Position numbers and translations under genes: made by a program. From the NCBI GenBank assembly GCA_902168115.1, contig CABHPB010000143.1:1-52812 (forward strand): a stretch of DNA of 52,812 nt, given 5' to 3'. Below, in pieces: positions 1-52,812 of this stretch (within the stretch, counting starts at the first letter, position 1; each line of letters begins with the position of its first letter). The DNA is from an uncultured Methylopila sp. GTDB lineage: Bacteria > Pseudomonadota > Alphaproteobacteria > Rhizobiales > Methylopilaceae. Below the pieces are notes generated by a model. The model did no database searches. It was not told the origin of the DNA and saw only the letters and a list, made by a program, of their open reading frames with translations.

Positions 1-19
1 CTCCCCTCAGAGAGGGGAG
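1..19. repeat. Short perfect hairpin at contig edge
   Basis: An 8-bp perfect inverted repeat (CTCCCCTC / GAGGGGAG) around a 3-base loop lies at the very start of the window. The arm sequence resembles the C/T-rich arms of the palindromic element at 49453-49609, so this may be the inner end of another copy cut by the contig edge. It could also act as a terminator for the minus-strand gene ending at 48, although no T-run follows on that strand. Confidence 0.5.
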
Positions 20-47
20 GGATACGGAGATGGTCGCGTCTCGCTCC

Positions 48-482
48 TCAGCCGCGCCCCGGGATGGCGTCGAACGCCTTCTCCATCTCGTTCCAGATCT
101 CGGACTTCTCCTCGACCTGGAAATCGTCGAACTCGTAGACCTGCCGGACTTCCAGCTCGACCGGGCCGTCCTCTTTCGGCCAGCGCTTCACCCAGTCGAG
201 CGCCTGCTCGAGCGAATCCGCCCGGATCATGGTGAAGCCGGCGACCAGCTCCTTGGTCTCGGCGAAGGGGCCGTCTGTGACGACAGGCTTGCCGCCGTCG
301 CGCGAAATCTTCACGCGCGCGCCCTTGGCTGAAGGCTGCAGGCCGTCGCCGCCGAGGAACACTCCGGCCTTGATCATCTCCATGTTGTAGGCAGCCATCG
401 CGTCCATCAGTTCAGTGGAGGGGATGGCGTCAGCCTCGGACTCGGTGTTCGCGTCGGCCTTGCGGATGATCATGAAGCGCAT
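48..482 (-). CDS. YciI-like (DGPF-domain) family protein
   Basis: A 144-residue small cytoplasmic protein of the YciI/YCII-related superfamily, ferredoxin-like alpha+beta proteins of uncertain enzymatic role. Family signs are the N-terminal strand MRFMIIRKAD, the central VTDGPFAETKEL segment that gives the DGPF name, and the later GF.MI.A.SLEQAL.W. pattern. I chose the ATG at 482 because GGAG lies nine bases upstream; the longer frame reaching 545 adds a basic, low-complexity leader. In other genomes such proteins often sit beside ECF sigma factors, but none is visible here. The gene runs in the same direction as the peroxiredoxin upstream. The biochemical role is unknown. Confidence 0.85.
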   Translation of the reverse strand: MRFMIIRKADANTESEADAIPSTELMDAMAAYNMEMIKAGVFLGGDGLQPSAKGARVKISRDGGKPVVTDGPFAETKELVAGFTMIRADSLEQALDWVKRWPKEDGPVELEVRQVYEFDDFQVEEKSEIWNEMEKAFDAIPGRG

Positions 483-575
483 CGGGCTGTCTCCGTTGCG
501 GCCGGCCCGATGGCCGACCCTCGGCCGAAGGACGCCCGCTCCCACGCGCGTCCGACATTTTCCGCGAGACTTTTT

Positions 576-1145
576 TCAGGCCGATCTCAGCCAGTCCACG
601 ACGTCCTGCGCGGAGCGGTCGGGCGGAAAGACCGGGTAGAAGACCCTGCTGACGACGCCGTCGTCGATGACGAGCGTGACGCGCTTGGTCAGGGTTTCTC
701 CGCCGGCCTCGAACAGCGGCAGGTCGATCGCCCTGGAGAGCGCGAGCTCATCGTCGGACAGGATGGCGAATGGCAGGTGGAGCCGCTCCGCGGCCTCGCG
801 CTGATAGTCGCTCGTCTGCGTCGACAGCCCGAACAGATGGTCGACGCCGAGCCCCTTCAGCTCCGCGAAGTGGTCGCGGAACGAGCAGCTCTGCGGGGTG
901 CAGCCGCGGGCGCCGGGGATCATGTCCCAGCCGTGCGGATTCTCGACGCCCGGCCGGCCGGTGCGCGGATAGGCGTAGACGACGGTGCGGCCGGAAAGCG
1001 CCGCGAGGTCGACGAGGGAGCCGTCGGTCGCGGCGAGCGGGACGAAGGGTAGGCGCAGGCCTTCCAGATGCGCGCAGCCGCCGTCGTCGACCGGGGCGGG
1101 GATCGCGGACCAGTCCGGCGCCGCGACGGTGGAGGTTTCGGCCAT
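576..1145 (-). CDS. Peroxiredoxin (AhpC/TSA-Redoxin family)
   Basis: A 189-residue thioredoxin-fold peroxidase expected to reduce hydroperoxides in the cytoplasm. After strand VVYAYPRTGRPG comes the active-site segment GARGCTPQSCSF, with cysteines at 82 and 87. The four-residue spacing matches the atypical two-cysteine arrangement of BCP/PrxQ-type enzymes, where the first is peroxidatic and the second resolving. The later strand VTLVIDDGVVSRVFYPVFPP and the C-terminal helix complete the fold. The loop between the PRTG strand and the first cysteine is longer than in typical BCP. The ATG at 1145 follows a GAAGGA ribosome site; the frame extends to 1277 but would then overlap the divergent gene at 1276. 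It is divergent from the DUF4874 gene, with a 130-bp spacer. Confidence 0.88.
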   Translation of the reverse strand: MAETSTVAAPDWSAIPAPVDDGGCAHLEGLRLPFVPLAATDGSLVDLAALSGRTVVYAYPRTGRPGVENPHGWDMIPGARGCTPQSCSFRDHFAELKGLGVDHLFGLSTQTSDYQREAAERLHLPFAILSDDELALSRAIDLPLFEAGGETLTKRVTLVIDDGVVSRVFYPVFPPDRSAQDVVDWLRSA

Positions 1146-1275
1146 GGCGCCATCCTTCGCTAAGAGAGCGGCGGGACGGTAGCGCGCCGGTCGGGCCGCG
1201 TGAAACGAAGATTTGTGAGGTCGCCCATCGCGCGCGACGATATGGCTCTGGCGACGATACGTATAGGGACCCGTC

Positions 1276-2640
1276 ATGACGCTCGCCTCGCTCCGCTTCG
1301 CCGCCGCGCTGGCGCTGTCCGCCTTGGCCTGCGGCCCGGCGCTGGCTGGCGCGCGCGACTATCCGGCCTCGACGGCCGACATCCGCAATCCGGAGCGGGG
1401 TTTCTGGCGATTCGCCGCTAAGGACTTCGCGGCGGTGACGAAGGGCGAGCTCGCCGACATCAGGTCCGACGGCATGACGCTCGCCTACGGCGTGGTGCGG
1501 CTCGACGACTTCCGCTCAAAGCAGCTCACCGACAAGCTGCTGAAGTCGCTCGACGCGGCCTTCGCGAAGACGCGCAAGGCGGGCCTCAAGGTCATCCTGC
1601 GCTTCGCCTACAACTACCCGGCCAACGAGCACGAATACAAAAACGCCAAGGACGCGCCGCTCGACGTCGTGCTGAAGCACATCGCGCAGCTGAAGCCCGT
1701 GCTGGCGGAGAACGCGGACGTCGTGGCCGTGCTGCAGGCGGGCTTCATCGGCGCCTGGGGCGAGGGCCACACCTCCTCGAACAAGCTCACCAAGCCCGCG
1801 AACAAGGCGAAGATCCGCGACGCGCTGCTGAAGGCGCTTCCCGACGGGCGGATGCTGCAATGGCGCTACCCGGCCGACGTCATCGACTGGAGCCCTGAGC
1901 CGCCGGCGCCGGGAACGCTGGCGCGGATCGGCGTCCACAACGACTGCTTCATGTCGTCCAACACCGACGTCGGAACCTACGCCTCGAACCGGAAGACGCG
2001 CGAGCGCCAGCGCGCCTATGTCTCTCAGCTGAGCCGCGCGACCTTCTTCGGCGGCGAGACCTGCGCGGTGGGGTCGGGGTCCGAGCGCATGTCCTGCGCC
2101 GACATCCGCTCCGAGGGGCCGCAGTTCCACCTGAGCGCGCTCAACCGCGACTACAACGCCAAATTCATGAAGACCTGGAAGCAGGAGGGCTGCTTCGACG
2201 AGGTCAGCCGCGCGATGGGCTACCGGCTCGTTCTGAAGCGCGCGGAAGCGCCGGACACGGCGGTCACGAGCGGCACGGCGCGCGTCACGGTCCGGATCGA
2301 GAACGCCGGCTGGGCGCGCCTCACCAATCCGCGGCCGTTCCAGCTGGTCGCGACCCATCGCGCGAGTGGAAAGAGCTTCGTTACGACTACGGCCGCCGAC
2401 ATCCGCGACGTCGAGCCAGAGGACGCCGCGCCGCGCGCCTTCGCCTTCGACTGGGCCGTGCCCGCCGATGCGCCGACGGGCCCCTACGACCTCGCGCTCG
2501 CGCTTCCGGACGCCGCGCCCTCGCTTGGCGATAATCCGCGTTACGCAGTCCGCTTCGCCAATGGCTCGGGGGCGGACTTCGGCTGGGACGCCGACACGGG
2601 GCGCTATCGTCTCGGACTAGTGGTGACCGTGAAAGATTGA
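1276..2640 (+). CDS. Secreted DUF4874/DUF4832 domain protein
   Basis: A 454-residue exported protein. It begins with a signal peptide of about 24 residues (hydrophobic core followed by ALAGA). The N-terminal half has the DUF4874 pattern: NPERGFWRF near the start, a TIM-barrel-like series of strands, and GFIGAWGEGH around residues 156-165. The second half resembles DUF4832, with a late Ig-like strand region. These domains look like an uncharacterised glycoside-hydrolase-type barrel in the periplasm or outside the cell; no catalytic assignment is possible from sequence alone. AGGGA upstream supports the ATG. The 3' end overlaps by 24 bases a convergent, degraded minus-strand reading frame (2617-2978). 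Confidence 0.8.
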   Translation: MTLASLRFAAALALSALACGPALAGARDYPASTADIRNPERGFWRFAAKDFAAVTKGELADIRSDGMTLAYGVVRLDDFRSKQLTDKLLKSLDAAFAKTRKAGLKVILRFAYNYPANEHEYKNAKDAPLDVVLKHIAQLKPVLAENADVVAVLQAGFIGAWGEGHTSSNKLTKPANKAKIRDALLKALPDGRMLQWRYPADVIDWSPEPPAPGTLARIGVHNDCFMSSNTDVGTYASNRKTRERQRAYVSQLSRATFFGGETCAVGSGSERMSCADIRSEGPQFHLSALNRDYNAKFMKTWKQEGCFDEVSRAMGYRLVLKRAEAPDTAVTSGTARVTVRIENAGWARLTNPRPFQLVATHRASGKSFVTTTAADIRDVEPEDAAPRAFAFDWAVPADAPTGPYDLALALPDAAPSLGDNPRYAVRFANGSGADFGWDADTGRYRLGLVVTVKD

Positions 2641-2978
2641 CCGGATGGCGGCAGGGTCGGACCCGATCTTGTTGAGCGACTTCGGCACCTCGGCCTGCAG
2701 TTTGACGAAGACCTTCTGGGCTGCGGCTCCAGTGGCTGGCCGTCGGGCTTGTGCGTGATCGCGCGGAACTGGCCGGGCGCGATCCCTCCGTCGTTCGGGT
2801 CCTTGATCACCGGGCACACAGCGTAGCGCAGCGGGGCGTTCAGCGGCCTGAGGGTCTTGGTGACGTAGCCCTTCTTGAACAGGTCCTCGATGTCTCCGAC
2901 CGAAGCGATGATCGGCGTGCCGTCGAGGTCCCTGCCGTTCTTCTTCGCGAGGGCGACGAGCGCCTCACTTGCCGGACG
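2617..2978 (-). pseudogene. Frameshifted remnant of an unrecognised gene
   Basis: Two minus-strand frames each look like real protein but join only through a frameshift near 2722-2730. The upstream frame carries a coding-like stretch (LVALAKKNGRDLDGTP, later DIEDLFKKGYVTKTLRPL and PVIKDPNDGGIAPGQ). It then turns into arginine/serine-rich noise exactly where the next frame begins AAAQKVFVKLQAEVPKSL and runs to a TAG at 2617. No clear start codon or ribosome site precedes the first part, so the 5' end may also be lost. I do not recognise the family. It overlaps the end of the DUF4874 gene, which suggests decay after insertion or rearrangement. A sequencing error making the frameshift is the alternative. 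Confidence 0.45.
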
Positions 2979-3118
2979 CAGTCGTGACCGAACAATTGAG
3001 GACGGGCTCACCCGGACCTTGAGCACAACCGCACTTTTAGTGGTTAGCGGCGGATGACGCACAACATGTGGACAGCTGCGTTGACTCTCGAGAGAGACTC
3101 GCCATAGCCTCGCTGATA

Positions 3119-3163
3119 GCACAAGGCCACCCGAAGCTGGCGGCTTCAGGTGGCCCATTGTGC
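3119..3163. repeat. Large two-part hairpin in intergenic region
   Basis: GCACAA and TTGTGC enclose a 13-bp stem (GGCCACCCGAAGC with GCTTCAGGTGGCC, one mismatch) and a 5-base loop, with a 2-base bulge between the two stem parts. No T-run follows on either strand. It lies about 110 bases upstream of the small gene at 3271 and could be an untranslated-region structure, a terminator lacking a U tract, or the end of a mobile-element remnant. The rest of 2979-3270 shows nothing else I can name. Confidence 0.55.
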
Positions 3164-3270
3164 GAGCTCAGGCTTCTGGTTGAGCCGCCTGAGCGGCGCT
3201 GTCTCTCGACAAGGCGAGTGAATCGCCTCTGATTCGGCGTGTCAAGCTCGACCACCGTAAGGAGGTCGAT

Positions 3271-3453
3271 ATGACCACTACGACCCGATACCCGATTGGC
3301 ACCAAGCGTCGGACGGGCGAGACCTGTCCGGAGAGCGGCATTTGGAAGGTCGATGATCCGATTTGGACCACTACCGGTCCGTTTGCCGCGGGGAACCGGT
3401 TCCCCCCTTACAAGGACAAAGCGGTGACCTGGGTTTTGATCCAGTACGCCTAA
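3271..3453 (+). CDS. Small YjzC-like protein
   Basis: A 60-residue protein preceded by a near-perfect Shine-Dalgarno (AAGGAGGT at 3259-3266), so it is very probably translated. The pattern TGETCPESGIW, then a short gap, then AAGNRFPPY and TWVL resembles the YjzC family of small proteins (G..aP.sG.Y ... GD.FP ... W). That family has no established function. The base composition is less GC-rich than its neighbours, and it sits in a disturbed intergenic stretch, so recent gain is possible. A clean intrinsic terminator follows at 3473-3505, making it a complete single-gene unit. The family assignment is from memory of the pattern only. Confidence 0.65.
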   Translation: MTTTTRYPIGTKRRTGETCPESGIWKVDDPIWTTTGPFAAGNRFPPYKDKAVTWVLIQYA

Positions 3454-3472
3454 CCAACCTACAGCCAAGAAG

Positions 3473-3505
3473 CGGCGGCCGGACTTGTCCGGCCGCCGAT
3501 TTTTT
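3473..3505 (+). terminator. Rho-independent terminator of the small YjzC-like gene
   Basis: A perfect 11-bp stem (CGGCGGCCGGA / TCCGGCCGCCG) with a CTTG loop is followed by one A and six T. The T-run touches the stop codon of convergent pnp (3505-3507). The hairpin may also stop minus-strand pnp transcripts, although there the stem is preceded by an A-run and followed only by a weak U-rich stretch. Confidence 0.9.
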
Positions 3506-5715
3506 CACTCGGCCGCTTCTTCGCGGCGGCGGCGCGGGCCGCGGTCGCGACGGCCGCCGCCGGAGCGCTGCTCCTCGCCGTTCTCCTCGCCGCCCTCGCC
3601 GGCCGGCGGCGACAGGTCCTCGCCGGTGGTCTGGTCGACGACCTTCATGGACAGGCGCGTCTTGCCGCGGTCGTCGAAGCCGAGCAGCTTCACCTTGACC
3701 TTGTCGCCTTCCTTCAGGACGTCCGAGACCTTCTCGACGCGGTTCTGCGCGATCTGGGAGACGTGGACGAGGCCGTCCTTGGCGCCGAAGAAGTTCACGA
3801 AGGCGCCGAACTCTACGACCTTCACGACCGTGCCGTCATAGATCACGCCGACTTCCGGATCGGAAGCGATCGACTTGATCCAGTTGAGCGCCGCCTGGAT
3901 GGCCTTGCCGTCCGAGGAGGCGACCTTGACGGTGCCGTCGTCCTCGACGTTGACCTTGGCGCCGGTCTTCTCGACGATCTCGCGGATCACCTTGCCGCCG
4001 GTGCCGATCACTTCGCGGATCTTGTCGGTCGGGATCTTGATGACCTCGATGCGCGGCGCGTACTCGCCGAGCTCGGCGCGGCCGGCGGTGATGGCCTTCG
4101 CCATCTCGCCGAGGATGTGGATGCGGCCGTCCTTCGCCTGGCCGAGGGCGACCTTCATGATCTCCTCGGTGATGCCGGCGATCTTGATGTCCATCTGAAG
4201 GGCGGTGACGCCTTCCTCGGTGCCGGCCACCTTGAAGTCCATGTCGCCGAGGTGGTCCTCGTCGCCGAGGATGTCGGACAGCACCGCGAACTTCTCGCCC
4301 TCGAGGATGAGGCCCATGGCGATGCCGGCGACCGGCCGCTTCAGCGGCACGCCCGCGTCCATCGCGGAGAGCGAAGCGCCGCAGACCGACGCCATCGAGG
4401 AGGAGCCGTTCGACTCGGTGATCTCGGAGACGATGCGGATCGTGTAGGGGAACTCGTCCGCCTTCGGCAGCATCGGGTGGATCGCGCGCCAGGCGAGCTT
4501 GCCGTGGCCGACTTCACGACGGCCGGGGGCGCCCATGCGGCCGGTCTCGCCCACCGAGTAGGGCGGGAAGTTGTAATGGAGCAGGAAGCGCTCCTTGTAG
4601 GTGCCGCCGAGCGCGTCGATGAACTGCTCGTCCTCGCCCGTGCCGAGCGTCGCGACGACGATCGCCTGGGTCTCGCCGCGGGTGAAGATCGCCGAGCCGT
4701 GGGTGCGCGGCAGGACGCCGACCTCCGGCAGGATCGGGCGGACCGTGACGAGGTCGCGGCCGTCGATGCGGATCTTGTCGTCCAGGATGCCCCAGCGGAC
4801 GATCTTGGCCTCGAGCTCCTTGAACACGCCGCCGAGCTTGATCGGGTTCACCGCGTTCTCGTCGCCTTCGGCGCAGAACGCCTCGATCGCCTTCTTCTTG
4901 GCGGCGGAGACGGCGTCCTGGCGCTCGGCCTTGGCCTTGATCTTGTAGGCGGCGCGGAGGTCGCCCTCGACCAGGGCCTGCAGCTTGCCCTCGAGCTCGG
5001 AGAGGTCGTCGACCTTGTGCTCGCGCGGCTCCTTGGCGGCCTTCTCGGCGAGACGGATGATCGCGTCGATCACCGGCTGGAAGCCCTTGTGGCCGAACAT
5101 CACGGCGCCGAGCATCACGTCCTCGGAGAGCTCCTTGGCCTCCGACTCCACCATCAGCACCGCGTCCTGCGTGCCGGCGACCACGAGGTCGAGGTCAGAG
5201 TTCGGCATGCGGTCGGCGACCGGGTTCAGCACGTACTCGCCGTCGATGTAGCCGACGCGCGCGCCGCCGATCGGGCCCATGAAGGGCACGCCCGAGAGCG
5301 TGAGCGCGGCCGAGGCGCCGATCATGCCGACGATGTCCGGGTCGTTCTCGAGGTCGTAGGAGAGAACGGTGACGACGACCTGGGTGTCGTTCTTGTAGCC
5401 GTCCGCGAACAGCGGGCGGATCGGCCGGTCGATCAGCCGGGAGGTCAGCGTGTCCTTCTCGGTCGGCCCGCGCTCGCGCTTGAAGTAGCCGCCCGGGATG
5501 CGGCCGGCGGCATAGTATTTCTCGGTGTAGTTCACCGTCAGCGGGAAGAAGTCGACGCCGGCCTTCGGGGACTTGGCGGAGACGGCGGTGGCGAGCACCG
5601 TGGTGTCGCCATAGGTGACCAGCACAGCGCCGTCAGCCTGGCGGGCGACGTGGCCGGTCTCGAAGGTCAGCGTGCGGCCGGCCCATTCGATCTTTTCGCG
5701 ATGAATCTCAAACAT
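3505..5715 (-). CDS. pnp: Polyribonucleotide nucleotidyltransferase (PNPase)
   Basis: A 736-residue exoribonuclease that degrades RNA 3' to 5' by phosphorolysis and is a usual partner in RNA-decay complexes. It begins [11 protein letters not shown], contains two RNase PH cores split by a helical linker, then a KH domain (about 552-620, with the GxxG loop IGTGGKVI) and an S1 domain (about 620-693, [13 protein letters not shown]). The family is usually about 700-720 residues. The extra length is a C-terminal tail that is acidic, then Gly/Arg-rich, plausibly RNA- or partner-binding. The gene follows rpsO, as in most proteobacteria, but the 414-bp spacer carries inverted repeats. In E. coli, PNPase autoregulates through its leader; I cannot see whether that holds here. 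Confidence 0.98.
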
Positions 5716-5978
5716 GCGTCTTTGTCCTTGCGGTCATGCGGACCGAAGGATGCCGTCGGGCTTTGAAGCTCACGTCACGGGCAAGACGGCGCGGCGCTGC
5801 TTGGGGATCGGAGTCCTGCTCCGTCCTCGGGCGCAGGTCCGGAGATCCGAACCTGAACAGCGCCCTGCGATCCTGCCCCATGACGTACGGGCCCGATGGC
5901 GTCCCGGGTCCCTTGTTTTTGTGTCTGACGCCGCCGCCCCATTGCGCCGGCGTCCGTGTCGAGAGGCGTTTGAAGCGC

Positions 5979-6080
5979 GACGTCATTCCGGGCTTGTCCC
6001 GAAATCCATGTCCGCTCGATCAGCCGTACTGGCGATGCTGGCGGAAACAGGCTCCGGGACGAGCCCGGAGCGACGGCGTC
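5979..6080. repeat. Inverted-repeat element between rpsO and pnp
   Basis: The left arm (5979-6001, containing TCCGGGCTTGTCCCG) is nearly the reverse complement of the right arm (6055-6080, containing CGGGACGAGCCCGGA). The arms are separated by about 53 bases. This design resembles dispersed intergenic palindromic elements of Hyphomicrobiales genomes. In RNA it would fold into a long hairpin between two operon genes, where it could protect or destabilise flanking mRNA. Confidence 0.65.
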
Positions 6081-6093
6081 ATGCGCCAGGCGA

Positions 6094-6117
6094 ACGGCGG
6101 CCGATCGGGGCCGCCGT
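6094..6117 (-). terminator. Possible attenuator or terminator after rpsO
   Basis: A perfect 9-bp GC-rich stem (ACGGCGGCC / GGCCGCCGT) with a 6-base loop lies 12 bases past the rpsO stop. Only two T follow on the minus strand, so if it acts, it may be a partial terminator or an mRNA 3'-end stabiliser. Confidence 0.4.
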
Positions 6118-6129
6118 TTCAGGCGAACG

Positions 6130-6399
6130 TCAGCGGCGGATGCCGAGGCGCTCGATCAGGCTCTGGTAGCGAGCCGGGTCCTTGCCCTTAACATAGTCGA
6201 GCAGCGAGCGACGCGCGCTCACGAGCTTCAGGAGGCCGCGACGGGAGTGGTTGTCCTTGGCGTGGCTCTTGAAGTGCTGGGTCAGGTTGGAGATGCGCTC
6301 CGTGAGGATCGCGACCTGCACCTCGGGGGAGCCGGTGTCGCCGTCCTTGACGGCATACTGGCTCACGAGTTCTTTCTTGCGTTCCGGCGTGATCGACAT
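6130..6399 (-). CDS. rpsO: 30S ribosomal protein S15
   Basis: An 89-residue small-subunit protein, the exact usual length. It binds the central domain of 16S rRNA early in assembly. The sequence starts [12 protein letters not shown] and carries the family core [15 protein letters not shown], then [21 protein letters not shown], and ends with ERLGIRR. It lies 41 bases after truB in the classic truB-rpsO-pnp order. The ATG at 6399 is the only sensible start. Confidence 0.99.
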
Positions 6400-6440
6400 C
6401 GTCTCTCTCGTTCGATCGGTTTCGGTCCCGACGCGAGCCC

Positions 6441-7370
6441 TCAGGGCCGGTCGAGGTGGAAGATGCGTCGGGGATGAAGCTCGCCGCGATCGATCTCGCC
6501 GAGCGCGATCAACGCGCCGTCGGTCGTCACGGAGACCGGACCCCGATGCATCGGGGCGTCCCGTCCGCGCAGCAGCACCGGTTGCCCATTGAGCAATCGG
6601 GCCGCGTCCGCCCTGCTGACGGCGAGCGCCGGGATGTCGTCCAGCGCCGTCTCAACCGGAAGGAGGCAATTCGCGAGGGTCTCCTCGCGGGCGGCACCCT
6701 GTCCGAAACGTTCCAGTTCGTCCAGAGAAATCGCGTCGTCCTCGGTAAATCCGCCGACCGCAGTCCGGCGCAGCGCCACGATGTGCCCGCGGGTGCCGAG
6801 CGCCCGGCCCATGTCGCGGGCGATGGCGCGGACATAGGTGCCCTTGCCGCAGTCGGTCTCGAACACCGCGCGGTCGGGCGCCGGCATGTCGACCAGCTCC
6901 ATCCGCTCGACCTCGACGATGCGCGGCTCGAGCGTCACGTCCTCGCCGTCGCGGGCGAGGTCGTATGCGCGCTGGCCGTCGACCTTGAGCGCCGAGAACT
7001 TCGGCGGGATCTGGGTGACCTGGCCGCGGAACGCCGGGAGCACGTCGAGGATCGCCTCGCGCGTCGGGCGATGCTCGGAGGTCGCGATCGGCTGCCCTTC
7101 GGCGTCGTCGGAATCGGTCTCGACGCCCCAGAGCACCTCGAAACGGTAGGTCTTCTGGCCGTCCATGACGAAGGGCACGGTTTTGGTGGCCTCGCCGAAG
7201 GCGATCGGCAGGATGCCCGAGGCGAGCGGATCGAGCGTGCCGGCGTGGCCGGCCTTTTTCGCCTGATAGATCCAGCGCGCCTTGGAGACCGCATGGGTCG
7301 AGGTGACGCCGACCGGCTTGTCGAGGACGAGCCAGCCGGAGATATCGAGGCCCTTCTTGCGGCGGCTCAT
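6441..7370 (-). CDS. truB: tRNA pseudouridine(55) synthase TruB
   Basis: A 309-residue enzyme that converts uridine 55 of the tRNA T-loop to pseudouridine. The catalytic aspartate is D47 within [12 protein letters not shown]. Other family blocks are [20 protein letters not shown], and [20 protein letters not shown]; the C-terminal part forms the PUA-like extension. The start overlaps the rbfA stop by four bases (ATGA), which implies translational coupling. Length is normal. Confidence 0.98.
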
Positions 7371-7774
7371 CGCTCGTCCTCGCCGTCCTGAACGAGGTCG
7401 CGGGCGACTTCCGGGGAGCGCAGCAGCTCGTCGATATGGGCGCCGCGGTCGAAGCTGTCGTCGATCCGGAACCGAAGGTCCGGCGCCGACTTCAGCGCGA
7501 GCCGCTTCACCACCAGCATGCGGAGCTGCTTGCGGTTGGCGTCGAGCGCCTTGAGGACCTTGTCCTCGTCCTTGCCGCCGAGCGGCATGACATAGGCGGT
7601 GGCGAGCTTGAGGTCCGGCGTCATGCGGACCTCCGGAACGGTGACGACATGCGTCTCCAGCACGGGGTCCATCACCTCGCCGCGCTGGAGCACGTCGGCG
7701 AGCGCATGGCGCACGAGTTCTCCCACGCGCAGCATGCGCTGGGACGGGGCCTTGGGGCCCTGATGACGGGACAT
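7367..7774 (-). CDS. rbfA: Ribosome-binding factor A
   Basis: A 135-residue single KH-type protein that binds the 30S subunit and helps 16S 5'-end maturation, notably in the cold. Family marks are [18 protein letters not shown] near the N terminus, then [17 protein letters not shown], and [17 protein letters not shown]. It overlaps truB by four bases. It is separated from infB by 224 bp holding a palindromic element, which is unusual because infB-rbfA is often tightly spaced. Confidence 0.97.
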
Positions 7775-7871
7775 TCTCTCTTCCTTTTTCGCCTCGCGGC
7801 GCCCTCGTCGAAGAGCGCCGTCGGGTCCGGGATCGGACCGGACCCGAGCGGTGGATTTTGAACGCCGCGGC

Positions 7872-7988
7872 CTTGTCCCGGCCGGAGAGCCGGGACCCAG
7901 ACGCGCGGGGCGTTCAGACCAATCGCGACGGCCGGAGCCAAACCCCTGGCCGTCGTGGCTCTGGGTCCCGGCTCAAGGCCGGGACAAG
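7872..7988. repeat. Paired palindromic element between infB and rbfA
   Basis: The left arm 7872-7900 and right arm 7961-7988 are inverted copies of about 28 bases with very few differences. Each arm is itself nearly palindromic (GTCCCGGC around a short loop to GCCGGGAC). About 60 bases lie between. The architecture matches bacterial interspersed mosaic elements built of REP-like units. In RNA the arms can form one long stem or two small hairpins. Confidence 0.75.
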
Positions 7989-7998
7989 AGCCTGAGAG

Positions 7999-10743
7999 TC
8001 ACAGCGTGCGCTGCACTTCCGTGACGCGGTAGCACTCGATGACGTCGCCGGCGCGCATGTCCTGGTAGTTCTCGAAGGACATGCCGCATTCGGTGCCGGC
8101 GCGAACCTCCGGCACGTCGTCCTTGAAGCGCTTGAGCGTCGCGAGCTTGCCCTCGTGGATGACCACGTTGTCGCGGATGAGACGGACGCCGGCGCCCTTC
8201 TGCACGACGCCGTCGGTGATCAGGCAGCCCGCGATCTTGCCGACCTTCGAGACCGAGAAGATCTCGAGGATCTGAGCGTTGCCGAGGAACTCCTCGCGCC
8301 GCTCCGGCGAGAGCATGCCCGACATCGTCGACTTAATGTCGTCCACGAGGTCGTAGATGATGTTGTAGTAGCGGATCTCGGTGCCGGAACGGTCGGCCGC
8401 GTCCCGCGCCTCCTTCAGCGCGCGCACGTTGAAGCCGAGCACCGCCGCCTTCGAGGCCGCCGCCAGGATCACGTCGCTCTCGGTCACGCCGCCGGCGCCG
8501 GAGAGCAGGACGCGAACGCCCACCTCGTCGTTGCCGACCTTTTCGAGCGCCTGGACGATCGCCTCGACCGAGCCCTGCACGTCGCCCTTGATGACCAGCG
8601 GAAGCTCCTTCCGGCCGGCCGTCTTGATCTGCGACATCATCTCCTCGAGGCCCGAGACGCGCACCGTGGCGCGCGCCGCGGCCTGCTCGCGCCTCTGGCG
8701 CGTGCGGTACTCGGCGATCTCGCGGGCCCGGGCTTCGTTCTCGACCACCGCGAGGCGGTCGCCCGCCTCCGGCGCGCCGTTGAAGCCGAGGATCTCGACC
8801 GGGGTCGACGGGCCGGCCTCGGGAACCGTGCCGCCCTGGTCGTTGACCAGCACGCGCACGCGGCCCCATTCGGATCCGGCGACCACGATGTCGCCCTGGC
8901 GCAGCGTGCCGCGCTGGACGAGAACCGTCGCGACAGGGCCGCGACCGCGATCGAGCTTGGCCTCGATCACCGTGCCTTCGGCCGGACGGTCCGGATTGGC
9001 CTTGAGATCGAGGATTTCGGCCTGCAGCTGGATGATCTCCAGCAGCTTGTCGAGGTTGGTGCCCTCCTTGGCGGACACCTCGACCTCGAGCGTCTCGCCG
9101 CCGAGGCTCTCGACCTGGATCTCGTACTGCAGCAGGTCGGTGCGCACGCGCTGGATGTTGGCGTCCGGCTTGTCGATCTTGTTGATCGCCACGATGATCG
9201 GAACACCCGCCGCGCGGGCGTGGTTGATCGCCTCGGCCGTCTGCGGCTTCACGCCGTCGTCGGCCGCGACCACCAGCACCACGATGTCGGTCGACTTCGC
9301 GCCGCGCTGGCGCATCGCGGTGAAGGCGGCGTGGCCCGGCGTGTCGATGAAGGTGATCAGCCCGCCGAGCGGCGAGGTCACCTGGTAGGCGCCGATGTGC
9401 TGCGTGATGCCGCCGGCCTCGCCGCGCACCACGTTGGTGTGGCGGATCGCGTCGAGCAGCGACGTCTTGCCGTGGTCGACATGGCCCATGATCGTGACGA
9501 CCGGCGGACGCGGCAGAAGCTCCTCGTCGCTGCCGACCTCGCCGAACAGGCCTTCCTCGACGTCGGACTCCGCCACGCGGCGAACCGTGTGGCCGAGCTC
9601 TTCGGCGATCAGCTGGGCGGTGTCAGCGTCGATCAGCTCGTTGATCTTCTTCATCACGCCCTGCTTCATCAGCAGGCGCACGACGTCGACCGCGCGCTCC
9701 GACATGCGGTTCGCCAGTTCCTGAACGGTGATGGTCTCGGGGACCACGACCTCGCGGATCAGCTTCTCCTTCGGCTCCTGGTGGCCCTTGCCGGTCATGC
9801 GCTGCACGCGCCGACGGTAGGAGGCGACGGAGCGCGTGCGGTCCTCGCCGCCGGTCGCGGTCGCGATCGTGAGGCGGGTGCGCTCCTTCGGGGCCGACGG
9901 GCTGGTGCGCGTGGCGCGCTCGGGCTTGGCCGGCGTCGAGGGGCGCGGGCCGCCGCCGGGACGGCGCACGGCGCGCATCGGCTCGTCGCTCTCGGGAGCG
10001 GCCGGCGGACGGCGCGTGAAGCCGGGCGTCGGCGCGGCGCCGGCGGGACGCGGCGGACGCGGGCCGGCCGGGCGCTCGAAGGTCCGCTCCGCCGGGCGCG
10101 CCGCCGGACGGTCGCTGCGCTCCGGACGCTCGGTCCGCTCGGGCGCCGCGGGGGCGGCCGCCTGGGACGCGGCGGCCTGCTCCTCGCCGAAGCGCTTGGC
10201 GGCCTCGGCCTCGGCGCGACGGCGCGATTCCTCTTCCTGGACGCGGCGGGCGTCTTCCTCGCGCTTGCGGGCGGCGGCGGCCTGGCGCTCGCGCTCCTCC
10301 TCGGCCTCGCGCAGGATGCGGGTGCGGGCCTCGTCCTCGGCGCGCTTGCGGTCCTCGGCCTCGCGCTGCTTGGCGCCGGCGAGCGCCTGGGCGCGCGCGC
10401 CCATCTCGTCGGAGGTCAGCGTCCTCAGCACCATGCCGGAACTGGAGGAGCGGGGCGGCTGAGCGGGGCGAGCGGGAGCGGGCGCCGGCGCTTCGGCGCG
10501 CGGAGCGGGCGCCTGAGGCGCGGCCGGCTGGGCCGGGCGGCTCGGCGCGGCGGGCGTCACGGGCGCAGCCGGCTTGTCGCCGGGCCCGATGACGCGGCGC
10601 TTCACCTTCTCGACCACCACGGCGTTCGACCGCCCGTGGCTGAAGCTCTGGCGCACCATCCCGGACTCCGAAGATCGCTTCAGGGTGAGCGTCTTGGGGG
10701 TCGCGGTCAGCGTCTTGTCGCCGGGATTCTTCGTATCCGTCAT
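7999..10743 (-). CDS. infB: Translation initiation factor IF-2
   Basis: A 914-residue GTPase that places initiator tRNA on the 30S subunit and promotes subunit joining. The N-terminal third (1-320) is disordered: an Ala/Pro-rich stretch (50-105), a charged coiled-coil-like Arg/Glu region (110-190) and an Arg/Pro/Ala region (200-290). IF2_N follows (about 335-390). The G domain carries GHVDHGKT at 420-427, then DTPGHAAF and NKIDKPDA, followed by the beta-barrel, IF-2 core and C-terminal initiator-tRNA-binding domains. Length is normal for alphaproteobacteria. The start overlaps the upstream YlxR-like gene by four bases. Confidence 0.98.
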
Positions 10744-11507
10744 GCCCTGTCCGTTTCTGCGGGCCTGTCGCCCGAACCTTCGTTCGACGGCCGGGCGTCT
10801 TCGCCACGGCCGGGCCCTTCGTCTGGTCCTGTTCGGTCCATGCCTAGATAGCGCGCGAGAGCGTCGTATCGCGCGAGAAAGGCGGCGCTGACGGGGCCTG
10901 CGAGCAGCGCAGCGTGTACCACATTCGACCGCCCCAACGCCAAGTCCAATTCGACGCCGGAAAACAGCCGGACCGAGGGGATCTCGCTCTTGCCGGCGCG
11001 GCGCGCGGCCTGGCCGAGCTTGCGGACGCCGTCGTCGGAGGCGTCGCTTGCATGGACGAGCGCCGCGACCGGCTCCTGAAGCACCGCCGCCTCGACCTTG
11101 GCGAAGCCGGTCACCGCGAGCCCCGCCTTGTTGACGAAGCCGAGCATGGCGAGGGCCTGGCGCTCCAGCAGCGCGGCGACCTGCGCGTCGAGCGCCGGGT
11201 CGGCGGTCGCTGCGTCCTTGAAGCCGCGCGAGAAGGCTTTCTTCCTGACCGCGAGCCGGACGGCCTCGGCGGTGGCCGTCACCCAGACGCCGCGGCCGGG
11301 GAGGGCGCGCTTCAGGTCCGGGACGACCGTTCCGTCCGGCGCGCGGACGAAGCGGATCAGTTCTTCGGAGGGGCGAACCTCACGGGTCGCGACGCAGGTG
11401 CGCTCAGGCGCCTTGCGGTCATCCTCGCGGCGCGACGCGCGCGCGCCCGCGCCGCCGGATACATCCGGCGACAGGACAGGCGCAGCGATCGTCGCATCCG
11501 CGGTCAG
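10740..11507 (-). CDS. YlxR (DUF448)-L7Ae-like RNA-binding fusion protein, CTG start
   Basis: This is the gene normally found between nusA and infB. From the proposed start it encodes 255 residues. The YlxR/DUF448 domain covers about 34-110, with RTCVATREV at 36-44 and GRGVW at 71-75. An L7Ae-like domain follows, about 125-220 ([18 protein letters not shown]...), then an acidic tail. The frame is open back to a TGA at 11529, but that stretch holds no ATG, GTG or TTG before the YlxR motif. The first usable codon is CTG at 11507, with AGGA eight bases upstream. The GTG at 11282 would delete almost the whole YlxR domain and is unlikely. The stop overlaps infB (ATGA). Its role in other bacteria is ribosome- or RNase P-associated RNA binding. 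Confidence 0.88.
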
Positions 11508-11534
11508 TTGTCCGTTCCTTCGTTGCTCTCAGGC

Positions 11535-13142
11535 TCACGCCTGAGCGGGCTCTGCGGCCCCTTCTTCTTCTTCCGCCTGCGCCGGGGCGAGGTCTTCCTC
11601 GGTGATCCAGCCGGCCTTCAGGCGCGCCTGCATGACGAGCTGCTCGGCGTCGGCGCGATCGATGTCGAAGCCGTCCAGCGCGCCCGCCTCGCGGCGCGGC
11701 TCCGGACCGGAGCGGTCGATCCAGCCGACGAGGTCGTCGGTCGCGCAGCCGGCGAGATCGTCGACCGTCTTGATGTCGTTTTCGCCGAAGGCGACGAGCA
11801 TCGCCGTGGTGACGCCCGGAACCTCCTTGAGCTCGTCCTCGACGCCGAGTTCGCGGCGCCGCATGTCGTGCTCGGCCTCGATGCGGGCGAGATAGTCGAC
11901 GGCGCGGTTCTGGATCTCGGCCCCCATCTCCTCGTCGAAGCCCTCGATCTGCGCGAGTTCGGCGACCTCGACGAAGGCAAGCTCCTCGATCGAAGTGAAG
12001 CCTTCGGCCGCGAGCAGCTGGCCGAGCGTCTCGTCGACGTCGAGCGCCTCCATGAACAGCTGGGAGCGCGACACGAACTCCTTCTGGCGCCGCTCGCTCT
12101 CCTCGGCCTCGGTCAGGATGTCGATGTCCCAGCCGGTGAGCTGGGAGGCTAGGCGGACATTCTGACCACGCCGACCAATTGCGAGCGACAGCTGGTCGTC
12201 GGGCACGACGACCTCGATCTTCTCAGAATCCTCGTCGAGCACGACCTTGACCACATGGGCCGGCTGCAGCGCGTTGACGATGAAGGTCGCGGCGTCCGGC
12301 GACCACGGGATGATGTCGATCTTCTCGCCCTGCAGCTCCTGCACCACCGCCTGCACGCGCGAGCCGCGCATGCCGACGCAGGCGCCGACCGGGTCGATCG
12401 ACGAGTCCCGCGAGATGACCGCGATCTTGGCGCGCGAGCCGGGGTCGCGAGCGACCGCCTTGATCTCGATGACGCCGTCGTAGATCTCCGGGACTTCCTG
12501 GGCGAACAGCTTCGCCATGAACTGCGGATGCGTGCGCGACAGGAAGATCTGCGGGCCGCGCGGCTCGCGGCGCACGTCGTAGACATAGGCGCGGACGCGA
12601 TCGCCGACGCGGAACAGCTCGCGCGGGAGCAGCTCGTCGCGCCGCACGATCGCCTCGCCGCGGCCGAGATCGACGATGACGTTGCCGTATTCGACGCGCT
12701 TCACCAGCCCGTTCACGATGTCGCCGATGCGGTCCTTGTACTCCTGGTACTGGCGGTCGCGCTCGGCGTCGCGGACCTTCTGGACGATGACCTGCTTGGC
12801 CGACTGCGCGGCGATGCGGCCGAAATCGAACGGCGGCAGCGTCTCGGCGATGAAGTCGCCGGGCTGGGCGGCCGGGTTCTTCTTGCGGGCGTCCTCGACC
12901 GCGATCTCGATGTTGTCGTTGTCGACCAGGTCGACCACCAGCATCAGACGCGACAGCCGGATCTCGCCCGACTTCGGATTGATCTCGGCGCGGATTTCGG
13001 TCTCCTGGCCGTAGCGCGAGCGCGCGGCCTTCTGGATCGCGTCCTCCATGGCCTCGAGCACGATGGACTTGTCGATCACCTTCTCACGGGCGACCGCTTC
13101 GGCGATCTGCAAGAGCTCGAGCCGGTTGGCGCTGACCGCCAT
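11535..13142 (-). CDS. nusA: Transcription termination/antitermination factor NusA
   Basis: A 535-residue RNA-polymerase-binding factor acting in pausing, termination and rRNA antitermination. The N-terminal domain (1-130) starts MAVSANRLELLQIAEAVARE. It is followed by S1 (about 138-203), KH1 (loop GMRG near 257) and KH2 (GRRGQN at 323-328), then two C-terminal acidic helix-hairpin-helix repeats and an acidic tail. I chose the ATG at 13142 because GGAGG sits seven bases upstream. The GTG at 13151, which overlaps the rimP stop, has its GGAG immediately adjacent and is badly spaced. The C-terminal repeats match those of other proteobacteria. Confidence 0.97.
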   Translation of the reverse strand: MAVSANRLELLQIAEAVAREKVIDKSIVLEAMEDAIQKAARSRYGQETEIRAEINPKSGEIRLSRLMLVVDLVDNDNIEIAVEDARKKNPAAQPGDFIAETLPPFDFGRIAAQSAKQVIVQKVRDAERDRQYQEYKDRIGDIVNGLVKRVEYGNVIVDLGRGEAIVRRDELLPRELFRVGDRVRAYVYDVRREPRGPQIFLSRTHPQFMAKLFAQEVPEIYDGVIEIKAVARDPGSRAKIAVISRDSSIDPVGACVGMRGSRVQAVVQELQGEKIDIIPWSPDAATFIVNALQPAHVVKVVLDEDSEKIEVVVPDDQLSLAIGRRGQNVRLASQLTGWDIDILTEAEESERRQKEFVSRSQLFMEALDVDETLGQLLAAEGFTSIEELAFVEVAELAQIEGFDEEMGAEIQNRAVDYLARIEAEHDMRRRELGVEDELKEVPGVTTAMLVAFGENDIKTVDDLAGCATDDLVGWIDRSGPEPRREAGALDGFDIDRADAEQLVMQARLKAGWITEEDLAPAQAEEEEGAAEPAQA

Positions 13143-13147
13143 CGTCG

Positions 13148-13843
13148 TCACCTCCGTTTCGCGCCGGCTTTACGGCCGGTCGCATTGGTCTTGTCGTCCC
13201 GCGCGACGGCAGGGCCGTCGTCGGTCGCGGGTTCATCGTCGGACTCCTCGGGCGCGCGGCCGGCGGCTTTCGCCCGGCGCAGCGCCTCGCGGATCAACTC
13301 GTCCGTCAGGATCAGCCGCGCCTCGCCGACATCGGAGATCGGCAGTTTTACGCGCGGGTTCTCGTCCTTGGACGGATCGTCACGTCGCAGCAGCGCGAGC
13401 TGCCCCTCGACGCCCTCCAGAATTCCCTTGAAGCGCTTCCGGCCGTCGACCGGAACCTCCATCTCGACCTTGCACAGATGTCCGGCCCAGCGCGCGAAGT
13501 CCGAGACGCGCACCAGCGGCCGGTCGATGCCCGGCGAGGACATTTCCAGATTGTAGGCGCGGTCGATCGGGTCCTCGATGTCGAGCACCGGCGAGATCGC
13601 CTTCGACGCAGCCTCGCAGTCCTCGACCGTGAAGGTGCCGTCGGCGCGCTCGGCCATGATCTGGAGCGTGTAGCCGTCCCGTCCGGAGCTCTTCACCCGC
13701 ACCACCCGGAAGCCGAGATCGATCAGCGTCGGCGCGACGATCGCCGCGACGCGCGCGTCGACGCCGGTCTCGGTGACGAGGCGCGGTTCGTCGAGCGGGC
13801 TGTCGATGTCTGTCGCGATCTCTCGCGCGGTGGCGTCGGCCAT
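13148..13843 (-). CDS. rimP: Ribosome maturation factor RimP
   Basis: A 231-residue protein needed for 30S subunit assembly. The conserved core includes [40 protein letters not shown], and [14 protein letters not shown]. The C-terminal SH3-like domain contains GRKRFKGIL. The last roughly 40 residues are a charged, low-complexity extension, longer than in E. coli. It is the first gene of the operon; AAGGAT precedes the ATG at 13843. The 122-bp gap upstream should hold the operon promoter, but I cannot pick a convincing -35/-10 pair. Confidence 0.97.
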
Positions 13844-13965
13844 AAGATCCTTGGATGCCGGTAATGCGGTTTTGGGGCGGATCCTTTCGGACCCACCCTC
13901 GATAAAGCCCCGATCGAGCCCATCGACGATGTCAGTGAACGGAGCGTGATATACGCGCTTCGGCC

Positions 13966-15138
13966 TCAGGCCGCAAGGTCGGCGGCGCTGGCGCGGCGCG
14001 CTTCGCGCTCGACGGGACGCGCCGCGCGCCAGACGTCGGCCGGCAGTTTCGCCAGATGCCAGCGGTAGATCTCGCCGAGGCGGCCGTCGCCGACGCCGTG
14101 GTTCGACACCAGCTGAAGGATGTCCGGGCCGGGGTTCCAGTTGCCCTCGATCAGCATCGGGCCGTCCGCCGACAGGCCGATGTCCCAGCCGACGACGTTG
14201 AAGCCCTCGCGGAAGACCTCGTGGGCGCGCACGGCCAGCGCCTGGGCCCCGGCGAGGTCCGGTACGCGCACGCCGCGCAGCCGTGCGCCGGTCGCCGGAT
14301 GGCGGTCGAAGCGCTCCAGCCTGCCGGCGACGCGGCGCAGTCCGAAGCGGATGCGGCCGTCGCGGTCGACGCCGGCGGCGATGTTGCCGGCGTTGAAGTT
14401 GTCGACGGCGCGCGGGCCGCCGCCATTGAGGCGGATCACGAGGCCGCAGACCTCGATCGCGCCGGCCTCGTTGACGGCCGTCATGACGCGCAACGTCGGC
14501 AGCGCGCCGGGCGAGAGCGGGACGAGGTCGGGATGGCTTTCCGCGATGCGCTGCAGGACGCCGCCGCCGGACACCGCGGCGCGGATCTTCTGGAGCGCCT
14601 CGATGGCGCCGAGAAGGACGCCGCCCGACCTCCAGCCGTCGCCTTCCCGGCGAAAACCTTCGATCCCCGCGCCCTTCGAGGCGTAGTTCGGCTTGGCGAT
14701 GACGGCCGCCTCACCGGCGAGCCAGGTTTCGAGCCCGCTCTCGGGTCCGGAAAAGTCCGGCGGGATCGGCAGGCCGGCGGCGCGGCAGCGCTCTGCGAAC
14801 AGGCGTTTGTTCTTGAGCGGGTTGGCCTGAAGCGGATAGGCGCCGGGATTGATCAGGCGGTGCATGCCCTTGCGGGCCGCCATGCCGAGATGGGCGGCGC
14901 GGTCGGGCGCGCGCTCGAACAGGCGTTCCTCGCCCTTGTCCCAGCCGTGGCGCCAGGCGGCGCGGTCGCGGAAGGCGGTGCGGGCGGCCTCGCCACAGGC
15001 GAGCGCGAGCGCCATGGCGCGGTCGGCCGTGGACCAGTGCCGCCAGAGCTGCTCGAAATAAAGCGCGGTGAGGTCGCGCGGCGCGGGCTCGGCGGCGCCG
15101 ACCAGCAGGCGCGGCGGGATGACCCGGAGCGTCAGCAT
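13966..15138 (-). CDS. Sugar-transfer-associated ATP-grasp family protein
   Basis: A 390-residue protein with ATP-grasp features: a nucleotide-binding strand [18 protein letters not shown] (about 145-162), [15 protein letters not shown] in the middle, and a metal-binding end [21 protein letters not shown] with the expected E-x-N pair. The overall pattern recalls the sugar-transfer-associated ATP-grasp group found in polysaccharide loci. ATP-grasp enzymes join a carboxylate to an amine or thiol through an acyl-phosphate; the substrates here are unknown. It is the last gene of a four-gene minus-strand run, separated by one base from the nucleotidyltransferase gene, so co-translation is likely. 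No signal peptide is visible. Confidence 0.8.
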
Positions 15139-15139
15139 A

Positions 15140-15958
15140 TTACGCCGCCTTCTGCGCCGCGCCGCGTTCCCGGCGCGCCGCGATTACCTCCTCGGCCACC
15201 TTCCTGCTGCGCTCGTGGTCGACGTCGATCGCGGTCGCGCCGTCGCTCATGATCACCGGACGCATCGCAAGGCCGAAGCGGCGCGAGAGCCGTCGAAAGC
15301 TGTCGTCGAGCCGCGTCAGGCCGTAGCGGAAGCGGACGATCTCGATCACGCCGGCGAGGCCGAAGGCGTTCACCACCCGCATCGGATGCTTCACGAACTG
15401 CCCGCCGGAGCGGAACAGCTCCGCTGGGGCGAGCGCCCTCACCGAGCCGATCCAGTAGGCGTTGCAGTTGGAGTATTCGCCGCAGGCGCAGCGATAGAAC
15501 TTGCGCTGCCCGTCCGGGTGGGCGGCGAGCACAGCCTCGCGCCGCGCCATCGCGACGGCGACGTCGGCGTCCCCGGCGCGCGCCTCGATCTCCTCGATGG
15601 AGGCGGTCGACAGCAGCACGTTGTCGGAGGTCGTGATCAGGACGGGGAAGGTGAGTCGGTCGAGCGCCGTCAGCACGCTGTCGACGAGGTTCTTCGAGGC
15701 GTCGACGACGACGAGGCGGCCGCTCGCCATCAGCGCCGCGATCTCCGGGACCTGCTCGATCTCCGAGCCTGCGTTGATCGAGACCACGATCCGGCCGACC
15801 CGCTCGCTCGCGGCGAGCGCCTCGAGCACGTGGACGACCATCGGGCGGCCGGCGACCGGCGCGAGCGACTTGAACTTCAGGCCGACCGCCTCGGCGAGCG
15901 GATCGATCGAACCTTCGCGCTGGCCGGCGAGGACGAGCGCGGAGAAGCTCCCGCTCAC
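15140..15958 (-). CDS. Nucleotidyltransferase (NTP_transferase/MobA-like) family protein
   Basis: A 272-residue protein whose N terminus fits the nucleotidyltransferase Rossmann fold: strand ALVLAGQREGS, then KFKSLAPVAGRPMVVHVLEAL, the usual lysine and GxPM motif. A later DN pair in LITTSDNVLL fits the metal-binding aspartate region. Such enzymes attach NMP or CMP groups to sugar phosphates, choline phosphate or cofactors. It starts at GTG (15958), overlapping the upstream ATP-grasp stop by four bases (GTGA). It contains several cysteines in the middle (CACGEYSNCNAYW), unusual for this fold and possibly functional. The donor and acceptor cannot be predicted. Confidence 0.8.
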   Translation of the reverse strand: MSGSFSALVLAGQREGSIDPLAEAVGLKFKSLAPVAGRPMVVHVLEALAASERVGRIVVSINAGSEIEQVPEIAALMASGRLVVVDASKNLVDSVLTALDRLTFPVLITTSDNVLLSTASIEEIEARAGDADVAVAMARREAVLAAHPDGQRKFYRCACGEYSNCNAYWIGSVRALAPAELFRSGGQFVKHPMRVVNAFGLAGVIEIVRFRYGLTRLDDSFRRLSRRFGLAMRPVIMSDGATAIDVDHERSRKVAEEVIAARRERGAAQKAA

Positions 15959-16998
15959 GCGGCGATCTCGACCGCGTTCCGGGCGATGACGCCCTGCCGG
16001 GTCATGCTGTGCGCGACGATCGACTCGACCAGCGTCGCGTGACCGACCCCGAGCGAGGCGGCCGAGCGCGAAATGCTCTTCCGGGACCAGAGATTGCAGG
16101 AGAGGTTGACTTCCATGAAGGCGAGGTCGCCGTTCTTGGGGTCGTAGCGGAACTCGAAGCGGCCGTAGTCGAAGGGCCAGAGCTCTTTCGACAGCGCGCG
16201 CGAATGCATCTTGAGCCGCGCGACAAGGATCGGGTCGTCGACGACGCTCAAGGGGTCGCTGTCCTTGACGAGCTGCGGGGTCAGCGCCCGCTTTTCCTCG
16301 TAGGACCGCATCTCGCCGGGCGTCTCCGGCGTGTGCGCCATCGGGGGCAGGAACCAGGGCGCGGCCCCCGAGCCGCCGACCACGGGCGCGGCGACGTCGA
16401 GGATCGGATGGTAGGCCTCGACGATCACGTCGTGGCCAAGCTGGTGCAGCTGCTCGACATGTCGTCGGCCTTCCGACCAGCTGTCGACGATCTTGACGCC
16501 CCAGGAGGCGGAGGAGGCGTTCGGCTTCACGACGAGCCGCTCGGCGGCGAATGTCGGCTCGGCGATCGGCAGGCCGATGCGGCAGGAGATCCAGTCCGGG
16601 GTCGGCACGCCGTGCAGGCGGGCGATCACCTTCGACAGGTGCTTGTCGTCGGCAAGGCCCCGGATGATCGGGCTCGCGCCGAGGAACGGGACGCTGCGGC
16701 GCGCGAGCATCAGCGGCGCGAGCATCTCGCTGTTCTGGAACCCGGCGCGGTTCAGCAGGGTGAAGACGAAGTCGACCTCGGGCCGCGTCTCGATCTCGGA
16801 GAAGTCGTTGGCGACGACGACGTCGAGGCCGATTTCCTCGAGCGTCGTGCGGAGCTCGTGGTGGTAGATCGCGTGATTGCCGTCGACCGGGTCGGGCGCG
16901 CCGACGCTGCGGGCGTGCTTGGCGAGCAGCATAACGCGCAGCCGGGCCTTGTCGGCCTCGGGGATCGTCGCGGGGATGAATTCGGGTCGGTCAAGCAT
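15955..16998 (-). CDS. ATP-grasp protein, D-Ala-D-Ala-ligase-like
   Basis: A 347-residue ATP-grasp enzyme. The N-terminal domain has VDFVFTLLNRAGF..SEMLAPLML and VPFLGASP, typical of the D-Ala-D-Ala ligase layout. Next come LVVKPNASSASWGVKIV (ATP-binding strand and loop) and the terminal metal-binding strand LAFMEVNLSCNLWS. This is not a housekeeping Ddl: the conserved serine/tyrosine pattern of the ligase pocket is altered, and it lies with an NTP transferase rather than with mur genes. It probably ligates a carboxylate to an amino group on a small molecule or sugar. It shares four bases with the following nucleotidyltransferase, which argues for one pathway. Confidence 0.8.
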   Translation of the reverse strand: MLDRPEFIPATIPEADKARLRVMLLAKHARSVGAPDPVDGNHAIYHHELRTTLEEIGLDVVVANDFSEIETRPEVDFVFTLLNRAGFQNSEMLAPLMLARRSVPFLGASPIIRGLADDKHLSKVIARLHGVPTPDWISCRIGLPIAEPTFAAERLVVKPNASSASWGVKIVDSWSEGRRHVEQLHQLGHDVIVEAYHPILDVAAPVVGGSGAAPWFLPPMAHTPETPGEMRSYEEKRALTPQLVKDSDPLSVVDDPILVARLKMHSRALSKELWPFDYGRFEFRYDPKNGDLAFMEVNLSCNLWSRKSISRSAASLGVGHATLVESIVAHSMTRQGVIARNAVEIAA

Positions 16999-17067
16999 GC
17001 CGCGAGGCTACCGCCGACGAATGACCCGTCGGCGACGGATCGATCACGGGAAGATGACGCGCTTACC

Positions 17068-18171
17068 TCAAGGGCGTCCGAGGCTCGCAAGGGTCCGGAC
17101 TCTGGCCGCGGTCTCCGCGAGCTCGTCCTCGGCGAGTCGCTTCAGTGATCCGCCGCCGGACAGAAGACCGTCTCGCTCAAGGGCATTCATATAGCCGGCT
17201 ATATTTCTGTTCGACCGGATCAGGCCGGCTCCGACCAGGTCGTCCAGACCCATTTTCACGCCGCCGACGGTCGCGCCGGCGTATGCGATCGCCCTCAGCG
17301 CGCGCAGACGCGCACTGGGCCGGACCGGCAGCCGGAACAGCTCGACCGGCCGCGTCGTCGCCGCAGCCTCGACGACCATGGAAACGCTGTCGTCCGTGAC
17401 GAGAAACGCTTCGGCTGAGGCGAGGAAGGTCCGATAGCGGTTCGGGCCTTCTCGGTAGAAGGAGGTTCGCACGGGAACGTCGGCGCCATGCAGCGCCGCG
17501 CGCAGCGCCTCGGCGGCGGCGCGGCCGGTGCGCGGCGAGGTCGCGACGAGCAGCGACCCGCCGGTAGTCCGGACGCGGTCGAGCGCAGTCTCGGCGAAGT
17601 CTCGCGCGACGTCCGCGTCGAGCCGTTGCGGCGGCTCGGCGCCGCCCAGGATCGCGGCGAGCCTCGGCGCAGGCAAGGCGGTAAGCTCGGGGTCGGCTCC
17701 TACGAAATCCATTGAAATCGCAGTAGCGGGAAGCCGGCAAACAAAAACGTTGGGCCGCGCCGGAAGCCCATATTGCGGCGTGGTGACGACGAGGTCGAAC
17801 CAGTCGAGCGGCGCCTGCGGCCGGCCGAGATGCACCAGCCGGGTCCGCCCGCCCGAGGCCCGGCGAATCCAGAACGCCGCGGGCACGGCGCGCTTGCCCG
17901 ACGTCACGACGACCCGCGGCCATGGCGGCGCGAGTTCGGCGCGCGACGCGCGGGTCAGGGTGAACAGCGAGCCGCCGGGAAGCGCGTTCTGCAGGGCGCC
18001 CAGCGCGTTGAAGCGCGGCCGGAGCAGGCGCGCCGGCAGGCCGGTCGCCCCGATCACGGCCTCGATCATGGCGTTGTCGCCGCGCCGGTTGCCGAGCAGG
18101 CCCCAGATCGCGGCGCCGGCTGGAGGGGTGAAGGCGATCGGGTCGTCGAAATCGGAAAAGAGGGCGGCCAT
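17068..18171 (-). CDS. ELM1/GtrOC1-family (DUF1022) protein, putative glycosyltransferase
   Basis: A 367-residue protein matching the family named after plant mitochondrial fission protein ELM1. Diagnostic blocks are [11 protein letters not shown] near the start, [37 protein letters not shown], and [21 protein letters not shown] near the end; the last resembles nucleotide-sugar binding regions of GT-B glycosyltransferases. Bacterial members are often near lipid A or polysaccharide genes, but their reaction is not established. It is the first gene of the cluster that continues with ATP-grasp, nucleotidyltransferase and ATP-grasp genes, 69 bp away. No membrane segment is evident. Confidence 0.85.
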
Positions 18172-18336
18172 GCGGACGCGGCGTGCCGGATGCGGGAAAA
18201 ACAGCCTCGCAAACTAGCCGTGGTCCGTGACGTCGGCGTAACGGCGCGACCGCGCCCTTCGTCGACAGACCAATCCTGCGCCGTCGTCCTATCTGAGATG
18301 CCCCGGCCTCGCCGGAGCAAACAGAGGACATCGCCG

Positions 18337-18771
18337 ATGCACGTCACCATCAAGGACGCCGAAGCCGCCATCAAGAAGGCGATCGAGAAGGCGCGGGAGA
18401 TCGACACCTATATGTGCATCGCCGTGGTGGATTCGGGCGCGGACCTGAAGGCCTTCTACCGGATGGACGACGCCTGGGTCGGCTCGATCGACATCGCGAT
18501 CAAGAAGGCCAAGACGGCGGTGTTCTTCGGCATGCCGACGGGGGCGATCGGGGGATTGTCGCAGCCCGGCGGCCCGCTTTACGGCATCGAGCATTCCAAT
18601 GGCGGGCTGATCACCTTTCCCGGCGGGCTACCGATCGTCGACAAGGATGGGGTGATGATCGGCGCGATCGGCGTCAGCGGCTCCTCCGTCGAGAACGACC
18701 ATATCGTCGCGACGGCCGGGGCCGAGGCGCTCGGGTCGACCGAGCTTCCGGCGCATCCCTGGCGCACCTGA
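18337..18771 (+). CDS. GlcG/HbpS-family heme-binding-type protein
   Basis: A 144-residue small protein of the GlcG/HbpS family. Family signs are the N-terminal helix [17 protein letters not shown], the strand [34 protein letters not shown], and the glycine-rich C-terminal block [22 protein letters not shown]. Some family members bind heme or cobalamin or are found with glycolate or glycerol-diol genes; many are uncharacterised. No signal peptide is seen, so it is probably cytoplasmic. The ATG at 18337 follows GAGGA. It is divergent from the ELM1-family gene, and a stable hairpin lies just after its stop. Confidence 0.88.
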
Positions 18772-18780
18772 GCGAGCGCG

Positions 18781-18811
18781 CCGCGCGTTCGGGCTTGATC
18801 CGGACGCGCGG
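18781..18811 (+). terminator. Hairpin after the GlcG/HbpS-like gene
   Basis: A 12-bp stem with one G-T pair (CCGCGCGTTCGG / CCGGACGCGCGG) and a 7-base loop begins nine bases after the stop at 18771. It lacks a T-run, so it may be a weak terminator or mRNA 3'-end structure. Confidence 0.4.
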
Positions 18812-18877
18812 CCGTGACTTGAAGGGCCGCGGTCGCCAAGGGCGGCCGCACGCGACCCGATCGAGAGAACCCGCTCC

Positions 18878-19279
18878 ATGCCCGACGTCCGCTCGATGTG
18901 CGCCATCGGCCTCCGGGGCCAGATGGGCCTCCATGGCGTGCTGCCCTGGGAGGGCAACACCGAGCCGGAGTTCGTCGCCGACGTCGCGCGCTTCTTCGAC
19001 ATGACCCGCGGCCATGTGCTGATCGCCGGCGAGAAGACCATCGGCGCGATCCCCGACTTCGCGCGCCACGACAGGACCCTGTTCGTCATCCGCCGCGACA
19101 TGCAGCCCGAAAAGGTGCTGGCGCAGTTTCCGGACCGGGTGGTGTTCATCGGCGGCGGCCCGGTCGCCTGGGGCGCCTACGCGCCCTTCATCCGCCACTG
19201 GGACATCAACCGCCTGCCTTATGACGGGGAGGCCGACCGCTGGTTTGACCCGCAATGGCTCACGGCCGGCGGGCATTGA
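18878..19279 (+). CDS. Short dihydrofolate reductase-like protein
   Basis: A 133-residue protein that reads as a shortened dihydrofolate reductase. It has CAIGLRGQMGLHGVLPWEG (the DHFR N-terminal strand and LPW), GHVLIAGEKTIGAIPDF (matching the MGRkTfesip block), FVIRR and VVFIGGGPVAWGAYAPF (the GG motif binding NADPH). It ends with LPYDGEADRWFDP, like the DHFR C-terminal gDt.FP. True DHFRs are about 155-170 residues. Loops between these blocks are trimmed here and the acidic substrate-binding residue after LPW is not clearly aligned, so activity on dihydrofolate is uncertain. It is convergent with an AT-rich orphan gene. Confidence 0.75.
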   Translation: MPDVRSMCAIGLRGQMGLHGVLPWEGNTEPEFVADVARFFDMTRGHVLIAGEKTIGAIPDFARHDRTLFVIRRDMQPEKVLAQFPDRVVFIGGGPVAWGAYAPFIRHWDINRLPYDGEADRWFDPQWLTAGGH

Positions 19280-19287
19280 CGCCAAAG

Positions 19288-19689
19288 TTAATCTGATACC
19301 GAATTATTCAAGAATGATAAGACGTCTCCACTAGGTTGAGTGATCCTAGAGATCGTATTTATCTGCGATCTCGTGACTCTTATTATCGAGCTGACATCTG
19401 AAGGGTTTATTATTTTAATTTTCAGTATCGACTTGGCGTTCGACAGCAACCACGCGCGACCTCGCTCGGTCTCTATGCCCACAGCGTAGCTAGAGCCGAT
19501 CTTTATGATCTTAAGCCCATCGATATTCTCCGCTTCAGTCGCGCGGGCCTTGGCGCTCTGGAGCTCGGACCACTCGCCGTAGTTGGCGAGTTCACCCTCC
19601 CTCGGAGGCCAAGATATCGATAGAAGCGCGCCGAGCACTACGTTTAGCGTCAATGAAAGGCCGATAAGCAAACGGCCGGTCTTGCCCAT
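19288..19689 (-). CDS. AT-rich orphan gene, membrane-anchored protein
   Basis: A 133-residue protein of unknown family. It has a hydrophobic N-terminal segment (about residues 7-28, LLIGLSLTLNVVLGALLSIS) that works as a signal anchor, followed by about 105 residues that would face the periplasm. That part is rich in Ile, Ser and Asn (KIIKIGSSYAVGIETERG, KIKIINPSDVSSII). AGGA lies about eight bases before the ATG at 19689; the frame extends to 19758 but adds a poor leader. Its base composition is much lower in GC than every neighbouring gene, a sign of recent acquisition. It lies between convergent DHFR-like and co-directional FUSC genes. I do not recognise a domain. Confidence 0.7.
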   Translation of the reverse strand: MGKTGRLLIGLSLTLNVVLGALLSISWPPREGELANYGEWSELQSAKARATEAENIDGLKIIKIGSSYAVGIETERGRAWLLSNAKSILKIKIINPSDVSSIIRVTRSQINTISRITQPSGDVLSFLNNSVSD

Positions 19690-19759
19690 ATGTGTTCCTG
19701 CTAACTGCTGTGGTCTGTCCCGAGGACCGGACGTTGGGTCTCGGGCAAGGTGGCGCAAT

Positions 19760-20827
19760 TCACTCCGCTAGCGCTTGAATCTGCGTCGCCTCGCCGAGCC
19801 GGTCGGCGAGGTCGAACAGGTTGCCGCTGAGGTTCCTCAGCGCGAAGACGAGGCCGATTGTCGGCACCGCGTCGGCGACCTCGACATGTTCGGCCTCCGC
19901 CTCGTCGCCGAGATGGACGACCGCCTCGTCGAGCGCCGCGCGGCGATCCATGACCTCCTCGCGCGCGGCCAAGGGGTCGCGGCCCTCCGCAAGCGCCGAG
20001 AGCAGGTCGGCGCAGGCGAGGATCAGCGCGTCAGCCGTCGGGCCTATGACCTGCCGGGCCGCGTCGGGCGCGGCCGACAGCGCGCGCTCCATGGCGACCG
20101 CGTCGTTGCGCACCCGCCACAGCGTGCGCGACAGAGCCGAGCGCGCCTCCGCCGCTGCGCGGGCGCCGGGGGCCTTGCGGGCGTCGGCGACGGTCTTCTC
20201 GAAGGCGGCGAGCTTGCGGCGGATGGAGTCCTGCACGCCGAGGAGCAGGTGCGCCGCCTCCGCCTCGCGCCGCCGTCCCGGCGCGCCGCGCAGCAATGTC
20301 GCGAGCTCGCCGGCGATGACCTTCGCCTCGCGGGCGATGTCGCGGTCGAGCCGGTTCGGGAACACCAGGAAGGTGGCGGCGACGCCGACCATGCAGCCAA
20401 GGGTCACCTCGAGCACGCGCTCGATGGCGATCGTCAGCTGGTTCGGCTGGCCGGCGGTCGCGACCAGCAGGATCGCGGCCGTGACGGGCGCGAGCTTGAG
20501 GCTCGGCCGTCCTGCGGCGGCGAAGGCGAGGCCGGCCGTCACGACCGTGAGGGTGACCGAGGTCGTCAGCAGCGAGTGGGGGTGCAGGTAGGCGGCGAGG
20601 CCGCCAACGACGGCCCCGACGACGGTGCCGATCGCGCGCTCCTGCGCCGCAGCCAGGGTGCCGCCGACCGAGGCCTGCACCACCATCAGCGCCGAGATCA
20701 CGCTCCAGTAGCCCTGCGGCAGGTTGAGCAGCGTCGCGAGCACGAAGGCGCCGCAGGTCGCCGCGGCGACCCTCGCGGCGAGGCGCATGTCGGCGGCGTG
20801 GCGGTCCGGCAGGCTGAACCGCATCAC
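19760..20827 (-). CDS. FUSC-family membrane protein (aromatic acid or fusaric acid exporter-like)
   Basis: A 355-residue inner-membrane protein. The first half contains about six hydrophobic segments, starting [18 protein letters not shown], and the FUSC hallmark [31 protein letters not shown]. The second half is soluble, with long charged helices. Family members export aromatic acids such as p-hydroxybenzoate or fusaric acid, usually with a membrane-fusion partner; none is next door, so this may be a half-size stand-alone form. It starts at GTG (20827), seven bases after GGAGG, overlapping the YcxB-like stop by four bases; ATG at 20824 is an alternative. Confidence 0.85.
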
Positions 20828-21363
20828 CTCTTGCCCTCCGGCGAACCGGGGCGTCCCGCTCGCTCACGAAGAATGGCCAGCGTGTCGGACGGGACTCCCT
20901 CGAGGGGGATGAGAAAGAACTGGTTTTTGGCGAGGAACACCATCCACACCTGCGGCGTCGTCCAGATCTCGGAAATCGTCGACCACCGGATCGCGGCCTC
21001 GCCGTCCTCGGCCTTTATCCTGAGAACGTCCGGATAGAGCTCGAAGCGCGCCTGCGGCTCGTTCATGCGGCGAAAGCGGCCGACCGTGTTCGCGAAATGC
21101 GCGCGCCAGCCGATCGCGAGCATCAGGATCGGAAGCGCGGCGACTGCGCCGAACAAGCCGAGATGCCACGACCGGTCTCCGGTCGCCGCCAGCCAGGCCG
21201 TCAGGGCCGCCATCGCGGCGCCTGTGATCCAGAGCGGCTTGTTCTCGATCACGAAGCGACGCCAGACATAGGTCCGCACGGCCGCCTTCGCGATCGCCTC
21301 GGTGTATCTGACGGTGAAGCTGCGCTCCGGCTCCAAGAGGGGCGTCCTCGATTGGGAAGGCAT
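20824..21363 (-). CDS. YcxB-like membrane protein
   Basis: A 179-residue protein with two adjacent hydrophobic segments ([18 protein letters not shown] and [19 protein letters not shown]). They are followed by a soluble C-terminal domain containing [28 protein letters not shown] and [13 protein letters not shown], the pattern of the YcxB-like domain. The function of that family is not known. The ATG at 21363 is chosen because it removes an atypical leader; no strong ribosome site is seen, so the start is uncertain. It overlaps the FUSC gene start by four bases, implying joint expression. It is divergent from miaB. Confidence 0.8.
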
Positions 21364-21531
21364 GGCAAATGCCGCGACGGCGCGCCCAGGACAAGCGCCT
21401 GTCATCCCGTGCAAGCGTCTATCCCGCCCCGCGAGAGCCCGGCGCTATTCTCTCTGATGCCGTTTCGGGTTAAGGCTGGGGCGGTCGCCGAAGCACGGCG
21501 TCCCGCGCCCGAAGCCCGCAAACAGCCCCGT

Positions 21532-22914
21532 ATGACGGTCCGTACCCCAAAGCTCTTCGTCAGGTCCTACGGCTGTCAGATGAACGTCTATGACGCCGAG
21601 CGCATGGCGGACGCGCTCGCGCCGGACGGCTACGCTTCGACGGACAGCGCGGAAGACGCCGACCTCATCGTCCTCAACACCTGCCACATCCGCGAGAAGG
21701 CGGCCGAGAAGGTCTATTCCGAGCTCGGCCGCATCCGGAAGATGGGCGAGGAGCTCGGCCGCAAGCCGCTGGTCGCGGTCGCCGGCTGCGTCGCGCAGGC
21801 CGAGGGCGCGGAGATCATGAAGCGCGCGCCGGTGGTCGACCTCGTCGTCGGCCCGCAGAGCTACCAGCGCCTGCCCGAGCTCGTGCGGAAGGCGCAGGCG
21901 GGGCAGAAGCCGGTCGACACCGACTTCGCCGTCGAGGAGAAGTTCTCGAGCCTCGCCATGCCGGCCAAGCCGCTCGCGACGCGGGGCGTGACCGCCTTCG
22001 TCACGGTGCAGGAGGGCTGCGACAAGTTCTGCTCGTTCTGCGTCGTTCCCTACACCCGCGGCGCCGAGGCCTCGCGGCCTGTCGCGCAGATCGTCGCCGA
22101 GACCGAGCGGCTGGTCGCGCAGGGCGTGCGCGAAGTCACGCTGCTCGGACAGAACATCGACGCCTATCATGGCGAGGGCCCGGACGGGCGCGACTGGACG
22201 CTGGCGCGCCTGCTGCTGCGCCTGGCGGAGATCGAGGGGCTCGCCCGGCTGCGCTACACCACGAGCCATCCGCGCGACTTCGGCGACGACCTGATCGTCG
22301 CCCATCGCGACTGCGACAAGCTGATGCCGTATCTGCACCTGCCGGTGCAGTCGGGCTCGGACCGCATCCTCAAGGCCATGAACCGCCGCCACACCGCGGC
22401 GGACTACCTCAAGCTGATCGACCGCATCCGCGACGCGCGGCCGGACCTCGCGCTGTCGGGCGACTTCATCGTCGGCTTCCCCGGCGAGACGGACGACGAC
22501 TTCGAGGCGACGATGCGCATCGTCGACGCCGCCGACTACGCCAGCGCCTTCACCTTCAAATACAGCCCGCGGCCCGGCACGCCGGCGGCCGAGCGAGAGG
22601 CGCAGGTTTCCGAAGCCGTGAAGGCGGAGCGGCTGCAGCGCCTGCAGGCCCGCATCACAGAGCGGCAGGTCGCGTTCCAGCGCTCGCTGGTCGGGCGCCG
22701 CATCGACGTGCTGGTCGAGCGCGCGGGCCGCCATCCCGGCCAGATGGCCGGCCGTTCGCCCTATCTTTCTCCGGTCCAGATCGAGGGATCGACCGCCGCC
22801 GTCGGCGAAGTCGTCCCGGTCGAGGTCACCGGCTCCGGCGCCAACAGCCTGTTCGCCGCGCCTGCGGGCGGCGCGCGCGAGGACGTTCGCATGCTCGCGG
22901 AGGCGACTGCTTGA
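21532..22914 (+). CDS. miaB: tRNA-2-methylthio-N6-dimethylallyladenosine synthase MiaB
   Basis: A 460-residue radical-SAM methylthiotransferase modifying adenosine 37 of tRNAs reading UNN codons. The N-terminal UPF0004 domain carries its three cluster cysteines in [16 protein letters not shown] and AGCVAQ. The radical-SAM cluster is GCDKFCSFC, cysteines 163, 167 and 170. Later blocks [25 protein letters not shown] and [13 protein letters not shown] are typical, and the C terminus is the TRAM domain. The ATG at 21532 gives the standard N terminus, although its ribosome site is weak and an upstream ATG near 21457 exists. The stop overlaps the phoH start. Confidence 0.97.
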
Positions 22915-23978
22915 ACGCAGAGTCCAACGTCCGGGGTTTCGATCCCTTGAGGAGCGGCGCGGGCCAGACCCGCAAGCCCGGCTTCGCGCGGCCTGTCGAG
23001 GCTTCGCCGGCCGAGGTCACCATGGCTTTCGAGGACAACAGGCATGCCTCGAGCCTGTTCGGGAGCCACGACCAGAACCTCGCCTTCCTCGAGCGGCGGC
23101 TCGGGGTCGAGGCTACGGTGCGCGGCAACATGGTCGCGATCCGCGGCCCGGCGGACGCCTGCCAGCAGGCCAAGAAGGTGCTGGAGAGCCTTTACGACCG
23201 GGTCAAGCGCGGCGAACAGGTCGCGCTCGGCGACGTCGACGGCGCGATCCGGATGACGGTGAGCCAGGGCTCGCTGTTCCCGGCCGACGGCGAGCCGGCG
23301 CGGCCGGGCTTCGCCCAAGTCTCGACGCGCAAGAAGACGATCGTCGCCCGCACCGCCGCGCAGGACGCCTACATGCGCGCGCTCGCCCGGCACGAGCTGG
23401 TCTTCGCGACCGGCCCCGCCGGCACCGGCAAGACCTACATCGCGGTCGCCTGGGCCGCGGCGCTGATCGAGCGCGGCGAGGCCGACCGGATCATCCTGTC
23501 GCGTCCGGCGGTCGAGGCCGGCGAGCGGCTCGGCTTCCTGCCGGGCGACATGAAGGAGAAGGTCGACCCGTATCTTCGCCCGCTCTACGACGCGCTCTAT
23601 GACGTGATGCCGCCCGAAAAGGTCGAGCGCGGCATGACGTCCGGCATGATCGAGATCGCTCCGCTCGCCTTCATGCGCGGCCGCACCCTCGCCAACGCAA
23701 TCGTGCTGCTCGACGAGGCCCAGAACACCTCGTCGATGCAGATGAAGATGTTTCTCACCCGTCTCGGCGAGAACAGCCGCATGATCATCACCGGCGATCC
23801 GACCCAGATCGACCTGCCTCCGGGCCAGGTTTCGGGCCTCGCCGAGGCGATCGGCCTGCTGGAAAACGTCGAAGGTGTCGGCGTCTCGCGCTTTTCCGCG
23901 CAGGACGTGGTGCGTCACGAGCTTGTCGCGCGTATCGTGCGTGCATACGAAAGCGCTCATCCGAGCCCCAACCCATGA
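22911..23978 (+). CDS. PhoH-family ATPase
   Basis: A 355-residue PhoH-like P-loop protein, an ATPase probably acting in RNA metabolism, consistent with its place beside ybeY. The N-terminal part is a KH-like RNA-binding region; the ATPase domain has Walker A GPAGTGKT (about 162-169) and Walker B-like IVLLDEAQN, then [13 protein letters not shown]. It starts at TTG, whose bases overlap the miaB stop (TTGA), with GGAGG seven bases upstream. The miaB-phoH-ybeY-corC-lnt order is widespread in proteobacteria. Length is normal for the PhoH/PhoL group. Confidence 0.95.
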
Positions 23979-24011
23979 AAGGCCTGACGCGGCGCGCCGC
24001 GTGACCCGACG

Positions 24012-24521
24012 ATGAGCCCGGATCGATCTACCCCCGTCGCGCTCGAGACCGTGCGCGACTGCGAACTCTGGACACTCCTTCCCGACGCAGAGGCGACCGT
24101 CGCGGCCGCCGTCGCCGCCGTTTTCGCGGAGGCCGGGCTCGTGGCCCTTCCCGACGCCGAGCTCGCGGTCACGCTTTCTCACGACGAGAACGTTCGCATG
24201 CTCAATGCGAAGTGGCGGGGCAAGAATTCGGCCACCAATGTGCTGACTTTTCCGGCCTTTGGGCCGGACGAAACGGCCGACGCGCCGATGCTCGGCGACG
24301 TCATCCTCGCCTTCGAGACCGTCGAGCGCGAGGCGCGCGAAGAGGGCAAGGCGCTCTCCGACCACGTCTCCCATCTCGTCGTCCATGGCGTGCTGCACCT
24401 GTTCGGCTACGACCATCTCGACGACGACGAGGCCGAGGAGATGGAGGGCGTCGAGACACGGGCGCTCGCCCGCCTCGGGATCGCCGACCCTTACGCGGCC
24501 GACGCCGCTTCGGCCGCCTGA
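24012..24521 (+). CDS. ybeY: Endoribonuclease YbeY (16S rRNA maturation)
   Basis: A 169-residue zinc metalloribonuclease for 16S rRNA 3'-end processing and ribosome quality control. The zinc motif appears as HGVLHLFGYDH, and the earlier NVLTFPAF and LGDVILAFETVEREA blocks are typical. It lies 33 bases after phoH; that short gap contains a perfect 16-base GC palindrome (23987-24002) of unknown role. The C terminus is slightly extended with alanines. Confidence 0.97.
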   Translation: MSPDRSTPVALETVRDCELWTLLPDAEATVAAAVAAVFAEAGLVALPDAELAVTLSHDENVRMLNAKWRGKNSATNVLTFPAFGPDETADAPMLGDVILAFETVEREAREEGKALSDHVSHLVVHGVLHLFGYDHLDDDEAEEMEGVETRALARLGIADPYAADAASAA

Positions 24522-24526
24522 CCGCC

Positions 24527-25507
24527 ATGGCCAATCCAGACCGCCCCGCCAGACCCGGCGCCGCCTTCACCGCCGAGACCGATCCCCGCGACAACTGGCT
24601 CGAGAGGCTGCGCGTGTTCGTGGGCCTCGGCGCCCACCCGACCGCCCGCGAGGACGTCGCCGACGCGCTCGACGAGGACGACGACATGTCGCTCTCGGCG
24701 CAGGAGCGCGCGCTGCTGCGCAACGTGCTGGCGCTCAAGGGCACGCGCGTCGACGACGTCATGGTGCATCGGGCTGACATCGTCTCGATCTCCGAGGACG
24801 TTCCGCTCGGGCAGCTGTTGCTGTGCTTCGCCGAGGGCGGGCACTCGCGCCTGCCCGTCCATCAGGGCTCGCTCGACGAGCCGAAGGGCATGATCCACGT
24901 CAAGGACGCGCTCGCCTTGTTCGCGAAGGGCGCCAAGAGCGACGCGCACGCCTTCGATCCGAGCGCCGTCGATCTCGGCGCGCGCATCGCCGACTGCGAC
25001 CTGATCCGCCCGGTGATCTTCGCCCCGCCGTCGATGGCCGCGACCGATCTGCTGACCCGCATGCAGTCGATGCACGTCCACCTCGCGCTGGTGGTCGACG
25101 AGTATGGCGGCGTCGACGGCCTCGTGACGATCGAGGACCTCGTCGAGACCATCGTCGGCGACATCGAGGACGAGCATGACGACGAGGCCGCCGCGAGCAT
25201 CCGGCCGGACGGCGAGGGCGGCTTCATCGCCGACGCGCGCGCCCCGCTCGACGAGGTGGCGGAAGCGGTCGGGCCGAGCTTCGAGATCGCGCCCTACGAG
25301 GACGACGTCGACACGATCGGCGGCCTGGTGGTCACGCTCGCCGGCCGCGTCCCCACCCAGGGCGACGCGATCGAGGGCCCCGGCGGCCACATCCTGATGG
25401 TTCGGGCGGCGGACCCGCGGCGCGTGATCGAAGTGGGCATCGCCGGCGCGCCCGAGCGCGAGGGCGACGAATCGGATAGGCCCGGAGACGCCGCGGACGC
25501 GGCCTGA
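24527..25507 (+). CDS. Hemolysin/CorC-like CBS-domain protein
   Basis: A 326-residue cytoplasmic protein with two CBS domains (about 85-210) and a CorC_HlyC-type C-terminal domain (about 225-310). Visible motifs are LKGTRVDDVMVHRADIVSI at the start of CBS1, GHSRLPVHQGSLDEPKGMIHVKD, and LALVVDEYGGVDGLVTIEDL in CBS2. It lacks the N-terminal membrane domain of the larger CNNM-like relatives. Proteins like CorC are linked to magnesium or cobalt efflux, but direct evidence is limited. It begins five bases after the ybeY stop and is followed by lnt, as in many proteobacteria. Confidence 0.92.
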   Translation: MANPDRPARPGAAFTAETDPRDNWLERLRVFVGLGAHPTAREDVADALDEDDDMSLSAQERALLRNVLALKGTRVDDVMVHRADIVSISEDVPLGQLLLCFAEGGHSRLPVHQGSLDEPKGMIHVKDALALFAKGAKSDAHAFDPSAVDLGARIADCDLIRPVIFAPPSMAATDLLTRMQSMHVHLALVVDEYGGVDGLVTIEDLVETIVGDIEDEHDDEAAASIRPDGEGGFIADARAPLDEVAEAVGPSFEIAPYEDDVDTIGGLVVTLAGRVPTQGDAIEGPGGHILMVRAADPRRVIEVGIAGAPEREGDESDRPGDAADAA

Positions 25508-25530
25508 TCCCTCCCGCGCCGAGGCCCTGC

Positions 25531-27117
25531 ATGACACGACGGATCGAGGCTCTCGCGGCCCGCGTCACGCTCGCGCACGGCTGGCGCAGGAGCGTGACGG
25601 CGCTTGTGGCGGGCGCCGTCTCGGCGCTGGCCATGCCGCCCTTCTCGCTCTGGCCGATCCTTGCTCTGACCTTTCCGGTCGCGGTCTGGCTGATCGACGG
25701 CGCTTCGGGGGCGACGCGCCTGCGCAGCGCCATGTCGGCCGCCGGCGTCGGGTTCCTGTTCGGCTTCGGCTATTTCCTCGCGGGGCTGTGGTGGGTCGGC
25801 TCGGCCTTCCTGGTGGACGCCGCCGTGTTCGGCTGGCTGCTGCCCTTCGCGGTCGCCGGCCTTCCCGCGCTGCTCGCGATCTTCACCGCGGCGAGCTTCG
25901 CCTTCGCCCGGCTGCTCTGGCCGGCCGGCTGGCGACGGGTCGTCGCCTTCGCCCTCGCGCTCGGGCTCGGCGAGCTCCTGCGCGGGCATCTCTTTACCGG
26001 CTTTCCGTGGAACTCCTTCGGCTACGCTCTCGCCGACCAGATCTGGCTCGGCCAGTTCGCCTCGGTCATCGGCGTCGAGGGGTTGACCTATCTCTCGCTC
26101 GTGATCTTCGCGGCGCCGGCGGTTCTCGCGGACCAACGCCCGAGCCGCGCTCTGCTCGCCGCGGCCTGCGCAACGCTCGCGGCGCTCGCCGTCTTCGGCG
26201 CGACCCGCCTCGCGACGTCGCCGACCGAGTTCGACCAGCGCGTCAGCCTGCGGATCCTCCAGCCGGAGATCCCGCAGGACATCAAGTCACAGGACAGCGC
26301 CCGCGACACCATCATGGACGCCTACGTGTCGCTGACCGACGAGGCGAAGGGCCCGGAGCATCGCGGGTTCGCCGACGCGGGGCTGGTCGTATGGCCCGAA
26401 TCCGCCTTCCCCTTCCTGCTGTCGCGCACGCCGGACGCGCTCGCCCGCATCGGCGAGAGCCTCGCGCCGGGCACCGCGCTCGCGACGGGATCGGTGCGCG
26501 GCGAGCGCCGGCCGGACGGCTCGGGCGAGGCCGACTTCTGGAATTCGCTGCATCTCGTCGGCGACGACGGCGCGATCCTGTCGACCTACGACAAGATCCA
26601 CCTCGTGCCGTTCGGCGAGTACCTGCCGTTCCAGTCCTTCCTGGAGTCGCTCGGGCTTGAGGTGATCACGCGCCAGCGCGGCGGCTTTGCCTCCGGCGAG
26701 CGCCGCGCCGTCATCGCCTTGCCGCAGGGGCCGCGCTTCCGCCCCCTGATCTGCTACGAGGCGATCTTTCCCGAGGAGGTGGCCGGCGACGAGCGGCCCG
26801 ACTTCCTGCTCAACGTCACCAACGACGCGTGGTTCGGCCATACGCCCGGACCCTATCAGCACGCGGCGCAGGCGCGCGTGCGGACCATCGAGCAGGGCCT
26901 GCCCATGGTGCGCTCCGCCAATGGCGGGATCTCGTCGATCGTCGATCCGTACGGCCGCGTGATCGCCTCCGCCGCTCTCGGCGAGAGGGGCGTGGTGGAC
27001 GGGGTCCTTCCCAAGCCGCTGCACGAAACAGTTTTCACTGCGACGAATGGTCGACTCCATCTGTTTTTGCCGGTCGGCTTTTTCATTCTGCTAGGCATCC
27101 GCCGGAGACGTGTATAA
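25531..27117 (+). CDS. lnt: Apolipoprotein N-acyltransferase
   Basis: A 528-residue inner-membrane enzyme that adds the third acyl chain to lipoproteins. The first half has about six to seven transmembrane segments. The second half is a periplasmic nitrilase-like domain with the catalytic triad visible: E290 in VVWPESAFPF, K355 in TYDKIHLVPFGEYLP, and C408 in ICYEAIFPE. The C terminus ends in one more membrane helix (LFLPVGFFILLGI). Length is usual. It closes the miaB-phoH-ybeY-corC-lnt run; a separate regulator begins 100 bases later. Confidence 0.97.
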   Translation: MTRRIEALAARVTLAHGWRRSVTALVAGAVSALAMPPFSLWPILALTFPVAVWLIDGASGATRLRSAMSAAGVGFLFGFGYFLAGLWWVGSAFLVDAAVFGWLLPFAVAGLPALLAIFTAASFAFARLLWPAGWRRVVAFALALGLGELLRGHLFTGFPWNSFGYALADQIWLGQFASVIGVEGLTYLSLVIFAAPAVLADQRPSRALLAAACATLAALAVFGATRLATSPTEFDQRVSLRILQPEIPQDIKSQDSARDTIMDAYVSLTDEAKGPEHRGFADAGLVVWPESAFPFLLSRTPDALARIGESLAPGTALATGSVRGERRPDGSGEADFWNSLHLVGDDGAILSTYDKIHLVPFGEYLPFQSFLESLGLEVITRQRGGFASGERRAVIALPQGPRFRPLICYEAIFPEEVAGDERPDFLLNVTNDAWFGHTPGPYQHAAQARVRTIEQGLPMVRSANGGISSIVDPYGRVIASAALGERGVVDGVLPKPLHETVFTATNGRLHLFLPVGFFILLGIRRRRV

Positions 27118-27127
27118 GTCCATGACT

Positions 27128-27143
27128 TCATCCATTTGGATGA
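27128..27143. promoter_or_regulatory. Palindrome upstream of the XRE regulator gene
   Basis: TCATCC and GGATGA flank ATTT in an AT-rich gap between lnt and the XRE-family gene. It may be an operator for that regulator's own gene or a small hairpin at the lnt 3' end. There is no T-run to support a terminator. Confidence 0.3.
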
Positions 27144-27220
27144 GTGATCAGGACTTTTAGGTAAGAAGGTTTGGCGCGGCTCAGCTGGGGGGCGTTGCGG
27201 CGCATCTCGAGGAGATCTCA

Positions 27221-27634
27221 ATGATCAAAAAAACGCCCAACCCGGTCGACTCTCACGTCGGCAGCCGGGTGCGGATGCGTCGCGTGCTTATTGGAATGAG
27301 CCAGGAGAAGCTCGGGGAAGCTCTCGGCATCACCTTCCAGCAGATCCAGAAGTACGAGAAGGGCACCAACCGGATCGGCGCAAGCCGCATGCAGCAGATC
27401 GCGACCGTCATGGGCGTGCCGGTCTCCTACTTCTTCGACGACGCGCCGGGCGGCGACGCCAAGGCCAAGGGCTTCGGCGAGAGCGCGGGTTCCGACTACG
27501 TCGTCGACTTCCTCACGACGGCGGAAGGTCTCCAGCTCAACAAGTCGTTTGTGAAAATCTCCGACGCCAAGGTCCGCCGGAAGGTCGTCGAACTTGTCTC
27601 CGCGCTCGCTGACCGCGACGGCAAGACGGTTTGA
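27221..27634 (+). CDS. XRE-family transcriptional regulator
   Basis: A 137-residue DNA-binding protein. The N-terminal helix-turn-helix covers about residues 14-70, with GMSQEKLGEALGITFQQIQK as helices 2-3 and the conserved YEKGTNRI after it. The C-terminal half (DYVVDFLTTAEGLQLNKSF, VRRKVVELVSAL) is a conserved extension seen in related alphaproteobacterial regulators. GAGGAG lies seven bases before the ATG. Highly similar proteins precede metK in several Hyphomicrobiales genomes as far as I recall; whether it controls metK is unproven. Confidence 0.93.
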   Translation: MIKKTPNPVDSHVGSRVRMRRVLIGMSQEKLGEALGITFQQIQKYEKGTNRIGASRMQQIATVMGVPVSYFFDDAPGGDAKAKGFGESAGSDYVVDFLTTAEGLQLNKSFVKISDAKVRRKVVELVSALADRDGKTV

Positions 27635-27692
27635 CGCCAAGACGGCCTGCGGCGCCCGCGCGCATTGACCGCCGACTGAGCATTTGCGAAGA

Positions 27693-27720
27693 GATATCGT
27701 TCGCTAAACCGAACGATATC
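27693..27720. promoter_or_regulatory. Perfect 11-bp palindrome upstream of metK
   Basis: GATATCGTTCG and its exact reverse complement CGAACGATATC flank CTAAAC, ending 27 bases before the metK start. The site is AT-rich against its surroundings. It is symmetrical enough for a dimeric repressor; ArsR-type regulators of the methionine/S-adenosylhomocysteine cycle (SahR) are one candidate. It could also form an RNA hairpin. No T-run follows. Confidence 0.6.
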
Positions 27721-27747
27721 GTCGCTGTTCCGATCGGGGAGGCCTGA

Positions 27748-28920
27748 GTGGCTCGCGCAGATTACCTGTTCACGTCCGAATCCGTTTCTGAAGGCCATCC
27801 GGACAAGGTGAGCGACCGCATCTCGGACGAGGTGGTCGACATCTATCTCGGCGCTTTCCCCGAGTCGCGCGTGGGTTGCGAGACGCTCTGCACGACCAAC
27901 CGCGTCGTGATCGCCGGCGAAGTCCGCGGTCCGGACAGCGTGACCGCCGAGCAGATCATCGAGGCGGCCCGCGCCGCCATCAAGGACATCGGCTACGAGC
28001 AGGACGGCTTCCACTGGAAGAACGCCGACATCGCCTGCCATCTGCACGCCCAGTCCGCCCACATCGCGCAGGGCGTCGATTCGTCCGGCAACAAGGACGA
28101 GGGCGCGGGCGACCAGGGCATCATGTTCGGCTACGCCTGCAAGGAGACGCCGAGCCTGATGCCGGCGCCGCTGCACTACTCCCACCAGATCCTGAAGCGC
28201 CTGTCGGAGGTCCGCCACTCCGGCGAGCAGCCGACGCTCGGGCCGGACGCCAAGAGCCAGGTCACGGTGCGCTACGCCAACGGCAAGCCGGTCGGCGTCA
28301 CCTCGATCGTGCTGTCGACCCAGCACACCGACGAGAACCAGTCCTCCAAGGACATCCGCGACATCGTCGAGCCCTACATCCGCGACACCCTGCCGGAAGG
28401 CTGGATCTCCGACGAGACCGTCTGGCACGTGAACCCGACCGGCGCCTTCGTCATCGGTGGCCCTGACGGCGACGCTGGCCTCACCGGCCGCAAGATCATC
28501 GTCGACACCTACGGCGGCGCGGCCCCGCACGGCGGCGGCGCGTTCTCCGGCAAGGACCCGACCAAGGTGGACCGCTCGGCGGCCTACGCCGCGCGCTACC
28601 TCGCCAAGAACGTGATCGCGGCCGATCTCGCCGACCGCGCCACGATCCAGCTCAGCTACGCCATCGGCGTCTCCGAGCCGCTGTCGATCTATGTGGATCT
28701 GCACGGCACGGGCCGCGTCGACGAGGCCAAGCTTGAGAAGGTGCTCGGTGAGATCATGAGCCTCAGCCCGCGCGGCATCCGCACGCATCTGCAGCTCAAC
28801 AAGCCGATCTACGCCCGCACGGCGGCGTATGGCCATTTCGGCCGCGATCCCGACGCCGACGGCGGCTTCTCATGGGAGAAGGTCGATCTCGTCGACGCGC
28901 TGAAGTCCGCGCTCGGCTGA
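27748..28920 (+). CDS. metK: S-adenosylmethionine synthetase
   Basis: A 390-residue enzyme making S-adenosylmethionine from methionine and ATP. It reads [20 protein letters not shown] at the start, then [12 protein letters not shown] (ATP-binding loop), [20 protein letters not shown] and [19 protein letters not shown] (phosphate-binding), all diagnostic. It begins with GTG, five bases after GGGGAGG. Length is typical for alphaproteobacteria. A strong terminator follows at 28945-28972. A palindrome upstream (27693-27720) suggests specific regulation; I do not see a SAM riboswitch. Confidence 0.98.
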
Positions 28921-28944
28921 TTTTTCTTCACCGCTTCAAGCTTC

Positions 28945-28972
28945 GAAACGCCGTCCCCGTGGACGGCGTTTC
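28945..28972 (+). terminator. Terminator after metK
   Basis: A perfect 12-bp stem (GAAACGCCGTCC / GGACGGCGTTTC) with a CCGT loop is followed by TGCTTTT. It starts 24 bases after the metK stop and ends 29 bases before trmB, so trmB may depend on readthrough or its own promoter. Confidence 0.8.
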
Positions 28973-29001
28973 TGCTTTTGGACCTGGAGCATCGAACGCC
29001 C

Positions 29002-29691
29002 ATGCCCGACGACGTCCGCTATGAGGGATCATTCTTCGGCAGGCGTCACGGCAAGGCGCTGAGGGCGGGCCGCGCCGCGCTGATGACGGACGTGCTGCCG
29101 GGCCTTCTCGTCGATCCCGAGGCCCTTCCGGACGACCTGGCTGCGCTGTTCCCGGTTTTGGTGCGCGAGGTCCGGCTGGAGATCGGCTTCGGCGGCGCCG
29201 AGCACCTGCTGCATCGCGCTCAGGAGCATCCGGACGTCGGCTTCATCGGCGTCGAGCCGTTCGTGGACGGACTTGCCAAGGGTGTTTCGGGGATCGACCG
29301 TCTCGGCCTGAAGAACGTCCGCCTGTTCGGCGACGACGCCACGCTCCTGCTCGACCGACTGCCGGAGAGCGCGATCGCGGGCGTCGACCTGCTCTACCCC
29401 GACCCTTGGCCGAAGACGCGGCACTGGAAGCGTCGTTTCGTCAGCGACCGGAACCTCACACGTCTCGCCCGCGTCCTCGCGCCGGGAAGCCTGTTCGGCT
29501 TCGCGTCCGACATCGACACCTACGTCGCGTGGACGCTCGCCCATGTCGCCCGCAGCCCGGACTTCGTCTGGACCGCCGAGCGCGCGCAGGACTGGAAGAC
29601 CCCGTTCGCCGGCTGGCCCGGCACGCGCTACGAGGCCAAGGCGATCCGCGAGGGCCGCCGTGGGACCTATCTGACGTTCATGCGGGTTTGA
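29002..29691 (+). CDS. trmB: tRNA (guanine-N7-)-methyltransferase TrmB
   Basis: A 229-residue SAM-dependent enzyme that methylates guanine 46 in the tRNA variable loop. Key blocks are VRLEIGFGGAEHLLHRA (SAM-binding GxGxG-type), FIGVEPFVDGL, LLYPDPWPKTRHWKRRFV (catalytic and tRNA-binding) and RYEAKAIREGR near the end. The ATG at 29002 gives the standard start; a TTG 24 bases upstream is also in frame but lacks a better ribosome site. It follows metK, the SAM-producing gene, across a terminator. Confidence 0.96.
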   Translation: MPDDVRYEGSFFGRRHGKALRAGRAALMTDVLPGLLVDPEALPDDLAALFPVLVREVRLEIGFGGAEHLLHRAQEHPDVGFIGVEPFVDGLAKGVSGIDRLGLKNVRLFGDDATLLLDRLPESAIAGVDLLYPDPWPKTRHWKRRFVSDRNLTRLARVLAPGSLFGFASDIDTYVAWTLAHVARSPDFVWTAERAQDWKTPFAGWPGTRYEAKAIREGRRGTYLTFMRV

Positions 29692-29703
29692 CGGCGGGCG
29701 TCG

Positions 29704-30657
29704 TCAGCACTTGCTAAGCGAGATAGGCAGCGAATAGCTCGCTGACGAACCGGTCATCTCCGCCGGCATGGCCGGTATCGACGCGCGGCGCACCATCGCC
29801 TGCGCGGCGCTGGCCACCGCGCCCTCGCCGGACGCCGAAACCGACGTCACGCGCCCCGACCGGTTGACGGAAAACCGAACGATCGCACGACCGTTCACGC
29901 CTGCGACGCAGCTCTTGGCGGCGTTCACGGCGGAACGGACCCGACCGCCATAGGCCGCCGCCGCAGCGCGGGCGGCGCCGGGGTTTGCGTTCGTCGCGCC
30001 CTGCTGGCCGGCGGCCGCTTGCGACGGGCGCGTGGCGCCCTGACGCGCATGTTGGACGACCTCGCCGCGCCGGGCGTTCGGCTTCGGCGGCTCCTGTCGC
30101 CGCTCCACGGGCTTTGGCTCCGGCCGGCGTTCGACCGGCTTCGGCTTGGGCTTCGGTTCCTCGCGGCGGACGACCGGCTTCGGCTCGGGGTCCTTCGGCG
30201 GCTCCACCTGCTCCTCGCGCGCCACGACCGTCTGATCGGGCGGGATCGCGACCGCCGACTGCACGTCCGGCGGCGTCTCGACGGCCTCGAGTTGCTCGAC
30301 GGCCGTGGCCGTCTCCGGCGGAACGTCGGTGATCTCGTCGAGAGTCGTTTCCTCGTCCACGGTCTCGGCCGTCTCGTCGGGCGGAGTGAGCTCGTCCGGC
30401 GTGATCTCCTGGAGTTCCTGGATCTGAGCCTCGGAGGCCTCCTCCGCCGGCGCCGCCGCGCCCGCGGGCGTCGGCGGCGGAGCCATGTCGATCTCGATCG
30501 CCGCCTGATTGTCGAACTGGTGCGGCTCCGGCGTGCGGTTCAGATAGAGCAGCACGCCGGCGTGCAGCGCGAGCGCGAAGCCGCCGCCGAGGATCCACTT
30601 CGCGACGCCGTCAGGACCGCCCCGGTCGCCGAGGCTGTGGACGTCAACGGCCGCCAT
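29704..30657 (-). CDS. Energy transducer TonB
   Basis: A 317-residue periplasm-spanning protein that passes proton-motive force to outer-membrane receptors. It has one N-terminal membrane segment (about 19-40, [21 protein letters not shown]). A long Pro/Glu/Lys-rich linker includes repeats of [15 protein letters not shown] and EPKPVERR, and the C-terminal TonB fold is about residues 235-317 ([22 protein letters not shown]). It overlaps the exbD end by 14 bases. The linker starts acidic and ends basic, as is common. No receptor gene is nearby. Confidence 0.93.
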
Positions 30658-31081
30658 CGGGACCGACGGACTCCAGTCCGACCAGCGCGACCTTGAGATA
30701 GCCGGCGCGCCGCATGTCGTTCATCAGCGCGAAGACGTCGCCATAGGGGACCTTGCGGTCGGCGCGCAGGAAGATGCGCTGCTCGCGGTCGCCGCCGGTC
30801 GCGTCCTGCAGCGCCTGCGCGATCGCCGCGCGATCGACCGAGCGGGATCCGAGCGACAGCTTCAGGTCCTGTTGCAGCGTAAGGTAGACCGGCTTGTCGG
30901 GCCGCGGCTGCGGCTTGGCGTTCGACGAGGGCAGGTCGACGCCGACGTCGACCGTCGCCAGCGGCGCCGCGACCATGAAGATGATCAGCAGCACGAGGAT
31001 GACGTCGATGAACGGCGTCACGTTGATCTCGTGCGTCTCGACGAGCTCTTCGCCGCCGCCGAGGTCGAGCTTTGCGGCCAT
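30644..31081 (-). CDS. exbD: Biopolymer transport protein ExbD
   Basis: A 145-residue inner-membrane protein of the ExbB-ExbD-TonB energising complex. A single transmembrane helix (about 19-42) contains the essential aspartate in [18 protein letters not shown]. The rest is periplasmic with the usual [14 protein letters not shown] and [18 protein letters not shown] blocks. It starts six bases after exbB. Confidence 0.96.
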
Positions 31082-31087
31082 CGAGGA

Positions 31088-32098
31088 TTACTCCGCCGCG
31101 CGCCGGGCGTAGCGGGGCGCGGCCTCGCGGTCGAGGTCGCGCGAGACGATCCGGAGCACGGCCGCGGCGGCGTCGCCCAGCATGGCGCGATGCGCGGTGA
31201 TCTGGCGGGCGAAGAAGTTGTAGATCACGACCGCCGGGATCGCCGCCACGAGGCCGATCGCTGTGGCGAGCAGGGCCTCGGCGATGCCGGGAGCGACGAC
31301 GGCGAGATTGGTCGTCTGGGCGTTCGAGATGCCGATGAACGAGTTCATTATGCCCCAGACCGTGCCGAACAGGCCGACGAAGGGGGCGGTCGCGCCGATG
31401 GTCGCGAGCAGGCCGGTGCCGAAGCTCAGCTTGCGGCCGGCCTGCGCCTCGAGCCGCGACAGATGCGAGGCGACCCGCTCCTTCACGCCGTCGGTCGAGA
31501 GCGCGTCCTGCGAATAGACGAGCTCGGCGTCCGCCGCCGCGACGAAGCCGGCGATCGGGCCGGCGCCCTTGCGGGCGCCGAGGGCGTGGCTGGCGTCGGC
31601 GAGCGTGCGGGCGCTCGCGAGCGCCTTCAGGCTGCGGCGGGCCTTCGAGCGGGCCGCCTGCAGCTCGATCCACTTGGCGAGCGCGATGGTCCAGGTGACC
31701 AGCGAGGCGAAGGCGAGGCCGAGCATGACGAGCTTCACGACCCAGTCCGCGTTCATGAACATGCCCATCGGGGACAGGTCATGAGGCAGCTTCTGGCGCT
31801 CGACCGAGGGGAGCGACGGGCCGCCGGGCGCTTCCGCGGCGTCCTGCGGCGCAGGGGAGGGCTGCGTCTGCCCCGCGCCCTGCGTGGGCGCCGGGGCGGG
31901 ATCGGCCGGGCGGGAGGGCTCCTTGCCCGGATCGACCGCCTGGACCTCCTGCGCCGGCGGAAGCGCCTGCGCGGGCTGGGCGGGCGCTGCGGCCGGGGCC
32001 TCGGCGGGCTTGGCGTTGTCCTGGGCGCGCGCGACCGGCGCGGCGACGACCAGCGCCGCCGACAGCCAGACCGCGCCGATCGCGCGCAACGTCTTCAT
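31088..32098 (-). CDS. exbB: ExbB/TonB-system proton channel protein
   Basis: A 336-residue member of the MotA/TolQ/ExbB family. It has a signal peptide (1-25, ending APVARAQ), then a Pro/Ala/Gln-rich region (about 26-108), which is an N-terminal extension seen in the long ExbB class. Three transmembrane helices follow: about 118-143, then [20 protein letters not shown], and [20 protein letters not shown]. The second holds the conserved GT-x-WGI motif. GGAG lies nine bases before the ATG at 32098, which overlaps the upstream gene's stop by four bases. A longer frame to 32212 lies within that gene and is not used. Confidence 0.94.
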
Positions 32099-32520
32099 TT
32101 GGTGAACTCCACGCTCTTCACCCGCGAGGAGACGCCGACCAGCCCGAGGCAATCCTTCTCGTCGCCGCAAGCGGTCACGTCGTTGAGGAGCAGCTTGGCG
32201 ACGCCGTCGCAAGGCGTATCCGGCAGGTCGAACAGCTTCACCGAGGTCTTCGACGCGCGCACGGGGCCGGCCTCGACGGCGAGACGACGGGAGATGACGC
32301 CGTCCTTGTCGAAGAAGACGAGGTCGAGCTTCAGGCTCTCCAGCGCCTTGTCGCCCGGATTGCCGATGACCAGCGAGATCCGGCAGGCGGCGTCCTTCTG
32401 CTCGAACCGGTTGAGCTCAAGCGCCACGTTCGAGGCTGCGAGCGCCGGGGTCGCCGTCAGTGCGGCGATGGCGGCTGCGCTGACGAGGCGCGAAGCGCGC
32501 GCGGCGGCGATGAACGGCAA
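32095..32520 (-). CDS. Small exported protein co-translated with exbB
   Basis: A 141-residue protein with a signal peptide (about 1-28, ending ATPALAA) and a mature part of about 113 residues. That part shows alternating strands ([33 protein letters not shown]) and four cysteines (in AACRI, TPCDG, TACGD and KDCLG), consistent with a disulfide-bonded beta-sandwich in the periplasm. I do not recognise a named family. A TTG at 32520 with GGAG seven bases upstream gives a clean signal peptide; the frame runs on to 32868 but that would be a long non-conserved leader. Its stop overlaps exbB (ATGA), so it probably belongs to the TonB unit. Confidence 0.8.
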
Positions 32521-32844
32521 GGGCGGACTCCGGAGACGGTCTCTTAACTTCGGAAGGCCAATAGGGGCATGCCGCGCGCAGTTCAAGGCTTCGGCTGGTA
32601 ATTGATAATTCTTCAAATTTGAAGGGGCCTTAGACCTAAGAGTCTCATAAGACGATCGTCCGACGAACGATGTAACGCCGTCGATCTCACCGTCGTGGCG
32701 CGCTTCGATCGCGCCGGATCGCCCAGCTTTCGGCGGAAAGGCGCCGCCGACCCCGACTCGGCGTGCGCCGGGCATGACTTTTCGCGTCCTGTTCCCGAGA
32801 GCCCGGGGTCTGTGACGATCATCCCGACCGCCGCAGCAAAAAAA
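32521..32844. other. Divergent intergenic region between TonB unit and efflux pair
   Basis: This stretch contains no gene I can support; the reading frames here lack ribosome sites and family signs. It must hold the TonB-unit promoter on the minus strand and ends at the first TetR-type operator. The part near 32590-32660 is AT-rich compared with the surroundings, a likely promoter zone. No regulator gene of the TetR family is encoded here. Confidence 0.5.
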
Positions 32845-32865
32845 TTGACCGAACGGTTCGGTCAA
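32845..32865. promoter_or_regulatory. TetR-type operator 1
   Basis: A perfect 21-base palindrome, arms TTGACCGAAC and GTTCGGTCAA around one central G. A second copy lies 58 bases downstream (centre to centre). This symmetry and length are typical for TetR-family repressors of drug-efflux genes, and it lies directly upstream of an EmrA/EmrB-type pair. Confidence 0.8.
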
Positions 32866-32868
32866 CAC

Positions 32869-32897
32869 TTGCAGAGCGGCCGTCGCTGCGTTAGCTT
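32869..32897 (+). promoter_or_regulatory. Candidate promoter of the efflux operon
   Basis: TTGCAG, 17 bases, then TAGCTT fit a sigma-70-type -35/-10 pair. The two TetR-type operators flank it; the second would cover the transcription start near 32904, so a bound repressor could block initiation. The pair is only a moderate match to consensus. Confidence 0.45.
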
Positions 32898-32903
32898 TTG
32901 CGT

Positions 32904-32922
32904 TGACCGAACGGTTCGGTCA
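32904..32922. promoter_or_regulatory. TetR-type operator 2
   Basis: TGACCGAAC and GTTCGGTCA surround one central G, repeating operator 1 except for its outermost base pair. It ends 58 bases before the efflux start codon at 32981. Confidence 0.8.
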
Positions 32923-32980
32923 TTCGTGTTTTCGATCGCCGCTTGGCGTTGTCGGGCCACGGAACCCCCGCGAGATCGTC

Positions 32981-34231
32981 ATGGCGAACGCCCGTCAGAA
33001 GATGGACGACAGATCGGCCCGCCCGCGGCTCGTTCCGAGCGAGGCCGACGCAGCCGCCGAGGCCCGCCAGGACGCGCCGGCCGGCGAGGGCCCTGCGCGC
33101 GTCGAGCCGAACGTCGCCTCCCCAAAGCCCGACAGCCCGGCGTCCCCCGTCAAGCGGGGCGGGGCGCGCAAGCTCCTGCTCGGGGCCGCGGCTCTCGCCG
33201 TCCTCGCCGCAGGCGGCTGGTACGGCTACGATTGGTGGATCGACGGCCGCTTCATGGTCGAGACCGACGACGCCTATGTGGGCGCCGACATGGCGACGAT
33301 GGCGCCGAAGGTCTCGGGCTATGTGGCGTCGGTTCCCGCCCAGCAGAACATGCGCGTGAAGGCCGGCGATCCGCTCGTCACGCTGGACGACGGCGACTAC
33401 CGCCTCGCGCTCGCGGCGGCCGACGGCAAGATCGCGACGCAGCAGGCCTCCATCGCCCGCTTCGATCGCCAGATCGCGGCGGCAAGCGCCCAGATCTCAC
33501 AGGCCAAGGCGCAGGTGGACAGCGCCAACGCCGACAGCGCGCGCGCGGCCGCCGACTTCGACCGCGCCCAGCAGCTGGCGAAGTCGACCTATGGCAGCCG
33601 CCAGTCGCTCGACCAGGCGACCGCGGACAAGCTGCGCACCGCCGCCTCCGTCGAGGCGGCCAAGGCCGGCGTCGTCTCCGCCGAGGCCAATCGGGACGTG
33701 CTCGCCGCGCAAAAGGAAGAGGCGCAGCGCACGCTCGACGAGCTGAAGACCGCGCGCGCCCAGCGCCAGCGCGACCTCGACGCGACCGTCATCCGCGCGC
33801 CGTTCGACGGCGTCGTCGGCAACAAGGCCGCGCAGGCCGGCGACTACGTCACGCCGGGCAAGCGCGTCATGGCCATCGTCCCGCTCGACCGCGTGTACGT
33901 CGACGCCAACTTCAAGGAGACCCAGCTCGCCGAGATCCAGCCGGGAGAGAAGGTGCGGCTTTCGGTCGACGCCTATCCCGAGCACGACGTGACGGGCGTC
34001 GTCGACAGCCTCGCTCCGGCCTCGGGCGCGCAGTTCAGCCTGCTGCCGCCGGAAAACGCGACGGGCAACTTCACCAAGATCGTCCAGCGCGTGCCGGTGC
34101 GCATCCATGTCGATCCGGCCGATGTCGCGAAGGGCAGGCTGCGGCCGGGCCTTTCCCTCATCGCCGCCGTCGACAGCCGCACCGCGCCGAAGGACGAAAC
34201 CCAATCCGCCGCTGCGCTCGCGCCGCGGTGA
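32981..34231 (+). CDS. HlyD/EmrA-type membrane-fusion (periplasmic adaptor) protein
   Basis: A 416-residue adaptor that links an inner-membrane exporter to an outer-membrane channel. A disordered cytoplasmic stretch (1-60) is followed by one membrane helix (about 64-85). Next is a biotinyl-lipoyl-like beta segment (VSGYVASVPAQQNMRVKAGDPLVTLD), a long coiled-coil hairpin (about 155-275), and the second lipoyl half with VIRAPFDGVVGNKAAQAGDYV. The ATG at 32981 is chosen because the upstream in-frame TTG at 32903 lies inside an operator. It is followed 29 bases later by the DHA2 exporter. Confidence 0.93.
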   Translation: MANARQKMDDRSARPRLVPSEADAAAEARQDAPAGEGPARVEPNVASPKPDSPASPVKRGGARKLLLGAAALAVLAAGGWYGYDWWIDGRFMVETDDAYVGADMATMAPKVSGYVASVPAQQNMRVKAGDPLVTLDDGDYRLALAAADGKIATQQASIARFDRQIAAASAQISQAKAQVDSANADSARAAADFDRAQQLAKSTYGSRQSLDQATADKLRTAASVEAAKAGVVSAEANRDVLAAQKEEAQRTLDELKTARAQRQRDLDATVIRAPFDGVVGNKAAQAGDYVTPGKRVMAIVPLDRVYVDANFKETQLAEIQPGEKVRLSVDAYPEHDVTGVVDSLAPASGAQFSLLPPENATGNFTKIVQRVPVRIHVDPADVAKGRLRPGLSLIAAVDSRTAPKDETQSAAALAPR

Positions 34232-34260
34232 CCGAGAACCTGCGCCCGGACCTCTGACCC

Positions 34261-35922
34261 ATGAGCCACGACGCCATCTCCCCCGGCGTTGGCAAGGCCG
34301 CCGACCTGGCCCGCGTCCCCACGGGGCCGGCGGCCGGCTCGTCAGGAGGTTCGGGCGCGGGGACTGCCGGAGGCGCCGCGGAGCCGCAGGTGACCGCCCG
34401 CAGGCTGATCGCCTTCTTCGCGCTGGTCTTCGGGATGTTCATGGCGATCCTGGACATCCAGATCGTCTCGTCCTCGCTCTCCGAGATCCAGGCCGGCCTC
34501 TCGGCCAGTCCCGACGAGATCAGCTGGGTCCAGACCAGCTACCTCATCGCCGAAGTCATCATGATCCCGCTCTCGGGCTTCCTCGCCCGGGCGCTGTCGA
34601 CACGCGTGCTGTTCTCGATCTCGGCGGCCGGCTTCACGCTGGCGAGCGCGCTCTGCGCGACGGCGACGACGCTGCCCGAGATGATCCTCTACCGGGCGCT
34701 GCAGGGCTTCATCGGCGGCGGCATGATCCCGACGGCCTTCGCCGCCGCCTACACGGTATTTCCGCGCTCCAAGCAGCCGGCGATCATGGCGCTGGTCGGC
34801 CTCACCGTGACGCTCGCCCCGACCATCGGCCCGACGATCGGCGGCTATCTGACCGAGCTCATGTCGTGGCACTGGCTGTTCCTGATCAACGTCATTCCGG
34901 GCGCGATCGCGACGCTGCTCGCCTGGACGCTGGTGGACTTCGACGAGCCCGAGACCGGCCTGCTCAGGAAGCTCGATTACATGGCGCTGATCGCGCTCGC
35001 GATGTTCCTGGGCGGCCTCGAATACGTGCTCGAGGAGGGCGCGAAGGACGACTGGTTCCAGGACGCGACGATCCGGACCCTCGCGGTCGTCTCCGTCGTC
35101 GGCGCCGTCCTGTTCTTCTGGCGCTGCTTCGCCGCGAAGACGCCGCTGATCGACCTGTCGGTCTATCGCAACCGCAACTTCGCCGTCGGCTCGCTGCTGA
35201 CCTTCGTGATGGGCGTCGGCCTCTACGGCATGACCTACCTTTACCCGGTGTTCCTCGGCCGGGTGCGGGGCTACGATTCGCTGCAGATCGGCGAGACCGT
35301 GTTCGTCTCGGGCCTGTTCATGTTCCTGACCGCGCCGGTGGTCGGCGTGCTCGGCCGAAAGCTGTCCGATCCGCGCTGGCTGATCGCGGCAGGCTTCCTC
35401 GGCTTCGCAGCCTCCTGCGTCGACCTGACCTACATCACGAAGGACTGGGCCTTCGGCGAGCTCTTCGTCCCGCAGGCGTTGCGGGGAATCTCGCTGATGC
35501 TCTGCATGGTGCCGATCAACGTGGTGTCGCTCGGCACGCTGCCGCCGCAGCAGCTGAAGGGTGCGAGCGGGCTGTTCAATCTGATGCGCAATCTCGGCGG
35601 CGCCTTCGGACTCGCCTTCATCAACACCTTCCTCAACGACCGGCAGGACCTCCACATGGCGCGGCTGCGCGAGCATGTGGTGTGGGGACGCCAGGTCGCG
35701 GAGGAGCGGCTGTCGGGCCTGGCGCAGTCCTTCTCGGACAGGCTGGGCTCGGACGCCGAGCTCGCGGCGGTGAAACAGCTTGCGAACAGCGTTCGGCAGC
35801 AGGGACTGGTGCTGTCGTTCGGCGACCTGTTCTTCGCGCTGACGGTGCTGTTCGTCGCGATCGTCGCGCTGGTGCCGCTGGTGAGGAAGCCCACGCCCGG
35901 CGCTGCGGCGCCGGCGCACTGA
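34261..35922 (+). CDS. DHA2-family MFS exporter (EmrB/QacA type)
   Basis: A 553-residue drug:H+ antiporter with about 14 predicted transmembrane helices. The DHA2 motifs are present: LDIQIVSSSLSEI in the first helix (motif D1), SGFLARALSTRVLFSIS (motif A) and LVGLTVTLAPTIGPTIGG (motif C). The N-terminal 45 residues are Gly/Ala-rich and cytosolic. Together with the adaptor just upstream it forms an EmrAB-type pump for hydrophobic compounds; the outer-membrane partner is not in the window. Expression is probably controlled by the twin operators at 32845-32922. Confidence 0.95.
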   Translation: MSHDAISPGVGKAADLARVPTGPAAGSSGGSGAGTAGGAAEPQVTARRLIAFFALVFGMFMAILDIQIVSSSLSEIQAGLSASPDEISWVQTSYLIAEVIMIPLSGFLARALSTRVLFSISAAGFTLASALCATATTLPEMILYRALQGFIGGGMIPTAFAAAYTVFPRSKQPAIMALVGLTVTLAPTIGPTIGGYLTELMSWHWLFLINVIPGAIATLLAWTLVDFDEPETGLLRKLDYMALIALAMFLGGLEYVLEEGAKDDWFQDATIRTLAVVSVVGAVLFFWRCFAAKTPLIDLSVYRNRNFAVGSLLTFVMGVGLYGMTYLYPVFLGRVRGYDSLQIGETVFVSGLFMFLTAPVVGVLGRKLSDPRWLIAAGFLGFAASCVDLTYITKDWAFGELFVPQALRGISLMLCMVPINVVSLGTLPPQQLKGASGLFNLMRNLGGAFGLAFINTFLNDRQDLHMARLREHVVWGRQVAEERLSGLAQSFSDRLGSDAELAAVKQLANSVRQQGLVLSFGDLFFALTVLFVAIVALVPLVRKPTPGAAAPAH

Positions 35923-35929
35923 GCGGCGG

Positions 35930-36652
35930 TCAGCCCGTCTTCTTGGCCGGGGCCGCCTTGCCGGCCTTCAGCGACATCACCAGAGCGAGATTGGCGCGCA
36001 CCTTGTCGTCGGCCTTCGGGCTCGAGGCGGCCTGCTGCAGGGTTTCCTGCGCCTTTGCGAGGTCGCCCGAGAGCGCGTAGTTGAGGCCGAGATTCGACAG
36101 GATAGACGGCTCGCCCGGCGCGACCTTGATGGCCGCCATGTAATGGCCGCGCGCCTCCTCGGACCGGCCGAGCTGGTCGAGGATCGCGCCCTGCGCGTTG
36201 AGGATCTTCCAGTCGGGGCGATCCGGCGTGTGGGAGCGGCCGAGGACGGCCAGGGCCTCGTCGTAGCGGCCGACGTCGGCGAGCGCCCGGCCGTAGGCCG
36301 CGAGGATCTGCTTCTGGCCGGGATTCTTCATGCTCGACTGCTCGAGCACGGCGAGCGCCTGCGCGCGCTGGCCGAGCGCCCTCAGCGCCACGCCGTAGCC
36401 GTAGCCAGCGGCCGGATCGGCGGGATTCTTCGCATAGGCCTCGCCGTAGCGCTCGGCGAGCGAGCGCCAGTGCGACTGGACCTTGTCGGGCGAGGGGGCC
36501 TCGCGGCTCGCCGAGGTCGGCGTGATGGCGCCCGGAGAAATGGAACCGGTGACCGTCTTGTCGGTCATGCAGCCGGACAGCGCCACGCAGACGGCGACGA
36601 CGAGCGCGCCTCGCACGCGACGGGCGACCGCCGGGATTTCGGTTTCGGCCAT
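35930..36652 (-). CDS. TPR-repeat lipoprotein (TadD-like)
   Basis: A 240-residue protein with a lipoprotein signal: hydrophobic stretch ALVVAVCVALSGC with the lipobox cysteine at about 28. A disordered linker (30-55) is followed by about four tetratricopeptide repeats (70-225), for example VALRALGQRAQALAVLEQSS and LNYALSGDLAKAQETLQQA. This resembles TadD, the pilotin-like lipoprotein of Flp pilus secretion, but no other tad genes are in the window, so a general scaffold role is equally possible. The C terminus is Lys-rich. It is convergent with the exporter gene, eight bases away. Confidence 0.85.
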   Translation of the reverse strand: MAETEIPAVARRVRGALVVAVCVALSGCMTDKTVTGSISPGAITPTSASREAPSPDKVQSHWRSLAERYGEAYAKNPADPAAGYGYGVALRALGQRAQALAVLEQSSMKNPGQKQILAAYGRALADVGRYDEALAVLGRSHTPDRPDWKILNAQGAILDQLGRSEEARGHYMAAIKVAPGEPSILSNLGLNYALSGDLAKAQETLQQAASSPKADDKVRANLALVMSLKAGKAAPAKKTG

Positions 36653-36807
36653 GCGTCGGACCCCTGCTGGGCGAACGGCCCGCGCGGCGTCCGCCTTGGT
36701 CCGAGGTGATAATTCATTAACCCTAACGCGCAGTTAACGACGCCTGTCGCGCTTGCCGCGCCCGGCCCGGCGGCGGATCATCCGCGCCTTGCGGAGGAAG
36801 CTCGCTG

Positions 36808-38559
36808 ATGCGCAAACCCGTCGCCGCCCTGGCCGCCCTTTCGCTTGTCTGGCAGCTTCAGCCGGCGGCCGCCCAGTATGCGCCCGCGGAGCCGCCGCCC
36901 GCGCCGGAGATCGCGACCGGGCTCAATCCGAAGCCGCTGGTCAGGTCGAAGAGCTGGATGGTCGCGACCGCCAACCCGCTCGCCTCCGAGGCCGCCGCGC
37001 AGATGCTGCGGGCGGGCGGCAGCGCCGTCGACGCGGCGCTCGCGGCGCAGCTCGTGCTCGGCCTCGTGGAGCCGCAGTCCTCCGGTCTCGGCGGCGGCGC
37101 CTTCCTCGTCCACTGGAGCGCGGCCGACAAGGCGGTCTCCACCCTCGACGGGCGCGAGACGGCGCCTGCGGCCGCGACGCCGACGCTGTTCCAGAACGCG
37201 GCCGGCGAGCCGTTGTCCTTTCTCGACGCGGTGGTCGGCGGCCGCTCCGTCGGGACGCCCGGCACGCCGCGGCTGATCGAGGCGGCGCATCGCAAGTACG
37301 GCAAGCTGAACTGGCGACGCCTGTTCGAGCCCGCGATCCGTCTCGCCGAGGACGGTTTCGAGGTGTCGCCGCGTCTCGCCGCCCAGATCTCCGAGGACGC
37401 GCCGCGCCTCGCCCGAAACGTCGAAGCCGGCGCCTACTTCCTGCCGGGCGGCGCGCCGCTGAAGCAGGGCGCGCTGCTGAAGAATCCCAAATACGCCGAG
37501 ACGCTGAAGGCGATTCGCGACCGTGGCGCCGACGCCTTCTACTCGGGGGAGATCGCGGCCGACGTCGTCGCGGCGGTGCGCGGCGCGTCGAACCCCGGCC
37601 TGCTCGCCCCGGACGACCTCGCGCGCTACGCGGTGGTCGAACGCGGCGCGGTCTGCGCGCCGTACCGCGCTTGGGAAGTCTGCGGCATGGGCCCGCCGTC
37701 CTCGGGCGGGATCGCGATCGCACAGATCCTCGGGACGCTGGAGCCGAGCGACGTCGCGAAGCTCGGGCCGGAGTCGCCCGCCGCCTGGCGGCTGATCGGT
37801 GACGCGCAGAGGCTCGCCTTCGCCGATCGCGAGGCCTATGTCGCCGACCCCGCCTTCGTGCCCCAGCCGACCGCCGGGCTCGTCGCGCGCGACTATCTGG
37901 CGGAGCGGGCGAAGCTGCTCGCCGGCGACAGGGCGCTGAGCGAGGCGCCCGCCGGCAAGCCGAAGTTCTCGCACGCGCTGCTGTTCGCGCCGGACGCAGC
38001 GCTGGAGTTCGCCGGCACGAGCCACCTGTCCGTCGTCGACGCGGACGGAAACGTCGTCGCCATGACGACGACCATCGAGGCCGGCTTCGGCTCGCGCGTC
38101 ATGGTCCGGGGCTTCCTGCTCAACAACGAACTGACGGACTTCTCCTTCCGCAGCCACAAGGAGGGCGTGCCGATCGCGAACCGGGTGGAGCCCGGCAAGC
38201 GGCCGCGCTCCTCGATGTCGCCGACCATCGTCCTGAAGGACGGCAAGCCCGTCCTTTCGGTCGGCTCGCCCGGCGGCAGCCAGATCATCGGCTATGTCGC
38301 CAAGGCGCTGATCGCCCATCTCGACTGGGGACTCGATCTTGCCCAGGCCGCGGCGCTGCCGAACATGCTGAACCGCAACGGGCCGTTCGAACTCGAGAAG
38401 GGGACCAAGGCCGAGACGCTCGCCGAGCCGCTGAAGTCGCTCGGCTTCGATGTGAAGGTCGCCGACATGACGTCGGGCCTGCAGGCGATCGAGATCGGGC
38501 CGGACGGCCTGTCCGCTGGCGTCGACCCGCGCCGCGAGGGGCTCGCGATCGGGGAGTGA
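36808..38559 (+). CDS. ggt: Gamma-glutamyltransferase
   Basis: A 583-residue periplasmic enzyme that cleaves glutathione and transfers the gamma-glutamyl group. A signal peptide (1-22, ending AAAQ) is followed by the large subunit with GGSAVDAALAAQLVLGLVEP and SSGLGGGAFLVHW. The precursor self-cleaves before the catalytic threonine, here T404 in FAGTSHLSVVDADGNVV. The small subunit includes GSRVMVRGFLLNNELTDFS and the later PRSSMSPTIV and GSPGGSQII, all typical. GGAGGA upstream supports the ATG. Length matches the family. Confidence 0.96.
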   Translation: MRKPVAALAALSLVWQLQPAAAQYAPAEPPPAPEIATGLNPKPLVRSKSWMVATANPLASEAAAQMLRAGGSAVDAALAAQLVLGLVEPQSSGLGGGAFLVHWSAADKAVSTLDGRETAPAAATPTLFQNAAGEPLSFLDAVVGGRSVGTPGTPRLIEAAHRKYGKLNWRRLFEPAIRLAEDGFEVSPRLAAQISEDAPRLARNVEAGAYFLPGGAPLKQGALLKNPKYAETLKAIRDRGADAFYSGEIAADVVAAVRGASNPGLLAPDDLARYAVVERGAVCAPYRAWEVCGMGPPSSGGIAIAQILGTLEPSDVAKLGPESPAAWRLIGDAQRLAFADREAYVADPAFVPQPTAGLVARDYLAERAKLLAGDRALSEAPAGKPKFSHALLFAPDAALEFAGTSHLSVVDADGNVVAMTTTIEAGFGSRVMVRGFLLNNELTDFSFRSHKEGVPIANRVEPGKRPRSSMSPTIVLKDGKPVLSVGSPGGSQIIGYVAKALIAHLDWGLDLAQAAALPNMLNRNGPFELEKGTKAETLAEPLKSLGFDVKVADMTSGLQAIEIGPDGLSAGVDPRREGLAIGE

Positions 38560-38560
38560 C

Positions 38561-41263
38561 CTACGGCGTCAGCAGCCGCTCGAGGTAGTCGAGCTCCTCG
38601 CGCGGACGATCGGCCTCGCCGAGACGCTTGCGGAGCTCCTCGATCACGCGGCGCGCGCGCTGCGCGTCGATCTCGCCGGGAACCTTGGTGGTGTCGCCGT
38701 CGCTCTCGCGGCGGCGGACCGGACGGCCGAGCGGATCGTCGTCGCGGCCTTCCTCGCCGTTCTGCGCGCCCTGCTGGCCCTCGCCCTGTTGGCCAGGCTG
38801 GCCCTGGCCCTGCATCTGCTCGGCCATCGCCTGCGCGCCCTTGCGCAGCTGCTCCAGCGCCTTCTGCTGCTGGTCGAGCGCCTCGCTGGTCTGGCCCTGG
38901 CCGAGAGAGCCCTGCGCCTCGCCCATGCTCTTGCCGGCCTCGCCGAGCGCGTTCTGGCCCGGCTGGTCGCCCTCGCCCTGCTGTTCCTGCTGGCCCTGTC
39001 CGCGCTCGCCGCCGGGGCGCCTTTCGCGGCCCTCCTGGTTTTCGCCCTGCTGCTGCTCCTGCTGCTGGCCTTGTTGACCCTCGGCCTGCTCGGACTTCTC
39101 GCCGCGCTCGCGCATCATCTGGTCCAGCTGCTGGCGCAGCTGCTGCTGGCGCTCGGCCAGCTCCTTCATGCGCTGCTGGCCGTCCTGCCCCTGCTGGGGC
39201 TTGCCGCGCTGGTTGCGCTGCTGCCGCTCGTTCTGGCGATACTCCTGGAAGGTCTGGTCGCGCAGCTTGCCCTGCTCGCGGATCATCTCCTGCAGCTTGT
39301 CGAGCTGCTGCTGCTGGGCCTGCGCGTTCGGGTCAGCCTGCTGCTGGCGCTGGGCGTTCCTGAGATTGTCCAGCATGTTCTTGAGATCGGCGAGCGCCTG
39401 CTTGGCCGCGTCCTTGGCGCCGGACTGGGCGAGCTTCTCCATCTTGTCGATCATGTTCCGCAGGTCCTGCGGACGGATCTCCTTGGCGCCGCGCTGGCCG
39501 CGCTGGGCCTGCTGCTGCTGGTTCCCGTTCTGGCGTTGCTGCTCGGCCATCTCGCGCATGAATTTTTCGAGCGCGGCGCGCAGGTCCTGCGTGAGCTTCT
39601 TGATTTCCTGCTCGGAGGCGCCGTTCTCGAGCGCCTTGCGCAGCGCCTCCTCGGCGGCGCGCAGGTCCCGCTCGGCCTCAGGCAGGTCGCCGTCCTCGAT
39701 CCGGAGCGCGACCTCCCAGAGATAGTCGGCCGCGCCGCGCAGGGCGTCGTCCTCCACCGCAATCTCGAGCCGGCGCGTGGCGGTCGTCAGGCCGAGATAG
39801 TGGCTCGCCTTCGGCGTGAACTGCTCGGGGAACAGCGCGAGCGCGCGCAGCGCCTGCAGCACCTTCGGCTTGGCGTTGGCGTCGAGCGCGAGGATGCGCC
39901 GCTGCTCCACCAGCGCGCGGGCGAGCGGCTTGGAGAACTCGCGGGCGGGGAGGCGCAGGTCCATCGGCTTCGACGAGCCTTCCTGGCCCGCCTCGTCGCG
40001 CGCGACGAGGGTCATGGACGCGTCGGCGCCGGCGAAGGGATGCTCCATGACGTCGAGCGGGGTCTCCGCCTTGCCCTCGCGCGCCTTGGCGCGCGGCAGG
40101 CCGAGCGCGACCTTCGGCGCCTCGTAGAGCGGGCGCGCGGCCTGGGCGGCGGGCTGCGGCCGAGGGTTCTTGATCGCGACGGGCGGCGCGGGCGGGGTCG
40201 CGGGCTTCAGCGTGAAGCGGGCCTCGGCGGCCGCGACGCCGTAGTCGTCCTTGACCTCGTAAGGGATGATCGCGGTGCCGCGGGCGTTGAGCTTCAGCGG
40301 CCCGGTGAGCTCGATCGAGGGTGGCAGGTCGGGAATGACGGAGAAGCGCCAGACCCGGTCCGACGCGCCGGGAGAGGCGATCTTCGCCTCGGCGTCTCCG
40401 GTCAGCTTGAACTTCTTCTCGGTGACGCCCTCGGGCGGGCGGCCTTCCGTGCGCAACTCCTGCAGCGAGCCGGACGCGGCGACGTCGACCGGACCGCCCG
40501 AGCCGCGGACCACGAGGGTCGCGTTCTGCGGCACGCGGATCGTCTCCGCGCCGCCGTCCGGGATGGCCGCGGCCGCGGCGTCGGCCTTGGGCGCGTCCTG
40601 CGCGCCGGCGCGGGCGGTGAGGAAAATCGGCGGGCGTCCGGTGTAGCCGGGCGGGGCGACCCAGGCGTCGATGCGGGCCGGAACCGTGTCGGCCGCCGGG
40701 CTCGTCCAGTCGAACGCGGCAGCGACGCGCGCGCCGCGGTCGGAGCCGGCGACCGCGAAGGCCGCGACGGCGAGCAGGCCGACCAGGAAACGAAGCGCAT
40801 AGGGGTCGCGCGCCGCGAGCCGGGGGGAGGGCGCGCCGACCCTGAGGTCCTTGGCGTCTCGCTCCATGCGCTCGCGATGGGCGGACCACAGCGCGCGGGT
40901 CATCGGATCCTCGCCCTCGATCGAGGCGAGGCGGTCGTCGAGGCTTGTCGCGGGGCGATGCGCGAGGCCGCTCGCGCGGTCGACGCGGGCGAGCGCCGCG
41001 CGCCGGTCGGGCCATGCGGCGCGGGCAAGCGGGCTGAGCGCTGCGAGGAACGCCGCGCCGAACAGCAGCACGCCGGCGGCGCGCGCCAGCGGCGGCAGCG
41101 CGTCCCAGACGCCGAACCAGGAAACGACGAGGAACAGCGTCGCGACGACCAGCGCCGCGGCCAGCCAGGGCCAGACGCCTTCCCAGGCGAGCGCGAGGCG
41201 CGCGCGCGAGGCCGCGCGGTTCACGGCCGCGCCGATGTCCGTCCGCCGTCGCGTCTCAGCCAA
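38561..41263 (-). CDS. TIGR02302-family (DUF4175) membrane protein
   Basis: A 900-residue protein typical of alphaproteobacteria. It has two N-terminal hydrophobic segments (about 28-50 and 58-80) and a third near 155-175, then a large periplasmic part with IDAWVAPPGYTGRPPIFL and FSVIPDLPPSIELTGPLK. The C-terminal third is strikingly Gln-rich and charged (Q/E/R repeats, about 570-840), likely extended or coiled. The function of this family is unknown; an envelope role fits the topology. The start codon is TTG at 41263; GGAGAG lies about ten bases upstream and no ATG occurs nearby in frame. It converges with ggt, one base apart. Confidence 0.88.
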   Translation of the reverse strand: MAETRRRTDIGAAVNRAASRARLALAWEGVWPWLAAALVVATLFLVVSWFGVWDALPPLARAAGVLLFGAAFLAALSPLARAAWPDRRAALARVDRASGLAHRPATSLDDRLASIEGEDPMTRALWSAHRERMERDAKDLRVGAPSPRLAARDPYALRFLVGLLAVAAFAVAGSDRGARVAAAFDWTSPAADTVPARIDAWVAPPGYTGRPPIFLTARAGAQDAPKADAAAAAIPDGGAETIRVPQNATLVVRGSGGPVDVAASGSLQELRTEGRPPEGVTEKKFKLTGDAEAKIASPGASDRVWRFSVIPDLPPSIELTGPLKLNARGTAIIPYEVKDDYGVAAAEARFTLKPATPPAPPVAIKNPRPQPAAQAARPLYEAPKVALGLPRAKAREGKAETPLDVMEHPFAGADASMTLVARDEAGQEGSSKPMDLRLPAREFSKPLARALVEQRRILALDANAKPKVLQALRALALFPEQFTPKASHYLGLTTATRRLEIAVEDDALRGAADYLWEVALRIEDGDLPEAERDLRAAEEALRKALENGASEQEIKKLTQDLRAALEKFMREMAEQQRQNGNQQQQAQRGQRGAKEIRPQDLRNMIDKMEKLAQSGAKDAAKQALADLKNMLDNLRNAQRQQQADPNAQAQQQQLDKLQEMIREQGKLRDQTFQEYRQNERQQRNQRGKPQQGQDGQQRMKELAERQQQLRQQLDQMMRERGEKSEQAEGQQGQQQEQQQGENQEGRERRPGGERGQGQQEQQGEGDQPGQNALGEAGKSMGEAQGSLGQGQTSEALDQQQKALEQLRKGAQAMAEQMQGQGQPGQQGEGQQGAQNGEEGRDDDPLGRPVRRRESDGDTTKVPGEIDAQRARRVIEELRKRLGEADRPREELDYLERLLTP

Positions 41264-41385
41264 TCGCCGGTCTCTCCGCTCTCCGGCCCCCGCGCCGTCT
41301 CTACGAGGGAAAGGCTAGCATGGACGGGCGGGATGGCCAGCATGAGGCGCAATCAGCGCCTCAAGCGGCCGTGACCGTGGAGCCG

Positions 41386-42681
41386 TCAGAGGATGAAGCG
41401 GCTGAGGTCCGCGTTCTTGGCGAGGTCGCCGACGAACTTGCGCACGTAGGGGCCGTCCACCGTGATCGTCTCGCCGCCGCGGTCTGCGGCGGTGAAGCTG
41501 ATCTCGTCGAGCACGCGCTCCATCACCGTCTGCAGCCGCCGCGCGCCGATGTTCTCGACGGTCGAGTTGACCTCGACCGCGACGTCCGCCAGCGCCTCGA
41601 CGCCGTCGCCCGTCACGTCGAGCGTCACCCCTTCCGTCGCCATCAGCGCCACGTACTGCTTGACGAGGCTCGCCTCCGTTTCGGTGAGGATGCGCACGAA
41701 GTCCTCGCGGGTGAGCGCGTTGAGCTCGACGCGGATCGGCAGACGGCCCTGCAGCTCCGGCAGCAGGTCCGAGGGCTTCGCCACATGGAAGGCGCCCGAA
41801 GCGATGAACAGGATGTGGTCGGTCTTCACCGGCCCGTGCTTGGTCGCGACGGTGGTGCCTTCGATCAGCGGCAGCAGGTCCCGCTGCACGCCCTCGCGGG
41901 AGACGTCGCCCGCGCGGCCCTCGCGGGCGCAGATCTTGTCGATCTCGTCGAGGAACACGATGCCGGCGTTCTCGACCGAATGGACCGCCTCGGCCGTCAG
42001 CTGCTCCTGGTCGAGCAGCTTGTCGCTCTCGTCCGCGACCAGCGTCTCGCGCGCCTCGCTCACGGGAAGCCGCTTCTGCTTCTGCTGGCCCTGCAGTCCC
42101 TTGAACATGTCGCCGAGCGAGATCATCCCGACCTGGCCGGGCATGCCGGGAATCTCCATCATCGGCGAGCCGCCGGAGGCGGCGACCTCGATCTGGATCT
42201 CCTTGTCCTCCATCTCGCCGGCCATCAGCTTCTTGCGGAACGCGTCCTTGGTCGCAGGGCTCGCGGTCGAGCCGACGAGCGCGTTCAGGATGCGCTCCTC
42301 CGCGGCGAGCTCGGCCTTGGCGCGGACGTCCTTGCGCCTCGTCTCGCGGGTCAGGCCGATCGCGACCTCGACGAGGTCGCGCACGATCTGCTCGACGTCG
42401 CGGCCGACATAGCCGACCTCGGTGAACTTGGTGGCCTCGACCTTGAGGAACGGCGCGTTGGCGAGCCGTGCGAGGCGGCGCGAGATCTCGGTCTTGCCGA
42501 CGCCGGTCGGCCCGATCATCAGGATGTTCTTCGGCAGCACCTCCTCGCGCAGCGCGCCGGTCAGCTGCAGGCGTCGCCAGCGGTTCCGGAGCGCGATCGC
42601 GACGGCGCGCTTGGCCTCGCGCTGCCCGACAATGTGCCGGTCGAGCTCGGAGACGATTTCGCGGGGGGAGAGGTCGGTCAT
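41386..42681 (-). CDS. hslU: HslU, ATPase subunit of the HslVU protease
   Basis: A 431-residue AAA+ unfoldase that feeds proteins to HslV. The start [20 protein letters not shown] is typical; Walker A is [10 protein letters not shown] (about 56-65) and Walker [11 protein letters not shown] (about 245). The intermediate I-domain lies between them (about 105-240). The C-terminal end, DLSRFIL, matches the peptide that inserts into HslV. It follows hslV by 84 bp in the same direction. Confidence 0.98.
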
Positions 42682-42765
42682 CTTGTCAGCTTTCGTGGCG
42701 CCGCCTGCGAAGCGGCCCTTGATGCGTTCGCCGGCCCGAAGCGCCGGCGGCGGAGAGCGATCGGC

Positions 42766-43314
42766 TCAGCTCTCGGTGTCGAGGCTTTCGATCGTCAGGT
42801 TGTCGTTGGTGTAGACGCAGATCTCGGCCGCGATCTTCATCGCCTTCCGCACGATCGCCTCGGCGTCGGCGTCCGTGTCGGCGAGCGCCCGCGCCGCGGA
42901 GAGGGCGTAGTTGCCGCCCGAGCCGATGGCCGCGACGCCGTTCTCGGGCTCCAGCACGTCGCCGTTGCCGGTGATGACGAGGGCCGTCTGCTTGTCGGCG
43001 ACCAGCATCATCGCCTCGAGGTGGCGCAGATAGCGGTCGGTGCGCCAGTCCTTCGCGAGCTCGACGGCGGCGCGCAACAGCTGGCCGGGGTGCTTCTCGA
43101 GCTTGGCCTCGAGCCGCTCGAACAGCGTGAAGGCGTCGGCGGTCGCGCCGGCGAAGCCCGCGATCACGTCGCCCTTTGCGATCGGGCGCACCTTGCGCGC
43201 CGTCGCCTTCATGACGGTCTGGCCGAGGCTCACCTGGCCGTCGCCGCCGATCACGACCTTCCCGCCCTTTTTGACGAGCAGGATGGTCGTGCCGTGCATC
43301 CTGAGTTCAGACAT
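42766..43314 (-). CDS. hslV: HslV, proteolytic subunit of the HslVU protease
   Basis: A 182-residue threonine protease related to proteasome beta subunits. [24 protein letters not shown] contains the N-terminal nucleophile; processing removes the first residues to expose the Thr pair. [20 protein letters not shown] and [14 protein letters not shown] are family blocks. I chose the ATG at 43314: GGAG lies five bases upstream, inside a 7-bp hairpin stem (43317-43338). The frame reaches 43425 but that leader is arginine-rich noise. It is upstream of hslU. Confidence 0.97.
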
Positions 43315-43316
43315 TT

Positions 43317-43338
43317 CGGCTCCGGGAACGAGGAGCCG
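43317..43338 (-). promoter_or_regulatory. Hairpin that covers the hslV ribosome-binding site
   Basis: On the minus strand CGGCTCC and GGAGCCG pair around an 8-base loop, ending two bases before the hslV ATG. The GGAG ribosome site is fully inside the stem, so translation would need the stem to open. It could act as a thermosensor or as an mRNA-stability element. Confidence 0.5.
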
Positions 43339-43391
43339 CTCAAATATGCATCCGCGACCCGTTCGCAACTGAAGCGGGCTGCGGCGGTCGG

Positions 43392-44003
43392 TCAGACGTC
43401 GCGGCCGGCCTCGAACAGGAACCACGCGCGGCGCTCGGCGGCGTCGATCCAGTTCTCGATCAGGCTCTCGGTCGCGACGTCGTCATGGTCGTCGCAGAGG
43501 TCGTGGACCTCGCGCAGGCGCTGCACGAAGTCGAGATTGTCCTGCCGGAGCTCGGCCAGCATCGAATGCGGCGTGACGAAATCGGCGTCGTTGTCCTGGA
43601 CCCGCTGCAGCCGGGCGATGTGGCCGATCGAACGGATCGTCGTCCCGCCGATCTTGCGCACGCGCTCGGCCATGTCGTCGGTCGTGCCGAGGATTTCGGC
43701 CGATTGCTCGTCGAGCATCAGGTGATAGTCGCGGAAGTGCGGCCCGCTCATGTGCCAGTGGAAGTTCTTGGTCTTCAGATAGAGCGCGAAGGTGTCTGCG
43801 AGCAGCGCGTTCATGGCGCTCTGGATGTCCTGCACGGCGTTCGAGCCGATGCTGGAGGGGGTCGCGAGGTCCGCCTTGCGGCGCGCCTTCACCGCCGCGG
43901 TCTTGGCTTCGGAGGACTTCGCTTCTGAGGACTTGGACGCCGATTTCGCTGCGGCGGGTTTGGCGGACTTTGGGGCCGCCGGCTTGCGGGGAGACTTGGC
44001 CAT
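43392..44003 (-). CDS. dps: Dps-family ferritin-like protein with Lys/Ala-rich tail
   Basis: A 203-residue DNA-protection and iron-storage protein. The ferritin-like domain begins near residue 55 and carries the Dps ferroxidase signature [22 protein letters not shown], with the expected His, Asp and Glu. Then [12 protein letters not shown] and a final helix follow. Residues 1-48 are an unusually long tail of Lys, Ala, Ser and Pro ([20 protein letters not shown]), resembling histone H1 tails; in other Dps proteins a basic tail mediates DNA binding. AGGA lies eight bases before the ATG at 44003. The gene lies between hslV and hisB. Confidence 0.93.
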
Positions 44004-44249
44004 TGGGATCGATCCTGAGGGAAGCGGCGCGTTCCGGCCGCCGTCCCGAACCGAAATAGACGCCGCCCGCGGTCTTTCGAGGGTGTGGAGAGCGCGACGC
44101 GGAGCCTTTCGCGAATCGCGCGTCTGCTCTGTTCTGCCGCGAGGTCTCGCCGCATCCATCGGATTGGCGCGGAGAAACGGAGCGTGATAGTCACGCGCCC
44201 GTTTTCTTGAAGACTGTTCCGCGCGGACCTCGCGCGGCCCGGAGACGCC

Positions 44250-44843
44250 ATGCGACGCGGCGACGTCACCCGCAAAACGGCCGAGACCGAGATCGCGCTG
44301 TCCGTTGATCTCGACGGAACCGGCGCGTCCAAAATCTCGACCGGGGTCGGCTTTCTCGACCACATGCTTGAGCTGCTCTCGCGCCACTCCATGATCGACA
44401 TGGAGATCAAGGCCAAGGGCGACGTCCACATCGACTTCCACCACGTCACCGAGGACGTCGGGATCGCGCTCGGACAGGCGGTGCGCAAGGCGCTCGGCGA
44501 CATGAAGGGTCTGACCCGCTACGCAGACTGCTGCATGCCGATGGACGAGACGCTGACCCGCGTCGCGATCGACGTGTCGGGCCGGCCGTTCCTCGTCTGG
44601 CGCACGGAGTTCTCCGCGCCCAAGGTGGGCGAGTTCGACACCGAACTCGTCCGCGAATTCTTCCAGGGCTTTGCGACCCATGCGGCGGTGACGCTGCATG
44701 TCGAGACGCTCTACGGCGCGAACGCGCATCACATCGCCGAAAGCTGCTTCAAGGGCCTCGCCCGCTGCCTCAAGGCGGCGCTCGCGCTCGACCCGAGGGC
44801 GGGCGACCGCCTGCCCTCGACCAAGGAACGCATCGGCGACTGA
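44250..44843 (+). CDS. hisB: Imidazoleglycerol-phosphate dehydratase
   Basis: A 197-residue enzyme for the sixth step of histidine synthesis. It is the single-function form without the phosphatase domain found in E. coli HisB. The manganese-binding blocks are [13 protein letters not shown] and [16 protein letters not shown] near the start and [22 protein letters not shown] near the end. GGAG lies five bases before the ATG. It opens the plus-strand his block. Confidence 0.98.
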
Positions 44844-44858
44844 CGGGACAACGACTGA

Positions 44859-45341
44859 ATGCGCAACTGGCTGATCTACGAGCCGCCCGGCGGCGCGCGG
44901 CGCACGCTCGAGGACGCGGCGAAGTTCGTCTCCGTCCGCGAGGGGTTTTCCAAGGCGGCGTTCTTCCTTGCGCCGTTCTGGCTGATCGCGAAGCGGTGCT
45001 GGATCGGGCTCGGCGTCTGGTTCGTGGCGCTCGTGGCGGCGGTCCTTGTGGTTCGCTTCGCGGGCGTGCAGGGGGCCGGCGTCTTCATCCTGTTGATCCT
45101 TCCGAGCCTCGCCATCGGCTACGAGAACGCATGGATCCGCGCCCGCTCGCTGGAGCGCCGCGGCTACCGCCTCGTCGGCAGCGCGATGGCGCGCACCCGC
45201 GAGGAGGCGGAGCTCGCCTTCTTCCAGGACTGGCTGGCGGACCGCCCGATGGAGCCGACCCCGGTGGTCGCCGCGGCCGCCTATCGCGCGCCGTCGACCG
45301 GCGTGCTCGGCCTGTTCCCGCAGCCGGGCTCTGCGCGATGA
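44859..45341 (+). CDS. DUF2628 membrane protein
   Basis: A 160-residue protein with two or three hydrophobic segments ([53 protein letters not shown]). After the last, the pattern [24 protein letters not shown] is typical of DUF2628. Its function is unknown. It lies 15 bases after hisB and 13 bases before hisH, the position seen in many Hyphomicrobiales, but nothing in the sequence ties it to histidine synthesis. Confidence 0.88.
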
Positions 45342-45354
45342 CCGAGGCCGGGCG

Positions 45355-45990
45355 ATGACCGTCGCGGTCGTCGATTACGGCGCCGGCAACCTCCGTTCGG
45401 TCGAAAAGGCGCTGGTGCGCGCAGGCGCCGAAGGCGTCGTCGTCACCGGCGATCCGGCCGTGGTGGCGAAGGCCGAAGCCGTCGTGCTGCCGGGCGACGG
45501 CGCTTTTCCGGACTGCCGCGCGGCGCTCGGCCAGGCGGCCGGCCTTGGCGAGGCGCTGAACGAGGTGGTCCGTCGCCGCGGACGACCCTTCCTCGGAATC
45601 TGCATCGGCATGCAGATGCTCGCGACCGAGGGCGAGGAGTACGAGCGGACCGCGGGGCTCGACTGGATCCCCGGACGCGTGGTGCGGATCGAGCCGGGGG
45701 AGGCGGGCCTCAAGGTCCCTCACATGGGCTGGAACACGCTGAGGGCCCATCGCCCGCACGTGCTGACCGCCGGGCTCGAGCTCGGCCCGCACGGCCTGCA
45801 CGCCTATTTTCTCCATGCCTTCCACCTCTCGGCGGAGTCCGAGCAGGACGTGGTCGCCTCCGCCGACTACGGCGGCGACGTCACGGCGATCGTCGCGCGC
45901 GACAATGTGGCGGGCGTTCAGTTCCATCCGGAAAAGAGCCAGCGGCTCGGACTGGAGCTGCTGGCCAATTTCGTGAGGTGGCGGCCGTGA
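45355..45990 (+). CDS. hisH: Imidazole glycerol phosphate synthase, glutaminase subunit
   Basis: A 211-residue class I glutamine amidotransferase. It supplies ammonia to HisF for formation of imidazole glycerol phosphate and AICAR. The catalytic nucleophile is C83 in [11 protein letters not shown]; the His-Glu part of the triad is in [11 protein letters not shown] near the C terminus. Family block [14 protein letters not shown] starts the protein. The stop overlaps the hisA start by four bases (GTGA). Confidence 0.98.
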
Positions 45991-46718
45991 TCCTTTATCC
46001 GGCGATCGACCTGAAGGGCGGCGCGGTGGTGCGCCTGCGCCAGGGCGACATGGATCAGGCGACGGTCTACGGGTCCGACCCGGCCGCCCAGGCGGCGAGC
46101 TTCGAGGCCGACGGTTTCGAGTGGCTTCACGTCGTCGATCTCGACGGCGCCTTCGCCGGCGAGAGCCGCAACGCCGAAGCCGTCGAAGGCATCCTCGCTC
46201 GCGTAAAGATGCCGGTGCAGCTCGGCGGCGGCATCCGCGACATGGCGGGCGTCGAGGCCTGGCTCGGCCGCGGCGTGACGCGCGTCATCCTCGGCACCGC
46301 GGCCGTGCGCGACCCGGACTTCGTGAAGGCCGCCGCAAAGGCGTATCCCGAAAAGGTCGCGGTCGGCATCGACGCCAGGGACGGGCTCGTCGCCGTCGAG
46401 GGCTGGGCGGAGGTCTCCGACATGACCGTGCTCGACCTCGCCAGGCGCTTCGAGGACGCGGGCGTCGCGGCCATCATCTACACCGACATTTCGCGAGACG
46501 GCCTGCTGAAGGGCCTCAACCTCGAGGCGACGCGCGCGCTGGCCGAAGCCGTCTCGATCCCTGTGATCGCCTCCGGGGGCCTCGCCGACATCGAGGACGT
46601 GAAGCGCCTCGTCGCGCAGGAAAACCGCGCGATAGCCGGCGCCATCACGGGCCGCGCGCTCTATGACGGGCGGCTGGACGCCCGGGAAGCGCTGGCGGCG
46701 GCGAAGGCGGGCGCGTAA
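45987..46718 (+). CDS. hisA: ProFAR isomerase HisA
   Basis: A 243-residue (beta/alpha)8 barrel that isomerises ProFAR to PRFAR in histidine synthesis. Start [17 protein letters not shown] is the usual N terminus and arises from GTG at 45987, overlapping the hisH stop; GAGG lies eight bases upstream. A GTG at 45978 is less likely. The catalytic aspartates fit AIDLKGG and [16 protein letters not shown]. The second half repeats the first, as expected for this duplicated barrel. Confidence 0.97.
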
Positions 46719-46727
46719 GTACGGCCC

Positions 46728-47510
46728 ATGCTGAAGACCCGCCTCATCCCCTGCCTCGACGTCAAGGACGGCCGCGTCGTCAAGGGCGTGAAGTTCGTCG
46801 ACCTGCGCGACGCGGGCGATCCGGTCGAGGCGGCGCTCGCCTATGACGCGGCCGGCGCCGACGAGCTCTGCTTCCTCGACATCACCGCGAGCCACGAGGA
46901 CCGCAACATCCTGCTCGACGTCGTGGCGCGCACCGCCGAGGCCTGCTTCATGCCGGTGACGGTCGGCGGCGGCGTGCGCGGCGTCGACGACGTGCGGAAG
47001 CTGATGCTGGCCGGGGCCGACAAGGTCTCGATCATGTCGGCCGCCGTGAACGACCGATCGGTCGTGGCGCGGGCGGCGGAAAAATACGGCAGCCAGGCGA
47101 TCGTCGTCGCGGTCGACGCCAAGAAGGTTTCTTCCGAAGGCGAGGCCGACCGCTGGGAGGTCTTCACCCATGGCGGGCGCCGGCCGACCGGGCTCGACGC
47201 CGTCGCTTACGCCGCGGAAGTCGCCTCGCTCGGGGCGGGCGAGATCCTGCTCACCTCCATGGACAGGGACGGCACGCGCGACGGCTACGACCTCGCCCTC
47301 ACCCGCGCGGTGGTCGACGCGGTGCCGGTGCCTGTGGTCGCCTCGGGCGGCGTCGGCTCGCTCGACCATCTCGTCGACGGCGTCGTCAAAGGCGGGGCGA
47401 GCGCGGTGCTCGCCGCCTCGATCTTCCATTTCGGCGAGTTCTCGATCGGCGAGGCCAAGGCGCGGCTTGCCGACGCCGGCGTCGCCGTCCGGCTCGACCC
47501 GGGCGTCTGA
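46728..47510 (+). CDS. hisF: Imidazole glycerol phosphate synthase, cyclase subunit
   Basis: A 260-residue (beta/alpha)8 barrel that receives ammonia from HisH and makes imidazole glycerol phosphate. Diagnostic are [21 protein letters not shown] at the start, [25 protein letters not shown], and [15 protein letters not shown] holding the second catalytic aspartate. It is nine bases after hisA. hisE follows after 125 bp. Confidence 0.98.
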
Positions 47511-47635
47511 GCGAAAGTTCTAGGCCTCACGTAGATTTGCGTCGCAACTCGCCTCGGTTTAACCGTGAGCCGTTGATTAGAGCAGGCCGACCGACGGGCG
47601 GTCTCGGCTTCTCTTGTGCGCGTGGGCGGTGGTGG

Positions 47636-47956
47636 ATGGCCTTCACCTTGGACGACCTCGAGCGGATCGTCGCGAGCCGCGCAAGGGCTGACGCCGGTTC
47701 GAGCTATACGCGCTCGCTGCTCGAGGCGGGCCCCGAAAAGTGCGCCAAGAAGCTCGGCGAAGAGGGCGTGGAGGCCGCGCTCGCCTGCGCCGGCGGCGCG
47801 AGAGCCGAAGTCGTCGGCGAGGCCGCGGACGTGCTCTATCATCTGCTCGTCGTCCTGAAGGTCCGTGACGTCGAACTCGCCGAGGTGATGGCCGAGCTCG
47901 AACGTCGGACGGCCCAGTCGGGCCACGCCGAGAAGGCCGCGCGGAAGACGGCTTGA
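47636..47956 (+). CDS. hisE: Phosphoribosyl-ATP pyrophosphatase
   Basis: A 106-residue all-alpha enzyme for the second step of histidine synthesis. Typical are [36 protein letters not shown] and [18 protein letters not shown], the metal-binding E-x-x-D helix pattern. The ATG at 47636 gives the standard size; the frame upstream to 47537 does not look coding. The last base of its TGA is shared with the coaA start (TGATG). Confidence 0.96.
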
Positions 47957-48912
47957 TGGACGACCGGCCGAAGGTTCCGTCCCTTTCTCCCTACGCGAGC
48001 TTCTCGCGGAACGAATGGGCGGCGCTCCGCGCCGACACGCCGATGACGCTCGACGGCGCCGACCTCGCGCGTCTCGCCTCCATGAACGACCCGATCGACA
48101 TGTCCGAAGTCGAGCAGATCTACCTGCCGATCGCGCGACTGCTCGCCTTCTATGTCGCGGCCCGCCAGCAGCTGTTCCGCGCCACGCAGCGCTTCCTCGG
48201 GCACAAGGAGACGCGCGTTCCCTTCGTCATCGCGGTGGCGGGCTCTGTCGCCGTCGGCAAGTCGACGACCGCGCGCGTGCTGCGCGCCCTGCTGGCGCGC
48301 TGGCCGGCGATGCCGAAGGTCGACCTTGTCACCACGGACGGCTTCCTGCTGCCGAACGCGGTGCTGGAGCGCGAAGGGCTGATGAGCCGCAAGGGCTTTC
48401 CGGAGAGCTACGACGTCCAGGCGCTGCTGCGCTTCGTCAACGACATCAAGGCCGGCGAGCCGCGCGTCAGCGCGCCGGTCTACAGCCATCTCGTCTATGA
48501 TGTGGTGCCGAACGAGCGGATGACGCTCGAGAAGCCCGACATCGTCATCATCGAGGGACTGAACGTCCTGCAGACCGGCGAGAAGCCGTCTAACGGCAAG
48601 GTCGCGCCCTTCGTCTCGGACTTCATCGACTTCGGCATCTACCTCGACGCCGACGAGCCGCAGCTGCACCGCTGGTACGTCGAGCGCTTCATGCGGCTGA
48701 GGGAGACCGCGTTCCGCGATCCGCAGTCCTACTTCGCGAAATACGCCCAGGTCTCCGAGGAGGAGGCCTACCGGACGGCGCGCAAGCTCTGGAACGAGAT
48801 CAACCTCCCGAACCTCCGGGAAAACATCCGTCCGACCCGCCCGCGCGCGGACCTGATCCTGCGCAAGGGCGCGAGCCACCGGATCGAGGAAGTCCGGCTC
48901 CGCAAGATCTGA
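47956..48912 (+). CDS. coaA: Pantothenate kinase (type I)
   Basis: A 318-residue P-loop kinase for the first committed step of coenzyme A synthesis. Walker A is [13 protein letters not shown] (about 94-106). Also present are [30 protein letters not shown] and [11 protein letters not shown], then [13 protein letters not shown], all of type I CoaA. The ATG at 47956 is used; hisE stops one base into it. CoaA next to hisE is a common Hyphomicrobiales arrangement. Usually feedback-inhibited by CoA. Confidence 0.97.
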
Positions 48913-49452
48913 CGCCGCGCGTCGGTTCGCCGCCTGATTCATCCGTTCAGCCTCCATCGTCCCGCCGCGAGCTTTTCTCTCGCGCGGGGTGATCGGCATG
49001 TGGGAGGCGCGGGACGCCGGGCGGCCGCATCTCTTGAGTTTAAGGAACCGGTCGCCCGGCGCCCCACGCACGGCGATTTCGCGCGCGACCGAAGAAACCG
49101 CGCTCCGACGACGGGCCACCCGTGGGCCTCGGAGGTTCCGAGGGTCCGGACGAGTCCCGCCGCGTTACGGCCCACTCAACGGCGGCCCCGTCATAGTGCA
49201 GGGCGGGCGGCGTCTTTCGCCTCCGCCGCTCCCCCGACGCCCTCGGTCCCAAGACCTCGAACGTCGGCTTTGCGCCGAAGACGTCTTCGGTCGACGTCCC
49301 GGGAGGCTTCGGACCGGTGCCGAAGCCGCGCAGGCGCCGCCCTCACATCCCGCGCGAACGGCCGGTCCGGACGCGCCTCCCGGCGGGAGGAGGTGCCGCG
49401 AGGGTGTGGGAGGGAAAGCGAAATGTCAAGGAAAATATTCATATCGCGGCCT
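48913..49452. other. Long non-coding region after coaA
   Basis: No gene I can support lies here; the available frames on both strands are rich in Arg, Pro and Ala and have no ribosome sites. Many short GC-rich inverted repeats can be drawn, for example CCTCCC/GGGAGG at 49376-49390. I looked for tRNA, RNase P, tmRNA, SRP RNA and riboswitch signatures and recognised none. The segment around 49420-49445 is AT-rich and could be a promoter for something on either strand. Confidence 0.5.
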
Positions 49453-49609
49453 GACGCCTCTTTCCTTCTCCCCTCGCGGGACAAGGTGGCCGGAGCGAAG
49501 CGGAGGTCGGATGAGGGGGCGTCTCCGCTGGCGGGACGCGTCAGCCATATCCTGAACCGCCCCCTCACCCTTACCCTCTCCCGCGAGGGGAGAGGGGGAC
49601 GGAGGCGTC
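49453..49609. repeat. Rhizobial-type intergenic palindromic element
   Basis: The outer arms (49453-49481 and 49579-49609) are near reverse complements containing CTCCCCTCGCGGGA and TCCCGCGAGGGGAG. The inner arms (49505-49521 and 49558-49575) contain GGTCGGATGAGGGGGCG and the matching CGCCCCCTCACCC. Together they form a nested palindrome of about 157 bases. This fits dispersed palindromic repeats common in rhizobial genomes. Short reading frames across it are spurious. Confidence 0.8.
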
Positions 49610-49630
49610 GCGTCCGATGGACGGACCGGG

Positions 49631-51634
49631 TCAGCCGCCGCCGTTTGGCGGGCTCGCCTTCTGCGCGGTCGTCTGGCCGCGGCCGCCGAGGAGGCCGTCG
49701 ACGCGGCCGCGCTCCTGGTCGAACTTGGCGAGCTCGGTCCCGTCGAGCTCACGGCCGCGCGGCAGCTTGATCGTCATCGGGTTCACGAAGCGGCCGTTGA
49801 TCTTCACCTCGTAATGGAGGTGGGCGCCGGTCGAGAGGCCCGTGGAGCCGACATAGCCGACGATCTGGCCCTGGCGCACCGAGGCGCCCGGATTGATGCC
49901 GCGCCCGATGCCGGACATGTGGTTGTAGGTCGTCTCGTAGCCGTTCGAGTGCTGCAGCACGACCTGCCGGCCGTAGCCGCTCGCCCATCCGGCCTTCTCG
50001 ACCGTTCCGTTGCCCGAGGCGACGATCGGCGTGCCGGTCGGCGCCGCCCAGTCGACGCCGGTGTGCATCTTGGCGTAGCCGAGCACCGGGTGGCGGCGGA
50101 AGCCGAAGCCGGAGCGCATGACGCCGCCGTTCATCGGCTTCCTCATCAGGAACTTCTTCGCCGACTTGCCGCTCTCGTCGTAGAAGTCGACGAGCCCGTC
50201 GTCGTCGGTCTCGAAGCGGTAGAACCGGCGCTGCTCCCCGCCGAGCTTGAGCGACATGTAGGCGACCTCGCCGTCGCCGCCCTGCTCGTTCGGATCGGAG
50301 TAAAACACCTCGAAGGCGTCGGCCGGGCCGACCGGGCGGTTGAAGTCGACGTCGTAGGAGACGATCCGCACCATCTCGTCGACGATCTTGGGCGGCACCT
50401 GATTCTTGAGCGCGGCTTCGTAGAGCCCGTTGTAGAGCCGCATTCGGCCCGGCACGCCGGGGCGCTCGACCTCGTCGGCGATCTCCTCGGCGGTTGGCTC
50501 CTCGGCGAAGTCGTCCGCGTCGGCGACGGCGACATAGTCGCCGATGTCCGACATCGCGACCGAGCCGACATGGCCGCCGTCGGCGTCGAACAGGCTGACG
50601 CGCATCGGCTGGAGGCGGGCGGCGGGTCCGGCGACACGCCCCATCAGCACCTTGAGGCGCTGGCCGGGCGTGACGGAGGCGACCCCGTAGCCGTCCCGGC
50701 CGGCGAACCGGTCGGCGACCGCCCGCGCGTCCTCGGGCGACACGCCCGCGTCGCGCTCGAGCGCGGTCGCGAGCGGGCCGCCTGCGGTGACGACGGTCGC
50801 GCTTTCGCCCGGCGCGTTCTGGCCTTGCGAAGCGCCGGCCGCCGATTTCTCGACGAGCGTCATGTTGCGGATGGAGGGACGCACGTCGAGCACGCCGGCG
50901 TTCGGCTCGTTCTGCCCGGTGGCGTAGGCGAGGGCGCTCTCGGCGCTCGCGGTCAGAGACGGCGCCGGCTCGAGCCGCGTCGCGAATTCGAAAGCCGCGG
51001 CCTCGCGGACGCGGGCGCGCACGTCGACCGGCTGGACGGTCGGGCCGTCGTCCGCGCCGATCTCGCGGCCGGCGAGGTCGCTCACCGTGAAGGAGAGGTC
51101 GCCCTCGCCGTCGTCGTTTCGGTCTGGCGAGGCGCGATCCTTGCTCGCGGCGACCAGCGTCTTCATCGGGTCGAAGGGCGGCACGCGCGCGGCGAATTCG
51201 GAGGGCGCGCGCATCAGCGGCGCGCTCACCTTCACGAAGGGACGCATGCGCACGACCTCGCGGTCGCCGTGCTTCGTCGTGGAGGAGACGCGCATGGCCT
51301 GGCGCGCGGCGGCGGTCTCCTGTTCGGGCGAAAGACGGTCGCCCTTGCGCGCGCCGTTCGAGAGCCGCTCGTCCGTGCGCGCGGGCGCGGCCGCGAGACG
51401 GAAGGACTGGACCGCGTCGGCGCCGCGCTGAAGGGTGGAGTAGCAGGCGCCGCCGAGCAGGGCCGCGCCCGTCACCCCGGTCAGCACCGTTCCCGCAAGC
51501 CAGCGCAGGCTCAGCGCGCGCCGGTCGAGCGCATCCGGCGCCTCGACGCCGGCGACGCTCAATGGCGGCTCGTGCCCGAGCGCGATCTCTGTCCCGCCAT
51601 AAGGGCGGCCGCGCGGCGCGCGATAGACGGACAA
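49631..51634 (-). CDS. M23-family metallopeptidase (murein endopeptidase-like)
   Basis: A 667-residue envelope protein. An N-terminal membrane segment (about 50-72, LRWLAGTVLTGVTGAALLGGACY) anchors it. A long disordered and mixed periplasmic region includes a LysM/OapA-like stretch (GQRLKVLMGRV). The C-terminal M23 domain (about 505-620) carries zinc ligands H524 and D528 in MHTGVDWAAP and the HLH motif at 605-607 in GAHLHYEVK. This class cuts peptidoglycan cross-links. I propose TTG at 51634 as start; the frame continues to 51853 but the extra residues look like translated leader. It lies beside the rRNA operon, divergent from it. Confidence 0.88.
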   Translation of the reverse strand: MSVYRAPRGRPYGGTEIALGHEPPLSVAGVEAPDALDRRALSLRWLAGTVLTGVTGAALLGGACYSTLQRGADAVQSFRLAAAPARTDERLSNGARKGDRLSPEQETAAARQAMRVSSTTKHGDREVVRMRPFVKVSAPLMRAPSEFAARVPPFDPMKTLVAASKDRASPDRNDDGEGDLSFTVSDLAGREIGADDGPTVQPVDVRARVREAAAFEFATRLEPAPSLTASAESALAYATGQNEPNAGVLDVRPSIRNMTLVEKSAAGASQGQNAPGESATVVTAGGPLATALERDAGVSPEDARAVADRFAGRDGYGVASVTPGQRLKVLMGRVAGPAARLQPMRVSLFDADGGHVGSVAMSDIGDYVAVADADDFAEEPTAEEIADEVERPGVPGRMRLYNGLYEAALKNQVPPKIVDEMVRIVSYDVDFNRPVGPADAFEVFYSDPNEQGGDGEVAYMSLKLGGEQRRFYRFETDDDGLVDFYDESGKSAKKFLMRKPMNGGVMRSGFGFRRHPVLGYAKMHTGVDWAAPTGTPIVASGNGTVEKAGWASGYGRQVVLQHSNGYETTYNHMSGIGRGINPGASVRQGQIVGYVGSTGLSTGAHLHYEVKINGRFVNPMTIKLPRGRELDGTELAKFDQERGRVDGLLGGRGQTTAQKASPPNGGG

Positions 51635-51985
51635 GGTCTGACCCGAATTCCCTGAAGGCGGCGTCCGGAGGCAGGCCCCGTCGCGCCGCAGCTCCCGACT
51701 TGCGCGAAAACCTACTCCGCGCCGGCCCTGCACGCCACTCCGGCCCGGCCCCGGAATCGGCCTGCCCGCCGAAATCGTTGAAAAATGAGCAAACAGATCC
51801 CAGTTAAGGTCGTGCGGCGGCGCCGGAGAAGCGGTCTTCGCGGCTATTCGCAAGGCAGCCGGCGCCTTTCCCGGAGGCGAAGTGCGAACTTTTTTTGATC
51901 GCCGTACGCCCGAGAAACTGAGGGCGTGAGCCTCTGTCGAAGGGTCGAAGGTTCATCGGGGCGTCATTTTTTTCCAGGAGCCGCG
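51635..51985. other. Divergent region between the M23 gene and the rRNA operon
   Basis: This region lies between the proposed M23 start (51634) and the rRNA promoter. A minus-strand frame is open here but reads as low-complexity Arg/Gly-rich sequence without a ribosome site. It must hold the M23 promoter and upstream rRNA control sites such as UP-like or Fis-type elements; I see short A/T runs near 51775-51790 and 51885-51900 only. Confidence 0.4.
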
Positions 51986-52015
51986 TTGACACCCGAAACT
52001 GCCTCGGCCTATACA
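51986..52015 (+). promoter_or_regulatory. rRNA operon promoter
   Basis: A consensus -35 TTGACA (51986-51991), an 18-base spacer and -10 TATACA (52010-52015) lie 364 bases before the 16S start, a typical strong housekeeping promoter. Transcription should start near 52022. Confidence 0.75.
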
Positions 52016-52180
52016 GCGGCCATCGGCGGCGACGACGAAGCCCACGGGCCTCGGCGAAGCCTCCTTCAGTCTCTCCAGCATGGCGTGCCGCACTGTCGGC
52101 GTTAAGCCGAGTGTGAGCAGATTGGAACGGCTGGGAGCGGAAACGCACTTAGCCGAACGCAAACGGTTCGCCGGTTGCGC

Positions 52181-52191
52181 GCTCTTTGACA
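52181..52191 (+). promoter_or_regulatory. boxA-like antitermination site in the rRNA leader
   Basis: GCTCTTTGACA resembles the rRNA boxA (E. coli TGCTCTTTAACA), recognised by NusB-S10 so that NusA-modified polymerase ignores Rho. It lies about 190 bases before the 16S start in the leader, the usual place. Nearby stems may form boxB and RNase III sites, which I did not resolve. Confidence 0.7.
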
Positions 52192-52378
52192 AGTAGATCA
52201 TTGAAAGAGAAACGTGGGCGGCGGAGTTCCTGCGGCTCTTGGGAAACCGAGAGCATGTACAGAGACTTCGGCGGTCTAACGTTTCAAGGAATACGCCGCT
52301 CGGTCGTCGTGAGACGCCCAGAGCAGCGTGGTTCCTCGTCAAAACGTTGTGACTTTGCCGGGCAAAAGCTCAGTACTT

Positions 52379-52754
<376 letters not shown>

Positions 52755-52812
52755 CTGTCTCTTATACACATCTCCGAGCCCACGAGACTCCTGAGCATCT
52801 CGTATGCCGTCT
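52755..52812. other. Illumina Nextera adapter (sequencing artefact)
   Basis: The last 58 bases are not genomic. They read, in order, the Nextera transposase end (CTGTCTCTTATACACATCT), the adapter continuation CCGAGCCCACGAGAC, an 8-base index TCCTGAGC, and the start of the flow-cell arm (ATCTCGTATGCCGTCT). This is exactly the order of a read that ran through a short insert. It should be trimmed and not annotated. Confidence 0.99.

Follow-up and report, generated by a model that had tools for sequence, protein, structure and literature searches.

A recurring four-gene cassette of Methylopila unites two ATP-grasp ligases with a relative of CpgD-type cytidylyltransferases and may serve envelope head-group synthesis

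In Caulobacter, CpgD is the CTP:phosphoglycerate cytidylyltransferase of ceramide-diphosphoglycerate synthesis. Such chemistry matters beyond this organism, as outer-membrane sphingolipids partly or wholly replace LPS in sphingomonads and their relatives, and the enzymes that build sphingolipid head groups are only now emerging. The accessible part of one CpgD report names R16, K26 and D112 as residues of the enzyme (PMC12275187). In addition, an ELM1-like protein of A. baumannii is described, in the available portion of its report, as required for LOS core assembly and core sugar addition (PMC10936431). Here we describe a locus of an uncultured Methylopila sp. in which relatives of both proteins lie beside two ATP-grasp genes, and we refer to the whole 52,812-nucleotide stretch analyzed as the window.

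An ORF check of the window reproduced the coordinates of the initial annotation (Table 1), and with them its account of four minus-strand genes, of which two share a four-base overlap and two (NTP and ST) stand a single base apart. The ELM1 and Ddl-like genes are separated by 69 bases, and the four-base overlap of the Ddl-like and NTP ORFs is repeated in loci L027, L032, L033, L034, L038, L040-L044 and others. The four family assignments also stood, each protein scoring above the curated Pfam cut-off: 153.1 bits against 27 for Mito_fiss_Elm1, 116.7 against 31.4 for ATPgrasp_ST, 42.5 against 27 for NTP_transf_3 and, only narrowly, 28.5 against 24 for Dala_Dala_lig_C on the Ddl-like protein. None of the four reached a curated NCBIfam equivalog cut-off. 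In a profile scan, the genes adjoining the cassette were rimP and HbpS-like, DHFR-like, FUSC and YcxB-like genes, and no serine palmitoyltransferase (SPT) or ceramide locus was present among these neighbors.

Table 1. Coordinates of the cassette genes and of their overlap in the window
Feature	Position	Strand	Length	Remark
ELM1-family (PF06258) protein, cassette gene 1	17068..18171	-	367 aa	Pfam 1.2e-44
Ddl-like ATP-grasp ligase	15955..16998	-	347 aa	
NTP transferase	15140..15958	-	272 aa	sister clade of CpgD-type cytidylyltransferases
ATPgrasp_ST (PF14397) ATP-grasp protein	13966..15138	-	390 aa	Pfam 1.5e-33
Ddl-like/NTP stop/start overlap, GTGA	15955..15958	-	4 bases	

The distribution of the cassette was followed through the Ddl-like gene in 61 genomes (13 of the window's genus, five others of the family and 43 of the order). 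Strong matches occurred in eight genomes, all of them among the 13 of the genus, and in 0/5 and 0/43 of the others; nine further genomes gave weak matches only. In all eight carriers the NTP, ST and ELM1 genes lie beside the Ddl-like gene, with ELM1 on the opposite strand in two. Four distinct sets of flanking genes surround the cassette within the genus, although two of the four sites (the window's and that of L035) are near the same nusA-infB region. Beyond the order, the Ddl-like protein is found chiefly in Sphingomonadales, and in Sphingobium-type bacteria the Ddl-like/NTP/ST trio recurs, mostly with a GT4 gene and without ELM1. Among 80 loci in all, 74 are from outside the genus. Twelve of these encode a Ddl-like protein that is 61-65% identical to that of the window, with NTP in 12/12, GT4 in 10/12 and ST in 11/12, the twelfth stopping at a contig edge. 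In Sphingobium-type loci the ST homologues directly follow the NTP gene. In the other 62 loci the Ddl-like gene is often solitary, with NTP within 3 kb in 33 and ST in three, counts in which contig ends are not discounted.

The four genes thus form a discrete, recurring unit beyond chance, since the full set is found with different flanks and the trio turns up again in another order. The initial annotation had proposed to look for a conserved neighborhood across Hyphomicrobiales; such conservation holds within the genus and, for the trio, in another order, but does not extend across Hyphomicrobiales. As tested, the homologues are neither scattered nor an already known housekeeping enzyme, the two outcomes that the initial annotation had set against its proposal, as the neighborhood is conserved, the genome carries a separate canonical Ddl and all four proteins stay below the curated NCBIfam equivalog cut-offs. 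Spread of the cassette by plasmids was rejected, as the Ddl-like protein had no match at E 1e-20 in 72,556 plasmid records. Other genes recur near the Ddl-like gene. Within 3 kb of it, 10/74 loci outside the genus have a gene for a MOP-type flippase, which favors the envelope reading given below, and 9/80 loci have a member of a PLP-like family (fam23) with no meaningful Pfam, NCBIfam or PDB match. In Sphingorhabdus-type loci, a nearby PALP gene was set aside as a pathway enzyme because the one copy tested scored above the threonine synthase cut-off. The neighbors in Erythrobacter-type loci, which we take to be rne, sdhB, zapE and asnB, were excluded as a housekeeping-like context.

The Ddl-like protein retains the Ddl fold and the ATP-grasp catalytic core, including the ligase residues R280, E296 and N298 in the alignment. 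It scores 49 bits on TIGR01205 against a cut-off of 245.65, whereas the canonical Ddl elsewhere in the same genome scores 267.7. Its first-substrate region is rebuilt and rich in Arg and His: alignment with the genome's own Ddl places NRAGFQNSEM and DGNHAIYHHE where that enzyme has its first-substrate motifs, which we take to be HGxxGEDG and an N-terminal Ser/Glu loop. Residues H42, H46, R84, R113 and R140 are invariant in 28 aligned relatives and absent from the genome's own Ddl. More distant Ddl-like relatives in three genomes (G347, G103 and G047) have other gene contexts. The second ATP-grasp protein belongs to a family that Pfam names 'Sugar-transfer associated ATP-grasp' (PF14397), and its best PDB sequence match has an E of only 0.7.

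The NTP protein is modeled with a pLDDT of 91.7, and its structural matches are nucleotidyltransferases (2dpw, followed by GlmU and IspD); the CpgD structures (PMC13228409) are not among the PDB matches listed. Curated models for other functions score far below their cut-offs, namely MobA (15.4 or 13.4 bits against 164 or 151.85), IspD (24.2 against 181.3), CofC (15.2 against 105), GlmU and KdsB. A tree built without a verified Caulobacter CpgD places the protein in a sister clade of CpgD-type enzymes, a group named by its ceramide-type neighbors, and blastp agrees. The NTP profile comprises 26 rows from 51 aligned NTP proteins, or close variants; one row (L072:4445-5227) fell in the CpgD-type group, and blastp with the window protein alone recovers the same paralogues. 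Most linked CpgD-type genes lie in ceramide-type loci. In the window's own genome, a CpgD-type paralogue occupies a ceramide locus on contig C82, about 7 kb from an SPT gene whose product, at 673 bits, passes the NCBIfam threshold of 500.

In the alignment, R14, K30 and D112 are common to the window-type and CpgD-type clades, and these were likened to the published CpgD residues without an aligned Caulobacter CpgD. The NTP protein has both the conserved Arg, Lys and Asp and the nucleotidyltransferase fold expected of CpgD. Nevertheless, it lies outside the CpgD-type clade in the tree and by its clade-specific residues: positions 113, 164, 168, 182 and 186 differ between the clades in a comparison that excludes the L138 protein from both groups. 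Because the clades differ at several conserved positions, the substrate of CpgD is not transferable to the window enzyme. An unusual cysteine-rich insert, which had been read into this protein, is not borne out, as the alignment has no inserted column at residues 140-200. C165 is a family position (25/25 window-type and 13/18 CpgD-type sequences), whereas C157 and C159 are local, occurring in 3/25 and 1/25 window-type sequences.

The ELM1-family protein is probably a GT-B glycosyltransferase, for which the A. baumannii protein gives indirect support (PMC10936431). ELM1 is widespread in the class (231/289 genomes), and the tree places the window protein in a broad clade, apart from the highest-scoring ELM1s, that includes copies near CpgD-type genes as well as copies distant from any. 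In the window's own genome an ELM1 paralogue lies 13.6 kb from the CpgD-type paralogue, though other ELM1s are closer kin of the window protein. In 12/13 genus genomes, the contig with the second, CpgD-type NTP gene also has an ELM1 gene no more than 30 kb from it. The same linkage occurs in 8/29 other genomes against about 0.7 expected, where the eight come from five families and are non-independent, and for 13 of the 29 the CpgD-type label was assigned without inspection of the neighborhood. Excluded from this set are G099 and G226 (sulfotransferase-linked), G303 (window-type) and G323 (by kinship only). These observations connect bacterial ELM1, a poorly understood family, with sphingolipid loci.

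From the observed gene unit, folds, catalytic residues, paralogy and linkage we infer the substrates, step order and acceptor of a pathway. We put at about even the chance that the cassette makes an amidated, nucleotide-activated, probably CDP-linked, head group that is destined for a lipid or glycan of the envelope. The NTP protein would couple a nucleotide, most likely CTP, to a small phosphorylated compound X to give CDP-X, where X probably bears a carboxylate, like phosphoglycerate, yet differs from the substrate of CpgD. The Ddl-like enzyme and then the ST ligase would convert carboxylates to acyl phosphates and join them to amines such as amino acids, and this amide linkage may precede or follow nucleotide activation. 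A GT-B glycosyltransferase, ELM1 in the Methylopila-type and GT4 in the Sphingobium-type cassette, would add a sugar that serves as carrier or recipient of the unit. The product may finally reside on an envelope lipid, or else on a glycan of the core or surface. Ceramide is a candidate acceptor, given that this genome also contains a ceramide-phosphoglycerate-type locus in which paralogues of ELM1 and of the CpgD-type enzyme occur. Against this reading, the four cassette genes include neither one for a lipid acceptor step (kinase or CDP-alcohol phosphotransferase) nor one for a transporter. The initial annotation had suggested an envelope sugar or lipid decorated with amino acids or a peptide. 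Its envelope direction is strengthened by the relation of the NTP protein to CpgD, the linkage of ELM1 to ceramide loci and the GT4 gene beside the Sphingobium-type trio, whereas its amino-acid or peptide part is read from enzyme families only.

F420 carries glutamates on a phospho-acid and offers a model for an amide-capped head group. It is tempting, though doubtful, to extend the proposal to a new class of envelope lipid whose phospho-acid head group, on ceramide for instance, has an aminoacyl or peptidyl amide cap and is made by a CDP-acid-charging sister of CpgD and two extending ATP-grasp ligases. The genes would then be a horizontally moved module of Methylopila-type methylotrophs and sphingomonads.

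Among other explanations, the one that survives best, although clearly less probable than the envelope head group, is decoration of a polysaccharide. Here the trio would amidate a sugar acid belonging to a capsule, an exopolysaccharide or the LPS core, the NTP protein would activate a sugar with a nucleotide and ELM1 or GT4 would transfer it, with no lipid head group involved. The glycosyltransferase as variable fourth member and the name of PF14397 are in line with this, as are the LOS core role of the A. baumannii ELM1-like protein (PMC10936431) and, in the accessible part of its report, the amidation of C. jejuni capsule glucuronic acid by an ATP-grasp domain (PMC11800379). However, the NTP protein is nearest to CpgD-type proteins and scores far below the cut-offs of the GlmU, KdsB and IspD models, even though GlmU and IspD follow 2dpw among its structural matches, and no polymerase or sugar-modifying gene was recognized beside the cassette at four loci whose flanks were read by eye.

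A soluble small molecule, cofactor- or antibiotic-like, is an unlikely product. It would follow the logic of F420 synthesis, which combines CofC activation with amide ligation: a phospho-acid would be activated and transferred, and ligases would add amino acids. The weak CofC matches of the NTP protein and the tandem Ddl-like genes in 6/80 loci fit this scheme, but in both lineages the trio comes with a glycosyltransferase-type gene, and an exporter, regulator or resistance gene is absent among the four genes. We consider very unlikely a path like that to the Campylobacter O-methyl phosphoramidate, in which one ATP-grasp enzyme would phosphorylate an amide nitrogen and the NTP protein would form CDP-phosphoramidate, as the Campylobacter phosphoramidate kinase is another type of ATP-grasp enzyme and the Ddl-like protein keeps its ligase residues. 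In its favor, a relative in this cytidylyltransferase family uses phosphoglutamine, according to the accessible part of the report (PMC12275187). Finally, chance grouping of unrelated genes, for which one could cite the varying strand and presence of ELM1 and the many of the other 62 loci that retain the Ddl-like gene alone or the pair, is hardly credible given recurrence of the same four genes with four flank sets in one genus and of the trio in another order.

In the open-licence literature, no paper was found on ATPgrasp_ST, a weak negative, or on Caulobacter, ceramide and ATP-grasp together. The ligases go unmentioned in the available parts of two of the three open-licence CDP-glycerate papers, and the four-gene set has no recognized description in the accessible portions of that literature, an absence that itself weighs little. 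The trio, with its sister of CpgD and two amide ligases, provides a concrete gene set with which to probe for an unseen lipid or glycan.

Several known systems share parts of the cassette. The ELM1-like glycosyltransferases of the Acinetobacter LOS outer core belong to the same Pfam family, a likeness by family and not by direct sequence comparison, and have other neighbors. The C. jejuni capsule amidoligase (the C-terminal domain of Cj1438), as described in the accessible part of its report, likewise involves ATP-grasp amide formation on a surface glycan; likened here without sequence comparison, it differs in that its TupA-like ATP-grasp domain is fused to a GT2 domain. D-alanine--D-alanine ligase shares with the Ddl-like protein the fold and the catalytic residues R280 and E296/N298, but the Ddl-like protein falls short of the curated score, and its GEDG-type and N-terminal motifs are replaced. 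CpgD resembles the NTP protein in its sister clade and in the positions of the catalytic Arg, Lys and Asp, and an SPT-containing locus of this genome includes a CpgD-type paralogue; the window enzyme differs in forming its own clade, within a cassette that includes ligases and is without SPT, ceramide kinase and Lpt genes.

Comparison of the four-gene cassette across the window's genus speaks for a module that is under selection and able to move. In the window, the ELM1, Ddl-like ATP-grasp, nucleotidyltransferase (NTP) and ATPgrasp_ST ATP-grasp (ST) genes lie exactly where the initial annotation had placed them, and each exceeds its curated Pfam cut-off, the Ddl-like gene by a narrow margin only. 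The ELM1 and Ddl-like genes are 69 bases apart, the Ddl-like and NTP genes overlap by 4 bases, and a single base separates NTP from ST; rimP lies downstream and an HbpS-like gene, on the plus strand, upstream. The cysteine-rich insert first attributed to the NTP disappears on alignment, as residues 140-200 contain no inserted columns, C165 occupies a family position, and of 25 window-type proteins (the sister clade of the CpgD-type NTPs, named after their ceramide-type neighbours) 3 have C157 and 1 has C159. The window also holds a short DHFR-like ORF (133 aa; PF00186 score 19.8, below the 25-bit cut-off), with a 95% identical homologue in the genus locus L027.

Coordinates of the cassette, in gene order, and of other features
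Feature	Location	Strand
ELM1	window 17068-18171	minus
Ddl-like ATP-grasp	window 15955-16998	minus
NTP	window 15140-15958	minus
ST ATP-grasp	window 13966-15138	minus
DHFR-like ORF	window 18878-19279	
NTP and ST, each split over two frames	L028:10873-13072 (G008)	
Ceramide phosphoglycerate locus (L137, L202)	G000:C82:25000-55000	
NTP and sulfotransferase-like gene	L141:10922-12671	
NTP and sulfotransferase-like gene	L142:9747-11541	
PLP-like family	L055:8391-9881	
Two distant Ddl-like ATP-grasp genes	L204:3521-6664 (G347)	opposite strands

Strong Ddl-like matches (E < 1e-160) occur in 8 of the 13 genus genomes among 61 sampled relatives, own genome counted; outside the genus, 9 of 53 sampled genomes gave weak matches (best E 2.4e-31) and the remainder none. 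Across the class, 3 of 289 genomes, again counting the window's own, have a match at E 1e-15. In all eight genus carriers the Ddl-like gene is adjoined by window-type NTP, ST and ELM1 genes; in two of them, L028 and L035, ELM1 is encoded on the other strand. The split NTP and ST genes of G008 may reflect sequencing error or decay. The flanks vary: the window and L027 have rimP and what we take to be nusA and IF2 genes on one side, presumed thrS-like and CBS-domain genes flank L029 and L031, and L028 and L035 have other genes again. The L035 site nevertheless lies in the same general region as that of the window, with different adjacent genes, since a presumed IF2 gene lies ~7 kb away beyond a presumably pnp-like gene. 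None of the window's 10 flanking genes was found within the L030 locus. Thus, the same four genes sit among four distinct sets of immediate neighbours, and it is this that argues for selection and mobility.

A contig scan confirmed 90 Ddl-like relatives, of which the best 80 loci were kept (6 from the genus and 74 others, mostly Sphingomonadales). Twelve non-genus loci with 61-65% identity (L032-L034, L036-L044), termed Sphingobium-type, have NTP as the next gene in every case and ST in 11, the remaining one being cut off by the contig end; 10 carry a GT4 glycosyltransferase, one a MOP-type flippase and none ELM1. For the other 62 non-genus loci among these best 80 of 90, NTP lies within 3 kb of the Ddl-like gene in 33, ST is found in 3, a flippase in 9 and a PLP-like family in 9, and neither ELM1 nor GT4 occurs within 3 kb in any. 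The PLP-like family (L055 and eight more Sphingomonadales loci; opposite strand in L055 and L102) was judged PLP-dependent by eye and has no meaningful match in Pfam, NCBIfam or PDB. The context of the two distant Ddl-like genes in L204 looks different, with presumably sensor-like and binding-protein-like neighbours. In the Ddl-like tree, genus copies form a single clade (support 0.99) beside Sphingomonas oleivorans (0.85), and the other Sphingobium-type copies group with it (0.69). This topology fits a possible transfer between the orders, which could have run in either direction.

ELM1 itself is common (231 of 289 genomes of the class). The tree puts the window copy into a broad clade together with ELM1s encoded close to CpgD-type genes (L139, L145, L152 and others), a clade that also takes in copies distant from a CpgD-type gene or on other contigs (e.g. 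L219, L220, L221). Support is low at several nodes, and the highest-scoring ELM1s group separately. The own genome's second ELM1, on contig C82, stands head to head with an ABC-transporter-like gene; 13.6 kb separate it from the CpgD-type gene, and in the tree the nearest relative of the window copy is a different ELM1. In 12 of the 13 genus genomes, ELM1 and the CpgD-type gene are 13.5-22.2 kb apart; in G011 the two are on separate contigs. In 29 further genomes, whose NTP was presumed CpgD-type (neighbourhoods read in 16), ELM1 lay within 30 kb in 8, against ~0.7 expected under random placement; the nominal P of 2e-7 overstates the significance, as the 8 genomes come from 5 families. By genetics, the third Kdo of A. 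baumannii LOS requires a bacterial ELM1-like protein (PMC10936431), and this favours a glycosyltransferase role for ELM1.

The simplest scheme with a role for each of the four enzymes combines CDP-X activation, amide ligation and GT-B transfer. The NTP would convert a phospho-acid to CDP-X, the two ATP-grasp ligases would form amide bonds on X, and the GT-B enzyme would attach the resulting unit to a lipid or glycan of the envelope. ELM1 fills the glycosyltransferase position in the genus lineage and GT4 does so in the Sphingobium-type lineage, a swap expected if the Ddl-like, NTP and ST genes are the specific component and the choice of glycosyltransferase varies with the local acceptor. Rival readings are the amidation of a polysaccharide, a soluble compound resembling F420, and a phosphoramidate path. 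A bolder form of the main scheme, in which the cassette makes a new class of envelope lipid with an amide-capped phospho-acid head group, strikes us as improbable. Searches of openly licensed literature found neither the four-gene set nor the window-type NTP clade described; all cassette proteins fall in known folds or families.

A further NTP group directly precedes a gene that we take to be sulfotransferase-like (L141, L142), a pair that is perhaps another head-group pathway. For the cassette, ceramide is an attractive candidate acceptor, because the own genome has its own CpgD-type locus. The C82 locus is a Caulobacter-like ceramide phosphoglycerate locus that includes SPT, together with presumed ACP, CDP-alcohol transferase, LptF/G-like and CpgD-type NTP genes, and has an ELM1 gene upstream.
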